From positions 248,001 through 312,000 of the forward strand of contig CP011265.1 in NCBI GenBank assembly GCA_000972765.1: a DNA stretch of 64,000 bases, written 5' to 3'. The notes under the pieces are model-generated. The model ran no database searches. It had not been told where the DNA came from and worked only from the letters and a program-made list of their open reading frames with translations. The first letter of the stretch is position 1; the number at the start of each line of letters is the position of its first letter. The position numbers and the translations under genes are program-made. Positions 1 through 64,000 of the stretch are shown piece after piece. This DNA comes from Verrucomicrobia bacterium IMCC26134. GTDB lineage: Bacteria; Verrucomicrobiota; Verrucomicrobiia; Opitutales; Opitutaceae.

Positions 1-72
1 GTCGTGCCGGCCGATATTTATGACCAGACGATGAAGCTTCTTACGGAGTATCGCGCGGCTCCGGCGAAGTGA
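1..72 (+). CDS. C-terminal tail of an upstream gene, probably a TRAP transporter solute-binding protein (partial)
   Basis: An open frame enters from the left edge and stops at a TGA ending at base 72, giving 23 residues that finish LLTEYRAAPAK. The tail is too short to identify by itself. Its position, 55 bases upstream of and on the same strand as a fused TRAP permease, makes the periplasmic DctP-type binding protein the natural guess, because binding protein and permease genes are normally co-transcribed. This rests on context only. Confidence 0.4.
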   Translation, partial: VVPADIYDQTMKLLTEYRAAPAK

Positions 73-127
73 ATTTGGCCCGTAAACAGCCCTCCATCAC
101 CTTGGATTCCGTTATTTTATCCCTCCT

Positions 128-1996
128 GTGAGCGCACCCGCATCCTTAAACTCCGCCTCGGCGGCTGCACGACCGCGCTGGGTGCGGATCTTCTGCGGGT
201 GCGAGGATCTCGTCGTGGTCGCCATCCTGGCGGTTATGATGGTTCTACCCGTCATCGAGATACTGCTGCGCAAGTTCTTTAACGGCGGGGTCCCCGCGTC
301 GGCGACTATCGTGCAGCATCTGGTGCTGGCGGTGGGTATGCTCGGCGGCGCGATCGCGGCGAGGGAGAATCGTTTGCTTGCTCTCTCGGCGGCGGCGCAG
401 TGGTTCAAAGGCGGTGCATTGACCGCGTCGCGAGTAGTCGGCTTCGGATTCGCTGCGGCGGTGAGCGCACTGCTTTGCACCTCGAGCTGGGAGTTTGTTC
501 TCTCCCAACGCTCGCTCGGGAAGGTTTTCGCCTACGGGTTGCCCTTGTGGATCGTGCAACTATTACTCGTGGCCGGCTTCGGGCTGGTGGCTTTGCGTCT
601 GGTGTGGACAGTGGCGCCGCAATGGCGGTGGCGGGCGGCCACGTTTATTCTGGCCGCCGGCATGATCGTATTGGCGCTCATGGGGCCGTTTTCGCCCGAG
701 CAATTGCGCTGGCCGGCTATGATCGTGCTTTGTGTGGCGGTGGCCTTGGGCGCACCGGTATTCACCGCGCTTGGAGGCGCAGCGATGATCCTGCTCTGGA
801 CAGCCGGCGAGCCGGTGACGCCTGTGTTATTAAAACACTACAGCCTCACGGTTAACCCGACTCTGCCGAGCATCCCCTTGTTCACCCTTGCAGGATACTT
901 CCTCGCGGAGAGCGGTGCCGCCCGGCGGTTGGTTCGGCTCTTTCAGGCTCTGTTCGGCGGCATGCGGGGTGGACCTGCGATCGTGACCACGTTGGTGTGC
1001 GCGTTTTTCACCTCCTTCACCGGAGCTTCCGGGGCGACCATTCTTGCGCTTGGCGGCGTGCTCATGCCCGTGCTGATGACCGCGAATTATTCGGAACGAA
1101 ATTCCATCGGTTTGCTTACCGGAGCGGGCTCGCTGGGCATGCTCTTTCCTCCGTGCCTGCCGCCCATTCTTTACGCGATCATTGCCAGTAGCGGCAACGT
1201 GGTAAGCGTAAGCATCGAGCAAATGTTTTTGGGTGGATTACTCCCGGGCTTACTGCTGGTCGGTTTGACCGCGTGGTGGGGTGTGTCAAAAGGTCCGCGC
1301 GCGGGGCAGGATGGCAGGCAGCCGTTTGAGCGCCATGAAGCTTGGGCCGCTACCAAGGCCGCAAAGTGGGAGCTACTCGTCCCGGTGATCGCCCTCACCG
1401 CCTTGTTTAGCGGCTTTGCCACTCCGGTCGAAGCGGCTGCGCTCACGGCCTTCTACACTTTCCTGGTGTCGGTGATAATCCATCGTGACCTGCACCTCAT
1501 TCGCGACGTGCCCCGTGTCATTTCGGAATGTGGACTCTTGGTGGGCGGCGTGATGCTGATCCTTGGTGTGGCGCTCGGCTTCACCCATTATCTGGTCGAT
1601 GCGCAGATCCCTGACCAAGCGGTGGAATGGACGACGGGCGCAATCCATTCGAAGTGGCTATTCCTGCTGGGGCTTAATCTCGTGCTGCTTGTGGTGGGCG
1701 GCCTGGTGGAAATCTACGCGGCGATCGTGGTCGTGGTGCCCCTTCTGGTGCCCCTCGGTGTGGCTTACGGCATTAACCCGGTCCACCTCGGGATTATTTT
1801 TCTGGCGAACATGGAGCTGGGCTTCCTTGCTCCGCCGGTGGGGTTGAATCTATTGCTCGCTTCCTATCGTTTCAATAAACCCATGAGCGAAGTCACGAAA
1901 GCGTCTTTGCCCATGCTCGGCGTGATGGTCGTGGGAGTGCTTCTGATCACCTACGTCCCTTGGCTGACGACATGGCTGCCATCGCTGTTTCATTAA
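128..1996 (+). CDS. TRAP transporter, fused small and large permease subunits (DctQM)
   Basis: This 622-residue inner-membrane protein joins the two permease subunits of a tripartite ATP-independent periplasmic transporter, which uses an ion gradient and a periplasmic binding protein to import organic acids or similar solutes. Residues 1 to about 185 hold the four-helix DctQ-like part, and from about residue 195 the sequence follows the multi-helix DctM part. The motifs FTGASGATILALGGVLMPVL and GSLGMLFPPCLPPILYAI are characteristic of DctM. Q and M are separate in many species, but fused versions are well known. The start is a GTG with no visible ribosome-binding site. The substrate cannot be read from the sequence. 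Confidence 0.9.
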   Translation: MSAPASLNSASAAARPRWVRIFCGCEDLVVVAILAVMMVLPVIEILLRKFFNGGVPASATIVQHLVLAVGMLGGAIAARENRLLALSAAAQWFKGGALTASRVVGFGFAAAVSALLCTSSWEFVLSQRSLGKVFAYGLPLWIVQLLLVAGFGLVALRLVWTVAPQWRWRAATFILAAGMIVLALMGPFSPEQLRWPAMIVLCVAVALGAPVFTALGGAAMILLWTAGEPVTPVLLKHYSLTVNPTLPSIPLFTLAGYFLAESGAARRLVRLFQALFGGMRGGPAIVTTLVCAFFTSFTGASGATILALGGVLMPVLMTANYSERNSIGLLTGAGSLGMLFPPCLPPILYAIIASSGNVVSVSIEQMFLGGLLPGLLLVGLTAWWGVSKGPRAGQDGRQPFERHEAWAATKAAKWELLVPVIALTALFSGFATPVEAAALTAFYTFLVSVIIHRDLHLIRDVPRVISECGLLVGGVMLILGVALGFTHYLVDAQIPDQAVEWTTGAIHSKWLFLLGLNLVLLVVGGLVEIYAAIVVVVPLLVPLGVAYGINPVHLGIIFLANMELGFLAPPVGLNLLLASYRFNKPMSEVTKASLPMLGVMVVGVLLITYVPWLTTWLPSLFH

Positions 1997-2017
1997 GCGG
2001 ATATCAGGGCGGAGCGC

Positions 2018-2722
2018 TCATTGCTTCAGGGTATTAAAGGTGGCGACCACCAGCTTGTCGGTGGAGCGAAGCGGGTCCGCCCGGTATATGCGCTCTTGTT
2101 TAGCCAGTTGAGTGAAAAGGTTGTCCATGACTTGTAATACGACCTGATCCTCAAGCGCCGACAGTGCGGCTTTGGGATCAGCGAGCTTGGCCGCTGAGGC
2201 GGTGACGAAGGCGTCGAATGCATCCGGCACACCCGCGGTTTGCGCCAACTGCTGAACTGAGGGTCTGAGTTGATCGAGAATCACAGGCTCAACGATTTTA
2301 CGCAAAGAATCCACAAGCGCGGTGTGGCTCGCCTTATATACACCGGATTCCTCCAGTTTCATAGTAGCCACGCCTCCGCGAATCGCTTGGGCGACCTGGG
2401 GGTTGGCGTCGGCGAGCAACTTGTTCAGTTTTTCGGCCAGGGCGTCGGCCGGCTGCGGTTTGCCGGATGCACGGAGGGTTTCGGTCAGCTTGGTTAAGCC
2501 CGCGGAGGGCTTGAAGGCCGGAGGTGTTCCGGCGATGATTTCACCCAGCCCGAGCTCAAAAAATCGTGCGACCCCATCAGGGAAATTCACCTCTCCGCCG
2601 TAGGATGTTTTATCTGCGAAGCGATGCGCTTGTTCGATCGCCTTGAAATAGACGCCCTGCGCCGAAACGACCGGGATGAGGACAAGAAAGAGCAAAGGTA
2701 GACGGAAGGGTAGTGAGCACAC
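2018..2722 (-). CDS. Exported DUF4197-like protein
   Basis: A 234-residue protein beginning with a hydrophobic stretch (LPLLFLVLIPVVSA) that looks like a cleavable Sec signal peptide, so it is probably periplasmic or outer-membrane associated. The rest is helical. The end, with ALEDQVVLQVMDNLFTQLA followed by a basic segment and RSTDKL, recalls the C-terminus of DUF4197 proteins, which have no known function. It lies convergent to the TRAP permease with a gap of about 20 bases. The family call is from memory of the pattern, so it is moderate; no enzymatic motif is visible. Confidence 0.6.
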   Translation of the reverse strand: MCSLPFRLPLLFLVLIPVVSAQGVYFKAIEQAHRFADKTSYGGEVNFPDGVARFFELGLGEIIAGTPPAFKPSAGLTKLTETLRASGKPQPADALAEKLNKLLADANPQVAQAIRGGVATMKLEESGVYKASHTALVDSLRKIVEPVILDQLRPSVQQLAQTAGVPDAFDAFVTASAAKLADPKAALSALEDQVVLQVMDNLFTQLAKQERIYRADPLRSTDKLVVATFNTLKQ

Positions 2723-2917
2723 ACCGACACGCTAGCCCGTGCATATGCATCGTGCAAGTCACGGAGATGCCCCGTCTCCTTTCGCCCAAGCGGATCAACG
2801 TGATCTGGCAGCAAGCCGCGGGTCATCTGCTTGTTCGTTTACCCGCTCGATACACTAGATCATTTGACCGGACGTGTAGTCGCGAAAAAACGCCAAGATA
2901 TACGGACGAAAAACGCC

Positions 2918-6244
<3,327 letters not shown>

Positions 6245-6378
6245 CTAGTCAGAATAAACCCAAAGAATGCTGCCGCCAACTCAGATGTCGAGCGGTGTTC
6301 ATGGCTGGAAAAGCGCGTTTCTTTACGTTGTTTGGCGTGGCGCCGGATCCGTTTCCCAGGCGAAGCGAACGATAAAAG

Positions 6379-6454
6379 TGGTGGCAAGACCCGGAATCGA
6401 ACCGGGGACACGCGCATTTTCAGTGCGCTGCTCTACCGACTGAGCTATCTTGCC
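6379..6454 (-). tRNA. tRNA-Phe (GAA), CCA encoded
   Basis: The reverse strand folds as a complete cloverleaf. The acceptor stem is GGCAAGA paired with TCTTGCC, the D arm contains AGCTCAGTCGGTAGAGC, the anticodon stem GCGCA/TGCGC carries loop CTGAAAA with anticodon GAA, and the T arm has GGTTCGATTCC. A discriminator A and CCA are encoded. Length is 76 bases. Confidence 0.97.
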
Positions 6455-6621
6455 GTGCTGCTATCAGCGGAAGGTGAGGAGAAAAGGGCGACGGGTGGGT
6501 GGGTCAATGGGGAATTTCAAGGAACGTGAATTTAACGAATTGGTAAACGCCCCCAGCCGTATGCGGGAAGATTATGGTTTTGGGCTTGGAGTGGCGCAAC
6601 GTCGGCGCGCACAGTGCGGTT

Positions 6622-7440
6622 ATGTTGAAGCTTTTGTTTATCGGAGATATCGTGGGACGGCCGGGCCGAGAGATCTTGGCGGAGCGTCTGCCTCGCCTCC
6701 GAGCCGAGCTCGGGCTCGATGTTGTGATCGCGAATGGAGAAAATGCGGCGGCGGGGTCCGGCATCAATACGAGCATCGCCAAGGCGATTCTCGCCAGCGG
6801 GGTGGATGCAATCACACTCGGCGATCATGTGTGGGACCAGCGCGGTTGGGAAAGCGAGATGGACAGTCTGCCACGGGTGTGCCGTCCGGCGAACCTGCCT
6901 GCATCGTGCCCCGGGCGCGACCACTTGATCGTGGACGTAAAAGGATTCCGGCTGGGAATTTTCACTGTGCTGGGCCGGCATTTCGTAGGCATGAAGGCGG
7001 AGTGCCCTTTTCTGGGCGCGGACGCCGTTTTGGCCAAGATGGCAGGCAAGGTGGATGGCGTGCTGGTCGAAATCCATGCCGAGGCCACAAGTGAAAAGCA
7101 GGCACTGGGGTGGTATCTGGATGGACGAGCGATCGCGGTGCTGGGCACGCATACGCATGTGCCTACGGCCGACGCCAACGTATTGCCTCAGGGGACCGGT
7201 TTCATGTGCGACGTGGGTATGACGGGACCTTATGCCTCGGTGCTGGGGCGCGAAGTAAAGCCGGTGGTGGATAAATTCCTGGACGGTCTGCCGCGCAAAT
7301 TTGAGGTGGCGGAGGGAGATGCGCGCATCTCCGGTGCGCTGGTTGAATATGATCCGGCGACAAAACGCACGGTGCGAGTCGAGTTGGTGACAGTGCGGCG
7401 CAATAACACCGAGCTCACGAGTTCGAGAATGCGCCTCTAA
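6622..7440 (+). CDS. ymdB: YmdB-family metallophosphoesterase (TIGR00282)
   Basis: A 272-residue cytoplasmic protein of the YmdB family, dinuclear-metal phosphodiesterases that act on 2',3'- or 3',5'-cyclic nucleotides. Metal-ligand motifs are visible in order: FIGDIVGRPG at the N-terminus, ANGENAA, LGDHVWD, EIHAEATSEK and GTHTHVPTAD. I chose the ATG at 6622 because FIGDIVG normally lies a few residues from the start; an ATG 48 bases upstream is in frame but adds a segment unlike the family. It stands alone, with tRNA-Phe upstream on the other strand. The physiological role in this lineage is not evident. Confidence 0.9.
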   Translation: MLKLLFIGDIVGRPGREILAERLPRLRAELGLDVVIANGENAAAGSGINTSIAKAILASGVDAITLGDHVWDQRGWESEMDSLPRVCRPANLPASCPGRDHLIVDVKGFRLGIFTVLGRHFVGMKAECPFLGADAVLAKMAGKVDGVLVEIHAEATSEKQALGWYLDGRAIAVLGTHTHVPTADANVLPQGTGFMCDVGMTGPYASVLGREVKPVVDKFLDGLPRKFEVAEGDARISGALVEYDPATKRTVRVELVTVRRNNTELTSSRMRL

Positions 7441-7481
7441 GGCGATTCCTTAGGATAAGCGATAGTTCATGGCGGGGGGAT

Positions 7482-7961
7482 TTAGGGCGACTTATCTTCC
7501 TCTTGCGAAATACGGCCGATGTAGGCGGTGAAATCAGGGTCCTCGCCACGCAGCAAGGCGGGCAGGTGTTCGCGGAAATCCGGACGCCGGCACCATTCGC
7601 GCATGTAGTCCTCCCAGGAACGCCAAAGGCGCGCGGCTTGAGCGTCCATTTTATCTTCATAAACGAGGATGTAGGCGCGCTCAAAGAGGGCGACTAGTAT
7701 CTCGAACAACACGCTGCGACGTTCGATCTGCTCGGGCGTGAGCGGAGCGCCCGGGGAATTGCGGGTCGTGAGCTGAAGGTCGGCATTTTTAAGCACCAGC
7801 TCAAGAAATTCCGAGTATTGGTCGGAGAGTTGAACATAGACCTCCTCTTCCTCGTTTTGACGCTCTTTGCGCTGCTCTTTTATAAAAGCAAAAATACCGA
7901 AAGGCAGTCCAATGATGGTGACCAGGTAACTGAGCGCTTCGAGCCATTCCATCATGGTCAT
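7482..7961 (-). CDS. Small membrane-anchored protein of unknown function
   Basis: I do not recognise this protein of about 159 residues. It has one N-terminal transmembrane helix (LSYLVTIIGLPFGIFAFI), a basic/acidic coiled-coil segment (KEQRKERQNEEEEVY) and a helical, probably cytoplasmic domain with many Trp and Glu residues, ending in an acidic tail. That layout suits a small membrane-tethered scaffold or sensor, but this is inference. The frame is open back to a TTG at 8036 that overlaps the stop of the CoA-transferase gene; I prefer the ATG at 7961 (or 7955/7952), just ahead of the helix. It probably shares a transcript with the CoA-transferase. Confidence 0.6.
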   Translation of the reverse strand: MTMMEWLEALSYLVTIIGLPFGIFAFIKEQRKERQNEEEEVYVQLSDQYSEFLELVLKNADLQLTTRNSPGAPLTPEQIERRSVLFEILVALFERAYILVYEDKMDAQAARLWRSWEDYMREWCRRPDFREHLPALLRGEDPDFTAYIGRISQEEDKSP

Positions 7962-8032
7962 GGTATCAAGATGCCGCCTAATGAAGCTGCGGGCGAGAGG
8001 AAAGGATTCCGTCGGATTCGCGCGGTTTGCGG

Positions 8033-9526
8033 TCAACCGGGCCAGACGACGCCGCGCATATCACCAGTCTTGTTGAAGCGTTGGTGAAAGGCGAAGGCGT
8101 AATCGAAGTTGAAGGGTTCGTGTCCGTCACGGGAAAGAGCCAGATAACGGCGCAAGTCGGCGCGGAAATCAGGGTGGGCGCAGCGCTCGATGATGAGCTC
8201 GGCGCGCTGGAAGGGATCGAGGCGGCGCAGGTCGGCGACGCCGTGTTCGGTGACGATGACCTGAACGGAGTGTTCACTGTGATCGGTATGGGTCACTTGG
8301 GGCACGATGGTGCTGATTTTCCCGCTCTTTTGGAGCGAGGGGCAGGTGAAGATGGAGAGGTGCGCGTTACGGGTGAAATCTCCCGAGCCGCCGATTCCGT
8401 TCATCATGGTTTTGCCGAAGAGGTGCGTGCTGTTGATGTTGCCCTGAAGATCGGCCTCGATAGCTGTATTCACGGAAATGATGCCGATGCGGCGCACGAT
8501 CTCGGGGTTATTGGTGATTTCCTGCGGGCGGAGCACAATGCGACCGCGCAACGCGGAGAGGTCTTCGTAGAGCGAGCGCATGGCGGGCGGGCTGAGGGTA
8601 AGCGAGCAACCGCTGGCGAACTTGAGTTTGCCGCTGCGCAAGAGAGCAAGAGTCGCGTCCTGCAATACCTCGGAATACATGGTGAAGCGAGGAATCTCGG
8701 GGTGGGCGCCTAGCGCGCCAAGCACGGCATTGGCGATGTCTCCCACGCCGGACTGAAGCGGAAGGAACTCAGGGGGGATGCGGCCGGCGCGAAGCTCGGC
8801 GGCCAGAAAGTCGGCGACGTTTTCACCTATCTTGGTGGTGACCGCGTCCGGTTCGGCGAAAGCCCCGATCTCGTCTTCGCGGTTGGTGAGGACAACGCCG
8901 GCGATCTTCGCGGGGTCGAGCTGCAGCCAGGGCTGGCCGATGCGGTCGGATACGTTGTAGAGCGGGATTTCTCCGCGGTAGGGCGGATCAATGGGCTCGT
9001 AGATATCATGTATGCCACAAAGCGAGGCGGGGTGACGCTGGTTGAGCTCGATGAGAATACGTTCGCCGCAGCGCGCGAACGTCGGGGCGGCGCCGACGCC
9101 GCTGGTGAGGACGACACGGCCATCGGCGGTGATATCGCAGGCCTCGAGCACAGTCCAATGAATGGGACCGAGTGCGCCAGTGCGGACATGTTGCGGAAGC
9201 TGGCTGAGGTGAAGATCGAAGAAGCGGGTTTTACCGGCGTTGATGGCGCGACGCAGATCAGGATCGGATTGGTAGGGAGTTCGGAAACTGATCGCCTCCG
9301 CCTTGGCGAGGGCACCGTCGAGGGATGCTCCAGTGGAGGCGCCGGTAATGACCCCGATCTGGAAAGGGCGCCCGGCAGCATGTTCGGCCATGGCCCTCCC
9401 GGCGATGGCGGTGGGGATATCCTTGGGGGATCCCGAAGGCGTAAAGCCGCCAAAAGCGACTGTGTTGCCGTGATGAATCAAAGCGGCGGCCTCCTGGGCG
9501 TTAATGATTGGGAAAGGATGCGGCAT
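8033..9526 (-). CDS. Acetyl-CoA hydrolase / succinyl-CoA:acetate CoA-transferase
   Basis: A 497-residue cytoplasmic enzyme of the class I CoA-transferase group that includes AarC/SCACT and yeast Ach1. Members move CoA between succinate and acetate or hydrolyse acetyl-CoA. The active-site glutamate is most likely Glu286 in MYSEVLQD. The glycine-rich GIGGSGDFTRNA stretch and VTEHGVADLRRLDP near the C-terminus are typical of the family, and the length matches full-length members. A role in acetate use or overflow beside the TCA cycle is likely; class I fumarase is encoded some 4 kb away but not in the same operon. Confidence 0.9.
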   Translation of the reverse strand: MPHPFPIINAQEAAALIHHGNTVAFGGFTPSGSPKDIPTAIAGRAMAEHAAGRPFQIGVITGASTGASLDGALAKAEAISFRTPYQSDPDLRRAINAGKTRFFDLHLSQLPQHVRTGALGPIHWTVLEACDITADGRVVLTSGVGAAPTFARCGERILIELNQRHPASLCGIHDIYEPIDPPYRGEIPLYNVSDRIGQPWLQLDPAKIAGVVLTNREDEIGAFAEPDAVTTKIGENVADFLAAELRAGRIPPEFLPLQSGVGDIANAVLGALGAHPEIPRFTMYSEVLQDATLALLRSGKLKFASGCSLTLSPPAMRSLYEDLSALRGRIVLRPQEITNNPEIVRRIGIISVNTAIEADLQGNINSTHLFGKTMMNGIGGSGDFTRNAHLSIFTCPSLQKSGKISTIVPQVTHTDHSEHSVQVIVTEHGVADLRRLDPFQRAELIIERCAHPDFRADLRRYLALSRDGHEPFNFDYAFAFHQRFNKTGDMRGVVWPG

Positions 9527-9675
9527 GGAAGTGAGTCGATCAGTTGGTCAGTCGTAGCCTGATCAGATTAAAACATAAGCGCCGGACGGGCTATGCATTT
9601 GTTGCTCACCGAGGGGCATAAAAAAGCCCGCCCGCTGAGCCCTCGCATAAATTTGGCGCAAGCGCCCGACCGAAC

Positions 9676-10290
9676 TCACCACAGGCCGCTCACAAAACCC
9701 GCAAAGGCTTTGATCGCGAACACGCCGGCGTTCTTTGTGAGGTGCGCGGCAAAACAAGGAAGCAGGGAGCGGTTCGGATTCCACGTGGCGAAACGACAGG
9801 CGTAAAACCAGAGTGATCCAGCCAGCACGGCGGCGAAACTAAACCATCCTTTGGCCGTCAGCGTGAATGCGAAACCGTCGTCGTCCCACTTCCAGAGAAA
9901 GGGGTGCAGCAGGGCGAACAGGACTGAGGCACCGACGATGCCTCCGAGCAGTGCGGAGCGCCCACGTTTATCCACCACCAGAAAGCCGCGAAAAATAATC
10001 TCTTCAATGAAGGCGGCGACCAGGGTGTAGAGGCCAAAAAGCACCGTGATCTCTGATTGTTCAGCGTCGATACCGAGTGCGATCTCTCCAAACGTTTCGG
10101 CGGCGAGGATTACGCCTGCGCCAAGGGCGGCGATGAGGACTGCGCGCATGCCGGCCGGAGTGGATCCGGGAAACATGGGATTAGCCACCGGAGTCCCGGA
10201 GCGGGCGGCGGTAAAATCCGTCCACCACAGGTGTGTCACATATACACCGGTGGCGATCAGAACCAGCAGCAGCAAGGGGTTTTCGTTCAT
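9676..10290 (-). CDS. CPBP-family intramembrane metalloprotease (Abi/Rce1-like)
   Basis: A 204-residue polytopic membrane protein with all three family motifs in order: EEIIFRG at residues 96-102 (EExxxR), FALLH ending at His129, and HLTKN at 183-187 (HxxxN). These place glutamates and histidines as metal ligands within membrane helices, as in Rce1-type proteases. The start at 10290 puts MNENPLLLLVLIATGVY directly before the first helix; an upstream ATG at 10353 would add a poor N-terminus. It diverges from the polyprenyl synthase gene, with about 150 bases between them to hold both promoters. The substrate is unknown; bacterial members have been tied to bacteriocin self-immunity and protein maturation. 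Confidence 0.85.
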   Translation of the reverse strand: MNENPLLLLVLIATGVYVTHLWWTDFTAARSGTPVANPMFPGSTPAGMRAVLIAALGAGVILAAETFGEIALGIDAEQSEITVLFGLYTLVAAFIEEIIFRGFLVVDKRGRSALLGGIVGASVLFALLHPFLWKWDDDGFAFTLTAKGWFSFAAVLAGSLWFYACRFATWNPNRSLLPCFAAHLTKNAGVFAIKAFAGFVSGLW

Positions 10291-10437
10291 GCGGTAAGAG
10301 AGCGTGTGGGACCAGCAGGGTCGGGCAATCGTCGAGTTGATGCCCGGCAACATTCACAGGTGCGTGGAAAACACAGGTTCAACGCGCCCGGAGTTGCGCC
10401 CGCGGGGAGAAGAGCTAACGCTACTGGCGCACTTCTC

Positions 10438-11457
10438 ATGCAAACGCCCGCCGCCACCCTTCCCGCTGCTTCCGTCCGCGATTTCGCCGTCGTCTTCGCC
10501 CGTGTGCAGCCGCACATGCAGGCGCTGGATGTTTTTCTGCATGCGCAACTGGCGGCCTTTGAGCCGGAGATTCGCGAGATGGCGGATTATTGTATCGATA
10601 CTTCTGGCAAACGCATCCGCCCGGCGCTGGTTTTTTTCAGCGGCTGGCAGGCCGGGGCAACGGTTTCGCCCGCGTTGGTCCAAGTCGCTGCGGTTGTGGA
10701 GCTGGTCCACCTCGCCACGCTGGTTCATGATGACATAATGGACGAGGCTGCGTTGCGGCGCAGCCGGCCTACGGCGGCTAAAAAATATGGTCCCGAGGCG
10801 GCGGTCCTGCTGGGTGACGCACTTTTCGCACACGCGCTCCACCTCGCGGCGCGTTTTCCCACCACTGAGGTCTGCGCTGCGGTGAGCGACTCGACGCGCA
10901 AGGTTTGCGCCGGCGAGATTGTGCAAACGTTGCGCCGTCGCAGCACCGCTATCACGAGGGCGGATTACGACCGGGTGATCGATTTGAAAACGGCCGAGCT
11001 ATTTCGGGTTTCCTGCTCGTTGGGTGCAAGGCTGGGTGGTCATGGCGATGCCTTCGCCGATGATGCGGCGCGCTTTGGCCGCTCTCTCGGCATCGCCTAC
11101 CAGATCTACGATGATCTAGCCGACTTTTTTGGTCGAGAAACCCGCATCGGAAAGACCCTGGGCACTGATCTTGCGAGTGGGAAGCTTACCCTGCCTCTCC
11201 TGTATTTGCGAGACCGGTTGCCGGCGACAGAGCGTGCGGAACTTGAAGCTGAATTAGAGGGCCGCGTCCCGGCACGCTTGGCGCAACGGCTGGCCGAGAT
11301 GAAGGCGTTCTCCGTGTTCGACGCGGTGCACGCGGAGATCGAGCAGGAGCTGGTTTGTGCCGAGGCCGCACTGGCACGGCACCCCGGCCTGCCCCCGTGC
11401 GAGCATCTCGCGGCGCTTCCGCTGGTGCTACGGGCACAAGTGGGCGCCTTGCGTTAA
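10438..11457 (+). CDS. Polyprenyl diphosphate synthase (IspB/IspA-like)
   Basis: A 339-residue trans-isoprenyl diphosphate synthase that condenses isopentenyl diphosphate onto an allylic diphosphate. GKRIRP lies at 57-62, the first aspartate-rich motif HDDIMDEA at 97-104, and the second motif IYDDLADFFG at about 223-232. The bulky spacing and IspB-like GKRIRPAL suggest a long-chain quinone side-chain synthase (for example heptaprenyl or octaprenyl), but product length cannot be fixed by reading. The frame is open upstream to 10057, but homology begins near the ATG at 10438. No Shine-Dalgarno is visible. Confidence 0.88.
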   Translation: MQTPAATLPAASVRDFAVVFARVQPHMQALDVFLHAQLAAFEPEIREMADYCIDTSGKRIRPALVFFSGWQAGATVSPALVQVAAVVELVHLATLVHDDIMDEAALRRSRPTAAKKYGPEAAVLLGDALFAHALHLAARFPTTEVCAAVSDSTRKVCAGEIVQTLRRRSTAITRADYDRVIDLKTAELFRVSCSLGARLGGHGDAFADDAARFGRSLGIAYQIYDDLADFFGRETRIGKTLGTDLASGKLTLPLLYLRDRLPATERAELEAELEGRVPARLAQRLAEMKAFSVFDAVHAEIEQELVCAEAALARHPGLPPCEHLAALPLVLRAQVGALR

Positions 11458-11564
11458 ACCCATTCAGCGTATCGACCGCTCAAACTTAGCGAATGCGCGC
11501 TCAGAACAAACCGAGCCGCGTCTTGCCAGCGGGATTTTTTGCGTCAAAGTATTGGGACTCTGTC

Positions 11565-12206
11565 ATGTTTAATCAGGCCAAAGCACTCACGCCCAACGCC
11601 TCGGATGTCGCCTTGGAGCGCCGCCAGGAGGCGGGTGCGGATTTAATCCTTGTTCACCGGGTGCAGGCGGGCGAAGTCGAATGCTTCGAGGCCTTGATCA
11701 CCAAGTATCGGGAGCGCATCTGGGGGATCATCTACCACATGACCTCGAACCGTGAGGATGCAGCCGACCTCACTCAGGACACCTTCATCAAAGCGTTTCA
11801 GTCCATCAATCGCTTCCAAGGCCAGTCAGCCTTTTTTACCTGGCTCTACCGCATCGCGGTCAACTCCACCCTGAATCACCTGCAAAAGTCCAAATTAAGG
11901 CGCTTTTTCAGTTTGGAGAAAATCCGCGATGAAGACCCCGCCGGGTCCTTGCTGAACCAACTCGCCGACCCCGGTAAAAGCTCGGATCGAGCGGCCTGCC
12001 TGACCGAACTTCAGCAAAAATTGAACGAGGCGATGCAAAAACTGTCTATCAACCATCGCACTGTGATTACATTATTTGAAATCGACGGGCTATCCCATGA
12101 GGAAATCGCCGAAGTGGTGGGGTGCTCAGTCGGCACCGTAAGATCCCGTCTGCACTACGCCAAACAACAGCTGCAGGCTGACTTGCAGACCTATTTAAAC
12201 GCATAA
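11565..12206 (+). CDS. RNA polymerase sigma factor, ECF type (RpoE-like)
   Basis: A 213-residue sigma-70 family factor with only regions 2 and 4, the mark of an extracytoplasmic-function sigma. Region 2 reads ALITKYRERIWGIIYHM, then EDAADLTQDTFIKAF and FFTWLYRIAVNSTLNHLQK. Region 4 carries LFEIDGLSHEEIAEVVGCS and GTVRSRLHYAKQQL. I took the ATG at 11565, because the open frame upstream adds 24 residues of no family character. It is followed after 3 bases by a membrane protein that is probably its partner, so it likely responds to an envelope cue. The target promoters are not identifiable here. Confidence 0.92.
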   Translation: MFNQAKALTPNASDVALERRQEAGADLILVHRVQAGEVECFEALITKYRERIWGIIYHMTSNREDAADLTQDTFIKAFQSINRFQGQSAFFTWLYRIAVNSTLNHLQKSKLRRFFSLEKIRDEDPAGSLLNQLADPGKSSDRAACLTELQQKLNEAMQKLSINHRTVITLFEIDGLSHEEIAEVVGCSVGTVRSRLHYAKQQLQADLQTYLNA

Positions 12207-12209
12207 GCA

Positions 12210-13094
12210 ATGTCGACGACACCAGAAGAACAATCCCGCGCCAAACCTACTTTGGAAGATCTGATTAGATTGAAGCGGGCGGAGCGTCCTGACGCTGCCT
12301 TCTGGCACGATTTTGAGCGCGGCATGCGCAAAAAGCAGTTGGCCGCGATCATCGAGCCCAAGCCCTGGTGGCTAGGTTTATCGATTTTGAGCAGCAAGTT
12401 CGGTCCGCTGGGCATACCCGTCTCAGCCGGCGCGGCCGCGATGCTAGCCTTGGTCGTGATGCGAGTCTCCCCAGTCGGTAGTTTTGTGCAATTCGGATCA
12501 AATTCCGTCCCTGAGCAGTTGGTGACTAAGCTCTCGTCTCGTGATCAAGTCACTTCCGCGATAACGCCCGAGACCAAGGTCGCTGCACCTCTTTCGACGC
12601 ATATCCAAATCCTGACAAAACCAGAGAATAGCTACGCCGTCTCTGCGGTTGAAAGTCCTCTCGTGACGAATCCGGCAAAGTCAGGCCAGGCGAACAATGG
12701 CGTCGGTGGGCAATCGATGCCGGGCTATTCAGTGGCAAACAAAACGAACGGACGGCCATCGCCCGTTGCGGCCAGTAAGGTAGCCTTGGTCGCAATGGCC
12801 CATTACACTCCCCCAAAACCGTCTCCCGTGGTGGATCCGTCTGCGCCCGAGCAAGCGGTCGCGGAATTAAACGGCAGTGCTTTTGCTTCGGCAGGCGAGG
12901 ACCAGCAGGCAGAGAAATCGGAGCTGAGCCAGCGGCAGGCCCGTTTGCTATCCAGCGCGACGGACCTCGAAGAGGGCAAGTCTCTGGCCAATGTGCGTGA
13001 GCGTGTTTTGCATCGACTTGCCGATGATGAAGCTCGCTACGCCTCGATCAGTCGCGTCGGCGTGAACGCCGATCGCCTCTCGTTAAAGTTCTAA
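12210..13094 (+). CDS. Putative membrane-bound anti-sigma partner
   Basis: A 294-residue protein starting 3 bases after the sigma factor stop, so the two are surely co-transcribed. Residues 1-50 are a charged cytoplasmic segment (EDLIRLKRAERPDAAFWHDF and KKQLAA). One transmembrane helix follows around IPVSAGAAAMLALVVM, then a long low-complexity Pro/Ala/Ser-rich periplasmic part and a charged C-terminus. No zinc-finger anti-sigma motif (HxxxCxxC) is present, so its anti-sigma role rests on position and topology. I have the impression the N-terminal motif recurs beside sigma factors in Opitutaceae, but cannot check it. Confidence 0.6.
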   Translation: MSTTPEEQSRAKPTLEDLIRLKRAERPDAAFWHDFERGMRKKQLAAIIEPKPWWLGLSILSSKFGPLGIPVSAGAAAMLALVVMRVSPVGSFVQFGSNSVPEQLVTKLSSRDQVTSAITPETKVAAPLSTHIQILTKPENSYAVSAVESPLVTNPAKSGQANNGVGGQSMPGYSVANKTNGRPSPVAASKVALVAMAHYTPPKPSPVVDPSAPEQAVAELNGSAFASAGEDQQAEKSELSQRQARLLSSATDLEEGKSLANVRERVLHRLADDEARYASISRVGVNADRLSLKF

Positions 13095-13208
13095 AAAGGA
13101 CCGGCCACCGGCGCCAAAAAAGTGGGAGCTTCAACCAGCAAGGTATGCGTCAACCCATCTAGCCGATCATTGATTGACTAGCGTGTCGATACGGCGCTCA
13201 TACTCTTC

Positions 13209-13628
13209 ATGGTGCATCAGGAAGTTTTGACCTTAAGAACCCAACGCCCGGGCCTACTGGAGTGCACCGAGTTGGTGGAGAAGGTGGTGGTGCGCAGCGG
13301 GATTAAGACCGGACTCGCGCATGTTTTTTGCCGGCACACCAGCGCATCACTTGTCATAATGGAAAACGCCGATCCGAGCGCGCGCTGTGATCTGGAGGCT
13401 TGGATGGATCGATTGGTGCCGGCGAAGGACATTCTCTTTACCCACACCTCGGAAGGACCGGACGACATGCCGAGCCACATCAAAATGGCGCTCACCCGCA
13501 CCAGCGAAACGATCCCGGTCGGCGAAGGCGGGCGACTTCTCCTCGGCACCTGGCAAGGCATTTTCCTGTGGGAGCACCGTTTCACTCCGCATACCCGTTG
13601 CCTGGTCGTGACGGTGACCGGGGAATGA
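13209..13628 (+). CDS. yjbQ: YjbQ / UPF0047 family protein
   Basis: A 139-residue cytoplasmic protein of the YjbQ family, some members of which have weak thiamine-phosphate synthase activity in vitro. The family core is plain: GLAHVFCRHTSASLVIMENA, DDMPSHIKMALT, IPVGEGGRLLLGTWQGIFLW and a C-terminal VTVTGE. The conserved histidines and the glutamate of WEHR are thought to line the active pocket. Length is full for the family. It sits alone, 114 bases after the sigma-factor operon on the same strand, and could be a readthrough member of it. The start ATG at 13209 has no Shine-Dalgarno. Confidence 0.9.
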   Translation: MVHQEVLTLRTQRPGLLECTELVEKVVVRSGIKTGLAHVFCRHTSASLVIMENADPSARCDLEAWMDRLVPAKDILFTHTSEGPDDMPSHIKMALTRTSETIPVGEGGRLLLGTWQGIFLWEHRFTPHTRCLVVTVTGE

Positions 13629-13769
13629 TCGGGCACAGCGTCCCGTGCGCGGAGTTCACGGCGGGTAGGCGGGGTTGATGTTGTCAAAAGCAGGTCTGGC
13701 GCGGGCCTTGAGCGGCATTGACTGCGCACACAGGGATAATTGGGCGGCTCAGGAAAATACGAAGAAACA

Positions 13770-13799
13770 AATAAAAGGGGCGGTTCGCTTGATCGCCCC
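13770..13799 (-). terminator. Rho-independent terminator of the fumarase gene
   Basis: On the reverse strand, beginning 18 bases after the fumarase stop, GGGGCG pairs with CGCCCC around an 11-base loop (stem arms at 13777-13782 and 13794-13799). It is followed directly by TTTTATTT. The position and T-tract fit an intrinsic terminator for the minus-strand gene. Confidence 0.75.
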
Positions 13800-13816
13800 A
13801 CTCGCCCCGTCGGCGA

Positions 13817-15478
<1,662 letters not shown>

Positions 15479-15647
15479 AAAAGCAGAGATTAGCTTTGGA
15501 TGGGGGATTTCACGAACAAATAGAGGCGGTAAATTTTGCGAATCAGTCGCCTTTAACGATTCTGTAAAACGTATAACAAAAGGCACATCGCGCCAACTGT
15601 GGAATTTAGGCTATACCGCGCGGTGACGAGTCCGTGCGCGTGCGGCT

Positions 15648-16637
15648 TCAGACTATCTTTAGCTTTGGCAAATCTTGACCGTCAACCAAGCCGACAGGCT
15701 TCCCCTTGGCATCGACCACGATGAGGTCGTCGATCTTATGCGCCTCGAACATGCGCAGCGCATCGACTCCGAGCGCGGAGGCGGAGATGGTCTTGGGGTT
15801 CGCAGTCATGAAGGTCTTTACCGGTTGAGAGAGAAAATCGCCCCCCTTGAGTGCACTGCGACGGAAATCACCGTCGGTGAGGATGCCGGTGAGTTTACCT
15901 GATTTCGGATGCACGAGAGCGATGCTTCCGCTGCGCGCTTTGGTCATACGCAGGATGGCATCCTGCAGGGTGATGTCATCCCCTGCTATGGGCAGGCGAT
16001 CGCCGGCGCGCATAATGTCGCCGACCTTGAGCAAGAGCACGCGGCCGAGGTTGCCTGCCGGGTGATAACGGGCGAAGTCATCGCGACTCAGGCCGCGGGC
16101 CTCCAGCAAGACCATCGCCAGGGCATCGCCCAAGGCGAGAGCGGCAGTCGTGCTGGCGGTGGGTGCCAGGGCAAGGGGACAAGCTTCACGCGGAACGGTG
16201 TAGATGAGGCGCAGGTCGCATCCCTGGGCGAGATCGGAGTCTGCTTTGGAGGTGAAGGCGACGAGGTTTAGTCCGAAGCGCCGAAGCACCGGCACTAGTT
16301 TTAACACCTCATCGGTCTGGCCGCTGTTGGACAGGATGAGGGCGACATCGCCTTCGCTGACCATGCCCAGATCGCCGTGGAGGGCTTGGGTCGCGTCGAG
16401 GAAGCAAGAGGGGGCGCCTGTGCTATTGAAAGTGCCGGCGAGTTTTTGGGCGATGTGGGCGGACTTGCCAACCCCGGTGAAGATGAGCTTCCGGCCGGAA
16501 GTGATGGCGTCGTGGAAAGCGCGGGCGACTTCGACGAAGCCCGGCCCCAGATTATCGCGGGTGGCGGCCAGCGCCTGTTCCTCGATTTGGAGGCATAGGC
16601 GGGCGCGTTTGAGGACGAACGTGGAATCGAGAGCCAT
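15648..16637 (-). CDS. kdsD: D-arabinose 5-phosphate isomerase (KdsD/KpsF family)
   Basis: A 329-residue cytoplasmic isomerase that converts ribulose 5-phosphate to arabinose 5-phosphate, the first committed step towards Kdo in lipopolysaccharide. The N-terminal SIS domain shows FTGVGKSAHIAQKLAGT, FLDATQALHGDLGM and LILSNSGQTDEV. The signature CPLALAPTASTTAALALGD and then FARYHPAGNLGR close it. Two CBS domains follow from about residue 205 to the end (ILTDGDFRR, HKIDDLIVVD). Length is standard. It diverges from the LysM lipoprotein gene with 78 bases between starts. Its product would feed the lipid A/core locus further along the window. Confidence 0.95.
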   Translation of the reverse strand: MALDSTFVLKRARLCLQIEEQALAATRDNLGPGFVEVARAFHDAITSGRKLIFTGVGKSAHIAQKLAGTFNSTGAPSCFLDATQALHGDLGMVSEGDVALILSNSGQTDEVLKLVPVLRRFGLNLVAFTSKADSDLAQGCDLRLIYTVPREACPLALAPTASTTAALALGDALAMVLLEARGLSRDDFARYHPAGNLGRVLLLKVGDIMRAGDRLPIAGDDITLQDAILRMTKARSGSIALVHPKSGKLTGILTDGDFRRSALKGGDFLSQPVKTFMTANPKTISASALGVDALRMFEAHKIDDLIVVDAKGKPVGLVDGQDLPKLKIV

Positions 16638-16715
16638 TTAAGATTGGAGTCGCTAACGGAAAGGGGAGACTTTGCCTTGATCCATTTCCGTTCAATCTCA
16701 TTTACACCGCACGCC

Positions 16716-17609
16716 ATGCGTCGCCGTCCGTATTATCTTTTCATCCTCGTTCTCTGCTCCGGGTTTATCCTCCAGAGCTGCGCACCGCGCACCGCTCTGC
16801 CGTATGCTGCCGAGGTGGATGACCCTGAATATCGTCACGGCAAGGAACTGCAACGCCTGGGACGCAACCCGGAGGCGCTTGCCTCCTTTCTCAAGGTGAT
16901 CGAGGAGCGCGGCGGTGCGGCGGCCGAGTCGCATCTGGACGCCGGCATACTTTATCAGGAACACATTAAGGATCCCATTGCGGCCATTTACCACTACAGG
17001 AAATTTCGCGAGCTCAGGCCCAACGCCAAACAGTCTGACCTCGTCTTGCAGCGCATTGATTCCGCCACCCGGGAATTTGCCCGCACATTGCCAGCCCAGC
17101 CGCTCGACAATCAGGTGGATCGCACCGACATGATGGACGCGATCGACCGCCTCCAGCGCGAAAATCTGCAACTCAAGGAACAACTCGTCGCCGCCCGCGC
17201 CGCCACCTTGGATTCCACGCGGCAGACCGCCACTCCGATGTTCAATGAACCCACCGTCCCTGGTGGCAACGAACTTGATTTCGGCGCGGCGGGCACAGAT
17301 GGTCCGCCTTCCCGCGCGCTGGGCAGCCAGGTTCCGGTGGGCGTAGTGGCTATTGCGACTCCCGCGCAGCAGCCAACACCTCCGGCCTTCGTGGTAGGCC
17401 CGGTTATAAACCCGCCGGCAGCCATGCCGACGCCTTCACCCGCCATAAGTCGCCGTCACACCGTGGCAAAAGGCGACACCCTCTACAATCTCGCCCAGCG
17501 CTACTACAATAACCGCAGCCGCTGGCGCGACATTTACTCGGCTAACCGCGACGTTATGCGCAGCGAGACGGACCTCCGTATCGGCGCTGAGTTGAAGATA
17601 CCGCAGTAA
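16716..17609 (+). CDS. LysM-domain lipoprotein with TPR-like and coiled-coil segments
   Basis: A 297-residue envelope protein. The N-terminus has a basic start, a hydrophobic stretch and a lipobox with Cys22 (ILQSC), so it should be lipidated after signal peptidase II cleavage. Residues 35-105 look like TPR or Sel1-like helical pairs (KELQRLGRNPEALASFLKVI, AAIYHYRKFRELRPNA). A coiled-coil segment lies near 130-160, then a Pro/Thr-rich linker, and a C-terminal LysM domain (HTVAKGDTLYNLAQRYY, GAELKIPQ) that should bind peptidoglycan. It probably tethers or organises cell-wall machinery. The ATG at 16716 gives a clean signal peptide; an earlier in-frame ATG at 16644 does not. Confidence 0.8.
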   Translation: MRRRPYYLFILVLCSGFILQSCAPRTALPYAAEVDDPEYRHGKELQRLGRNPEALASFLKVIEERGGAAAESHLDAGILYQEHIKDPIAAIYHYRKFRELRPNAKQSDLVLQRIDSATREFARTLPAQPLDNQVDRTDMMDAIDRLQRENLQLKEQLVAARAATLDSTRQTATPMFNEPTVPGGNELDFGAAGTDGPPSRALGSQVPVGVVAIATPAQQPTPPAFVVGPVINPPAAMPTPSPAISRRHTVAKGDTLYNLAQRYYNNRSRWRDIYSANRDVMRSETDLRIGAELKIPQ

Positions 17610-17634
17610 CAGGTTTTACGCCCCTACGCCGGTC

Positions 17635-18807
17635 ATGCCCCAGACCTCCCGCCGAACCTCCGTCTTCACCGAGTCGCTTATCCGCGAAATGTCTCGCGTC
17701 GCGGCCAAGCACGGCGCGATCAACCTCGCGCAAGGATTCCCGGACGGCGATCCGCCGGCTGCGCTCGTTCAGGCCGCCAAAGATGCGATGGACGCTGGGC
17801 GCCATCAATACGCCGTGACGTGGGGATCGCCCGAACTGCGCGAAGCACTCGCGGCCAAACTCACCCGCTGCACCGGCGCACCGGTGGATGCGCAAAGCGA
17901 ATTGGTGATCACCTGCGGAGGCACCGAGGCGATGCTGGCTGCGGTGATGACGGTATGCGACCCCGGTGATCGCATCGGCATGTTCTCGCCTTTTTATGAG
18001 AACTATAATGCCGACGCCATCCTGAGCGGCGCCATTTCAATCCATGTTCCGCTGCACCCGCCTGGCTACGGCTTCGATCCGACGGAATTGCGCGCTGCCT
18101 TTTCCACCGGAGGGGGACTGAAGGCGTTCATACTCTGCAATCCATCCAATCCGTGCGGGCGGGTTTTCACCCGCGCCGAACTGCTTCAGCTTGCGGCGCT
18201 CGCGGAGGAGTTCGATACCTTCATTATCACCGACGAGGTCTACGAACATCTGGTGTTTGACGGTCGCGAGCACGTCTATTTCAGCACGCTGCCGGGCATG
18301 GCAGCGCGCACCATCTCATGCTCGTCCCTGTCGAAGACGTTCTCGATCACGGGTTGGCGTCTCGGTTACCTGCATGCCGCGCCGAACATCATCGCACAGG
18401 CGCGCAAAGTGCATGATTTTCTGACCATAGGAGCAGCGGCCCCGCTGCAACACGCGGTGGTGACGGCATTGGGCTGGGGGCCTGATTACTACAAGTCACT
18501 CGCGGCGGAATATCAGGCGCGCCGGGATCTGCTGCTTGGCTATTTAAGCGAGACAGGGCTGAGCTACTCGAAACCTGAGGGCGCCTATTTTGTGATGCTC
18601 GATGTGACGCCGCTGGGTTTCTCCAGCGATGTGGATTGCGCGCACTGGATGACTGAGCATATCGGCGTGGCGCCGGTGCCAGGGTCCTCGTTCTTTCCGT
18701 ATCCGGAGAATCGTTACGTGAGATTGAACTTTGCCAAAAGCCAGCCGGTGTTGCGCGCGGCGGGAGAGCGACTGAGCTGTTTGCGAGCAGGACGAGGCAG
18801 CGTCTAG
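17635..18807 (+). CDS. Pyridoxal-phosphate aminotransferase, class I/II
   Basis: A 390-residue fold-type I aminotransferase. The Schiff-base lysine is Lys234 in SSLSKTFSITGWRLGY, preceded by NPSNPCGRVFT and ITDEVYEHLVFDG, the usual cofactor-binding elements. The N-terminus INLAQGFPDGDPP and the C-terminal YVRLNFAKS resemble the methionine/kynurenine/glutamine aminotransferase group (YbdL, KAT type) more than aspartate aminotransferase. The amino donor cannot be settled by eye. Its TAG stop overlaps, within a CTAG, the TAG stop of the convergent gene downstream. It starts 25 bases after the LysM lipoprotein and may be co-transcribed with it. Confidence 0.88.
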   Translation: MPQTSRRTSVFTESLIREMSRVAAKHGAINLAQGFPDGDPPAALVQAAKDAMDAGRHQYAVTWGSPELREALAAKLTRCTGAPVDAQSELVITCGGTEAMLAAVMTVCDPGDRIGMFSPFYENYNADAILSGAISIHVPLHPPGYGFDPTELRAAFSTGGGLKAFILCNPSNPCGRVFTRAELLQLAALAEEFDTFIITDEVYEHLVFDGREHVYFSTLPGMAARTISCSSLSKTFSITGWRLGYLHAAPNIIAQARKVHDFLTIGAAAPLQHAVVTALGWGPDYYKSLAAEYQARRDLLLGYLSETGLSYSKPEGAYFVMLDVTPLGFSSDVDCAHWMTEHIGVAPVPGSSFFPYPENRYVRLNFAKSQPVLRAAGERLSCLRAGRGSV

Positions 18808-20792
18808 CGGTGATCGTCGATAAATACGGCGTGGGTGAGGGGAAAGATTGGCCGGCCGAGTCGATTGGAACTAATGTCCTCGAATTGGAGCCCGATGAGG
18901 AAATCCCGTGAAATAAATTCTAAAAAATCCCTCCTGACCATCATCAAACAACGACCTGGAGTGCGTGCAGTGACCGCTGCGGTGGAGGTGCTGCTTTGAA
19001 GTAGGCTGATCTCTCCAAAAAAATCTCCTGATTTAAGAATGGCTACCTCGCGCCCTGCCTTTTCGACACCTATCTCACCTTCATAAACAACATGGAAAAA
19101 CTGGTTGGTGTCTCCATGAACAACGAGTTGTTCCCCGGCTTGAAATTCACGAAAGGTGGAACGCTTGGCGAATGCTGAGATCGCCGCTGAGCTCCAGTTG
19201 CTTGAAAGCGGTATACGTTTAAGGAAGGCGACTTTCTGGACTGCCGTTTCGACCGCGTCGCGTGAGAGTCTAGATATCACCAATGCGTCGAATTCCCTTT
19301 TGCTGAGGGAAAGTAATAAGCTGGGTGCGGTGCAGCGCACCGTGCGGGTGCGCAGCCCTCCGCTCAGCAGTGCTATCTCGCCGAAAATATCCCCTTTGGA
19401 CAAATTAGCCACAGTCTCTAATGCCCCAGAAGGCGCTTTGCGCAGCACTTCCACCGCACCGCCATGAATTAGGTAGAGTTTTTCGCCAGGTTCGCCTTCT
19501 CGTATGATAATGTCTCCGGCGGAATACGACTCCGGCTTGAGTCTACCAACCAGAGACGAAAGATCTGCGGGTGACAGATCCCGGAATAGCACCTGCTCGG
19601 CGAGCGACTTCGTGATGACGTCCGTATCGACAAGCGGGATTTCATGCTGGTGTTCCTTGCGTTTCTTTCGCCGAGAACGCTGCCATTGCATCATAAACTG
19701 AAAGCTAATTGATAAGCCCAGTCCGATCGCGCCAAGAACCAACCCGCCCATCGCGCAGAGCAGCACGATGGCAGTGAAGCGAAGATTGCCGCTATTATTA
19801 AAGGCTTCAACCAACTCCCAGGCGTTGGCACCGAGTAAAGTGCTTCCCGTAAGAAAAACCAGAAGCAGCCATACGATGGTATACCCGCCACAAGTGAGCA
19901 GGAAGCGCTTATCTTTGATTTTTAATCGGGCCATCAACATCAACGCAGGCGATTGTTTATGGGTGAAGATGATATTGCCCGAAGTATCCAACAGGGGATC
20001 GCGGTAGAGGGCGCGCAACAAAGCCATGAGCGGTGTATGGCCCAACGGGGCGAGCTGATACATCAACCCGAGCAATATGGGGAATAAAACACCGGGCAGG
20101 TAAATGGAGGTGATGAATGCGACTCCGAAGTGCGGCGCGAGTCGTGCGAGCGCTACGTTGATCTCGTCTGAAAGCGTAAGCATCATGGTGTCGTCTAGAT
20201 CGACCACAAAGTGCGGCGTGAGGGTGCGGTTGGTCCACCGTGGAGAGTAAATCACGCCTCCCGCTCCGCTCAGGGTGGAGGCGGCAAAAGAATAGCCTAT
20301 GCTTGTGGTGAGACACACCAGTGCCCAGCCTATCAATAAATCCCATGCGTGAGTGGGGAGAACCATTGGTCGGAGCGTGATGAACACGCTGGCGAAACCG
20401 AAGGCCATCAGGGATAGAAAGAGCACCGGCGTGGCATGGAATCGTCCGTGCCACGGGGCGGGCGGAACGGTCGGCGGCAAGTTCCGCCCTGCAGTCTGAA
20501 GTATGCCGGTATCCACCGCCTTTATTAATAATTCATAGTATTCAGCTAATGGCAGGCTTTGCCGGTTGGAAATCAGTTCGCATAACACGTCGGGCGCGCG
20601 ACGCGCGGTGTGAAAACATTGAAGCACCCCCCACTGTTCTGGTGTCACCATCAGATGGGTGCGACCTGATCTGTATTTTATGGCGACTCTATTCACCCTC
20701 ACCCGGCTTACGTGTAACTCAGTCGAGAGCTTGAGCACGCTGGTGGTGAGCAGCGCTTTCTGTTCGGGTGTGAGTTCGGACGGAGCGGTCAT
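18804..20792 (-). CDS. Membrane protein with degenerate M50-like core and two cyclic-nucleotide-binding domains
   Basis: A 662-residue protein. Residues 1-115 form a small helical domain like that preceding 'peptide zinc metalloprotease' membrane proteins. About five transmembrane helices follow (roughly 125-400). The region SIGYSFAAS to HFVVDLDDTMMLTLSDEI aligns by eye with the M50 stretch that normally reads HExxH then YVDVSDAW, but no HExxH is present. Two cNMP-binding domains lie near 400-515 and 525-640. The first has a full phosphate cassette, FGEIALLSGGLRTRTV; the second, FGEISLLQSSTSTAAV, lacks the cassette arginine. It may be a cyclic-nucleotide-gated, proteolytically dead membrane regulator (inference). 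Confidence 0.65.
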   Translation of the reverse strand: MTAPSELTPEQKALLTTSVLKLSTELHVSRVRVNRVAIKYRSGRTHLMVTPEQWGVLQCFHTARRAPDVLCELISNRQSLPLAEYYELLIKAVDTGILQTAGRNLPPTVPPAPWHGRFHATPVLFLSLMAFGFASVFITLRPMVLPTHAWDLLIGWALVCLTTSIGYSFAASTLSGAGGVIYSPRWTNRTLTPHFVVDLDDTMMLTLSDEINVALARLAPHFGVAFITSIYLPGVLFPILLGLMYQLAPLGHTPLMALLRALYRDPLLDTSGNIIFTHKQSPALMLMARLKIKDKRFLLTCGGYTIVWLLLVFLTGSTLLGANAWELVEAFNNSGNLRFTAIVLLCAMGGLVLGAIGLGLSISFQFMMQWQRSRRKKRKEHQHEIPLVDTDVITKSLAEQVLFRDLSPADLSSLVGRLKPESYSAGDIIIREGEPGEKLYLIHGGAVEVLRKAPSGALETVANLSKGDIFGEIALLSGGLRTRTVRCTAPSLLLSLSKREFDALVISRLSRDAVETAVQKVAFLKRIPLSSNWSSAAISAFAKRSTFREFQAGEQLVVHGDTNQFFHVVYEGEIGVEKAGREVAILKSGDFFGEISLLQSSTSTAAVTARTPGRCLMMVRRDFLEFISRDFLIGLQFEDISSNRLGRPIFPLTHAVFIDDHR

Positions 20793-21137
20793 ACTTGAGG
20801 GAAAGGAAAAGCCCAGACCGGCTTGAGACGAGGAGGGAGCTTTTATATAAGCTTAGTGATGCGTGTATCTGAAACGAGGCGAAAAAGTGCGCGTTGTCGC
20901 GACCTTGCCTGCTTCGGCGGCCTGATTTCCCTCCTTTGTTCCCGGCTTGCCCGACTTTTTACCAAGCACTGCGCTTCCGGTTGAAGCTCTGGTTCATCCG
21001 TTTCGGCGGACTAGTGAGGCAGATTACGATCATGCAGGCTCAGTGGAGTGGGCGACGTAGATGGATTGGACCGGTGCGTTTTTCCATGGCGCGAGATTTC
21101 CTCAAAATAAACAGCGAGCGACGGCGATAACGCGGAC
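20793..21137. other. Intergenic gap without a supported gene
   Basis: These 345 bases separate the stop of the ABC transporter and the start of the cNMP-domain gene, both on the minus strand, so the right to left stretch must hold the latter's promoter. A short AT-rich element with a small inverted repeat (AGCTT, six bases, AAGCT at 20838-20853) lies about 50 bases upstream of that start. A 78-codon frame on the plus strand has an Arg-rich, protein-unlike composition, and I do not call it. No RNA structure is evident. Confidence 0.5.
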
Positions 21138-23042
21138 CTACCAGTTAGACATGGCGTTATTCACTTCGACGAGATGGTTGGTGCCGTCGGTTCGGGTCTC
21201 GACGCGGAGGTGGCGGGCATGGACGGCGCGCAGGGTGCTGCGATGGGCGATGGTGAGGATGGCGACGCCCGGGAGTGTCTCGCGCAAGGCCACGTAGAAA
21301 GCGCGCTCCGCGGCCTCGTCCATCGCCGAGGTGGCCTCGTCCAGCATGAGCCAGTCTGGCCGTTGCAGGTAAATGCGGGCGAGTGCGATGCGTTGTTGTT
21401 CGCCTCCGGAGAGTTGTTGCGACCAGTGAGCCTCCTCATCCAGTCGCGAGAAGGGGGAGGGCAACTGCGCAAATTCGAGAGCGGCGTGAATGGTCTCGGT
21501 CGAAAAAGCGTCGGGAGGCGATGGGTAGCAGAGTGCCGCACGGAGAGAACCGATGGGCAGATACGGTTTTTGCGGCATTACCATGCAGCGGAATGGATCA
21601 GGCAGATGAACCCGCCCCGCTTCGTAAGGCCAGAGACCGGCGAGGGCGCGAAGCAGGGTGCTTTTACCGCAGCCTGATGGTCCGGTAATCAGAACGGAGT
21701 CGCCCGGAGCGAGGTGAAAATCCAGCGGGTTGAGCAAGGCCGAACCATCGGGACGAAAGAGGGCCAGACCCTCGGCCGATAGATCCGCACCCGCCAGTCC
21801 GCTGTCATAAAGGAGGAGCTGGCTGTCGCGCAATTGACGCGAATGCTCGATGCCGCGGGTAAAACCATCAAGGCGCTGGGCGATGGCCCACCAGTTGGCT
21901 ATGGTCTCGAAGCTGTTGACGAAAAAGTTAAGACTGCTCTGAACCCGTCCGAACGCGCCCGTGAGCTGGGTAAGCTGTCCGAGACTGATACCGCCGGCAA
22001 AAAAACGCGGTGCGGAAAGGAGAAGGGGAACGACGTCGGACAGGCGAAAGTAAACCGCCTTGAATGCGTTCAGATGGATCTGACGGATGAGGGTGGCGTT
22101 GAAGTTGCCTACGATGCGTGAAAAACTGGCGCCCAAGGTGCGGCGCTCGGCTGGTTCGCCTTCGATCAGGGCGGTGCTCTCGCTGTTCTCACGCAGCCGG
22201 ATCAGCCCGAATCGGAAATCAGCTTCCAGTTTTTGCTGCTCGTAGTTGAGTCCAATAATGGGGCGTCCGACGCGACCGACCAGCCAGGTGCCGAAGAAAG
22301 AGTAGAGAATGCAAAACCAGACCAGGTGGCCGGGTATGGACGTGAGAAATGCGGTCGCGGTTTCATAGCCGGTCCAGAGCGTGCCGACCAGAGGAGCAAG
22401 CATCGAATACTGTTCCGGGACCTGGGGCAGGATCAGGGGTAGCGAAGTCTTAGCGGTGGCGGCGCTACCGTCCGACAGCATCCAAAGGATGACGACAAAA
22501 GACCCCAGACCAGAGAGAGCCCCGAAAAGCCCCATGAAAAGATCGAGGGTGGTGAAACAAAAAGAGCGTATATCCTCGCTGATGCGCTGGTCTGGATTGT
22601 CACCCTGATGACCGTTGAGTTGTCCAAGATAGTGGGCGCGATCGCCGAGCCATTTTTCGAGAAAACGGGTCGTCATCCAGCGCCTCCAACGGATTTTCAA
22701 CGATGAAAAAAGATAATCCTCCGCGAGCCAGAAAGTGATCGAGCAAAAGATAAGCCCGAGCATGGAGACGCCGAGTTGCACGAAGTTACCGTAGTCACCG
22801 CGCTGGATGGTGTCGAAAAAGGAGCGGTTCCAATAGGATAGTTTAACCCCTACCCAGGTCTGGGCGAGTGAGAGCACAACCACGGCCGCCAGGAGCAGTC
22901 TGGCGCTCCATTTTTCCGTCGAGCTCCAGAAGGGCCGTGCCAGCGCCAGAAACAAACGGACCTTCGACGAAAATGAAACGGGGCTGGGCACGGTCAGAGC
23001 GGAACTAAACGGGCGGATAAGGACAATCCGAGATTCCACCAA
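21138..23042 (-). CDS. ABC transporter with fused permease and ATPase, SbmA/BacA-like (YddA type)
   Basis: A 634-residue inner-membrane protein of the ABC_membrane_2 family, related to YddA, Rv1819c and the peroxisomal ABCD transporters. The permease half has LSYWNRSFFDTIQRGDYGNF and the EDIRSF segment typical of SbmA/BacA proteins, which take up peptides, cobalamin or long-chain acyl compounds. The ATPase half shows Walker A GPSGCGKSTLL, signature LSGGEQQRIALAR and Walker B WLMLDEATSAMDE, all intact. The first in-frame starts are TTG at 23042 and GTG just after, so the exact N-terminus is uncertain. Substrate unknown. It is on the opposite strand to the chaperone operon and diverges from it over about 70 bases. 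Confidence 0.85.
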   Translation of the reverse strand: MVESRIVLIRPFSSALTVPSPVSFSSKVRLFLALARPFWSSTEKWSARLLLAAVVVLSLAQTWVGVKLSYWNRSFFDTIQRGDYGNFVQLGVSMLGLIFCSITFWLAEDYLFSSLKIRWRRWMTTRFLEKWLGDRAHYLGQLNGHQGDNPDQRISEDIRSFCFTTLDLFMGLFGALSGLGSFVVILWMLSDGSAATAKTSLPLILPQVPEQYSMLAPLVGTLWTGYETATAFLTSIPGHLVWFCILYSFFGTWLVGRVGRPIIGLNYEQQKLEADFRFGLIRLRENSESTALIEGEPAERRTLGASFSRIVGNFNATLIRQIHLNAFKAVYFRLSDVVPLLLSAPRFFAGGISLGQLTQLTGAFGRVQSSLNFFVNSFETIANWWAIAQRLDGFTRGIEHSRQLRDSQLLLYDSGLAGADLSAEGLALFRPDGSALLNPLDFHLAPGDSVLITGPSGCGKSTLLRALAGLWPYEAGRVHLPDPFRCMVMPQKPYLPIGSLRAALCYPSPPDAFSTETIHAALEFAQLPSPFSRLDEEAHWSQQLSGGEQQRIALARIYLQRPDWLMLDEATSAMDEAAERAFYVALRETLPGVAILTIAHRSTLRAVHARHLRVETRTDGTNHLVEVNNAMSNW

Positions 23043-23115
23043 AGGTGTATGCAGCCCTTCGCGATGTCGATCAAGGGCACCCGGCGGACACCGCGAGGTT
23101 TACAATCGCGGCCCG

Positions 23116-25106
23116 ATGGCCTTTTTTCCTTTGAAACGGTATCCTCAGGTGGCCTCCAAATTTGACGAACTGCTCAGCGCATGCGCGCACCCCGACCTGT
23201 ATCGCCGCAACGGCTTCAGGACACTGGGACTCGCCTTGCCTGCCGACCCCCGTGGAATCGCCAGGCGTTTTGACGCTCTGGGCATCGAGCTCGAACTCGG
23301 AACCGTGTCCGAAATGTGGGCCTTCGCTCCACAGCCGCCTGATCGCGAAAGCCTGCGTGCGGCGGCACGTGCGCTCCAGGAGCCGATGCGCCGTCTCTTG
23401 GATGAACTGTTTTGGTTCTGGCCGCTGAGTTATCCGGAGGCGGGACCGGACGTGGCGCTTTCTCATCTTGCACGAGGCGACACCGCCGCCGCGACACAGG
23501 AATGGAGCGAGGCCGCCGGACGCGGCGATACTGCGGCCTGGCATAATCTGGCGGTCTACCAACATCTGCTGGCACTCGAGTGGGAACTGGCCGCCGAACA
23601 CGATTCCGCGACCCTGAATCAATTGTGGCGCGAAGCGGCGGACTATTGGCAGCGAGTGCAAGCCGACGACCGGTTTTGGCAAATCCTCCAGGCGCGCATC
23701 GAAGCGATTGATGACGCTCAGCTGCCCGCTTCAGCGGCAGCTCGTCTTAAAATAGTCCTGCCGGAGATTTTAGCCCGTATACAAACGGAAAACACGGTTA
23801 ACTATGTGGCAAGAGAGGACGCCCAGACTGCCCGTTTACATGTTCGGATCGCCCAGTCGCACCTGCCCTCCGCCCGTCTTGCCGACATAGTGGAAGCCAC
23901 TGCACAACCAGCTTTGGCCAGGCTGGAAAACCATGTGGCCCAAGCGCGACGTCACGCCTCCGCGCATCCCGCCGGCGCACTCGTCCCGTTGCGGGCCTTG
24001 TTACAGGCTGTCGCGCCTGATCTGGCCTTGCTCGAGATCCTGGCCTCCGCACCCGGAACCGCCCACCTGTATGGCGACCAAGTCCGCCTCGTGCCGACAC
24101 GGTGCTCGACGGCCTCGTCGCCTGCCAGCGAGTCACTGGCGATGACCTTGGGTGCCTGCCCTTGTTGTTTCATCTGCTCGATATCGCATCGGCACCGGAA
24201 TTGGCTCAACGCACTGCACAAGCCTTCGGTGTCATGCTGGAGAACGCCCTTGTCGCCGCACGAATCTCGGCAGGGGAACCGATACCGCCCGACCACGTGC
24301 TGACGCTCAGATTGATCACACGCTCCATCTCGGCGGGGCTGGGCTCGCTGGGTCTCACCAATGCAGCCACCGTCGCAACCCAAGCCCGTCTCGCCGGATG
24401 GCTTGAAAAACTCGCCGAAGAAGCTCTGGTGCTCTCTCCCTCGAATCTTGGCTGGGCATTGCACACGCTCGGCCATGCCCTGGACCTTCCAATCGACGCC
24501 GCGAACCGCGAAGCTCTTGTCCGGATTCAGGCCGAGTGGCTATTCACCGCCCCTGCGCCTTCTTTGCAGCCCTTTGTTCTGATCGCAGGCCTAAACAACC
24601 TGCGCATCGATGCCAGCGGGGTTACCTTAAACAACAAACTTTTGCGCACCGCTGATTTTATCGGTATTCGTCACCAAATGGCCGGTTTTTCAGGCGAGAT
24701 TCCGCAGACTATCGGCTGGTGCTCGTCAGACGAGGGGTTCGAGTTGGACGAAGCGTGGTTCGCCGCCTTGAAGGGTATGATGAATCCTGCGACTGCGGCG
24801 CGTAATATCCTGGCCGCATTACACGCTTTCCTCGTGCCTTCTCTCTTGGCACGCACTATCGAGGCGGTTCGCGGCGGAGGGGTGATTACCATGGGCGAGT
24901 CCCGGCTCAGCGCAGAAGGTCTGGCGCTCACTGAGGGCGGACGCCTGCTGCCTTTTGCGCGGCTGCGGCTTGCCTACGCACCGGAGCGTGTGAGCATATC
25001 ATCCGCCGACCATCCTTCACTCACGATCGATCTCGATCCACTGTTGAACTGGAATGTTGTTCTGCTTCCTCATTTCATCGCCGCATTTACCCCGCGCCTC
25101 CCCTGA
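23116..25106 (+). pseudogene. Chaperone-operon protein of about 663 residues interrupted by a one-base frameshift
   Basis: Two overlapping frames read as one protein. The first (from ATG 23116) is sensible up to LYGDQVRLVP and then turns into Cys/Ser/Arg-rich nonsense. The second carries on sensibly from DTVLDGLVACQRVTGDDLG to the stop at 25104-25106. Restoring one base near 24094-24096 (CCGAC to CCGGAC) joins them into exactly 663 codons. The N-terminus, LYRRNGFRTLGLALPADPRGIARR, recalls the start of J-domain-like modules, but no HPD motif follows. Helical repeats come next and a beta-rich end. The stop overlaps the next start (TGATG). Either a recent mutation or a sequence error; function unknown, likely a partner of the Hsp70 downstream. 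Confidence 0.7.
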
Positions 25107-25585
25107 TGTCCTCCACGCTATTGCAGCAGCTTTTGGCCCGTGACCCGCGCAAGCTGGCGCATTTCCCGGAGCCGCCGCTCGATCGGGCCCTCTCCGACTG
25201 GCATCGCCTCCTCAACACCCCGCCGGCGCCGAATCCCGCCAGCGCCGCACCCGCTCCCGAGCTAGGACAGGCCTATGCCGAGCTCGCGACTCACGTCTGG
25301 CGCACCCGCCACCGCCTGTCCGACGCCCCGCCCGATTTGCTCCGCAGGGCACTCCGCCATCTCGACGGCGCAACCGAGACTCTCCGCCAGCTGGACGTAA
25401 CCTCCAAGGATTGGCTGAACGAGCCCTATGACCCCGGCCTGCCTCTCAAGGTCATCGCCTTCCAGCCCAGTCCCGGTTTGGTGCGCGACACCATCATCGA
25501 GGTCGTCCGCCCGGCGGTCTACTGGCAAAACCGTCTCGTGCAATCCGGCGAGGTTGTCGTTGGACGTTCTGGCGTCGATTCCTGA
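25106..25585 (+). CDS. Short GrpE-like protein, putative nucleotide-exchange partner of the downstream Hsp70
   Basis: A 159-residue protein whose ATG overlaps the preceding stop and which ends 17 bases before the Hsp70 gene. The first two thirds are helical and Pro/Ala-rich (LGQAYAELATHVWRTRHRLS, LLRRALRHLDGATETLRQL). The end, DTIIEVVRPAVYWQNRLVQ then SGEVVVGR, resembles the GrpE beta domain, which usually reads like VVEVLQKGYRLHDRVLRPAMVVV. GrpE drives ADP release from DnaK-type chaperones, so the context fits. The resemblance is only a motif match by eye over some 27 residues, and the long N-terminal GrpE helix is shorter or absent. I would call it divergent and unproven. Confidence 0.5.
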   Translation: MSSTLLQQLLARDPRKLAHFPEPPLDRALSDWHRLLNTPPAPNPASAAPAPELGQAYAELATHVWRTRHRLSDAPPDLLRRALRHLDGATETLRQLDVTSKDWLNEPYDPGLPLKVIAFQPSPGLVRDTIIEVVRPAVYWQNRLVQSGEVVVGRSGVDS

Positions 25586-25602
25586 ACGTAATTTACCTGC
25601 AC

Positions 25603-28110
25603 ATGCTTCGAACCACCATTGATTACGGCATCGACCTTGGCACCACCAACTCCGCCATCGCGCTCGCCACGGGTCCGAGCACCGAGATCATCAAAAACAA
25701 CCTCGACGCTGATACCACGCCCTCGGCCGTTCATATCAATCGCACCGGAAATCTATGGGTCGGCCAGAGCGCCCGTTCCAAGCTCGCTGACGAACGCGCC
25801 GAGCACGATGTGCATATCGAATTCAAGCGACGGATGGGCACCGCCCACGAACACCTGTTTCGCTCCAGCGGCCGCAAATTGCTGCCTGAGGATCTTTCCG
25901 CCGAAATACTCAAGTCACTCCGCGCCGACGTCGCCCAGAAACGCGGCGAAGATATCACCGCCGCCGTGCTCACCGTGCCCGCCGCCTTCGGCCTGCACCA
26001 GTGCGAAGCCACCAAGTGCGCCGCCGCCCTCGCTGGTTTCACCACCGCTCCGCTTTTGCAGGAACCCATCGCAGCCGCGCTGGCCTACGGCTTCCAGAAA
26101 CACAACGCCAAGGCCTACTGGCTCGTCTTCGACTTTGGCGGCGGCACTTTCGACGCCGCCTTGGTTCGCTCCGATCAAGGCACCATGTCGGTCGTCAATC
26201 ACGCGGGGGATAATTTTCTCGGTGGCGCTGATATCGACTGGGCCATCGTCGAGCAGTTCATCGTCCCCAAAGTGCGCGAACAGTTTAAGGCCCCTGATTT
26301 CGGCCGCGGCCACGAGGCCAGTCGCTACGATCTCCTGCGTCTCAAGACCGCCGTCGAAGCCGCCAAGATCGAGCTTTCCCGCCAGAAATCCACCTGGCTG
26401 GAGGTCGATCTGCGCAGCCTGGGCGCCGGCTCCCATATCCTCGAACTCGAACTCACCCGCGAGAATATCGCCGCCGCCGCCGCCCCCAGCGTATTGCGGG
26501 CCGTGGACATCGCTCGCAGCGTCCTGACCTCGCAGGGTCTCGAACCCGCCGCTGTGGAGAAGCTCGTCTTCGTCGGCGGCCCCACGCTCGCTCCCTATTT
26601 CCGCGATCTCGTGGTGGAAAAATTACGCATACCCTTCGACCTCTCGGTCGATCCACTCACGGTGGTGGCGCGCGGCGCGGCGATTTTCGCCTCGGGCCAG
26701 CGCGTGATGTCTCCGGCTGAATCGGGGCCAAAACACGGAGGCACCGCGCCGGGTTTAGCCGCCTACAAAGTCGATCTGATATACAAACCCACCGGCACCG
26801 ATGCCGAGCCCCTGGTGGGCGGCAGGGTGACCTCGCCCGACTCCGCGCCTGTCACCGGTTGCAGCATCGAGTTTATCAACGCCGAGAATAAATGGCGTAG
26901 CGGCCGGCTCCCGCTCGCCGCCGACGGTTCCTTCCGTCTCAACCTGCGGGCCGAGCCGAATGTTCAAAACCATTTCAAAATCGAGCTGCACGACGTGCGG
27001 GGGGCATCGCGCCCGACTCAGCCCGCAGCGCTTCACTACACCATCGGCCTCGTGGTCGAGGAGCAGACGCTCATTCATAATCTTGGCGTAGCCCTCGCCG
27101 ACAACCAGGTGGCGGTGCACTTCCCCAAGGGCACCGGTCTGCCTGCCAAGTCCACCCGCACCTTCCGCACCACCGCGCCGCTCTCCCGCGATACCGCGGG
27201 CAGCCTCTTGCGCATCCCCGTGGTCGAGGGCGACCACCGTCTCGCCGACCGCAACTTCCTCATCGGCACGCTCGAGATCAGCGCCGGCCAGATCCACCGT
27301 GATCTGCCGCTGGCCACCGAGATCGAGGTAACCTTCCACATGGATTCCTCCCGCCTGCTTCAAGTGGTGGCTTACGTGCCGCTGCTTGACGAGGAGTTCC
27401 CTGCCAAACTCGAGCTGGGCGGCACCCATCGCCAGCCCGCCCTCGATGTCCTCCAGGCCGAGCTCGCCCGCGAGATTGAGCGAGTGGCCGTGCTTCGCGC
27501 CAATCTGGGCGATGGCTCCGATGCCGCCGATACTGAAGCCGTTTCTGCCCTCGAAAAATCTCCCGGACGCGCCCACCTCGAACGCGTGCTTCACACCGGC
27601 GCGCCCGATTTCGACACCCTGCTCAAGGCCGAGCACCAATTGCTTGAGTTCAAACTCGCTCTCGACGAGGTGGCGGAACGCCTCGCCTGGCCCACCGCGA
27701 TTCGCGATACCAAGCGACTCTTCGACGAGCTCGACAAGCTCGCCCGCGCCCACGGCGAGGAATCCGAGAAGGCGCGCGCACGCTCCCTCGGAACCGAGCT
27801 TCAGACCGCCATCGCCAACAAGCAGCCCGACCGCCTGCGTAAAAAGACCGAGGAGCTCACCGCCCTGCACGAGAGCATCCTCTACCGTCAGCCGGATTTT
27901 TGGAAAAAACACTTCGCCGCGCTGGTTGAATGTCGCGACCAGATGTCCAACCCCGCCCGCGCCGGCGTGCTTATCAAGTCCGGTTGCGATGCCCTCGCCA
28001 CCGGCAATCACGACTCTCTGGTCGACACCGCCCTGCTGCTTCAGGATCTGCTTCCGGCGCAGGTCGTCGTGGCCGCACGACGCGGCTACGGTTCCAGCCT
28101 GCTCGCTTGA
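25603..28110 (+). CDS. Hsp70-family chaperone with an extra beta-rich segment
   Basis: An 835-residue Hsp70, much longer than DnaK (about 640). The ATPase domain, residues 1 to about 380, has phosphate loop 1 GIDLGTTNSAIAL, EPIAAALAYGF, phosphate loop 2 VFDFGGGTFDAALV and VFVGGPTLAPYFRDL. The canonical linker (DVTPLSLG) is replaced. A segment of about 100 residues (near 390-500) looks like a carboxypeptidase-regulatory or Ig-like beta sandwich (EPLVGGRVTSPDSAPVTGCS, LAADGSFRLNLRA). A substrate-binding-like beta domain (about 500-610) and a long helical lid follow. It is cytoplasmic. Together with the genes before and after it forms a dedicated chaperone set, distinct from the housekeeping DnaKJ-GrpE. 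Confidence 0.85.
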   Translation: MLRTTIDYGIDLGTTNSAIALATGPSTEIIKNNLDADTTPSAVHINRTGNLWVGQSARSKLADERAEHDVHIEFKRRMGTAHEHLFRSSGRKLLPEDLSAEILKSLRADVAQKRGEDITAAVLTVPAAFGLHQCEATKCAAALAGFTTAPLLQEPIAAALAYGFQKHNAKAYWLVFDFGGGTFDAALVRSDQGTMSVVNHAGDNFLGGADIDWAIVEQFIVPKVREQFKAPDFGRGHEASRYDLLRLKTAVEAAKIELSRQKSTWLEVDLRSLGAGSHILELELTRENIAAAAAPSVLRAVDIARSVLTSQGLEPAAVEKLVFVGGPTLAPYFRDLVVEKLRIPFDLSVDPLTVVARGAAIFASGQRVMSPAESGPKHGGTAPGLAAYKVDLIYKPTGTDAEPLVGGRVTSPDSAPVTGCSIEFINAENKWRSGRLPLAADGSFRLNLRAEPNVQNHFKIELHDVRGASRPTQPAALHYTIGLVVEEQTLIHNLGVALADNQVAVHFPKGTGLPAKSTRTFRTTAPLSRDTAGSLLRIPVVEGDHRLADRNFLIGTLEISAGQIHRDLPLATEIEVTFHMDSSRLLQVVAYVPLLDEEFPAKLELGGTHRQPALDVLQAELAREIERVAVLRANLGDGSDAADTEAVSALEKSPGRAHLERVLHTGAPDFDTLLKAEHQLLEFKLALDEVAERLAWPTAIRDTKRLFDELDKLARAHGEESEKARARSLGTELQTAIANKQPDRLRKKTEELTALHESILYRQPDFWKKHFAALVECRDQMSNPARAGVLIKSGCDALATGNHDSLVDTALLLQDLLPAQVVVAARRGYGSSLLA

Positions 28111-28145
28111 AGTATAACCTCCGCGCCACCGAAGCACCGCCCACC

Positions 28146-28688
28146 ATGAACCCCGCCACTCATCCCGCCATACCCAACACCTTGAGCCTGTTCAAAGCCG
28201 CCGAGTTGGCGCGGCAGGGTAAGTATCGCGAGGCCGAGGCAATGCTGGGCGATGCCGCAAATCCGCCCGAAGATCCCGTGCTGCTGCACGCGCTCGCCAC
28301 GGTGGTCACGCAGCAAGGCGACTATGAGCGCGCCCGCCGCCTGTGGCGCTTGTTGCAGACCCGCCAGCCCGGCCACCGCGAGGCGAAGCGGATGCTGGCC
28401 GCGATCGAGACCTGGGAAGAGCGCCCGGTCTGGGTGCGTTTCGCCCCAGCCGGGGCTGCCGCGCTGCTGGTGTTCGGAGTGGCGCTCTGGGCTTTGTCCT
28501 CGCCCCGCGGCAAGCCGGCTCTGGCGGGCAGGAGTGCTGGTATAACTCAAGTCGCGCCGACGATCTCCGTGCGTGCTGCCGCGTTATCTCCTGTCGCCGT
28601 CACCCCAGTCGCGCCGAATAAATTGGCACCTGAACCGACTCCGGTGGTGATGTTTAAAGTCTCGCCGGCTAAACCGGCTAAAAATTAG
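28146..28688 (+). CDS. TPR protein with a single transmembrane helix, end of the chaperone operon
   Basis: A 180-residue protein beginning 35 bases after the Hsp70 stop. Residues 10-85 read as two or more TPR motifs (LFKAAELARQGKYREAEAML, LLHALATVVTQQGDYERARRLWRLLQ, RQPGHREAKRMLAAIE). Then comes a transmembrane helix around FAPAGAAALLVFGVALWAL and a Pro/Val/Thr-rich tail of about 60 residues, probably outside the membrane. The TPR part faces the cytoplasm by the positive-inside rule and could dock the Hsp70 at the membrane (inference). The frame is open further upstream inside the Hsp70 gene, but the ATG at 28146 matches where the TPR pattern begins. Confidence 0.7.
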   Translation: MNPATHPAIPNTLSLFKAAELARQGKYREAEAMLGDAANPPEDPVLLHALATVVTQQGDYERARRLWRLLQTRQPGHREAKRMLAAIETWEERPVWVRFAPAGAAALLVFGVALWALSSPRGKPALAGRSAGITQVAPTISVRAAALSPVAVTPVAPNKLAPEPTPVVMFKVSPAKPAKN

Positions 28689-28699
28689 CAAGCTCGGGA

Positions 28700-29674
<975 letters not shown>

Positions 29675-29699
29675 GTTCAAGGAAGGAACAGAGTTGCCG

Positions 29700-30677
29700 C
29701 TAAATTTCTCCTGAATGGGCGCGGCGACAGGTGTGGGCGTGGGCAGGGGCGCAGTCGACGAGACCGGGGGCGTCGCCGGTGCGACAGGCGGAGACGGCGA
29801 ATTCGCAGCGCTCGGCGAAGGCGCAGCCGGGAAGCGGTTTTGAGAGGTCGGGTGGAAGGCCGGGCAATGTGTAGAGTTCGCCCCCTTTGGGTTGGAGCGC
29901 GGGGATGGAGCGCTGCAGGGCCCGGGTGTAGGGATGGCGCGGCGCACGGAAGAGATCGGTCACGCTGGCGGTCTCGACGATGCGACCGGCATACATGACC
30001 ATCACGCGATCGCAGAGGCCTGCCACGACGCCCAGATCGTGCGAGATGAAGATAACCGCCATGCCGAGCTCGCGCTGGAGTTTTTTGATCAGTTCCAGGA
30101 TTTGCGCCTGCACCGTGACATCGAGGGCGGTGGTGGGCTCGTCGGCGATGAGGAGCTCGGGCTTGGTGATGAGGGCCATCGCTATCATGACGCGCTGGCG
30201 CATGCCTCCGGAAAACTGGTGGGGGTGGGCATGCAGCCGGTTGGCGGCATCGTTGATGCCGACGGCCTCCATCATGGCGAGGGCGCGATCAAGCGCGGCG
30301 CGACGGGAGATTTTCTCGTGAATGAGCAGTGGCTCGATGAGTTGCTCGCTGATCCGCATGTAGGGATTGAGCGAGGTCATCGGGTCCTGAAAAATCATGC
30401 TGATACGTTTCCCCCGGATGGACCTGAGTTCGGCAGGCGAGGCGCGCAGGAGGTCGACGCCGTCGAAGCGTGCATGGCCGCCGCCGACGCGGGCAGGCGG
30501 AGAGGGCAACAGACCCAGCAGAGAGGTGCAGGTGACGGATTTCCCCGAACCGGATTCGCCGACCAGACCAAGCGTCTCGCCCCGCTCGAGGGAGAAGCTG
30601 ACGCCATCGACGGCGCGAAACGTGGCGCCGCGGGTCATAAACGAGGTCTGGAGATTATTAACGTCGAGGAGCGGCAT
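29700..30677 (-). CDS. oppD: Oligopeptide/dipeptide ABC transporter ATP-binding protein (OppD-like)
   Basis: A 325-residue partner of the OppF-like ATPase. Walker A reads GESGSGKSVTCTSLLGLLP, the signature HQFSGGMRQRVMIAMAL, and Walker B LLIADEPTTALDVTVQAQIL, with FISHDLGVV and the C-terminal LPGCAFAERCEFAVSAC motif. These OppD/DppD traits separate it from OppF. The ATG at 30677 gives MPLLDVNNLQTSF, the usual beginning; more codons upstream are open but not conserved. It is transcribed divergently from the lipid A acyltransferase across about 160 bases. Confidence 0.92.
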   Translation of the reverse strand: MPLLDVNNLQTSFMTRGATFRAVDGVSFSLERGETLGLVGESGSGKSVTCTSLLGLLPSPPARVGGGHARFDGVDLLRASPAELRSIRGKRISMIFQDPMTSLNPYMRISEQLIEPLLIHEKISRRAALDRALAMMEAVGINDAANRLHAHPHQFSGGMRQRVMIAMALITKPELLIADEPTTALDVTVQAQILELIKKLQRELGMAVIFISHDLGVVAGLCDRVMVMYAGRIVETASVTDLFRAPRHPYTRALQRSIPALQPKGGELYTLPGLPPDLSKPLPGCAFAERCEFAVSACRTGDAPGLVDCAPAHAHTCRRAHSGEI

Positions 30678-30841
30678 CGCGGTTTTTTCAGTAAAGCGTG
30701 AACGGAGGTTTGCGAGGGCTTTGAGCAGGCGCAAGCAGGCGCGAGGCCATCTTTTAAGGTAATATGCCTCCGCGAGGTCTCTCCGAAGACGGCAGCAAGG
30801 GCTTGCGGGCGAAGTAGGCGGAGCCAAACGTAACTACTCTG

Positions 30842-32146
30842 ATGTCCTCCCACTCGCCCTCACCGCCACCCCTCGTCGATGCCACCGACGCGTTGCGGCA
30901 TTGGGGGCCGCCGACGTGGAAAAAGCGCTTGCAGTGGCGATTGGAGTCATGGGCCTACATCGGGTTGGAGCGTTTGCTGACCGTGATGTCGGCGCGGGCC
31001 GTGGCGCGGAGCGGGCGACTGCTTGGCACCCTGGCATATCTGGCCTTTGGCAAAAGGCGGCGCACGGTCGCCCGAAATCTGCGGATCGCTCTGGCCGGGG
31101 AACGCCCGCCGGCGGAATTAAAGGGGATGACCGCTGAAGTTTTTAAACGCTCGGGAGCAAACCTGCTCTCGTCGCTGCGAACCGCGCACCTTGATGAAGC
31201 CGGGCTCAGCCGCACGGTGCAGGTGAAGAACCTGCATTACCTCCAAGAGGCGCAACAGGCCGGCAAAGGCGTGATGATGGTCATAGCGCATATGGGCAAC
31301 TGGGAGGCGCTGGCCCAGTGGTTTCCCCTTTGGATGGAGCCGGGCCGTCTTAGCGCATCGGTTTATCGTCCGCTTAATAATCCGATCTTGAACGCCAGAT
31401 TGATTACAGCCCGTGAGCGACGTGGCTTGAAGATGTTTTCCAAGGAAGACAGCCCGCTCGCGATGGCTGCGCACCTGAGGGCGGGCGGGGCGCTCGGGGT
31501 ATTGAGCGATCAACGGGCGGGCAAGGCTGGGGAACTGGTGCCGTTTTTCGGTCGCCTGACCAGTTGCACCCCCATTCCCTCGGTTCTGGCCCGCCGCACC
31601 GGAGCGATCGTCCTCGGGGTATCCCTTCGCACTTTGGATCTCGGACGATGGGAAATGAAGATACACCGGCTGGAAGGCGAGCCGACCACCCTTAACGTGA
31701 TGGGCCTGCTGGAACGCATGATCAGAGAAAGTCCGGAGGACGTTTTCTGGCTGCAGGAACGCTGGCGTATCGAACGCAGGGCGCCGCACAAGGTCTGGGG
31801 TAAACCACCGAAGCCGGGCGTGGTTACAGTGCCGCCGACCAAGCTTCGTCGCGCCCTGCTTTGGGCGGATGCCGCGGGCACAATGCCAACCCGACCGCTC
31901 GCCGAGCCGGCCGATGTCGATTACGAGGCGGCCATACCCGACGGGGCGATGGCGCCCCCGGCTGTAGCCAAACTCTGGATACGCGGTGCGGAGGGTCCGG
32001 AGACGACCGAGGCGTTTCTCCGCCGTGTGGATGCGGGTGCCTCGCTGCCGCTGGATTTTGTCGTGACCGGCAAGAAAGCGGAGGCGGAGGTGCGCGCCGT
32101 CTGCAAAAAACTCGGACTGGGCTGGGTGGCGGAGGGAACGCCATGA
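30842..32146 (+). CDS. Lipid A biosynthesis acyltransferase (LpxL/HtrB family) with C-terminal extension
   Basis: A 434-residue membrane-associated late acyltransferase that adds a secondary acyl chain to Kdo-lipid A. An N-terminal hydrophobic segment precedes the active-site motif HMGNWE (catalytic His and Glu of HX4E). Later signatures are VLSDQRAGKAGELVPFFGR and QERWRIERRAPHKVWG. Family members are usually about 300-330 residues; here about 100 more follow after residue 325, rich in Ala and Pro, with no domain I recognise. The gene opens the envelope operon; its stop overlaps the next start by 4 bases (ATGA). No Shine-Dalgarno at the ATG. Confidence 0.85.
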   Translation: MSSHSPSPPPLVDATDALRHWGPPTWKKRLQWRLESWAYIGLERLLTVMSARAVARSGRLLGTLAYLAFGKRRRTVARNLRIALAGERPPAELKGMTAEVFKRSGANLLSSLRTAHLDEAGLSRTVQVKNLHYLQEAQQAGKGVMMVIAHMGNWEALAQWFPLWMEPGRLSASVYRPLNNPILNARLITARERRGLKMFSKEDSPLAMAAHLRAGGALGVLSDQRAGKAGELVPFFGRLTSCTPIPSVLARRTGAIVLGVSLRTLDLGRWEMKIHRLEGEPTTLNVMGLLERMIRESPEDVFWLQERWRIERRAPHKVWGKPPKPGVVTVPPTKLRRALLWADAAGTMPTRPLAEPADVDYEAAIPDGAMAPPAVAKLWIRGAEGPETTEAFLRRVDAGASLPLDFVVTGKKAEAEVRAVCKKLGLGWVAEGTP

Positions 32147-33078
32147 ACACACTTCGCTATATCAGGGTGCTTTCGGACGGCCGCCCCGGACACGAAAACC
32201 AAAGTGTGGGTCTCGCCCTGGCCCTGGCGCGCCGCACGGGCGCTACGCACGAGATAGTCCATCTGGACCCCGCTGCCTCACTCTGGGGACGTCTGCGTGT
32301 GGCGGGACGCGCCACCGAGAGCGCTAAAAAAACCGATCTAGTGATCGCCGCCGGTCACCGCACTCACCTTCCTCTCTGGTGGGCGGGTCGTCAACTCGGC
32401 GCCAGGACGGTGGTGATCATGTCGCCGAGCCTGCCCGGATGTTTATTCGATCTGTCTTTGGTGCCGAGACACGACGCGCCGGGCGGTGAGGACACGACGC
32501 GCCGGATATTAACCAAAGGCGCGTTAAATCGCGTGCCAGAGGCGATCCCCGAAAAAACCGCCGCCGGCCTCGTGTTGGTGGGCGGTCCTTCCAAGCACCA
32601 CGGCTGGGATGGTGCGCGCCTTGCCTCAATGATTACCCGCGTGACGGCTGACCAGCCGGAGTTGGAATGGACGGTGGCGGATTCGCGGCGGACCCCCGCA
32701 GGCTTTCTCAGCGACTTACGCCTGGCGGCAAACGTGACCAAAGTCCCCCATCAGCAGACCGGGCCGGGCTGGCTGGCTGATGAACTCGCCAAGGCGAGCA
32801 CGGTCTGGGTGACGGCCGACAGCGTCTCGATGGTGCACGAGGCCGCCACGGCGGGTGCGGCGACGGGGGTGTTTCCCGTGCCATTCGGTAAAGCCGGCGG
32901 CGGCAGGCCGCAGAGAGCGGTGGACGCCCTGATCTCGGAGCGATTGGTGACGGATTTTCCAGCCTGGGAAAAATCCGGAGGCGGCGGCTTACAGCGGCGG
33001 CCGGGTGCGCTGTTGCATGAAGCCGGACGTTGCGCGGACTGGATCGTGGCGCGATGGTTCTCGAATTCGTCCGCATGA
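32143..33078 (+). CDS. ELM1/GtrOC1-family protein (first copy), probable envelope glycosyltransferase
   Basis: A 311-residue protein of the 'mitochondrial fission ELM1' family (COG3660), named after a plant protein but common in bacteria beside lipid A genes. Typical elements are VLSDGRPGHENQSVGLALAL near the start, LVLVGGPSKHHGWDG, WTVADSRRTPAGF and a C-terminal VWVTADSVSMVHEA with Ser/Asp/Ser, as in GT-B fold nucleotide-sugar enzymes. The bacterial biochemical role is not established. Its start overlaps the acyltransferase stop, and its stop overlaps the next glycosyltransferase start, so it belongs to a translationally coupled operon. Inferred role: transfer of a sugar or phospho-sugar to lipid A/core. 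Confidence 0.8.
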   Translation: MNTLRYIRVLSDGRPGHENQSVGLALALARRTGATHEIVHLDPAASLWGRLRVAGRATESAKKTDLVIAAGHRTHLPLWWAGRQLGARTVVIMSPSLPGCLFDLSLVPRHDAPGGEDTTRRILTKGALNRVPEAIPEKTAAGLVLVGGPSKHHGWDGARLASMITRVTADQPELEWTVADSRRTPAGFLSDLRLAANVTKVPHQQTGPGWLADELAKASTVWVTADSVSMVHEAATAGAATGVFPVPFGKAGGGRPQRAVDALISERLVTDFPAWEKSGGGGLQRRPGALLHEAGRCADWIVARWFSNSSA

Positions 33079-34181
33079 AAATCCTGCAAATCCTTCCCGA
33101 ACTGAACTCCGGCGGCGTGGAGCGCGGCACGCTGGAGATCGCGGCCTTTCTCGTGCATGAAGGTCACGAAGCGCTGGTGGTTTCCAATGGCGGAAGGCAG
33201 GTTGTGGCGCTGGAGAAAAGCGGTGCGCGCCATGTGGCGATGCCGGTGCATCGCAAGAGCTTCGCGACGCTGCTGCAGGTTGGCAGACTGCGCCGCCTGC
33301 TCATTAACGAGCGCCCGGACATCTTGCATATACGCTCCCGCGTGCCTGGGTGGGTGGCCTGGCTGGCCTGGCGGAAACTACCCGTTGGCGCGCGTCCGCG
33401 CCTGGTCTCGACGGTGCATGGGTTTTACTCGGTAAACGCTTATTCAGCGGTGATGACGCGCGGGGAACGGGTGATCACCGTTTCCGCGAGCGTGCGGGAT
33501 TACGTTCTGGAAAATTATCCACAAGTGGAGCCGGAAAACGTGCGCATCATTCATCGTGGAGTCTCGCCGGAGGAGTTCCCGCGCGACTACAAGGTGGGCG
33601 CGGATTGGCTGGAACGCTGGCGGACAGAGTATCCTCAGCTCCAAGGCAAGAAGACACTCCTGCTCCCAGGTCGGATCACTCGTTGGAAAGGGCAGGAGGA
33701 TTTGCTGAATTTGGTGGCGACGCTCAAGGCACGCGGCCTAGCGGTGCATGGCTTGATCGCTGGAGAAACCCACCCGAAAAAGCGCGCTTTTGGCGAAGAA
33801 TTGGTGTCGCTGGCCATGCGTCTTGGCGTGGCGAGGGACGTTAGCTTTCTCGGTCAACGCGACGATATTCGTGAGGTGATGACCGTATCCGATCTGGTAT
33901 TATCGCTCTCGCGCCAGCCGGAGGCGTTTGGAAGGGTTTCGCTTGAGGCGGCGGCGCTTGGCCGTCCCGTGATCGGCTATGACCACGGTGGGGTGAGCGA
34001 GCAGTTGCGGGTGTTGTTCCCGCAAGGGCTGGTGCCGGTGGGCGATGCGGCCAGACTGGCTGAAACCACGGCACGATTGCTCGTGGAAAAAGGAAAACCT
34101 GCCGAGGTGTCGGAACCGTTCACCCGGGATGCCATGTGCAGAAGCACATTGGCCGTTTATCGCGAGTTGATCCGGATTTGA
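33075..34181 (+). CDS. Glycosyltransferase, family 4-like (GT-B)
   Basis: A 368-residue cytoplasmic or membrane-peripheral GT-B glycosyltransferase. The N-terminal domain has LQILPELNSGGVERGTLE and STVHGFYSVN; the C-terminal nucleotide-sugar domain has LLPGRITRWKGQEDLL, FLGQRDDIREVM, and the EX7E-like FGRVSLEAAALGRPVIGYDHGG. It resembles enzymes that build LPS core or O-antigen. The ATG at 33075 overlaps the ELM1 stop. The donor and acceptor sugars cannot be read off. It is third in the coupled acyltransferase-ELM1-GT set. Confidence 0.9.
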   Translation: MKILQILPELNSGGVERGTLEIAAFLVHEGHEALVVSNGGRQVVALEKSGARHVAMPVHRKSFATLLQVGRLRRLLINERPDILHIRSRVPGWVAWLAWRKLPVGARPRLVSTVHGFYSVNAYSAVMTRGERVITVSASVRDYVLENYPQVEPENVRIIHRGVSPEEFPRDYKVGADWLERWRTEYPQLQGKKTLLLPGRITRWKGQEDLLNLVATLKARGLAVHGLIAGETHPKKRAFGEELVSLAMRLGVARDVSFLGQRDDIREVMTVSDLVLSLSRQPEAFGRVSLEAAALGRPVIGYDHGGVSEQLRVLFPQGLVPVGDAARLAETTARLLVEKGKPAEVSEPFTRDAMCRSTLAVYRELIRI

Positions 34182-34233
34182 GTTTTAAAATCTGTTTTTG
34201 CCAGCGTATCGCCCTTGGCCCACAATCCACACC

Positions 34234-35214
34234 TTGAATTCCACCTCTTCAAAAAAATATCTGGTCACCGGCGGAGCAGGTTTCATCGGCTCGCATTTAT
34301 GCGAGGCCTTGGTGGCGGCGGGCAATGCCGTTGTGATCATCGACGATTTCAACGACTACTACGACCCCCGGATCAAAGAGGCCAACGTGGCCGGGCTCGC
34401 TGGAAAAGCAGAGCTGATTCGAGGGGACATACGCGACGACGGACTGGTGACGCGCACCTTCGCGGCGCATCGTTTCGACGGGGTTTTTCATCTTGCGGCG
34501 CGGGCGGGCGTGCGGCCCTCCATCGCCGACCCCCGCCTGTATTTCAGCACCAACATGGACGGCACGCTCAATTTGCTCGAGGCCTGCCGGCACGGCGGGG
34601 TGAGTGACTTTATCTTCGCCTCGTCCTCTTCGGTTTACGGGGTGAACACCAAGGTGCCTTTCGCGGAGACGGACTTGATTCACCGGACCATATCGCCCTA
34701 TGCGGCGACCAAGCTGGCGGGTGAACAGATGTGCTCGAACTACGCGCACCTCTTCGGACTGCGCTGCATGTGCCTGCGTTTCTTCACCGTTTACGGGCCG
34801 CGCCAGCGGCCGGACCTGGCGATCTCGAAATTCACCTCCGCCATCCTCGCCGGCAAACCGATCGATCGCTACGGCGACGGCAGCACCTCGCGCGACTACA
34901 CCTACGTCGAGGACATCGTGCGCGGCATCCTCGCGGCGGCGGACTACACGCGGACCTCCTCGTTCGAGATTTTCAACCTTGGCGGTTCCGCCACCACGAC
35001 GCTCAACGAGCTCGTGGCGCTGGTCGAGACCGCCGCCGGCCGGAGCGCGATCATCCGCGAGCTGCCGGACCAGCCGGGCGACGTGCCCCGGACCTTTGCG
35101 GATGTGCACAAAGCCGAGCAATTACTCGGCTATCATCCGCAGACCGCCATCCGTGAAGGCGTGGCCAAATACGTGGACTGGTATCGCCGCACCGTTCTGG
35201 CCGGACGCACCTGA
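34234..35214 (+). CDS. NAD-dependent sugar-nucleotide epimerase (UDP-glucuronate 4-epimerase-like)
   Basis: An extended-type short-chain dehydrogenase of about 326 residues. The Rossmann motif is VTGGAGFIGSHL, the active site SSSSVYG and YAATKLAGE (Tyr and Lys of YxxxK), and FTVYGPRQRPD is the family's substrate-region hallmark. NDYYDPRIKEANV is typical of UDP-glucuronate 4-epimerases (GAE/WcaG-like), which make UDP-galacturonate. No ATG begins the frame; candidates are TTG at 34234 or 34198, both without a Shine-Dalgarno. It follows the glycosyltransferase by about 50 bases and would supply its nucleotide sugar or that of another enzyme in the locus. Confidence 0.88.
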   Translation: MNSTSSKKYLVTGGAGFIGSHLCEALVAAGNAVVIIDDFNDYYDPRIKEANVAGLAGKAELIRGDIRDDGLVTRTFAAHRFDGVFHLAARAGVRPSIADPRLYFSTNMDGTLNLLEACRHGGVSDFIFASSSSVYGVNTKVPFAETDLIHRTISPYAATKLAGEQMCSNYAHLFGLRCMCLRFFTVYGPRQRPDLAISKFTSAILAGKPIDRYGDGSTSRDYTYVEDIVRGILAAADYTRTSSFEIFNLGGSATTTLNELVALVETAAGRSAIIRELPDQPGDVPRTFADVHKAEQLLGYHPQTAIREGVAKYVDWYRRTVLAGRT

Positions 35215-35293
35215 GTGCGTGACGAGAACGGTCGGTAGGCTTCGATGCACTAGAAGGGTCATCGATCGGGTGCAGTCCCGTGCGGTCAATTTC

Positions 35294-36343
35294 TTAAGCC
35301 GTGCGCCAGCCGAGCTGATTTAGTTTTTGGTGGAGCTTGGTCCCGGCTTCCAGCAGGGCGTCGTCAGGGTATCCGGAACTCGTTGTGGTGAAAGTGCCGC
35401 AGTCCTTGGACCAATCCTTTTCAGCCAGGGATTGGCGGTCGAGCCAGTGTTGCCGTGCCGCGTGGATGAGATACGACTCGTGGACTTTTCCGGGCAACAT
35501 TTGGGCTGGCTGGAAAGTAGTGACCGGTTGGCGGCTGGTGAGGGCTTCATGAATCATGGACATGCTATCCTCGCCCACGAGCACCCGGAATGCGCCTCCA
35601 AGATAAGCGGCCACCACGCGCCGATGGTCGCCGCGATGAAACCAGCAGGCATCCGTGATGTTTTCCGTCCGCAGCAGGGAAATAAGGCCTGATTCGAATT
35701 CCGGCGGGGTGCGACGGGAGGTGGTGACCAACCAGCGGCGACCGGTTTGGCGACTAAGCTCGTTCATCAATCTGGCCAAGCTATGCCCGTCCGCCTCGCG
35801 CCAGTGATAGCCATTACCATCGCCTCCGACCAAGGCGACCAAGTGGCGCGAGTCTTGAGGCAGAGCTTTGTCCTCGGCAAATTTCAGCCAGGCGGTTTCC
35901 TGGTCGTCGCGAGTGAAAGGTCCAGGCAGGATTGGCAGACAAAGGCCGCCTTCCTGGCTGATGGAAGGGTCGTAATGAGTGAAGAGCGCTGCATTCGAAG
36001 GCAGGCGACGACGCGAACCAACAAAAACGGCCGGACGATGGAGCCGATGGGCAAGGGCGGCCGTGAACCATAAAACATTGCCGCCTGATCCGAGCACCAA
36101 ATCAGGGGAAGGGATGCCGCGTGGCAAGGGGACTAGGGAGCTAAGCCTTGGCCAGAAAACCTGCAGCAATCGTCCGCAACGCATGGTCCAGCGGGGAGGG
36201 TTGATTTCATGGCATTCCACCGGTGTCACGGTGGCGAGCGCCTTGATCATGCCGCGTGCGAGGTTCTTGTGTCCCGGCTTGGCGTCGAGCACGCACCAAA
36301 CAACAGCCGGAGGCTCGGGGGAGGTTGTGGAGAGTGGCTTCAC
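35294..36343 (-). CDS. ELM1-family protein (second copy)
   Basis: A 349-residue protein of the same family as the one at 32143 but quite different in sequence. Matching landmarks are VLDAKPGHKNLARGMIKAL, LVALVGGDGNGYHW, LVTTSRRTPPEFESGL and VLVGEDSMSMIHEALTS. Having two ELM1-family genes within 3 kb, on opposite strands and both among LPS genes, supports a glycan role. It ends in a convergent arrangement with the epimerase and starts 18 bases after the pyruvyltransferase-like gene stops, so it is last in a run of four minus-strand genes. Confidence 0.8.
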   Translation of the reverse strand: MKPLSTTSPEPPAVVWCVLDAKPGHKNLARGMIKALATVTPVECHEINPPRWTMRCGRLLQVFWPRLSSLVPLPRGIPSPDLVLGSGGNVLWFTAALAHRLHRPAVFVGSRRRLPSNAALFTHYDPSISQEGGLCLPILPGPFTRDDQETAWLKFAEDKALPQDSRHLVALVGGDGNGYHWREADGHSLARLMNELSRQTGRRWLVTTSRRTPPEFESGLISLLRTENITDACWFHRGDHRRVVAAYLGGAFRVLVGEDSMSMIHEALTSRQPVTTFQPAQMLPGKVHESYLIHAARQHWLDRQSLAEKDWSKDCGTFTTTSSGYPDDALLEAGTKLHQKLNQLGWRTA

Positions 36344-36361
36344 GGAGGTTGGCGGGTGACA

Positions 36362-37408
36362 CTATGAGCGGGTGACAATGCCGGACGGGAGCAAGCCTCG
36401 GATGCGGGCGAAGAGTTCAGTGTAGGCCTGTTCGGCGCACGAAAGAAACTTGTCCAGAGCGGCGCTTTCGGCGGCGGTATAACAAGGAACCTCTGTTACG
36501 TTAAAAAGCTTATCCGGGCTTACCACTCGACGGGAAAGATCGAGACCGGCATCGGTTAATAAGGCCTCGATCTTCGGGGTGTTCGAGGCGACGGCGAGAA
36601 ACGGCACGCGCAAACCGAGGGCCAAACAAACGGTGTGAAATCGACCGGTGACGACACCTTCGGCGGCGGCGAGGCGACGGCAATACGCATCCAAGGTGGG
36701 TTCGCCGACAAGATGGGCGTGATACCGGGGGGAAATCACATGGCGGGCGAGCGGGCCGAGCAGGCGGGCGAAGCGGTAACGCCGGTGGATCTTGCGCGAC
36801 TTTGCGCCGGGACGAACTTCATCGGGGCGGGCCAGAACGGGCAGGTAGGACCAACCGCGCTCGGCGGCGAGGCGGGTGAGCTGGCGGGTGAGGTTGGGCT
36901 TGGTGGAGTCGCTGACCATGACGCCAGCGGCGGCGGACCGGCCTACGTCGAAGCGCAGCGCCTGGCGGATGGCGAGGTCGGGCACCAGCGATGCGGAAAT
37001 GCCTTCGTCGGTGACCGCGCGCAGGCTTTGGGGATCGCGAAGGACGACGAGGTCGAAGGCGGGCAGGCGGCGGGTGAGCGCGGGTTCATTTTCGAACCAG
37101 GAGGAGTTGACCAGTGCGGTCGGACGCCCGAGGGCGCGGCGGGCCTCGGCGAGGGCAAGAATTTGCGCGATGGCGGGGCGGGAATGGTGCAAAGCGCCCT
37201 CTCCGTTGATGACCACCAAAGAGGCGGCGAGGCAGGCTTCGCGTTGCAACTCCCAGTCCAGCCCCGAGACGAACGTATCCGGCGCCAAGCCCACTCCAGC
37301 GAGCCCATCGGCGAGCTGATGCATGACTGCGGAGCAGCCGTGATGATGCAGGTCGCGCATGTCGCCCAAAACCAACACGGAAGGCACGGAAACAGGCACC
37401 GTGGACAT
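36362..37408 (-). CDS. Polysaccharide pyruvyl transferase family protein (CsaB-like)
   Basis: A 348-residue protein of the polysaccharide pyruvyl transferase family. Members attach pyruvate ketals to surface sugars using phosphoenolpyruvate, though many homologues remain untested. Landmarks are VLVLGDMRDLHHHGCSAVM at the N-terminus, LVVINGEGALHHSRP, and VVTGRFHTVCLALGLRVPFL with SNTPKIEALL near the C-terminus, where an Arg and His (GRFH) are conserved. The stop of the upstream FkbM gene and this start are 3 bases apart, so they are one operon. It probably modifies the same glycan made by the locus. Confidence 0.8.
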   Translation of the reverse strand: MSTVPVSVPSVLVLGDMRDLHHHGCSAVMHQLADGLAGVGLAPDTFVSGLDWELQREACLAASLVVINGEGALHHSRPAIAQILALAEARRALGRPTALVNSSWFENEPALTRRLPAFDLVVLRDPQSLRAVTDEGISASLVPDLAIRQALRFDVGRSAAAGVMVSDSTKPNLTRQLTRLAAERGWSYLPVLARPDEVRPGAKSRKIHRRYRFARLLGPLARHVISPRYHAHLVGEPTLDAYCRRLAAAEGVVTGRFHTVCLALGLRVPFLAVASNTPKIEALLTDAGLDLSRRVVSPDKLFNVTEVPCYTAAESAALDKFLSCAEQAYTELFARIRGLLPSGIVTRS

Positions 37409-37411
37409 GGA

Positions 37412-38275
37412 TTAAACGGCGTTGGCGAGCCGGTATATGCCGTTGAGGCGGCCGCGGGCGGCGAGGGTGTAGCCGTTTTCCGAGAGCAGGGCGGCGAGGC
37501 GGCTTTCGCGGTCGTGGGTGAGTTCGCAGATGAGCAGGCGCGGCCAGACGGAACGCGGGGTGCCGGAAAAGAGGGGGGCAAGCACGGATACCTCGTGGCC
37601 CTCGACGTCGATTTTAAGGGCGTCGATGCGGGTGAGCTTTTCGCGGGCGAGGAAAACCGGCAGCGTTGTCATGGGAACGCGGATACCGATGGGGGCCGCG
37701 GAGGAGGGCGGGTTGGCGATGGCGTTGGTGATATGGTTTTCACCCTTGTTGCCCGCGCCGGCTTCGAGCACGACCTCGCCTTCGGACGCCCCGAGGGCAA
37801 GCGAGTGGAGGCGGACGGAGTCGAGGGCGTTGGTGGCGAGGTTGAAGCGGAGCGCGGTGCAGAGCTCCGGATCGGGCTCGAAGGCATCGACGCGCAGGCC
37901 GGAGGCGCGAAGCGAGGCGACCCAAAGGCTGTAAACCCCGGCGTTGGCGCCAATGTCGAGGAAGTTGCCCCCGCCGCGAAGCGCGTCTGCGAGGGCGAGG
38001 CGCTCGGCGGTGTCGAGGAACTGGGGCATGAGGAGCAGGCGTTGCTCGGAGAGGTTACCCTGGCTGCGAACGCGAAGGCGCAGCCCCCAGACGGTGATAT
38101 CAACCCAAGGGCCAAAGACGGCTTTGAGCGGCTTGCGCAGCCAGAGCGCTAGGCGGCGAAAGGCAGGGCGGGCTGGGATCGTATGGAGCAAACCGAGCCA
38201 GGCACGTCGCCAACCGGAGGGTGAGTGGGCGCCCCAGACGGGTGCGGCGGGTGCGGAGGAAGGCGCGGTGGACAT
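37412..38275 (-). CDS. FkbM-family methyltransferase
   Basis: A 287-residue SAM-dependent methyltransferase of the FkbM family, which typically O-methylates sugars or other secondary metabolites. The SAM site is FLDIGANAGVYSLW, with FEPDPE at strand two and IDALKIDVEGHEVSVL, the FkbM hallmark. About 80 residues precede the fold, with basic and tryptophan-rich sequence that could be a membrane-peripheral anchor. It is third in the minus-strand run, between the MsbA-like exporter and the pyruvyltransferase-like gene, so methylation of a surface glycan is the best guess. Confidence 0.87.
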   Translation of the reverse strand: MSTAPSSAPAAPVWGAHSPSGWRRAWLGLLHTIPARPAFRRLALWLRKPLKAVFGPWVDITVWGLRLRVRSQGNLSEQRLLLMPQFLDTAERLALADALRGGGNFLDIGANAGVYSLWVASLRASGLRVDAFEPDPELCTALRFNLATNALDSVRLHSLALGASEGEVVLEAGAGNKGENHITNAIANPPSSAAPIGIRVPMTTLPVFLAREKLTRIDALKIDVEGHEVSVLAPLFSGTPRSVWPRLLICELTHDRESRLAALLSENGYTLAARGRLNGIYRLANAV

Positions 38276-38298
38276 GTCGGCGGCGAAAGGCGTGCAGC

Positions 38299-40056
38299 TT
38301 AAGAATGCGGGGCTTCGCCGGTGGCGCTCTGCTGGTCGTAGAGTGCGCGGTAGAGGGGGGTGCCGGCGTAAAGTTCGGCGTGGCCACCGGAGGCGATGAT
38401 GCGGCCGCTTTGGAAAACAAGAATCATCGAGGCGTCGCGGATGGTGCTGAAGCGATGTGCGATGATGAGCACCGTCTTGCCGACGACGAGTTTCTTAAGC
38501 GCACTCTGGATGGCGGCCTCGCTGTCGCTGTCGAGGGCGCTGGTCGCCTCGTCGAGAATGAGCACCGGAGCGTTGCGGAGGAAGGCGCGGGCCACGGCGA
38601 GGCGCTGGCGCTGGCCACCGGATAGACTGGCGCCGCGCTCGCCGACGACGGTTTCGTAGCCCTGGGGCAGGCTGAGGATGAAGTCGTGGGCGAAGGCGTC
38701 GCGCGCGGCCTGCTCGACGTCTTCGAGGGACGCATCGAGGCGGCCGACGAGGAGGTTGTTATAAACCGTGTCGTTAAAAAGCACGGGGTCCTGTGACACG
38801 ATGGCGATGTTGCGACGCAGGTCGGCGAGGCTGAGGTCGCGCAGATCGTGTCCGTCGAAGGTGATGCGACCGCTGGTTGCATCGTAGAAACGCGGCACGA
38901 GGTTGGCGAAAGTTGATTTACCAGCGCCGCTGGGCCCGACGAGGGCGCAGGTGACGCCGGCGGGGATGGTGATAGACACCTCGCGCAGGGCGGGCGCGTC
39001 GCCCTTGTAGCTGAAGGTGACGTCATCGAAGGCGAGCGCGCCGCGCAGGCGGCCGATGGCGGCGGGGCGCTCGGGGTCGGCGATGGTTACGGGTTCGTTG
39101 AGCACGACCTCGAGGCGGTCGAGGGCGGCGGTGCCGATCTTGGAGATATTTTGCAGCGAACCGAGTTTCTTGATCGGCTCGTAGCTGGAGTAGAGCGCGG
39201 CGATGATGGAGATGAAGGACTCGAGACTCAGGCCGGTTTTATAGGCGTAGATCAGGGTAATGGAGATGCCGGTGGCGGAAATAATCTCGATGGACGGTGA
39301 AAGCGCCTGAACGTATTTCACGACTTTCATCTGCGCCTTGATCAGCCGTGCAGTCACCACCCGGAGACGGGCGGTTTCACGGTCCTCAAGACCGAAGGCG
39401 CGAACCTCGCGGGCGGCGTTGAGGTTTTCGCTAAAACACTCGGAGACGACGCCGAGCTGGCTTTGGACGTTATAAGCGCGGGATATGAGTTTTTTACCGA
39501 CGTAGCGGATGGGCAGGACGGTCAACGGGATCACCGCCATGCAGACCAGAACGAGCAGGACGCCTCGTTCACTGTAGGCCAGATAGCCCAGGTAGCCGAG
39601 CGCGCCGATGAGGGTGGTGGGCTGCTTGAAAACATCGTTGGCAAAGGTGGTGAGCGCGATCTGCAGGGACTGCGTATCGGTCATGCCGCGCGAGATCAGG
39701 TCGCCGGTTTTCTGCTTGTGGATAAAGGCGATGGGCAGGACCTGAAGCTTGCGAAAATAGGCGACGCGCAAGGACTCCAGGACGTGGTTGCCGGCGTAGT
39801 TAATCAGGTAACTGTTCAGGTAACCGAACACTCCGCGCACCACGAATACGGCCGGCAGCCACAGGGCGAGCAGGAGCAGGTGCCAGCTATCGAGCGGGAC
39901 GGCGTCCTTGGCGAAAATCTGCGGGAATACCTTTTTAACCATCAACGGAAGGCCGGCGCCGTTGGCGATGCCGTAGATCAGGCCGCAAAGCACGGCGCCG
40001 AAAATCGGCCAGCGGACGGTTTTAAGGTATTTGAAATACGGACGGAAGCGGCGCAT
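38299..40056 (-). CDS. msbA: MsbA-like ABC exporter (lipid A flippase type)
   Basis: A 585-residue half-transporter with six N-terminal helices (from about residue 15 to 310) and a C-terminal ATPase. Walker A GPSGAGKSTFANLVP, Q-loop VSQDPVLFNDTV, signature LSGGQRQRLAVARAFL, Walker B VLILDEATSALDSDSE and H-loop IIAHRFSTI are intact. MsbA flips core-lipid A to the outer leaflet of the inner membrane; location next to glycosyltransferase, acyltransferase and FkbM genes supports that assignment, though related exporters carry other lipids. Start at 40056 was chosen since MRRFRPYFKYLK begins the homologous region. It leads the four-gene minus-strand run. Confidence 0.87.
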   Translation of the reverse strand: MRRFRPYFKYLKTVRWPIFGAVLCGLIYGIANGAGLPLMVKKVFPQIFAKDAVPLDSWHLLLLALWLPAVFVVRGVFGYLNSYLINYAGNHVLESLRVAYFRKLQVLPIAFIHKQKTGDLISRGMTDTQSLQIALTTFANDVFKQPTTLIGALGYLGYLAYSERGVLLVLVCMAVIPLTVLPIRYVGKKLISRAYNVQSQLGVVSECFSENLNAAREVRAFGLEDRETARLRVVTARLIKAQMKVVKYVQALSPSIEIISATGISITLIYAYKTGLSLESFISIIAALYSSYEPIKKLGSLQNISKIGTAALDRLEVVLNEPVTIADPERPAAIGRLRGALAFDDVTFSYKGDAPALREVSITIPAGVTCALVGPSGAGKSTFANLVPRFYDATSGRITFDGHDLRDLSLADLRRNIAIVSQDPVLFNDTVYNNLLVGRLDASLEDVEQAARDAFAHDFILSLPQGYETVVGERGASLSGGQRQRLAVARAFLRNAPVLILDEATSALDSDSEAAIQSALKKLVVGKTVLIIAHRFSTIRDASMILVFQSGRIIASGGHAELYAGTPLYRALYDQQSATGEAPHS

Positions 40057-40245
40057 GGAGAGACCTGCAAAAGCGTGAGAGGCAAAGGGCCTAGGCAAGG
40101 CTTATTGTTGGGCGACGGCCAAAGCGGGCTGAGTCAACACGATGCGCATAGGCGGATACGGGCTTGTTAACCAGGGAGGGTAAAAAGGCCCTTGACCGAC
40201 GAGGCGACGGGCTTTGCTCTCGTCGGTTCCAAACCTGCCGATACC

Positions 40246-40440
40246 ATGCGCGACGACTACCTGAGAGAAGCCAAAGCAAAGATTAGCGACCCGAATATCC
40301 TGATCAACGTGATCTCGCGTCGCGTCAAACAGCTCAAGCGCGGCAGCCGCCCGCTTGTCGAGTCCCTTGAAAAACTCTCCCCCGAGGACATCGCCCTGCG
40401 CGAGGTCATCGAGGGCAAGATCACCTACGAGCTCGCCTGA
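40246..40440 (+). CDS. rpoZ: DNA-directed RNA polymerase omega subunit
   Basis: A 64-residue protein carrying the RpoZ core: NILINVISRRVKQLKRGSRP, then EDIALREVIEGKITYEL. Omega binds the beta-prime subunit tail and helps assemble RNA polymerase. It is shorter than E. coli RpoZ (91) but similar to compact omegas of other phyla. I chose the ATG at 40246 as the start, 18 codons inside a longer open frame. It diverges from the msbA gene and is followed by its own terminator, so it is probably a single-gene transcript. Confidence 0.9.
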   Translation: MRDDYLREAKAKISDPNILINVISRRVKQLKRGSRPLVESLEKLSPEDIALREVIEGKITYELA

Positions 40441-40487
40441 GACGCTCCGCCGGTCGCCGGCCCCGTCGGGCGCCCGCGAGAAACTTT

Positions 40488-40521
40488 GCCGTCACCTTAG
40501 CGGGTGGCGGCTTTTGTTTTT
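40488..40521 (+). terminator. Rho-independent terminator after rpoZ
   Basis: GCCGTCACC (40488-40496) pairs with GGTGGCGGC (40503-40511) around a six-base loop, a nine-pair stem with one G-T pair, and is followed at once by TTTTGTTTTT. It lies 47 bases after the rpoZ stop and ends about 40 bases before the smpB start, which separates the two transcripts. Confidence 0.88.
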
Positions 40522-40563
40522 ACGCCGGCCTTCGTCGTGGTTTAGTCTGCTCGCCTTCATCCG

Positions 40564-41046
40564 ATGTCCGCCGCCAAAGCCAAAGACGCCAAACGCTTCA
40601 CCGAGGTCCGTAACGCCAAGGCGTTGCGTGACTACACGGTCGAGGAGCGTTTCGAGGCGGGGATCGCACTGAAGGGCACCGAGGTGAAATCCATCCGCGG
40701 CGGCCGCGCCCAGTTAAGCGACGCTTTCGGGCGCTTTGACAAAGGCGAGCTTTGGCTGGTGAACGCCCACATCGAGGAATACTCATTCGGCAACATCAAT
40801 AACCACCCTAGCAAGCGCACCCGCAAACTGCTTCTGCACAAACACCAACTACGAAAGATCGCCCAGGCCATGCAGGTCGGCGGTTACGCCCTTGTGCCGC
40901 TTCGCATGTATTTCAAGGATTCGCTGGTAAAGGTCGAGATTGCCCTCTGCGTCGGCAAGAAACTCTTCGACAAGCGTGACGACATGAAAAAGAAGACCGA
41001 GGATATGGAGATGAAAAAGGCCTTCAAATACGTTCGCCGCTCATGA
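40564..41046 (+). CDS. smpB: SsrA-binding protein SmpB
   Basis: A 160-residue cytoplasmic RNA-binding protein that loads tmRNA onto stalled ribosomes. The family core is clear: RNAKALRDYTVEERFEAGI, LKGTEVKSIR, LVNAHIEEYS and KRTRKLLLHK, with a basic C-terminal tail (KKKTEDMEMKKAFKYVRR). The tail enters the mRNA channel. Length is usual. Its stop overlaps the ThrB start by 4 bases (ATGA), indicating coupling. No tmRNA gene was seen in this window. Confidence 0.97.
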   Translation: MSAAKAKDAKRFTEVRNAKALRDYTVEERFEAGIALKGTEVKSIRGGRAQLSDAFGRFDKGELWLVNAHIEEYSFGNINNHPSKRTRKLLLHKHQLRKIAQAMQVGGYALVPLRMYFKDSLVKVEIALCVGKKLFDKRDDMKKKTEDMEMKKAFKYVRRS

Positions 41047-41993
41047 TCAGCACGCCCCCCGCCCCCGTCCCGGCAGGCGCTCGCGACACCGTCACGGTGC
41101 GCGTGCCCGGCAGCACCTCCAACTGCGGCTCGGGTTTCGATTCCCTCGGGCTGGCCCTCTCCGTTCACAATCGTGTGGCGATCCGCCGCACTCCGGCGGG
41201 CGGCGGCACGATCACAGGCGAACGCCCGTCCGACGAGCGCGGGCTGGACATGGTAAAGACGACGGCCGCCGCTTATTTCGAGGCGGCAGGCGCTCCTTCC
41301 TTCGGTTTTTCCTACCGGATCGAGGGGGATGTGCCCCCCGCCCGTGGTCTCGGTTCTAGCATCACGGTCATAGGCGGCATCCTTGCCGGTCTTGATGCCC
41401 TCCGTGGTGCGGGCGCCGCGCTGGGTCGGGAACGTCTCGTCGCGATCGCCACCGCCATCGAGGGACATCCCGATAATGCCGCCGCCGGCCTGCTCGGGGG
41501 CTTTTGCGTGGCGCGCTGCGCCCCGGGTGACAATGCGTATCTCGGCACCATTCGTATCGAGTTAAGCGATACACTTCGCTTCGTGGTTGTCTCGCCCTCG
41601 GTGGAGATGCTGACCAAGGAGTCCCGCGGCGTGCTGCCGGCCACGCTTCCGTATTTCGACGCCGTCAAGAGCATCAACGCCTCCAACTACCTGGTGGCTG
41701 CGCTTGCCACCGGCGACTACGCGGCGCTGCGCGACGCGGTGGGAGACTACATGCACGAGCCTTACCGTCTGCCGCGCATCCGCGGCGGACGTCCTGCCAT
41801 CGCGGCGGGGGTGGCGGCGGGTGCCTATACCGGCTGGCTGAGTGGAAGCGGTTCCAGCGTGCTTTGCGTGTGCAAGGCGGGAGTGGCTGCGGCGGTCGGC
41901 GCGGCGATGCAGGCGGCCTTCGCCGCCGAGGGCATTCCGAGCGAAGCCCGCGACCTTTGCGCGGACAATACCGGCGCCGTCGTCGATGGCTGA
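41043..41993 (+). CDS. thrB: Homoserine kinase (GHMP family)
   Basis: A 316-residue ATP-dependent kinase that phosphorylates homoserine in threonine synthesis. The GHMP fold shows VPGSTSNCGSGFDSLGLAL at the N-terminus, the ATP loop PPARGLGSSITVIGG, EGHPDNAAAGLLGGF and the C-terminal GWLSGSGSSVLCVCK. The order and length match ThrB rather than mevalonate or galactokinase. It is coupled to smpB and followed after 18 bases by trmL. No threonine synthase or leader peptide is visible here. Confidence 0.93.
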   Translation: MISTPPAPVPAGARDTVTVRVPGSTSNCGSGFDSLGLALSVHNRVAIRRTPAGGGTITGERPSDERGLDMVKTTAAAYFEAAGAPSFGFSYRIEGDVPPARGLGSSITVIGGILAGLDALRGAGAALGRERLVAIATAIEGHPDNAAAGLLGGFCVARCAPGDNAYLGTIRIELSDTLRFVVVSPSVEMLTKESRGVLPATLPYFDAVKSINASNYLVAALATGDYAALRDAVGDYMHEPYRLPRIRGGRPAIAAGVAAGAYTGWLSGSGSSVLCVCKAGVAAAVGAAMQAAFAAEGIPSEARDLCADNTGAVVDG

Positions 41994-42011
41994 ACCGCGG
42001 TTCGCGCCGCC

Positions 42012-42476
42012 ATGCTCCACGTCGTCTTATTCCAGCCCGAGATCCCGCAGAACACGGGCAACATCGGGCGCATGTGTGCGATCACGAAGTCGCGACTGCA
42101 CCTGATTCATCCGCTGGGCTTTAAAATCACCGATGCCGCCTTGCGCCGCGCGGGCATGGATTACTGGTTTTCGCTCGATGTGCACCAGCACGCGGATTGG
42201 GGCGCATTCAAAGCCAGTCCGCACGCACCCCAACGACTTTGGCTCATCGAGACCGGTCCCAGGCGCACCATCTGGGATGCGCGTTTTCAGGATGGCGACG
42301 GCCTGATTTTTGGCAACGAAGGGCACGGCTCGCCCGCCTGGCTTTATGAGGAGATGGGCGAGGCGCTCAGCGTCACGATTCCCCAGGCTAACACCGCGTT
42401 GCGTTCGCTCAACCTGAGCACGGCGGCGGGCGTGGCCTGCTACGAGGCGCTTCGCCAGATCGGCATGCCGGAGTAG
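42012..42476 (+). CDS. trmL: tRNA (cytidine(34)-2'-O)-methyltransferase TrmL
   Basis: A 154-residue SPOUT-family methyltransferase that methylates the 2'-hydroxyl of the wobble nucleotide of certain leucine tRNAs. Family signatures are present: LFQPEIPQNTGNIGR, HLIHPLGFKITDAALRRAGM, LIFGNEGHGSP, and the knotted C-terminus TALRSLNLSTAAGVACYEAL. The protein is minimal, as usual for TrmL, and acts as a dimer. It is last in the smpB-thrB-trmL run and ends convergent to the DUF2071 gene. Confidence 0.95.
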   Translation: MLHVVLFQPEIPQNTGNIGRMCAITKSRLHLIHPLGFKITDAALRRAGMDYWFSLDVHQHADWGAFKASPHAPQRLWLIETGPRRTIWDARFQDGDGLIFGNEGHGSPAWLYEEMGEALSVTIPQANTALRSLNLSTAAGVACYEALRQIGMPE

Positions 42477-42506
42477 GGGCCATGCTTGCTTGCGACGCTT
42501 GCGTGA

Positions 42507-43283
42507 TCACGAAAGGTCGCGAAGGGGGAAAATGGATACGTCCACGCCCGGCGACGTGTGGGCGTGGTCGGCGGGGCGGGCCGGGGAGGGGAATGCGTTG
42601 TCGGTAAAGAGGGTGGTTTCGGCAACGTCGACCTTGGCCGGCGCGACCTTGTAAGGCGTGTGCCAGACCCGTCCGCTCGCGAGCGAACCGTTGCGACGGC
42701 GGGAGAACAGGAGGTAGCGCTCGACCAGAAAAAACTCGAGCGAACCGGGGACGGTCGGTTTGAAGGCTCCAGCGACAGCGGGAGCGTAAGCAAAGGTGTT
42801 GGCGTTCCCGCCAGGGCGCCGGGACTGGAAGCGGGCCTGCGACTCAGGTGTGGCGGGGCGCACGCCCTGCTGGCGGGCAAAGACGTAGGGGAGTGAGAAA
42901 AAAGTGCGAGCGATGCCGACGGCGACGTGGTTGTTGCAGTCAAGGGAGTAGAACCAGACGCCAGGTGTGCCGTCGGCGGTGTGGACGTAGGTGCGCAGAT
43001 TGAGCTCAAGAAACCACGAGAGACCTGGAACAGGCGGGAGAAAACGCGGGCGGATGCGATCCATCCAAAAAGGCACCACTCCGAGAAAGGCGCGGCCCTG
43101 ATGGCAGTCGACATACAGGCCGGGAGGCAGCGTGGCTTGTATCGCTGCACGGTCCCACTCCCAGTGAAGAAAGAGCAGGTGGCGCCAGCTTTGAAACATC
43201 ACCGGTGCGGATGCGGGATGCCCGCCAACGGCTTCGCGTCGGGCAAGAGTGGGGTGGTGGAAAGTGGCAGCTGAATCGCTCAC
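42507..43283 (-). CDS. DUF2071 (YqjF-like) family protein
   Basis: A 258-residue protein of the DUF2071 family, whose members resemble acetoacetate decarboxylase-like folds but have no settled function. The family traits are SWRHLLFLHWEWDRAAIQA, LPPGLYVDCHQGRAFLGVV and TPGVWFYSLDCNN, then the YVFARQQGVRPA region. There is no signal peptide or membrane segment. It is alone on the minus strand, 65 bases downstream of the pseudouridine synthase gene, so could be read from the same transcript. Confidence 0.85.
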   Translation of the reverse strand: MSDSAATFHHPTLARREAVGGHPASAPVMFQSWRHLLFLHWEWDRAAIQATLPPGLYVDCHQGRAFLGVVPFWMDRIRPRFLPPVPGLSWFLELNLRTYVHTADGTPGVWFYSLDCNNHVAVGIARTFFSLPYVFARQQGVRPATPESQARFQSRRPGGNANTFAYAPAVAGAFKPTVPGSLEFFLVERYLLFSRRRNGSLASGRVWHTPYKVAPAKVDVAETTLFTDNAFPSPARPADHAHTSPGVDVSIFPLRDLS

Positions 43284-43348
43284 GCCGACATCATTTCAAG
43301 ACGGCGCCACATGGCAAACCGGGTGGGCGAACCGCGGGCCGCTATCGC

Positions 43349-44053
43349 TTAAAGATCCGGTGAGTCCAGGCTCAGCTCGCGGTAGGCTCCTGGAGCGAGG
43401 TCGCCCAGAGTGAGGTTGCCGAATGCGGTCCGGTGCAGGGCGGTCACGGTGAGACCTGCCGCGGCGGCGAACATGCGACGGACCTGATGGTATTTACCCT
43501 CGATCAAGGTGACTTCGGCGAGGCGCGGGGATATCTGGCGCAGGGTTGCGGGGGCGCAGGGCGACTCCTCGCCATCCAGTTGCAAGGTGCCTGCGGCGAA
43601 GAGCGGGATAAGCTCTGAGGGGAGGTCGCGGTCGAGCGAGGCGTGGTAGATTTTAGGGACCTTGTGCTTGGGCGAGGTCAGGCGGTGGACGAGGTCGGTC
43701 TGGTCGGTGAGCAAAAGCAGGCCGGAGGTCTCCTTATCCAGGCGGCCCACCGTGGTGACGACGGGGTTGCGATCACGCCAGCGTGGCGGGAGCAGATCGT
43801 AAACCAGCGGGGCTTCACGCAGATCGTGCGAGCAGGTGAGTCCGAGCGGTTTGTTGAGGAGAAGCAGCAGCCCTTCGGGGTGGTCGAGGGGCTCGCCGTC
43901 GATGCGAACCGCAGCGGCGGCGGGTTTCAGGCCCGGATCGGATGCGACCTTGCCGGCGACGGAAATGCGGCCGGCCTTGAGCCAGTCGCGGGCGTCGCGG
44001 CGGGAGCAATAACCGAGGCTGGAGAGAAGTTGGTCGAGGCGTCGGGCGGTCAT
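43349..44053 (-). CDS. Ribosomal pseudouridine synthase, RsuA type
   Basis: A 234-residue enzyme of the RsuA/RluB/RluE/RluF group that isomerises uridine in ribosomal RNA. Residues 1-60 form an S4 RNA-binding domain (MTARRLDQLLSSLGYCSRRD). The catalytic aspartate is in TTVGRLDKETSGLLLLTDQ, flanked by LLLNKPLGLTCSHD and EGKYHQVRRMFAA. RsuA (16S position 516) fits best, since the LLNKPLGLTCSH motif resembles RsuA more than RluB, but this is a judgement by eye. It diverges from the ABC exporter with about 195 bases between starts. Confidence 0.87.
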   Translation of the reverse strand: MTARRLDQLLSSLGYCSRRDARDWLKAGRISVAGKVASDPGLKPAAAAVRIDGEPLDHPEGLLLLLNKPLGLTCSHDLREAPLVYDLLPPRWRDRNPVVTTVGRLDKETSGLLLLTDQTDLVHRLTSPKHKVPKIYHASLDRDLPSELIPLFAAGTLQLDGEESPCAPATLRQISPRLAEVTLIEGKYHQVRRMFAAAAGLTVTALHRTAFGNLTLGDLAPGAYRELSLDSPDL

Positions 44054-44248
44054 GGTGGCGATGAATGGGAATGTGGCCTACGAACCGCCGGCAAGGACAT
44101 GCTAAAAGAGTCGCACGGAAGAATTCGTTCACCCGCGAGCTCAACGGGCGGGTAACGGGGTGGTTTTACGATGGCGCGATTCCGGGCTGATTTTCCCTCG
44201 CTCAGACCCGAACGAGCGCCGAGGCTGCCCCGTCTCGATTTCGCATCC

Positions 44249-46033
44249 ATGTCTAACGCTTCTTCCTCCGCTGAGTCCAGGTCGCCCACTGCTTTCCAGC
44301 GTTTTCTCGGCCTTGTGCGTCCGCAGGCGGGGCAGATCGCGTTTGGTGTCGTGCTGATCTTGCTGGCGACGGCGGTGACCTTGCCCGCCCCTTGGATTTT
44401 TAAACTGGTGATAGATGACGCCCTGCCGTCGAAGGACGTGGAGAAGCTGGGCTTTTTGCTGGCGCTCTTCGCGGGTTTGTTCGTCGCGCGGGCTCTGCTG
44501 ACCCTCTGGCGCAATCGCGTGCTGCAATACGCCGGGATGCGGGTGACGTGCGACATGCGCATCGCGCTCTTCCGTCATCTGCAATCGCTTTCGCTGCGCT
44601 ATTTCGACGCCAACCAGACCGGCAAGGTGATCAGCCGAATCACCCAAGACACGGGCGAACTCTACGGTCTGACGAATAACTTCCTCATCAACCTCATCGC
44701 CGATTCGGTGACGGTGGTCGGGGTGTTGTGTTTCCTTTATTGGGTCGAGTGGCGGCTTGCGCTGGCGGTTACGCTGGTGCTGCCCCTGTTCGTGATAAAC
44801 TACCTCCACAATCGTCGCAAAATGAAGACGGAGGCGCGCCTGCATCGCGACAACTGGGACCAGGTCGTCGGCTTCGTGCAGGAGCGGGTGGCGGCGGCGC
44901 GCGTCGTGAAATCCTTCGGCCGCGAGGAGGCCGAGGTCGATGCCTTTGCCAGCGGCATCAATGCGGACTACTTTAACTTTTCCCGTATTGTCCTCCGCAA
45001 TACCCGCCTGAGTGTGATCGCCGACATGCTCGCGTCGCTGGGCGGTATGATCGTCCTGGGGCTCGGCGGCTGGTTCGTCATCCGTGGCGAGATGCAGGTT
45101 GGCACTCTGGTGGCTTTTAATGCCTACATCGTCTACGTCTTCCCGCCCATCGTGCGCTTCGTGGATTTATCGACTGTTTTTCAGCGGGCGAACGCCGCGT
45201 TGGAGAACATCTTTGCGATTTTCGACACCCGGCCCGAGATCGCGGACGATTTGGGGAAACCTGCCCTGCCCGCTCCGGCGCGAGGCGAGGTGGAGTTCGT
45301 AAACGTGAGTTTCGATTACGACTTGGAGCCGCCCGGAAGGGGCAGACCGCGCACCTTGACTGAAGTGAGCTTCACGATTCCCGCCGGTCGGATGGTCGCC
45401 ATCGTGGGACCCAGCGGCTCGGGCAAGACGACCCTCATCAACCTGATCGCACGCTTCTATGATCCTGCTTCGGGCGAGGTGCGGGTGGATGGCATCGACA
45501 TTCGGAGCGTATCCGTCGGCTCTTTACGAAGTCAGATCGGCATCGTGCTGCAGGATAACGTGCTTTTTTCCGGCACGCTGGAGGACAATATCAAATACGG
45601 TCGTCCCGACGCCACCCGGGAGCAGATCCTTGACGCGGCCACGGTGGCGAATGCGCATGAGTTCATCGTCAAACTGCCCGATGGCTATTCCACCGTGGTT
45701 GGCGAGCGAGGCTCGAAGCTATCCGGCGGCCAGCGTCAACGCGTGGCGATTGCCCGGGCGATCTTGAAGGATCCGCGCATCTTGATTTTTGACGAGGCGA
45801 CAAGCGCGCTCGACACCCAGTCGGAACGCTTGATCCAGCAGGCCATGGAACGGTTGATGAAAGGACGCACCACCTTCGTCATCGCGCACCGGTTGAGCAC
45901 GATTCAGATGGCGGACACCATTTTGGTGATGGATGCGGGCCGTTTGGTGGAAAGTGGACGGCATGAGGAGCTGGTGGCGCGCGGCGGCCTGTATTCGCGT
46001 CTGCACGCCTTGCAGTTTCAGGAGCCCGTCTAG
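44249..46033 (+). CDS. ABC exporter, fused membrane and ATPase domains (MsbA/LmrA type)
   Basis: A half-transporter of about 594 residues. Six transmembrane helices (about 30-330) precede the ATPase, which has Walker A VGPSGSGKTTLINLIA, Q-loop VLQDNVLFSGTLEDN, signature LSGGQRQRVAIARAIL, Walker B LIFDEATSALD and H-loop IAHRLSTIQMAD, all intact. It is a second lipid or drug exporter in the window besides the MsbA-like one, and its neighbours (rsuA-type gene, queC) do not indicate the substrate. An ATG at 44171 would add 26 residues; 44249 fits the usual N-terminus. Confidence 0.87.
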   Translation: MSNASSSAESRSPTAFQRFLGLVRPQAGQIAFGVVLILLATAVTLPAPWIFKLVIDDALPSKDVEKLGFLLALFAGLFVARALLTLWRNRVLQYAGMRVTCDMRIALFRHLQSLSLRYFDANQTGKVISRITQDTGELYGLTNNFLINLIADSVTVVGVLCFLYWVEWRLALAVTLVLPLFVINYLHNRRKMKTEARLHRDNWDQVVGFVQERVAAARVVKSFGREEAEVDAFASGINADYFNFSRIVLRNTRLSVIADMLASLGGMIVLGLGGWFVIRGEMQVGTLVAFNAYIVYVFPPIVRFVDLSTVFQRANAALENIFAIFDTRPEIADDLGKPALPAPARGEVEFVNVSFDYDLEPPGRGRPRTLTEVSFTIPAGRMVAIVGPSGSGKTTLINLIARFYDPASGEVRVDGIDIRSVSVGSLRSQIGIVLQDNVLFSGTLEDNIKYGRPDATREQILDAATVANAHEFIVKLPDGYSTVVGERGSKLSGGQRQRVAIARAILKDPRILIFDEATSALDTQSERLIQQAMERLMKGRTTFVIAHRLSTIQMADTILVMDAGRLVESGRHEELVARGGLYSRLHALQFQEPV

Positions 46034-46043
46034 GCGCCGGGCC

Positions 46044-46066
46044 AAAGTAACCTAATAGGTTACTTT
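46044..46066. repeat. Perfect palindrome between the ABC exporter and queC
   Basis: AAAGTAACCT and its exact reverse complement AGGTTACTTT flank a three-base centre, AAT. It starts 11 bases after the exporter stop and lies about 63 bases before queC. It could act as a weak bidirectional terminator (its arms end in A and T runs) or as a dimeric repressor operator for queC. The AT-rich content stands out from GC-rich surroundings. Confidence 0.8.
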
Positions 46067-46128
46067 GTAGCGTGGGCGTGGAGTTGCGTCGGGGCGCGAC
46101 GGGCGCAAGGTGGTTGAAATTCTTACAC

Positions 46129-46854
46129 ATGAAAGTCGTGGTTCTATGTTCCGGCGGGATGGATTCGGTGACTGCGCTGCACTGGGCGGCGCGCGAGCAC
46201 ACGGTGGTGGCGGCCCTGAGCTGCGACTACGGTGCGAAACACGGCGCCCGCGAACTGCCGATGGCGGCGGCGCAGGCGGCGCTGCTCGGTCTGCGGCATG
46301 AAGTGGTGAAGCTGGATTTTGTGAACCGCCTTTTTGCGTCGGCGCTGCTGCAGTCGGGCGGGGACATCCCCGAGGGCCACTACGAGGCGGAGAACATGAA
46401 GCAAACGGTGGTGCCCTTCCGGAATGCAATTTTCCTGAGCATTGCCTGCGGCTTTGCGGAAAGCGCGGGGGCCGAGGGGCTCGTTATCGCGGCGCACGGC
46501 GGCGACCACGCGATCTACCCGGATTGCCGTGAGGAGTTCATGGCTGCGATGGGCGATGCGATGCGGCTGGGCACCTATGCGGGCGTGCAACTGCTGCGCC
46601 CGTTTATCGCGATGGACAAGGGTCGTATCGCGGCGCTGGGCACGCAGCTCGGCGTGGATTTCAAGCGCACCTGGTCGTGTTATAAAGGGGGCGCGGACGG
46701 CGCGCTGCATTGCGGCAAATGCGGAACCTGTGTGGAGCGACGCGAAGCCTTCGCGCTGGCTGGCCTGACCGATCCGACGGAGTATCAGGACAAGGGACCG
46801 CTCCCGTCCTCACCGGGCAAAGGAAATGTGGCGGGAGGCGCGGGCTTATGTTGA
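46129..46854 (+). CDS. queC: 7-cyano-7-deazaguanine synthase QueC
   Basis: A 241-residue ATP-dependent enzyme that converts 7-carboxy-7-deazaguanine to preQ0 with ammonia, in queuosine biosynthesis. The PP-loop is VLCSGGMDSVTAL, and the zinc site is CYKGG... then HCGKCGTCVERREAF, giving the four cysteines. EAENMKQTVVPFRNAIFLS and AAHGGDHAIYPDCR are also conserved. I selected the ATG at 46129 over one 57 bases upstream. Its last 7 bases overlap the queE start, a tight translational coupling. No riboswitch was seen in the leader. Confidence 0.95.
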   Translation: MKVVVLCSGGMDSVTALHWAAREHTVVAALSCDYGAKHGARELPMAAAQAALLGLRHEVVKLDFVNRLFASALLQSGGDIPEGHYEAENMKQTVVPFRNAIFLSIACGFAESAGAEGLVIAAHGGDHAIYPDCREEFMAAMGDAMRLGTYAGVQLLRPFIAMDKGRIAALGTQLGVDFKRTWSCYKGGADGALHCGKCGTCVERREAFALAGLTDPTEYQDKGPLPSSPGKGNVAGGAGLC

Positions 46855-47558
46855 TCTCGGAGACGTTTTATTCGATCCAAGGCGAAGGGGAGCTGACCGG
46901 CGTGCCCTCGTTTTTCATCCGCACCAGCGGGTGTAATCTGCGCTGCGCCTGGTGCGATACGCCCTATGCGTCCTGGCGTCCGGAGGGGACGCAGCGCTCG
47001 GTGGATCAATTGGTGGCGGAGGTGAGGGCGCAACCGGGCCGGCACGTGGTGTTGACGGGCGGCGAGCCGATGATCGCGCCGGAGTTGCCTGTGCTGGCCG
47101 CGGCGTTGCGGGCAGCGGGGTTTCATATCACCATCGAGACGGCAGGCACGGTGGCACCGGCGGGAATCGCCTGCGATCTGGCATCGATCTCTCCGAAGCT
47201 GGCCAACTCGACGCCAACGCTGGAGGCGGCGGGCGAAGGTTGGGTCTCGCGTCATGAGGCGACTCGCTGGCAGCCTCACGTGCTTCGTGCGTGGTTGGCG
47301 GCGTATGACTATCAGTTGAAGTTCGTGGCGGCTGCACCGGCCGACCTGGACGAAATCTCGGCTCGACTGGCGGAACTCACCGGGCGGGGGGCTGGCGTGA
47401 AAATACCTGCTCACAAAGTATTGGTCATGCCGGAAGGCACGACGATGGAGCGTCTGCGTTCACGGGCGGATTGGCTGGGCGAGGCCTGCAAGGCTCGCGG
47501 CTGGCGTTACGCCCACCGTCTACACGTGGAGCTCTACGGCAACAAACGCGGAACCTGA
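46848..47558 (+). CDS. queE: 7-carboxy-7-deazaguanine synthase QueE (radical SAM)
   Basis: A 236-residue radical SAM enzyme that contracts the pterin ring to make CDG, the QueC substrate. The cluster motif is CNLRCAWC (CxxxCxxC), preceded by ETFYSIQGEGELTGVPSFFI, and followed by LTGGEPMIAPEL for SAM binding and a C-terminal HVELYGNKRGT, the QueE ending. Overlap with queC by 7 bases suggests one transcript. QueD, FolE and Tgt are not in this window, so the pathway is split across loci. Confidence 0.95.
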   Translation: MLISETFYSIQGEGELTGVPSFFIRTSGCNLRCAWCDTPYASWRPEGTQRSVDQLVAEVRAQPGRHVVLTGGEPMIAPELPVLAAALRAAGFHITIETAGTVAPAGIACDLASISPKLANSTPTLEAAGEGWVSRHEATRWQPHVLRAWLAAYDYQLKFVAAAPADLDEISARLAELTGRGAGVKIPAHKVLVMPEGTTMERLRSRADWLGEACKARGWRYAHRLHVELYGNKRGT

Positions 47559-47577
47559 GGACTGATTCTTACACCTG

Positions 47578-48276
47578 ATGGCGCGTAAAAGAAGACTGTT
47601 CCGGGAGAAGCTGAGGGAGGCATTGAGGGCGGCGAGGCGAGAGGCTGCGTTGCGGCCCAAGCCGAGGAAGCTCTCGGAGGAAGTGGCGGCATTAAGGGAT
47701 CGTTTCGAGGCCGGGCCTCTGACGCTCGGCGATGCGGTGCTGGTGCTGCAGGGGCGGGCATGGACGCTGGTGTTGATCCTGCTCGCGCTGCCTTTTATCA
47801 CACCTATCCCGCTGCCGTTTTTGTCCACGCCTCTTGGACTGGCGATCGCGTTGATATCGCTCCGGATGTCGCTCGGCCAGAAGCCTTGGTTGCCGGAACG
47901 ACTGCTGGCGAAGCCCTTGCCGCCGGGTTTTTTCGGGGCGGTATTGAAGTTCTCCGGGCGGGTGCTGCGCATCTTGGAGAAGCTTTTACACCCCCGCGCC
48001 GCATGGCTGGCGGAGACGCCTGCCTTGATGAAGATGCATGCGTTCACGATGATGCTGGCTGCTTTAGTCCTGCTGCTGCCGTTGCCGGTGCCGTTCACCA
48101 ATTCATTTCCCGCCTGGGCAATCGTCTTGATTGCCGGAGGGTTATTGGAGCGCGATGGCTTGGCGATCGCGCTGGGCTATGGGGTCGGAGCGGGCGGGGT
48201 GGCTTTTTTTTATTTCCTTGGCGAAGCGGCTGTGCGGTTGGTCGAAATGCTCAAGATCTGGCTTCTGGGTGGTTGA
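47578..48276 (+). CDS. ExoD-family exopolysaccharide synthesis membrane protein
   Basis: A 232-residue inner-membrane protein of the ExoD family, originally described in rhizobia as affecting exopolysaccharide and alkaline tolerance; molecular function is unclear. Family pieces are LSEEVAALRDRFEAGPLTLGD, GRAWTLVLILLALPF, STPLGLAIALISLRMSLGQ and a C-terminal set of helices (GLLERDGLAIALGYG). Four or five helices are predicted by eye. It begins 19 bases after queE and ends 4 bases before the stop of the convergent cytochrome gene. Whether it shares the queCE transcript is likely but unproven. Confidence 0.85.
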   Translation: MARKRRLFREKLREALRAARREAALRPKPRKLSEEVAALRDRFEAGPLTLGDAVLVLQGRAWTLVLILLALPFITPIPLPFLSTPLGLAIALISLRMSLGQKPWLPERLLAKPLPPGFFGAVLKFSGRVLRILEKLLHPRAAWLAETPALMKMHAFTMMLAALVLLLPLPVPFTNSFPAWAIVLIAGGLLERDGLAIALGYGVGAGGVAFFYFLGEAAVRLVEMLKIWLLGG

Positions 48277-48280
48277 GCGC

Positions 48281-50545
48281 CTATTTCCGCGAACGTTGCG
48301 CGGCGAGGGCGCGAGCGCCGGGGTGGCTTGGGTCGATGGCGAGGGCGCGCGCGAGCGCGGCGTCGGCCGCGAGGGGTTGTCCGAGACGCAAGTGGAGTGT
48401 GGCGCGAGCGTAGGGATAGTCGGCTACTGTCGGCGCGAGGCGCTCGGTTTCTTGAATGAGGGTCACTGCTTCGGGCAGGCGCTCGGCCTGGGCGAGCAGG
48501 AGGGCGAGATTGTAGCGGGTGCGGTGGTCGGATGGATCCCGGGCGACGGCCTCGCGCAAGGCATACTCAGCTTCGGGGAGGCGGCCGGTTTGGGCATAGG
48601 CGAGGCCGGCGCGAAGCATCAATGACGCGTCCTTCGGGGCGAGTTTTCCGGCTTGGAAAAAAGAGTCGGCTGCGGCGTCGAGGTGATCGGCGGCCTGTTG
48701 CACGAGGGCGAGGTTTTCGAGTGGAGCGGCGGAGAGGGGTTCCCATTTGACGGCCTTGCGCACGGCGGCCTCCGCTGCCGGGAAATCCCCGCGGTTGGCG
48801 TGGTATTGGCCGAGGCGGAGTTGCCCGAGGGGCTGATCGGCGGCGATGGCGAGGTAGTTTCGTAATTCAGTCTCCAAAGAAGAACCGGACGCGACGTCGG
48901 CGGGCAAAGCCCAGGCGGCGTCGAGGCGGACAAGACGCACTGGATCGGCGAGGGAGGGACGGAGCCAGCTGGCCGCCTCCGGGTGGCCGGATAGGGCGCG
49001 CACGGCGGCGGCGCGGACGAGCGGGTCGGTGTCGGTCAATGCGGCGCGAGCGGCGGGCACCACTGCGGGTTCACTTTCGGCGTAGCGGGAGGCGAGCTCG
49101 AGCAAGGTTGCCCGCCAGGCGGGGACGTCTTCGGTCTTGAGCAAGGTGAGCAAGGCGGGCGCGGCGTCGGGTGCGCCGGCTTGGGCGGCGGCGATGGCGC
49201 GGGTGCGGGTGCGTTGGCGCGAGTCGGGCTTATCGCCATACCAGCGTGCGGCGGCTTCGACGGCCCAGTCCACGGGTTTGTCGGCGTGGCAGGTCGAGCA
49301 GGCGTTGGGGATGCCGAGTTCACGAGTGAGCAAGGGGTCGGGCCGGGTCCAGCCGTGGTCATGGCGCGGCGAGCGCACGATGTAGTTGGTCACAGGCATG
49401 TGGCACTGCACGCACTGGTTGCCGGTCGAGCCCTCGGCGTGGCGGGAGTGGGCGGTGGGGTTGATGACCGGCGCCTTCAGGGTTCCGCCGGTGGCGTGGC
49501 ACTGCATGCAAAGGGCGTTGTTGGCTACGGGCAGGATCGTTTTTGACGTATGCGGATCGTGGCAATCGAGGCATGTCACGCCGGCGTGGCCCATGCGGCT
49601 GAGCAGGACGGAGCCGTAATTAAACACCTCATCGCGCTGTTTGCCGTCCGGGTAGTAGACGGCCGGATCGGTCGGCAGCGTGATGCGATGGTGGTCGGCA
49701 TAAAGCGAGCCGGGTTTGGCGGCTGAAGGTGGAGTAAGGAGTTCGTTGCGGGCGTGACAGGGAGCGCAGGTTTGCATGGCCTGCTGACGCGAGGCGCGGA
49801 GCGCGGAGACCGGGTCGGCACCCGTGGCTGCGTTGGCGTCGGGACGGACCGTGGCGTGGTTTGCCGGCTGGGGACCGTGGCATTGGATGCAACCGACGCC
49901 TTGCTCGATCCAGGTAGAGGAGTAGCAATCAGACTCGGGCCGGTATCCCTTCTCGAAGCCCGTCATGTGGCAATGTGCGCAGTTGGAGTTCCAATTCATT
50001 CCCCGGCCGGTCCAGTGCCCCCACTCACCGGGTTTGCGGTGCTCGTCGGGGAATACGTTGAACCACTCTTTTTTATTCGGATCCCAGGCGAGATCTACGG
50101 CCTGCCACCTCCCTCCGGTGGTGCTGGCGAGCATCTGCCGGGCTGGCAGATTACCTAAAATCATCTCGATGACGACGGGCGAAGCCCCGGGGGTGGCGGT
50201 TGACGACGTATCCAACATTTGGGGATGCCGTCCGGAGCACTCGACATGGAAGCGTGCGCCGGCGTCGGAGGCATCACGGGCGGGAATGAAGGCATCGCTA
50301 TCGAGGGAGAGATCGACCCGGCGGTTGGCGAGATGATGATCGGTGCCGGACCAAGCGGCGAAGGCTTCGGCATGGCAGGCGCGGCAGGACTCGGATGTCT
50401 GGGCTGCAGGCGCGGGTAGTTCAGGAGCAGGCGCAGTGGCGGTTGGGCTCTTGGTCTGCGCTGGTCTGCAGGCGGCAAGCCAGGCGACTACGATGGCGAT
50501 GAGCGCGAGACGGAGAAAGGAATGTGAAAAGAGGCGGGATGACAC
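48281..50545 (-). CDS. Octaheme c-type cytochrome lipoprotein with HEAT and TPR repeats
   Basis: A 754-residue envelope protein. A lipobox-like WLAAC puts a lipid on Cys26. Eight CxxCH heme sites are at residues 54, 189, 219, 260, 325, 346, 378 and 416, in a cytochrome c554/DmsE-like order with a distal-histidine-rich spacing. HEAT-like repeats (LRPSLADPVRLVRLDAAWAL) follow from about 430 to 560, then TPR-like repeats (AALENLALVQ-type pairs, ending ALAIDPSHPGARAL) to the end. Probable roles are multi-electron transfer in the periplasm, for example nitrite, hydroxylamine or extracellular acceptor reduction; none is proven. The start codon is GTG. Convergent with ExoD by 4 bases. Confidence 0.85.
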   Translation of the reverse strand: MSSRLFSHSFLRLALIAIVVAWLAACRPAQTKSPTATAPAPELPAPAAQTSESCRACHAEAFAAWSGTDHHLANRRVDLSLDSDAFIPARDASDAGARFHVECSGRHPQMLDTSSTATPGASPVVIEMILGNLPARQMLASTTGGRWQAVDLAWDPNKKEWFNVFPDEHRKPGEWGHWTGRGMNWNSNCAHCHMTGFEKGYRPESDCYSSTWIEQGVGCIQCHGPQPANHATVRPDANAATGADPVSALRASRQQAMQTCAPCHARNELLTPPSAAKPGSLYADHHRITLPTDPAVYYPDGKQRDEVFNYGSVLLSRMGHAGVTCLDCHDPHTSKTILPVANNALCMQCHATGGTLKAPVINPTAHSRHAEGSTGNQCVQCHMPVTNYIVRSPRHDHGWTRPDPLLTRELGIPNACSTCHADKPVDWAVEAAARWYGDKPDSRQRTRTRAIAAAQAGAPDAAPALLTLLKTEDVPAWRATLLELASRYAESEPAVVPAARAALTDTDPLVRAAAVRALSGHPEAASWLRPSLADPVRLVRLDAAWALPADVASGSSLETELRNYLAIAADQPLGQLRLGQYHANRGDFPAAEAAVRKAVKWEPLSAAPLENLALVQQAADHLDAAADSFFQAGKLAPKDASLMLRAGLAYAQTGRLPEAEYALREAVARDPSDHRTRYNLALLLAQAERLPEAVTLIQETERLAPTVADYPYARATLHLRLGQPLAADAALARALAIDPSHPGARALAAQRSRK

Positions 50546-50823
50546 GACGTGGAAAAACCGGCGGCAAAGGAAGCCGCGATTAAACAGGCGGAACTGTAAT
50601 CACCGGAGGCCTTTCGATAAAAGCACAGAAGATTATCACTGCAGATTGTGACGCATGATCCGGCATCCAGTGACTAGGGTTAATTATTCACGTGGAGCCA
50701 CTGGGGTTTCGCACCGATCGTTTCTGGAGTCACTTGGCGATGTTACTGGAAGGTTTCGCGCCTATTGTATCATCTTAGACACAAGATTTTGGTGCACGAG
50801 TGTGTGGAGTCCGCGCACAACTC

Positions 50824-52236
50824 ATGTATAAACCCAAGTTTGGACACCTGCTCGTTTTCGCCCTGCTGCCGTCCATTCTCTTTGGTAAGATCGGGCTCGG
50901 TTTGCAGATGCAGCTGGGTAATCCGAGCGGCGCGACTGCGAATGCAGCGGACCATGCGCACTACCTCATTCAGCGTGCCCAGTATGCGATGGATTATTGC
51001 GACACGCAACGCACTCCGAATTGGGTGAGCTGGGATCTCACGAGCGACGATGTTGGTTCGAGTGGACGGGGATCATTTTCCGTGGATACGAACTTGCCTG
51101 TAGGATTTACACTCGTGGCGACCACTGCCTATTCCGGGTCGGGTTATGACCGAGGGCACATGTGCCCGTCGGGGGACAGGACTATCACCGTGGCCGACAA
51201 TGACGTGACCTTTTATATGACCAACATGGTCCCGCAGACACCCGATAACAATCAAGGCGTGTGGGCGAGTTTTGAGAGCTATTGTCGCACTCTGGCGTCG
51301 GCCGGCAATGAAGTTCTCATCATCTGCGGTCCCTCAGACTTCTCGAGTGCAGCCGTAGCGAGCGGGGTAAAGATACCGGGAGCGGTTTGGAAGATCGCAG
51401 TCGTCGTGCCTGCAGGGACTGGGACTGCCCTGAGTCGCATCACCACCGGCACGCGCGTGATTGCCATTAAAATCCCAAATATCGCCGGAGTGCGTAGCGA
51501 TCCTTGGCAAAATTATCTCACCTCTCCCGCACTCATTGAAGCCTCTCTTGGCTACAATTTCTTCAGTGGATTGCCTGCGTCGGTTTCCAACTACTTGCGC
51601 CTCGCGATTGATGGCCAGCCTGCCCCGACGGCGCCGGTGATCGTTTCTTCTCCGGTCAGCCAGACCGTCAGTGTTGGAGCGCCTGTCACGTTTACCGCGA
51701 GCATAACGGGTAGCCTGCCCATTACTTATCAGTGGCGAAAAAACGGCATTCCGTTCTCAAGTGCTTCATCGTTCTCCCTCATCTCCGCGACGGTTGCGGA
51801 CTCCGGGACCTATGATTTATCGGTCACGAACAGTCTGGGTGCGGCCACGACCAGTGCGGTTGTGCTGACCGTTACCGAAACCTTTGCCTCGTGGGCTTCT
51901 GTTGCAGGGCTCTCCGGGGGCGGTGCCTTTGCAACCGCTGATCCTGATGGCGACGGAATACCCAATTTGATCGAGTATGCACTTGGGGGAAACCCGCTGC
52001 AGTCAGATAAGGCGTTGCTGCCGTCGATAGTGGTTTTGGCAAGCCATCTCACTTTCACTTTCAATCGGGCACAGTCCCTGGCGACTTACACGGTGGAGGC
52101 CTCAAGTGATTTGGTGACTTGGTCTACGCTGGCGACGAACCCCGGCATCGTTGGGCAATCCGTGAGCGTGACGGATACGGCTGATTTAAGCCAACAAACT
52201 CAACGGTTCCTGCGCTTGAGGGTTACGTTACCCTAG
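50824..52236 (+). CDS. Secreted DNA/RNA non-specific endonuclease with Ig-like and C-terminal domains
   Basis: A 470-residue exported protein. A signal peptide (LLVFALLPSILFG) precedes a NUC1/Serratia-type nuclease domain whose active site is GYDRGHMCPSGDRT, with DRGH at residues 109-112 and His112 as the expected general base, and MTNMVPQTPDNNQGVW near the metal Asn. Residues about 264-350 are an Ig-like fold (QWRKNGIPFSS, DSGTYDLSVTN). A calcium-type DPDGDGIPNLIEYALGG motif follows, and then a beta-rich C-terminal domain typical of exported Verrucomicrobiota proteins. It likely degrades extracellular nucleic acids. Isolated, with 278 bases upstream. Confidence 0.85.
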   Translation: MYKPKFGHLLVFALLPSILFGKIGLGLQMQLGNPSGATANAADHAHYLIQRAQYAMDYCDTQRTPNWVSWDLTSDDVGSSGRGSFSVDTNLPVGFTLVATTAYSGSGYDRGHMCPSGDRTITVADNDVTFYMTNMVPQTPDNNQGVWASFESYCRTLASAGNEVLIICGPSDFSSAAVASGVKIPGAVWKIAVVVPAGTGTALSRITTGTRVIAIKIPNIAGVRSDPWQNYLTSPALIEASLGYNFFSGLPASVSNYLRLAIDGQPAPTAPVIVSSPVSQTVSVGAPVTFTASITGSLPITYQWRKNGIPFSSASSFSLISATVADSGTYDLSVTNSLGAATTSAVVLTVTETFASWASVAGLSGGGAFATADPDGDGIPNLIEYALGGNPLQSDKALLPSIVVLASHLTFTFNRAQSLATYTVEASSDLVTWSTLATNPGIVGQSVSVTDTADLSQQTQRFLRLRVTLP

Positions 52237-52451
52237 CCGCCAGGCGTCTTTCTTCATTCTCCGCCACTGCACACGGAGAGATCGGTGAACGGGAGGGGAG
52301 CGAAACCGCGTTAACCTAGTGGTTTTAAGATGCGGGATTCTACTCGTGTGGCAAAAGCCTCGCCGTGGCTTGAGCGTGAAAGCCAATATCTGGCCGAAAA
52401 TCACGGAGCATAAAATGCCCTCATTAAATACCTAAGCTATTGATAATAAAG

Positions 52452-52527
<76 letters not shown>

Positions 52528-52672
52528 GAGACGCCTTTAAGACGACGGCTTTTATGTTCTGAGAGTGAAGGCGCGCGGGTCGAGACTTTTGCGCATCTAA
52601 TCTGGCCTTTGGGCGCGGGCCGGGCTGTAATCATAATGTGCCGGTCGGGCGCGTCGTCCGTTCGGGTGCGGC

Positions 52673-52984
52673 TTGAAAATCCCTTCCGATTGCTTCCGTT
52701 GCGGTGTTTGTTGTCATGGTAAGACGGATACTTATGTGCGCGTTACCGGCGATGATTGGTCTAGGCTAGGAGAGGCCGCTGACGGCCTGGCACACTTCCT
52801 GGGTAATCGTGCTTACATGAAAATGGTGCATGGCAGGTGTGCAGCGCTCGAGTTGCGCGAGGCGACCGACGGGAGTGATAAGGCAGAATTTTTTTGCACG
52901 GTCTATTCGAGGCGCCCGCAGGTGTGCAGGGATCTCGGTCGAGGTTCACCGGAGTGTGAAGGCGAACTTGATCGAAAAGGCTGA
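52673..52984 (+). CDS. YkgJ-family cysteine-cluster protein
   Basis: A 103-residue cysteine-rich protein beginning with a TTG at 52673. The pattern CFRCGVCCHG near the start, then HGRCAALELRE, FFCTVYSRRPQVCRDLGRGSPEC, matches the YkgJ-family zinc or iron-sulfur cluster fold (CxxCxxCC, C, C...C...C). Function is unknown for the family. It stands alone between tRNA-Ile and the degenerate regulator. No Shine-Dalgarno is seen and the exact start is unsure; the preceding 130 bases contain no other start with family-like sequence. Confidence 0.75.
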   Translation: MKIPSDCFRCGVCCHGKTDTYVRVTGDDWSRLGEAADGLAHFLGNRAYMKMVHGRCAALELREATDGSDKAEFFCTVYSRRPQVCRDLGRGSPECEGELDRKG

Positions 52985-53078
52985 AAGCTAACTTTATCCA
53001 TATAATCGAGATGCATGTTTTCGGGCGTGGTATTTGGTGTATTACACTCCACGCCATGCCCGACTTAATGCAGCCTGC

Positions 53079-53127
53079 ATTTTTTATTCATAAATATATT
53101 TTATTCATTTATTTATGATATTAATTT
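53079..53127. other. Very AT-rich tract
   Basis: Forty-nine bases contain only three G or C residues, in a window that is otherwise strongly GC-rich. It includes runs such as TTTATTCATTTATTTATGAT. It lies 98 bases upstream of the degenerate regulator and could be a promoter upstream element, a nucleoid-protein (H-NS-like) binding stretch, or a remnant of foreign DNA. Nothing in it decides between these. Confidence 0.6.
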
Positions 53128-53224
53128 CAGCTGATGGCCGGTGGTCGCGGCCAGTTAGCTCTCATCGGGAATATAGTGATTACTACTGATAGACCTTTTC
53201 GGCGCTAAGTGTTTTATAGTAGGT

Positions 53225-53608
53225 ATGTCAACCGACGCGGTCTTCCAAACTACCAACACCGTTCTCCCCATTGAGGACCAGACGGCCAGCTGCGAGATGC
53301 TGGCGATGAGGATCGGTGCGATGGACGGTTTCCGTGTGGCGGGGCAGGCGACGAGCAAGGCTGAGGCGCTCGAGCTGGCCGATCGCTACCAGCCAACCAT
53401 GGTGGTGAGGGATTGGATGATGGCGGGCTTTATCTACGGGGTGCAATTGGTTGCCAAGGGGATCCTCGAGCGTCTGGAGATCAGTATCCGCACGGTGCAC
53501 AGCCATCTGTCCGCGCTGATCCGGAAATCTGGGTTACGCTCGAGTGACGAGTTAACCTTGTTTGCCAGCGAGCAGGGGTTGCTTCCCTCTCCGTCCTTTG
53601 CCCTGTGA
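53225..53608 (+). pseudogene. Degenerate response regulator, LuxR type, with internal deletions
   Basis: This 127-codon frame starts like a receiver domain (IEDQTASCEMLAMRIGAM, ATSKAEALELADRYQP, then VVRDWMMAG, which keeps the phospho-acceptor Asp). It then jumps straight into the end of a LuxR helix-turn-helix (QLVAKGI, RLEISIRTVHSHLSALIRKS, DELTLFAS). A complete NarL-type regulator is about 210 residues, so the last half of the receiver, the linker and the scaffold helices of the HTH are gone. Two separate in-frame deletions are needed, because residues are also missing between AKG and RLEIS. It is therefore most likely inactive. It sits upstream of an intact kinase cluster. Confidence 0.7.
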
Positions 53609-53704
53609 GCGCGCTACTTAAAGTTAGACAGAGACGCATTCCGGTAATCGATGAGGACCTGACCTTGCCCGAGCCGGCGCGGCCGAACTGAAGATTTTCA
53701 CCTT

Positions 53705-55240
53705 ATGGCATCTCGAATTCTCATTGTGGACGATAGCGACACCAATTTGGGGTTGCTCGAGTCCGTCCTCGCGGCCGAAGGCTATGAACTTCATCTGGCG
53801 TCCAACGGCAAGGAGGCCTGCGACGCCGCGCTCCGTCTGCAGCCCGATTTGGTGTTGCTCGATGTAATGATGCCCGGAATGGACGGTTTCGCGGTCTGCC
53901 GGTATCTTCGCGCCACGCCGCTGCTCGCAGGCATTCCGATCGTGATGCTCACCGCTTTGAACGACCTGGCCTCGCGCTTGCAGGGCATCGAGGCAGGGGC
54001 GGACGATTTCATTTCCAAGCCTTTTTCAATGCCCGAGCTGCGCGCGCGTATCCGGACGATAATACGGCTAAATCGCTATCGCGCGCTGGCCGAGCAGCGA
54101 GCCAGGTTTGAGCGGCTTTTCGCCTTTTCCCCTTCGGCGATCCTGATCATCGGTCCTGATGGCACGCTCTCGGCGCTGAACGCCATGGCCGAGGCCTTGT
54201 TCGTGCGACCGGCGGGTCCGCCGTTGCATGGGGCCGCGCTGGATTCCTTTTTGCCCGCGTCTGCCGTGGGGTTGATTCTGCGGCTGATTGCATCGGCCCG
54301 ATCCGGGTCTTACCCGCTGCCGGTCACGCTTCGCCTGCCTACACCGGGCACGGATTGCATCCTCCAGGTGAGGGCGGCTGGTTTAGCCGAAAGCAACGGG
54401 CCGCAGGTCATGCTCATTTTGGACGACGTGACCGCCGAGGTGCGGGCGCGGGAGGCCCTTGAGGCCATGAACCGGAATTTGGACGGCTTGGTGCGCGCCC
54501 GCACCAGCCAGCTCGAGGAGGCGAACCAGCTCCTGTTGTCCTATGCGGCTTTCGTTTCGCACGATCTCCGGTCCCCCTTGTCGGTGGTAATGGGATACCT
54601 TTCGTATCTTGAAACGGGCCCGCTCCAGCTTGACCCCGCGGTGAAGTCTTGTGTCGGGCGCGCCTATGCGGCCTCCGTGATGATGGAGGAGATGATCACC
54701 AATATTCTCCGTCTGGCGGTCGATGAGCACGCAGCCATCCGGCCGGACGTGACGATCAATCCGCGACCGGTGATTGACCGGCTGTGCGAAAAGCTAGGCG
54801 GTCTATGGCCGGATGTTCCTGTCCGGTTTATCGTGCATCCTATGCCTCTGGTATTGAGCACTCCGCCCCTGCTCGACCGGGTGTTTTTTAATCTCATCGT
54901 CAACGCCATCAAATATGCGGCCGGTTGTGGTGCGCCCGTAGTCGAAATCGGCGGGTTTGATTCCCCTGAGGGGCCGGTGCTCTATGTGCGGGATAACGGG
55001 GTGGGGTTTGACGCGCGGGATGCGGACCGGCTCTTCAGGGAGTTCTCCCGCTTGCCTGGCGCGGAGGCTAGCGACGGTTTGGGGTTGGGGCTCTCACTCG
55101 TGGCCAAGCTCTTGAGGGCTCACCATGGTTGTATCTGGGCGGATGGCCGGCCGGGCGAAGGCGCCACGTTTTTTGTTCGTTTCAGTTCCTCCGGGATCAA
55201 CGGATCTGAGCGGTCCTCTCCCCAGCCCGAGTCCTTATGA
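53705..55240 (+). CDS. Receiver-PAS-histidine kinase hybrid (soluble)
   Basis: A 511-residue cytoplasmic two-component protein. Residues 1-120 form a receiver with the DD pair (ILIVDDSDTNL), phospho-acceptor Asp53 in LVLLDVMMPGMDG, and TALND/FISKPF switch residues. A PAS-like domain follows near 140-250, then a coiled linker and a DHp domain with phosphorylatable His286 (FVSHDLRSPLSVVMGY), and a HATPase with N-box FFNLIVNAIKYAA and G-box RDNGVGFD, GLGLGLSLVAKL. There is no membrane segment, so the input probably comes through the receiver. Its stop overlaps the next start (ATGA), showing translational coupling with the Cache lipoprotein. Confidence 0.9.
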   Translation: MASRILIVDDSDTNLGLLESVLAAEGYELHLASNGKEACDAALRLQPDLVLLDVMMPGMDGFAVCRYLRATPLLAGIPIVMLTALNDLASRLQGIEAGADDFISKPFSMPELRARIRTIIRLNRYRALAEQRARFERLFAFSPSAILIIGPDGTLSALNAMAEALFVRPAGPPLHGAALDSFLPASAVGLILRLIASARSGSYPLPVTLRLPTPGTDCILQVRAAGLAESNGPQVMLILDDVTAEVRAREALEAMNRNLDGLVRARTSQLEEANQLLLSYAAFVSHDLRSPLSVVMGYLSYLETGPLQLDPAVKSCVGRAYAASVMMEEMITNILRLAVDEHAAIRPDVTINPRPVIDRLCEKLGGLWPDVPVRFIVHPMPLVLSTPPLLDRVFFNLIVNAIKYAAGCGAPVVEIGGFDSPEGPVLYVRDNGVGFDARDADRLFREFSRLPGAEASDGLGLGLSLVAKLLRAHHGCIWADGRPGEGATFFVRFSSSGINGSERSSPQPESL

Positions 55241-56235
55241 AATATCGTCATCTACCTGTCTTTGTCTGCCTCCTCGCCTGTCTTTACGGCTGCACACGTC
55301 ACGAAGCGGTCCGGAATGACGTGCCCCAGGCGGCTGATATCGCCCGCCGGTGCAACGACGACCTGCGGAAATTGCGCGAGGAAGTGGAGCGTTTGGCGAA
55401 GTCGTTGGAGGCACTTTATGCCCGCCGCGTGGAGATCGTGAAAAAAGTGGACATCACCAAATACACGTTTTCGCCAAATGGGGCTTTCTACAAGCCGGTG
55501 GACGATGGCGGCGCCTCGCTTTGGATATCCGCGTTCAACCCGGTGACGCCGGAAATCCAGGAGGTCGCGTATCTCTCCGAGCCGATCGATCCTGAATTAA
55601 AGCGCATCTGTCGTGATTTCCCGGCGATCTGTCAGGCCTACTACAACGACCGGCACAGTCTCAATCGCATCTACCCGTGGGTTGACACCATCGCGCAGTA
55701 TCCGCCGCGCATGAACATTCCGGATTACAACTTCTATTACCTGGCCGACACCCTTCACAATCCGGAGCGCAAAGGCGTGTGGGTATCCGAGCCTTACGTC
55801 GATCCTGCGGGCCGCGGTTGGATGGTGACCACCATGGCTCCGGTTTACGTGAATGGACGGCTGGAGGGTGTGCCGGGTCTTGATGTCACCATCGCGACCT
55901 TGGTCGATCGGTATTTCAGCGGACTGGACCGGTCGATCGCCGTGGTCTCGCGGGAGGGCGTGCTGGTCGCGGCAACCGAGAGGGCGATTCAGGACCTGCA
56001 GATGCCTCCGCTCAAGGACCATAAATACCTTGAGACGGTGAGGATGGATACCTTTAAGCCGGATGAATACAATGTCCTCAAGAGCACGCTCCGGCCGATT
56101 CGCACCATGGCACGGATGCTCTTGGTCGAGCATTCTGACGCCGTGAAAGTCTCGATCGACGACCGCCTCTATCGCGCCACCGCCGCTGTCGTGCCCGAGC
56201 TGGGGTGGACGGTGATCGAGTTACAGCCGAACTAA
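55237..56235 (+). CDS. Lipoprotein with coiled coil and dCache-like sensor domain
   Basis: A 332-residue envelope protein. Lipobox LYGC lipidates Cys19. Residues 28-65 are a charged coiled coil (DDLRKLREEVERLAKSLEAL). The rest looks like an extracytoplasmic double-Cache domain, normally found inside sensor kinases: GRGWMVTTMAPVYVNGRLEG then GLDVTIATLVDRYFS is the typical membrane-distal pattern. As a free-standing lipoprotein it could bind a small ligand and signal to a neighbouring kinase. It overlaps the kinase before it by 4 bases and is followed 11 bases later by another. The dCache call is by pattern only. Confidence 0.75.
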   Translation: MKYRHLPVFVCLLACLYGCTRHEAVRNDVPQAADIARRCNDDLRKLREEVERLAKSLEALYARRVEIVKKVDITKYTFSPNGAFYKPVDDGGASLWISAFNPVTPEIQEVAYLSEPIDPELKRICRDFPAICQAYYNDRHSLNRIYPWVDTIAQYPPRMNIPDYNFYYLADTLHNPERKGVWVSEPYVDPAGRGWMVTTMAPVYVNGRLEGVPGLDVTIATLVDRYFSGLDRSIAVVSREGVLVAATERAIQDLQMPPLKDHKYLETVRMDTFKPDEYNVLKSTLRPIRTMARMLLVEHSDAVKVSIDDRLYRATAAVVPELGWTVIELQPN

Positions 56236-56246
56236 ACCGGATTGCC

Positions 56247-58808
56247 ATGATCAAGCGCCAGGGACGATCCACCATCCTGCTGCCCTTCGCCGTCCTGGCG
56301 CTGTGTGCGCTGCTTGTAGTCGTGCTCGGCAGCTTCGAGGTGAATCGCCGGCTGCGCGAGGGTTACCGGGATCGTGCGTTCGGGTTGACACGTCAGCTTG
56401 CATTCGGTGCGACGCGTTCCGTGGCGGAGGACTTTTGGCGATTTCGAGAGGAGTTCACCTTTTCGCTTACTAACCTCCCTTACGAGCGGTTGCTCAATGA
56501 GCAGGAAGCTCCGCCGGAGGCGCTTGTGCGCGTCCGGCGTTTTCTCTCCCTCAACCAGAACATCCTGCGCGAGCTTGTCGTCATCGGCCCCGACGGTCGC
56601 GGGCGGGTGGTTCGTATGACGGATCAAAACTACTTTACGTTTACCCCGCTCGCCCCCTTGCCATTTCCCCGGAGCGAGGGCGACATGGTCGTCATCCCGG
56701 GGCTGGTTCAGGGCGCGGACGGAGCCATGCGCGCCCGAGTGGCGGCCGTGATCGAGCCTGGCCTTCTCTGGCGAAAGTTTACTCTCAACTTCAGCCTGAG
56801 CCATTCTGACGTCTGGATTCATCTGTTGGATCAAGCCGGCGAAAATCTCAGTGTGCGGCACGGCGGACGCACGGTCGCCTCCGCCCCGGTTTTCAGCAAC
56901 GAGGTGGCCATGCGACTCAAGCAGGATATGTGGGACGGATACGAGGGCAGGCTGGCGCATGATACGAGGCTCGGCGACCAGCGCTTGAAATTCATCTCCG
57001 CCTACATGCCCCTCAATCTCGAAGGCTGGCGGGGGCTGCTTGTCATCTCGTTCAACGAGCAGGACGTCGTCGGGCCGGCGGGCAAGGCGCTCGGTCTCCT
57101 CGCCGCCATGGCCGGTGCGCTCATCGTGATTTTATCCGCGCTTTTTTTCGTTTTCACGAGGCACAGCTTGCGCGACCAGCGGGAGATCGAGGCGGCCCAC
57201 CGCCGCACGGAGGGTATACTTAACACGGTGCAAAGCGGCATACTGCTCGTGCAGGAGCGGAGCGGTGAAATCGTCGAAACTAACGCCGCCGCGCTGCGCC
57301 TTATCGGGCGGTCCGCCGGTCGTGTAGTCGGGCGCCGGCTCGACGACTTTTTTCTACCTCTGGACGGTGCCGATGCTATGTTTATGCTTCGGGATGGCAA
57401 CGCCGAGGCGAGCTTGCGCGATGACACGGGCCGCGTGCTCACCGTGCTCGCAAACACCGTCCATATCGAGTTCGGCGCCGTGCGCTACCTCCTCTGCTCC
57501 TTCGTGGACGTGACGCCGCTCAAGGAGGCGGCCGACCGGTTGATAAACTCGCAGAAAATACTCCGGGAGACGAATACTCGGCTCCAGGACGCGATCCACG
57601 CCGCCGAGCGCTTGGCGAGGGAGGCCGAGACCGCAAACCGGGCCAAGAGCACCTTCCTCGCCATGATGAGCCACGAGTTGCGGACGCCGTTGAACTCCAT
57701 CCTCGGGCTTTCCGAGTCTCTGGTTGAGCGCATCCACGGACCGCTTACGCAGAATCAGGAGCGCTACCTCGGACTGGTGGTGTCGAGCGGCCATCATCTG
57801 CTCGATCTGATCAACGACATACTCGACCTCGCCAAGATCGAGTCCGGTCGGGATGAACTGCTACTGTCACCCTGCTCGCTGCTCGAGGTGTGCCAATCCT
57901 GCCTGCGCGTCGTGCAACCCATGGCGACGCGGCGCCGGCAGACTTTTGAGTGCGTCATGCCCGATCCCGACGTCCGGGTGCTGGCCGATCCGCGCCGGTT
58001 ACAGCAGGTGCTGGTCAATCTAATTGGCAACGCCGTGAAGTTCACCCCGGAAGGCGGGAGTCTGGGCCTGCGGGTGAGCGTGGCCGACGATATTCAACTG
58101 GCCGTCTGGGATCGAGGCATCGGCATTGCAGCCAATCAGCTGTCGAGGGTGTTCGATCCGTTCGTCCAGATCGACGCCCGTCTGGCGCGGGAATACGGTG
58201 GCACGGGTCTGGGGCTGGCGCTGGTGAAGCAATTGGTCGCGGCGCACGGCGGTCGGATCGAGGTGAAGAGCGAGCTGGGCCGGGGCTCTGCCTTCACCGT
58301 GTTTCTCAAGCGACTTGCCGCCAACGAACCCGATGCGCCGGTTGCCTCGGGGCGCGTCGAGGCCAGGCTCGTGGGTTCTCCCGAGTATGCCTTTCCGGGG
58401 GAGCCTCCGCTTGTGCTGATCGCTGACGATATAGAGAGGAATACCATCGCCCTCCGGGAGTTTCTCGAGGCCAAGGGGTGCCGTATAATTATCGCAGAAA
58501 ACGGTCACGATGCGGTGGAACGGGCGGTTTCGTGCCGGCCCGATGTCGTGCTCATGGACATACAAATGGATGCCATCAACGGACTGGAAGCCATCCGCCT
58601 CATCCGGGCCAATCCAGATCAGTCCGTCGCGAGCGTGCCGATCATTGCCTTGACGGGGTTGGCGATGCCCGGTGATCGGGAGGGTTGCCTGCTTGCGGGT
58701 GCGGATGACTATGTTTCTAAACCGGCGAGTCCGCGCGTAATTTGCGCGTTGATCGCCCGATTGATCACGGCGCGTTTGGTGGTCGCGCCGACGGTCGGGG
58801 AGGCTTGA
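56247..58808 (+). CDS. Membrane hybrid histidine kinase (extracytoplasmic sensor, PAS, kinase, receiver)
   Basis: A 854-residue transmembrane hybrid kinase. A first helix (ILLPFAVLALCALLVVVLGS) starts near residue 10, then an extracytoplasmic, Cache-like domain of about 240 residues, and a second helix (GLLAAMAGALIVILSALFFV). A PAS domain (about 330-440), DHp with His476 (MSHELRTPLNSIL), HATPase (NLIGNAVKFTPEGG, DRGIGI, GGTGLGLALVKQL) and a C-terminal receiver with Asp771 (VVLMDIQMDAINGLEAI) complete it. The start at 56247 is preferred to one 42 bases upstream within the lipoprotein gene. It may pass phosphate to the receiver of the first kinase gene of the set (inference). Confidence 0.9.
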   Translation: MIKRQGRSTILLPFAVLALCALLVVVLGSFEVNRRLREGYRDRAFGLTRQLAFGATRSVAEDFWRFREEFTFSLTNLPYERLLNEQEAPPEALVRVRRFLSLNQNILRELVVIGPDGRGRVVRMTDQNYFTFTPLAPLPFPRSEGDMVVIPGLVQGADGAMRARVAAVIEPGLLWRKFTLNFSLSHSDVWIHLLDQAGENLSVRHGGRTVASAPVFSNEVAMRLKQDMWDGYEGRLAHDTRLGDQRLKFISAYMPLNLEGWRGLLVISFNEQDVVGPAGKALGLLAAMAGALIVILSALFFVFTRHSLRDQREIEAAHRRTEGILNTVQSGILLVQERSGEIVETNAAALRLIGRSAGRVVGRRLDDFFLPLDGADAMFMLRDGNAEASLRDDTGRVLTVLANTVHIEFGAVRYLLCSFVDVTPLKEAADRLINSQKILRETNTRLQDAIHAAERLAREAETANRAKSTFLAMMSHELRTPLNSILGLSESLVERIHGPLTQNQERYLGLVVSSGHHLLDLINDILDLAKIESGRDELLLSPCSLLEVCQSCLRVVQPMATRRRQTFECVMPDPDVRVLADPRRLQQVLVNLIGNAVKFTPEGGSLGLRVSVADDIQLAVWDRGIGIAANQLSRVFDPFVQIDARLAREYGGTGLGLALVKQLVAAHGGRIEVKSELGRGSAFTVFLKRLAANEPDAPVASGRVEARLVGSPEYAFPGEPPLVLIADDIERNTIALREFLEAKGCRIIIAENGHDAVERAVSCRPDVVLMDIQMDAINGLEAIRLIRANPDQSVASVPIIALTGLAMPGDREGCLLAGADDYVSKPASPRVICALIARLITARLVVAPTVGEA

Positions 58809-58845
58809 CCGTTTGCGTCGGGGTGCGGCGGGCCAGGAGCGAGGC

Positions 58846-59463
58846 TCAGGATTCGAGCCAGGGTCGGTGAAAGTCGGCGCGGTCCACCGGCCAGGCGCGG
58901 TAGGCGGGGCGGGGAGCGAGGGTGGCGGCCAGCAGATTGTGGGCGACGAGTTCGAGATCGGCCGGGCGCCAGAGATCGTCGGCGGCACCGCCGGCGGGGG
59001 CGTGTTGCCGAGCGAGCTGGGCGGCGTGCGAGAGCACCAGACCGGTGAAGGGGGGCAGGGCGCAACCGAGGGTCAGAAGCACGCCTTGGAGGCGGGATAA
59101 AACCCCTTTGCCGCCAGTGGAGTGCTCGGTCACCAGCACGGCGGCGGGTTTGCCGAGCCAGAGTGAGGTGGCTTCGGCAGGCGTCGCGTCTTCCAAGAAT
59201 TTTTGCAGGGGAGAGCTCCATGAATCCCAGTGGGTGCCGGTGGCGAAGACGAAGGCGTCGGCTGCGTGCAAGTTGGGTTCCAGGCTGGCGAAGGTGGCGG
59301 CGCACGGACCGGCGAGGGCGGCGCGGTCGAGGCTGGCTTGAGCGGCCAGGCGCGGAGCAAGCATCGCGAGCAAACGGGAGGAATTGCCTGCGGGGCCGGC
59401 GAGGGATGCGTTGAGCAGAAGGATTCTCGGGCGGCGGTCGGGTGGCGTCGGTAGCGTGGACAT
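58846..59463 (-). CDS. Flavodoxin-like NAD(P)H-dependent FMN reductase
   Basis: A 205-residue flavodoxin-fold protein of the NADPH-dependent FMN reductase family. The FMN phosphate loop is NASLAGPAGNSSRLL, and the second conserved block is FVFATGTHWDSWSSPLQKFLED, followed by LGKPAAVLVTEHSTGGKGVL, matching WrbA/ArsH-like reductases. It should reduce FMN or a quinone in the cytoplasm. The ATG at 59463 begins MSTLPTPPDRRPRILLLN; longer frames upstream are Pro/Ser-rich and unlikely. It is convergent with the kinase gene. Confidence 0.8.
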   Translation of the reverse strand: MSTLPTPPDRRPRILLLNASLAGPAGNSSRLLAMLAPRLAAQASLDRAALAGPCAATFASLEPNLHAADAFVFATGTHWDSWSSPLQKFLEDATPAEATSLWLGKPAAVLVTEHSTGGKGVLSRLQGVLLTLGCALPPFTGLVLSHAAQLARQHAPAGGAADDLWRPADLELVAHNLLAATLAPRPAYRAWPVDRADFHRPWLES

Positions 59464-59491
59464 GGGAGCGAGTCGGCAGGCTTGGCGGGGC

Positions 59492-59788
59492 TTAATCCAT
59501 GACGGACCAGGCGACGATCTGGTTGCTGGTGAAGCGGTCGGAGCCGATGCGGAGGGCGAGCGGGGTGTGGGCGTGGAAGGGCAGGTCCGGCAACCGGGCA
59601 AGCTGGAGCAGTCCGACGGTGGACGTGAGCGTGTGGTCGATAAGGGTGATTTGAACGGACTTATCCAACGGCAAGCCCCAGAAGGCAGCGATCTCGATGG
59701 TCAGTGAAACCGAAGCGCCCGGGGCTTCAGGCAGAGAGGGAGCGGAGTGCACCGTAACGGCGGAGAAAAGCTGGGTTTGATGCTCCAT
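59492..59788 (-). CDS. Small protein of unknown function
   Basis: A hypothetical protein of 98 residues, starting MEHQTQLFSAVTVHSAPSLP. It is beta-rich by composition (VSLTIEIAAFWGLPLDKSVQI, LALRIGSDRFTSNQIVAWSV), with no signal peptide, helix or known motif. It lies 28 bases before the FMN reductase on the same strand, so they may form a two-gene unit. Codon use and GC match the neighbours, which supports it being a true gene, but no family is recognised. Confidence 0.5.
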   Translation of the reverse strand: MEHQTQLFSAVTVHSAPSLPEAPGASVSLTIEIAAFWGLPLDKSVQITLIDHTLTSTVGLLQLARLPDLPFHAHTPLALRIGSDRFTSNQIVAWSVMD

Positions 59789-59903
59789 GCGCGAGGCCGG
59801 TAGCATCTTTACGACAAGCCACCTTGGAAAGAATTAGTTTGGGGGACGAAGCGGGCAAGGGTTGCAGAAAGGACGCGGACGCAGTGTTAGCTGTGGGGTG
59901 GCC

Positions 59904-60788
59904 ATGCATTTCCAGGGACATCTCTTTTTTCCGCTCGCGAGCAGTTTCGGCTATGTGTTCGCGTTGCTGCTCCTGAAGCGCTCCTCGGAGTGGGGCGTGG
60001 GAGTGTGGCGGACAACCTTCATTTCAAACATGGCGATGGGGCTGGTTTTCTCCTTGCTGCTTTCGCTGGGTGGCACCGGTCAGCCGATCGCGCTGGTGTG
60101 GCAGCCGGCTTTGGCGGGCGGTCTTTTCTTTACGGGGCAAATTTTCACTTTCCTGGCTTTGCACCATGGTGACGTCTCGGTGGCGACGCCGGTGCTGGGG
60201 GTGAAGATCGTGTTGGTGGCGTTGAGCAGCGTGCTGCTGCTGCCGGACCCGGTGCCATTAAAATGGTGGGTGGCGGCGGGGTTGAGTTCACTGGCGATCG
60301 TGTTGCTGGCGCGGGGAGATTCGCGACCAACCCATGCGGCCGGGCGCACGGTCCTGATGGCGGTGCTGGCAGCTGCCTGTTTCGCGCTGACGGATGTGTT
60401 GGTGCAGAAGTGGGCGCCGGCGTGGGGAGTGGGCCGGTTTTTGCCGCTGATGTTCGGCGCGGTGGCGGTGTTCTCGATCGGCTTGGTGCCGTTCTTCAGC
60501 GCGCCGCTCCGGTCGGTGCCGCGGGCGGCGTGGGGGTGGCTGGTTTCAGGCGGGGTGCTGCTTGCGCTGCAGGCGGGAAGCATGGCCTACGCGATGGGAG
60601 TCTATGGTGACGCGACGGCGGTGAATATTGTGTATTCGGCGCGGGGGTTGTGGAGTGTGGCGGCGGTATGGCTGGTCGGACACTGGTTTTCCAACGAAGA
60701 GCAACGACTTGGACCGGCCGTGCTACGCAGCCGGTTGTCGGGCGCAGTGCTGATGCTGGCAGCGATCGCGCTGGTTATCCTGGCCTGA
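59904..60788 (+). CDS. EamA/DMT-superfamily transporter
   Basis: A 294-residue inner-membrane protein with about ten helices in two EamA-like halves, from HLFFPLASSFGYVFALLLLK to LSGAVLMLAAIALVILA. The GLFFTGQIFTFLALHHGDVSVATPVLG segment is the typical end of the first half, and MAYAMGVYGDATAVNIVYSARGLW that of the second. Family members export amino acids, nucleotides or drugs; substrate here is unknown. The ATG at 59904 is used instead of one 42 bases earlier. It is convergent with the UbiB-like gene, 4 bases apart. Confidence 0.83.
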   Translation: MHFQGHLFFPLASSFGYVFALLLLKRSSEWGVGVWRTTFISNMAMGLVFSLLLSLGGTGQPIALVWQPALAGGLFFTGQIFTFLALHHGDVSVATPVLGVKIVLVALSSVLLLPDPVPLKWWVAAGLSSLAIVLLARGDSRPTHAAGRTVLMAVLAAACFALTDVLVQKWAPAWGVGRFLPLMFGAVAVFSIGLVPFFSAPLRSVPRAAWGWLVSGGVLLALQAGSMAYAMGVYGDATAVNIVYSARGLWSVAAVWLVGHWFSNEEQRLGPAVLRSRLSGAVLMLAAIALVILA

Positions 60789-60792
60789 GAAT

Positions 60793-62436
60793 TTAGTGGC
60801 GGCCTTCTTTGTAGATGCCGTAGGCGACGTAGGCGGCGATCAGGGCGGCGAAAACGAAGCCGAGCGTGCCGAGGTGCGAAGTGCTGCCGGGGCTTTTGGC
60901 CGCGATGATAAGGGAACTGCCGACGATGAGCGCGCCGCTGATGAAGCCGAGCGCGATGCGGTTGGCGGAGGTTATGAGCGCGTCGTCGAGGTCGTCCAAG
61001 CCCTGGTGCTGGAACTTGATGGTGAGCTCGTCGTGCTCGATGCGACGGATAATGCGGTGCATCTCGCCGGGCAGATCGCGCAGGCTGCCGAGTGTGCTGC
61101 GAAGCATGGAGCGGGTGTCGCGCAGCACGGCCCGGGGGCCGGTGCGCTCACGCTGGAGCGCGATGAGCACGGGCTTGGCGGCGCGTTTCAGATCGAAGTC
61201 GGGGTCCAGCGTGGCGGCGACTTCCTCGATCGAGAGCACGGCCTTGGCCATGAGGGAGTAGTCGCTGGTGACGTTGATGCCGTTGCGTCCAAAAATGAAG
61301 AGCAGTTTCAACATGGCGCGTCCCATCTGAACGTGGCCGATGGCGCGGTTAAAATCCTCGCGCAAGGCCAGGGTGACGTCGCGCTCCATGGCGCGCAGGT
61401 CGGCGCGTCCCGCGGGGCTGCCAAGATCGGCGGCGATTTGCACAATGCGTTCCGGGTCTTGGTCGACGGCGGCGAGAAAGAGGTCGGCAAGGGCGTGGCG
61501 GAGGCGGCGCGTGAGGTGGCCGGCAAGGCCCCAGTCCAGGAAACAGAGGCGTCCGTCAGCGGCGATGAGCACGTTGCCGGAGTGTGGGTCCGCGTGGAAA
61601 AAACCGGCGACGAGGACTTGGTGGAAGAGCGAGGTGGCGCCGGTGGTGGCGAGGGCCCGGGCGGCGGCAGGGTCAAGTCCGGGGTCGTCCACGGGGCGGC
61701 CGATGATGCGTTCCATCACGAGCACGCATGCACTGGAGAGCGACTCGACGACCTCGGGGGCGAAGACTTTGTCCGGCTGCGGATTGGTGGCGTTAAAATA
61801 GCGCTGGTTGCGGGCCTCGTGAGTAAAATCGAGTTCACGCAACACGCCGGCGCTCACCTCGGCCACGATTGAGGGGAGGTTGTAGGGCGCGAGGGCGGAT
61901 ATGCGGTTGTGAATCTGGCCGGCCAGGAAGGCGAGAATGGCGAGGTCGTTTTCGACGATGCGCTGAAGGCCGGGGCGCTGGATTTTAACCGCGACCTCAC
62001 GACCTTCGTGAAGGCGGGCGAAGTGGACCTGGGCAAGCGAGGCGGCGGCGACAGGGGTTTCGTCGAAGTCGGCGAAAATCTCGGAGAGGGGGCGGTTGTC
62101 AAAAGCGGCGTCGAGAATGGGCCGGATCTCGGCGAAGGGGACGGGAGGGACGGTGTTGCGTAGTTTGCGCAGTTCGAGGATGAGGCCGGAGGGAAGGGCG
62201 TCGGGCCGCATGCTGAGGAGCTGGCCTGCCTTGATGAAGGTGGGGCCGAGCTCCTCCAGGGCCATGCGCAGGCGGACCCACGGGGGCAGGCGCTCGGCGG
62301 GGCGCGGAAGGATGCGTTGCAGGAAGCCTGCGGGCAGCTCTATCTGGTCAAGTAGATCGGTGAACCCGTAGCGGGCCACGACGCCGGTGATCTCCTTGGC
62401 GCGAACGGCGTGGGCGAGGATGTTGAAGGCGATCAC
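60793..62436 (-). CDS. ubiB: UbiB/ABC1/AarF-family atypical protein kinase
   Basis: A 547-residue protein of the UbiB (ABC1/ADCK) family, needed for ubiquinone or other quinone metabolism in many bacteria. The KxGQ motif is FIKAGQLLSMRPDALP and the Ala-rich loop PVAAASLAQVH, with catalytic VAVKIQRPGL, HADPHSGNVLI and LDWGLAGHL. Two C-terminal hydrophobic helices (IALGFISGALIVGSSLIIAA, LGFVFAALIAAYVAYGIY) anchor it in the inner membrane. The start is a GTG. It is 7 bases downstream of the phasin-like gene, so the two are co-transcribed. Confidence 0.92.
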   Translation of the reverse strand: MIAFNILAHAVRAKEITGVVARYGFTDLLDQIELPAGFLQRILPRPAERLPPWVRLRMALEELGPTFIKAGQLLSMRPDALPSGLILELRKLRNTVPPVPFAEIRPILDAAFDNRPLSEIFADFDETPVAAASLAQVHFARLHEGREVAVKIQRPGLQRIVENDLAILAFLAGQIHNRISALAPYNLPSIVAEVSAGVLRELDFTHEARNQRYFNATNPQPDKVFAPEVVESLSSACVLVMERIIGRPVDDPGLDPAAARALATTGATSLFHQVLVAGFFHADPHSGNVLIAADGRLCFLDWGLAGHLTRRLRHALADLFLAAVDQDPERIVQIAADLGSPAGRADLRAMERDVTLALREDFNRAIGHVQMGRAMLKLLFIFGRNGINVTSDYSLMAKAVLSIEEVAATLDPDFDLKRAAKPVLIALQRERTGPRAVLRDTRSMLRSTLGSLRDLPGEMHRIIRRIEHDELTIKFQHQGLDDLDDALITSANRIALGFISGALIVGSSLIIAAKSPGSTSHLGTLGFVFAALIAAYVAYGIYKEGRH

Positions 62437-62443
62437 GTCGGCG

Positions 62444-62770
62444 TCACGGCTCGCCGTTGCGGGTCGGGGCGGGCGGCGGATTGGCGGCGGCTTCTAGCAC
62501 GGCGACACGGGCCTCGAGGGCGGTGAGGCGGGCGACTACGGCGGCGTCCTGACGGTGAAGGATCTCTTGCACTTTCACCGAGGCCTGCGCGCTCATTTCC
62601 TCGAATTCCCGGCGTCCTCGCTCGGCGATTTTATCGGCGATGATGCGGGCGTCGTCGGCTTTGATTTTCCCCTGGCGCACGTAGTCATCGAGGGCGTCCT
62701 GGACTTTTTCCTTGGTGATGACGGCGGCACCCACGCCGGCAAGGAGGGTTTTTTTAATGGTGTCGATCAT
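62444..62770 (-). CDS. Phasin-like small coiled-coil protein (PhaF/PhaI-like)
   Basis: A 108-residue protein beginning MIDTIKKTLLAGVGAAVITK, then VQDALDDYVRQGKIKADDAR and a heptad-rich coiled-coil section (AAVVARLTALEARVAVLE), with a Pro-rich tail. This looks like 'polyhydroxyalkanoate synthesis regulator phasin' proteins often found beside ubiB in genome annotation. No PHA genes are in the window. It is 7 bases upstream of the UbiB-like gene on the same strand, so a common function at membrane or granule surface is plausible. Confidence 0.7.
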   Translation of the reverse strand: MIDTIKKTLLAGVGAAVITKEKVQDALDDYVRQGKIKADDARIIADKIAERGRREFEEMSAQASVKVQEILHRQDAAVVARLTALEARVAVLEAAANPPPAPTRNGEP

Positions 62771-62831
62771 AGTGTGTAAAAGATAATGCGATGCCGCGGA
62801 GGCCGCAAGCGCGGGGTTTTGGCGGGCAGTC

Positions 62832-64000
62832 TCAGGACGGGGCGACGGGAAAGGGTGCGTTGGTGGCGGCGTGCGGAGCGGCGGCGCGCAGGCGGTGGGC
62901 GAGCACGAGCGTAAGCAGAAAGGCACCGGTCGCGATCCAGCCGACGCGACCGTAGCCGATGAGGTGGCCGGATAGATCGCGGGTGATGAGTGCGCCGCCC
63001 AGCATGTTGGCGAGCGCGCTGGCACCTTGTTGCACGGCCGAGTTTAGGCTCATAAAACCGCCGCGAAAGCGCGGTTTCACGGCATTGACGACGAGGGTGT
63101 TTGCCGGGCCGAAGCGTCCGGACATGCCGATGAAGAGCAGGGTGGTGATCGCCAACACGACAGGCAGCGGCGCGGGGCCGAGGTGGGTGACGAGCAAGGT
63201 GGCGGCGATCGCGGGCAGGCTGATCCAGGCGAGCACCTTCAATTTATCGTGCCGATCCGTGAGGCGGCCCATGATCGGCGTGGCGATGAATGTGGCTACG
63301 CCGCCGCAAAAATATACCCAGGGCAAGTGGGCGTCGGAGATGCCGACATTTGCGACCAGGCTCGGGGCCATGAACGGGATCAGGCAACCGCTGGCCGTGA
63401 CTACACCGGCAGTGACTGCGAAACCGCGCCAGTGCACACCTTCCCCCAGGATTCCGCGCATCTGGGCGATTGGGGATATGAGAGGTGCGGCCTGTTCGGG
63501 GGCGCGGTGAGGCAGAAAACGTGCGATGCCGAATCCTATGGGGATCGCCAGACCGGCAAGCAGGAAGAACGGGGCGTGCCAGCCGAAGTGGTTAACCAAA
63601 GCCAAGCCCAGGGGGACACCCGCTACAGTGGCGAGCGGAAAGGCGGACATGACAAATGACATCCCTCGACCCCGTCGTTCCGGCGGAACGACATCGGCCA
63701 CCATGGCGACAACGATCGAGCCGGCCAGGCCTCCGCAAACGCCGGCGGCGAGTCGAGCGGCAAGCAAGGCCTGGTGGCTCGGCGCGAGGGCGCAGCCCAA
63801 GGTGGCCAGGGCGAACCCGAAGTAGAGCCACTGGAGGGCGTATTTACGGTCGATGCGGTCGAGAAAAAAGCCGCCCAGCAAGCCGGCGCCGGCCGCCGCG
63901 CCTCCATAGGCCGCGACGAGATGACTAAATTGCAACGGGGATAGGTTGAACTCCCGCATGAGCCCCGCGCCGAGGGGCATCATGATCATATAGTCGAGAA
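62832..64000 (-). CDS. MFS transporter, N-terminus beyond the window (partial)
   Basis: At least 389 residues of a major facilitator superfamily permease; the frame reads LDYMIMMPLGAGLMREFNLS at the window edge and continues beyond it. Twelve-helix topology is evident, with LDRIDRKYALQWLYFG at the loop between helices 2 and 3, and MADVVPPERRGRGMSFVMS between 4 and 5, which is the DHA1-type motif of sugar, drug or metabolite exporters. Substrate unknown. The stop at 62832 lies about 60 bases before the phasin-like gene, all on the minus strand, possibly one transcript. Confidence 0.88.
   Translation of the reverse strand, partial: LDYMIMMPLGAGLMREFNLSPLQFSHLVAAYGGAAAGAGLLGGFFLDRIDRKYALQWLYFGFALATLGCALAPSHQALLAARLAAGVCGGLAGSIVVAMVADVVPPERRGRGMSFVMSAFPLATVAGVPLGLALVNHFGWHAPFFLLAGLAIPIGFGIARFLPHRAPEQAAPLISPIAQMRGILGEGVHWRGFAVTAGVVTASGCLIPFMAPSLVANVGISDAHLPWVYFCGGVATFIATPIMGRLTDRHDKLKVLAWISLPAIAATLLVTHLGPAPLPVVLAITTLLFIGMSGRFGPANTLVVNAVKPRFRGGFMSLNSAVQQGASALANMLGGALITRDLSGHLIGYGRVGWIATGAFLLTLVLAHRLRAAAPHAATNAPFPVAPS

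Follow-up and report, generated by a model that had tools for sequence, protein, structure and literature searches.

What is a membrane protein for that has the landmarks flanking the catalytic site of M50 proteases and ends in two cyclic-nucleotide-binding (CNB) domains, if the catalytic motif HExxH is missing? A preliminary description raised this question for an open reading frame in the 64,000-nucleotide stretch of Verrucomicrobia bacterium IMCC26134 analyzed here (the window). The minus strand of 18804..20792 corresponds exactly to one ORF of 662 amino acids with an ATG start and free of internal stops, while the plus strand of the same interval holds many stops. In a Pfam scan, PF00027 matches the protein in two stretches (E 3.3e-38, 130 bits against a cut-off of 27.5) and nothing else matches at E 1. 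The gene is thus intact and combines a membrane part with two cNMP domains, as first described. Table 1 lists its features.

Table 1. Features of the gene, with window coordinates and basis of assignment
Feature	Coordinates	Strand	Basis or content
Whole gene	18804..20792	-	662 aa: RRE/PqqD-like clamp, pseudo-site-2-protease membrane core, tandem cNMP-binding domains
RRE/PqqD-like clamp, residues 10-108	20469..20765	-	Fold matches TigE, MccB, ThcOx, NisB, TbiB1, PqqD
S2P-type membrane core, residues 112-385, about six membrane helices	19638..20459	-	Model, fold match, profile comparison
TSIGY, residues 163-167, place of HExxH in second membrane helix	20292..20306	-	Offset to SpoIVFB H43/E44/H47
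Two strands, residues 182-198, between membrane helices 2 and 3	20199..20249	-	Equivalent of S2P re-entrant hairpin; model
APLGHTP, residues 248-254, place of NPxxxxDG third zinc ligand	20031..20051	-	Alignment, profile comparison
CNB-A, residues 421-505	19278..19532	-	Pfam
CNB-A phosphate-binding cassette, intact, residues 470-482, FGEIALLSGGLRT	19347..19385	-	Alignment
CNB-B and C-terminal helices, residues 546-645	18858..19157	-	Pfam; limits taken from model
CNB-B cassette without arginine, residues 592-604, FGEISLLQSSTST	18981..19019	-	Alignment

Relatives were taken from a genome scan, as the best 80 of 458. The main alignment has 65 rows, made up of the window protein and 64 of the 66 full-length ORFs, the close copies L035 and L086 being omitted. 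Loci L048, L055 and L090 lack a full-length ORF, and L017, with an internal TAG, stands outside a further comparison of the window gene with 19 relatives.

The phosphate cassette of cNMP-binding domains is marked by a Glu and an Arg. In CNB-A the cassette is complete (Glu472, Arg481), and its residues are matched in alignment to cGMP-dependent kinase. The CNB-B cassette has the Glu and lacks the Arg, in agreement with the early observation of one full and one incomplete cassette. Across the alignment, both residues are found in 24/65 rows for CNB-A and in a single row, not that of the window, for CNB-B. The positions conserved in the CNB-B cassette are G593 (65/65), E594 (62/65), Q599 and S601 (54/65 each). 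We consider it likely that CNB-A binds a cyclic nucleotide. Two matches to the cyclase family PF00211 occur in the organism's own genome, and at least one in each of the 17 genomes with full-length family members; loss of the cassette therefore shows no link with loss of cyclases.

The N-terminal part had been compared to PqqD, a guess that the structure model supports. In VIA-align, residues 10-108 match RRE/PqqD folds, with Z 10.6 for TigE, 8.2 for MccB and 6.5 for PqqD. The model has strands at residues 26-32, 35-40 and 45-49 and helices at 51-61, 66-75 and 82-94, the third helix carrying Y86 (61/65), E87 (61/65) and K91 (62/65). RREs are described as binding peptides in a cleft between β3 and α3 (PMC12710340). 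One may hypothesize that the protein handles peptides: its clamp and dead M50 core would bind a small peptide (a RiPP-like precursor or a secretion substrate) and deliver it at the membrane, and the CNB tandem would turn this activity on and off. The leader-binding domains of RiPP enzymes are the closest folds of the clamp, and the conserved residues lie in the third helix. In 14 of the 16 pairs listed, dN/dS is also lower for the clamp than for the core. Finally, a clamp-bearing M50 relative in the same genome has an HlyD_3 match above cut-off and lies near an ORF that looks TolC-like, by reading only.

The M50 affinity of the membrane part was assessed by profile-profile comparison with hhalign, the query being the family profile over residues 1-395 (67 rows) and the reference a set of clamp-bearing M50 proteins selected for HExxH (41 of 43 loci left after filtering). 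Further sets comprised RseP-type proteases (29/29 loci), rhomboids (28/30) and CPBP proteins (30/30). The family profile matches the 41 reference proteins with 95.5% probability and a score of 75.5 (92.7% in an earlier comparison), and the alignment runs colinearly over residues 2-367; it spans both clamp and core and takes in the GGEV, P...VD..D and N/A-P segments. All controls score far lower: at most 23.3 for 75 other membrane ORFs taken as single sequences, 13.7 and 22.3 for two neighbor-family profiles, 14.9 for the reversed reference, 20.3 for the best of 20 column shuffles, and 13.3 and 22.8 for the rhomboid and CPBP profiles. RseP-type site-2 proteases (S2Ps) match the clamp-bearing M50 reference with a score of 66.7 (93.1%). 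The direct comparison of our family with RseP-type S2Ps fails (0.2%, score 16.5); the link to S2Ps thus passes through the clamp-bearing M50 family.

Family databases are silent on this relationship: no M50 or PqqD entry of Pfam or NCBIfam matches any of the 65 N-terminal parts, PF02163 and PF05402 each recovering 0/65 at E 1, and searching the PDB sequences with a profile of the N-terminal part returned no S2P or RRE. The top hits of these searches (PsaK, designed trefoils, SLATT and similar entries) were regarded as chance matches. The HEFGH-bearing relative in the same genome (L031:7786-9957) scores 24.1 bits against PF02163 in one scan (cut-off 27.2) and passes with 30.5 bits when neighboring stretches are included. 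The PqqD label of the clamp-bearing M50 family is weak (PF05402 E 0.22, below cut-off), and for L031:7786-9957 it derives from the sub-threshold Pfam match together with the alignment to our family.

Structure models lean, modestly, in the same direction. AlphaFold2 models of residues 1-385 (pLDDT 90.0, pTM 0.84) and of the full protein (pLDDT 87.8, pTM 0.82) are confident overall; confidence is lower at residues 271-385 (block means 66-90), and the coupling helix in the full-length model reaches block means of 67-77 only. As the Foldseek top 50 of the full model contained only CNB domains, the N-terminal part was modeled alone; its own Foldseek top 50 include no S2P. In VIA-align, which re-aligns Foldseek's own candidates, residues 147-267 superpose on SpoIVFB 8vjl (Z 6.8, 3.5 Å, 114 residues), with further matches to SpoIVFB 8vjm (Z 7.0, 9.5 Å, 181 residues) and mjS2P (Z 6.3, 7.1 Å, 165 residues); these values are modest, as the program rates Z below 8, or below about 13 for helical bundles, as a possibly common arrangement. 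Still, SpoIVFB and mjS2P are the highest-Z natural membrane proteins for the core. From charge counts, both termini of the core are probably cytosolic.

Could the core be unrelated to S2Ps, a common helix arrangement next to a common clamp domain? The membrane core alone reaches only 54.4% (score 42.8) against the M50 reference, and single sequences of 17 M50 relatives score weakly (18.6-36.2), 4 of the 17 falling below the best unrelated control. With the Foldseek result and the modest Z values, this lends the idea some substance. However, a chance resemblance would hardly be colinear through clamp, core and all three segments, with controls so far below and with S2Ps leading the natural membrane proteins in the fold search, and we regard it as very unlikely. 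An equally slim chance is given to a cyclic-nucleotide-gated channel or transporter core, as in SthK and CNG channels. The layout would fit, with about six membrane helices ahead of a CNB domain, and CNB-A aligns with the HCN and SthK domains; however, no channel family of Pfam or NCBIfam matches, and both clamp and hairpin point to PqqD-M50 proteins. Nor do CNG or HCN channels appear among the 50 rows that VIA-align gave for residues 1-385, where absence excludes nothing. We conclude that the protein is very likely a pseudo-S2P of PqqD-M50 descent: the M50 link first proposed on the basis of motifs is supported by the profile comparison and, modestly, by the fold.

The zinc site of this core is gone. 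At the place of HExxH, none of the 65 aligned sequences has His at 163 or Glu at 164, and the register of residues 163-167 could be shifted by as much as about 3 residues. Neither the window gene nor any of the 19 relatives compared with it contains HExxH. Of the 66 full-length ORFs in the genome collection, a set that overlaps with these 19, 2 do contain the string, both times outside the catalytic helix. One such string, HELVH in one L075 copy, was considered as a revived catalytic site and rejected, since it falls in the third-ligand segment (about residue 256 in the numbering of the window protein) rather than in the catalytic helix. At that segment P249 is invariant, and no Asp is found at 253-255 in the 65 sequences; position 252 is Asp in 3/65 rows. 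Both features of an active site-2 protease (MEROPS M50), an HExxH in a membrane helix and a third-ligand Asp in NPxxxxDG or LDG, are therefore lacking. The preliminary description was correct in reporting HExxH as missing, and no homologue examined has the zinc motif at the catalytic position. That an S2P homologue has lost its catalytic motif in a conserved lineage holds with the same certainty as its link to S2Ps.

If proteolysis were retained, through another metal site or without zinc, the residues responsible might be sought among the conserved acidic ones in or beside the hairpin, D201 (64/65), D198 (50/65) and E180 (49/65). However, D198 and D201 align with the YVDxxD segment that is also present in HExxH-bearing relatives and are therefore not new ligands, and no His or Cys reaches 39/65 anywhere in residues 100-329. 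Retained proteolysis is, in our estimate, the least probable of the readings considered. The membrane core is under purifying selection: among 19 pairs at 80-98% identity, dN/dS for the core is 0.06-0.23 in 15 of the 16 listed, the sixteenth (L082/L084) giving 0.70 at a dS of only about 0.03.

The core profile was also run against 288 genomes of the phylum, with at most six candidates scored per genome. It matched at E 0.01 or better in 16 genomes, and strongly (E 9.2e-70 or lower) 14 times in 13 genomes, our organism included; none of these 14 ORFs has HExxH. Among the 288 genomes, at this depth of up to six candidates each, no relative combined HExxH with a CNB tail.

The family splits by its putative input. 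The 24 rows with an intact CNB-A cassette have no adjoining receiver gene, whereas 37 of the 41 with a degraded cassette have one directly upstream and 4 do not. At the receiver-less loci L037, L038 and L041 the upstream sequence extends over only 1.06-1.32 kb. The gap between receiver and gene has a median of 12.5 bp and is within 30 bp for 36 of 38 receiver genes (64 of the 66 ORFs covered). On the tree, the pattern is mostly one deep split, with three changes in each character, and does not constitute a replicated test; an independent-pairs test of the association has too few pairs to be informative. Among neighbor clusters the receiver alone stands out: it covers 34 loci, and 26 of its 35 members lie immediately upstream in the same orientation, whereas no other cluster exceeds 8 loci (both branches pooled). 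For the window itself, the receiver profile finds no matching ORF at 16000-28000. At E 1e-30, none of the 68 loci L033-L100 contains a relative of the ABC transporter encoded in the window, and a single one (L033) contains a relative of the aminotransferase. Cassette decay together with an adjoining receiver gene suggests a membrane regulator with exchangeable input.

The neighborhoods also bear on peptide handling. The best 25 neighbor clusters, built from ORFs of at least 70 aa, a size that precursors could escape, contain none resembling a precursor or a modifying enzyme, and the small ORFs in the 5' gap of the window gene are unremarkable, with no distinguishing marks. Peptide handling appears unlikely, if less so than the channel, protease or unrelated-core readings.

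How does the protein compare with known systems? The PqqD-M50-HlyD proteins, exemplified by the HEFGH-bearing relative in the same genome, have the same order of N-terminal clamp and M50 core. In contrast to the window protein, HExxH and the DG aspartate are retained in them, and the relative ends in an HlyD-type domain instead of a CNB tandem. SpoIVFB and mjS2P share the re-entrant β hairpin after the second membrane helix and a last membrane helix that leads into a cytosolic regulatory domain, in both cases a C-terminal CBS domain. SpoIVFB differs in having H43, E44, H47 and D137, where the window protein has no zinc ligands, an extra clamp and CNB domains. The tandem CNB domains of PKA and PKG are kinase regulators; they have the same CNB-A/CNB-B order and rank with the best PDB hits for residues 389-635, whereas in the window protein CNB-B has no cassette arginine and CNB-A is attached to a membrane core. 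The iRhoms are animal proteins with a rhomboid fold, distinct from our family, against which the rhomboid control profile scores 13.3. They are described as rhomboid pseudoproteases, dead intramembrane proteases that regulate clients (PMC3149277). EGY3 is a plant chloroplast S2P homologue without a working site, named in a 2022 paper as the only S2P pseudoenzyme, with a poorly understood role (PMC9355673). It is said to be plant-only, the accessible passages of that source speak of no CNB domain, and the likeness noted here is one of description. In the open-licence PMC literature, no title relevant to M50/S2P or PqqD together with cyclic nucleotides was found, except possibly PMC10710835, a review on transporter regulation that has both terms.

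We favor, with some reserve, a dead S2P homologue of the PqqD-M50 lineage that acts as a membrane-bound regulatory switch, holding a client that it cannot cut. The RRE-like clamp would grip a peptide segment of the client in the cytosol, and the core with its re-entrant hairpin would hold the client's membrane segment; SpoIVFB is reported to hold its substrate by strand addition and via a linker (PMC11486902). Binding of cAMP (or cGMP) to CNB-A might move the helix lying between the last membrane helix and the CNB tandem (residues 339-379 of the model), and this movement may tighten or release the hold on the client. In the sister branch without the cassette, the adjoining receiver protein could provide the switch. 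That the fold serves a client-holding regulator rather than some other use is a tentative proposal, somewhat short of even chances, and so is its extension to a bacterial family of site-2 pseudoproteases whose input, by branch, is a cyclic nucleotide at CNB-A or a neighbor-encoded receiver.

Pseudoproteases are already known as regulators among rhomboids. A conserved bacterial pseudo-S2P family would offer a tractable system in which to ask why a dead S2P core is retained. Its two-branch pattern, with the cassette intact where there is no receiver and lost where there is one, would make regulation testable by swapping inputs, and it assigns each receiver protein a predicted partner.

The family belongs by descent to the PqqD-M50 superfamily, and not among the active site-2 proteases (S2Ps). 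Searches with single family proteins or with the family profile did not find M50 or PqqD, and the sole Pfam matches on the window protein are two cNMP-binding stretches. Profile-profile comparison supports the M50 link of the membrane core proposed in the preliminary description: residues 1-395 matched 41 reference proteins that combine a PqqD-like clamp with an HExxH-bearing M50 core at 95.5% (score 75.5; E 1.5e-8, for one comparison); a separate comparison with proteins of this kind, likewise from the same phylum, gave 92.7%. As a scale, RseP-type S2Ps, which are known relatives, scored 66.7 against the same reference. Controls were much lower: at most 23.3 for 75 unrelated membrane ORFs taken as single sequences, 13.7 and 22.3 for two neighbour-family profiles, 13.3 for rhomboids, 22.8 for CPBP, 14.9 for the reversed reference and 20.3 for the best of 20 column shuffles. 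Several results count against the S2P reading: when compared one sequence at a time, the 17 M50 relatives scored 18.6-36.2, four of them below the best unrelated control; the membrane core without the clamp reached 54.4%; direct comparison of the family with RseP-type S2Ps gave 0.2%; and the name PqqD for the reference family itself depends on a sub-threshold Pfam match (E 0.22).

AlphaFold2 models were confident overall for the full-length protein (87.8/0.82) and for residues 1-385 (90.0/0.84), the latter weaker over 271-385 (block means 66-90). VIA-align matched residues 10-108 with peptide clamps of the RRE/PqqD type (TigE, Z 10.6, 97 residues at 3.2 A; MccB, Z 8.2; PqqD, Z 6.5). The modelled core gave modest S2P scores: Z 6.8 for SpoIVFB 8vjl (114 residues at 3.5 A, spanning 147-267), 7.0 for SpoIVFB 8vjm (181 at 9.5 A) and 6.3 for mjS2P (165 at 7.1 A). 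No S2P was among the top 50 Foldseek matches of the 1-385 model. In the model, a helix (149-176), two strands (182-187, 194-198) and a further helix (207-231) follow one another in the S2P order described for SpoIVFB, where the HExxH helix leads to a re-entrant hairpin and then the third helix (PMC11486902).

Within this order, T163, S164 and Y167 of the window protein take the places of SpoIVFB H43, E44 and H47 (alignment starting offset 120), a register on which sequence alignments differ by up to about 3 residues; HExxH is absent from the protein whatever the register. The loss of the motif, already noted in the preliminary description, extends to the family: none of 65 aligned proteins has His at 163, Glu at 164 or Asp at 253-255, four have His at 167, and P249, marking the NP segment, is invariant. 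HExxH strings were found at two other places, CNB-A of L070 and the third-ligand segment of one L075 copy. Values of core dN/dS, given for 16 of 19 pairs, were 0.06-0.23 in 15, indicating purifying selection; the exception, L082/L084, had 0.70 with dS only about 0.03. In 14 of these 16 pairs the clamp had a lower dN/dS than the core.

Full-length matches numbered 21 in 17 of 57 related genomes searched, and when 288 genomes of the phylum were searched with the core profile, 16 had a match at E <=0.01, of which 13 held strong ones. In the named genome collection, the best 80 of 458 relatives provided 68 loci (L033-L100) with 66 full-length ORFs, and L101-L112, where the match is confined to the CNB part. 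Going by record titles, these relatives are mostly Opitutaceae, Opitutae or other Verrucomicrobiota, with a few MAGs labelled Akkermansia; L075 is a Lentisphaerota contig bearing two copies in tandem. The family gene is broken into two ORFs in L048 (7893-8651 and 8871-9821) and is interrupted by a TAG in L017, through either decay or assembly error.

A receiver branch, new relative to the preliminary description, divides the family. In L033-L100, 38 of 66 family genes have a CheY-like receiver gene immediately upstream, with a gap of <=30 bp in 36 of the 38 (median 12.5) and a frame of 141-274 codons in 36 (L098, 446; L100, 711). The Asp pair, the DV.MP aspartate, SG and KPF are kept at the 80% level in 26 aligned receivers. 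The cassette A pattern was matched in 24 of 65 rows and degraded in 41; a same-strand receiver gene within the 1.5 kb upstream accompanies 0/24 intact and 37/41 degraded cassettes. On the core tree each label requires three changes, so that one large clade, together with small events, essentially accounts for the association, which reflects subfamilies and does not amount to a replicated correlation. Both types occur in one assembly, NC_groundwater_2007 (JACRQG01; L047 with an intact cassette, L071 with a receiver). Of the loci lacking an upstream receiver, eight carry receiver-domain ORFs in other positions, on the opposite strand. L066 and L079 place two receiver-plus-family pairs on one contig (QQNC01000036.1).

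The two cNMP domains of the window protein differ as first described: CNB-A has a full phosphate cassette, FGEIALLSGGLRT, and the CNB-B cassette lacks the arginine. Because FGEI.LLQNS is mostly kept in CNB-B across the family (E594 in 62/65, Q599 in 54, N600 in 48, S601 in 54), this domain appears to be retained for a different role, perhaps packing or dimerisation. In the organism's own genome there are two matches to the PF00211 cyclase family.

The preliminary observation and its main inference were borne out; its coordinates gave no strand, which the table supplies. Downstream, the convergent neighbour is an aminotransferase gene, with a counterpart at E 1e-30 in one of the 68 loci around relatives; the upstream ABC transporter has none at that threshold, and neither is a conserved partner.

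Coordinates of the family gene, features of its window and example receiver genes
Feature	Location	Strand	Remarks
Family gene	window 18804..20792	minus	662 residues
Fused ABC transporter	window 21138-23042	minus	ABC_membrane_2/SbmA-BacA membrane part + ATPase; 345 bp upstream of family gene
395-aa ORF	window 23116-28110 region	plus	adjoins ABC transporter; no Pfam match above cut-off
835-aa ORF	window 23116-28110 region	plus	start DnaK-type-ATPase-like, by reading of sequence
Rce1/CPBP-type intramembrane protease match	window ~9727-10050	minus	PF02517, E 3.1e-10; 225-aa frame
Receiver gene	L066:7536-7961		
Receiver gene	L070:3282-3698		
Receiver gene	L073:7530-7979		

Elsewhere in the same genome, L031:7786-9957 (3707785-3709956) encodes a clamp-M50-HlyD protein bearing HEFGH, near further large ORFs, one with a LEDRVLLSA-like stretch; read from the ORF sequences, this looks like a secretion system.

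Among open-licence PMC articles, none joining S2P/M50 or PqqD with cyclic nucleotide was clearly relevant by title. The nearest described kind is EGY3, an S2P pseudoprotease called the only pseudoenzyme homologous to the S2P family and found only in plants (PMC9355673). The iRhom pseudoproteases are alike in concept. In its proposed way of working the family protein resembles SpoIVFB-type S2Ps, which have a cytosolic C-terminal regulatory domain, but without the cutting. Charge counts fit a cytosolic placement of clamp and CNB domains (K+R: 7 in linker 369-389, 6 in loop 251-294, 1 each in loops 141-148 and 320-338).

The best reading of the family protein is a dead S2P retained for binding. 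SpoIVFB grips its substrate through strand addition and through the linker that leads to its C-terminal domain, which makes contacts with the substrate (PMC11486902). The family keeps a hairpin at the corresponding position, as well as a linker to its C-terminal domains, and the cutting residues are gone. In the full-length model, a single helix (339-379; block means 67-77) extends from the last membrane helix in the direction of CNB-A, and would be a plausible route for ligand-driven movement.
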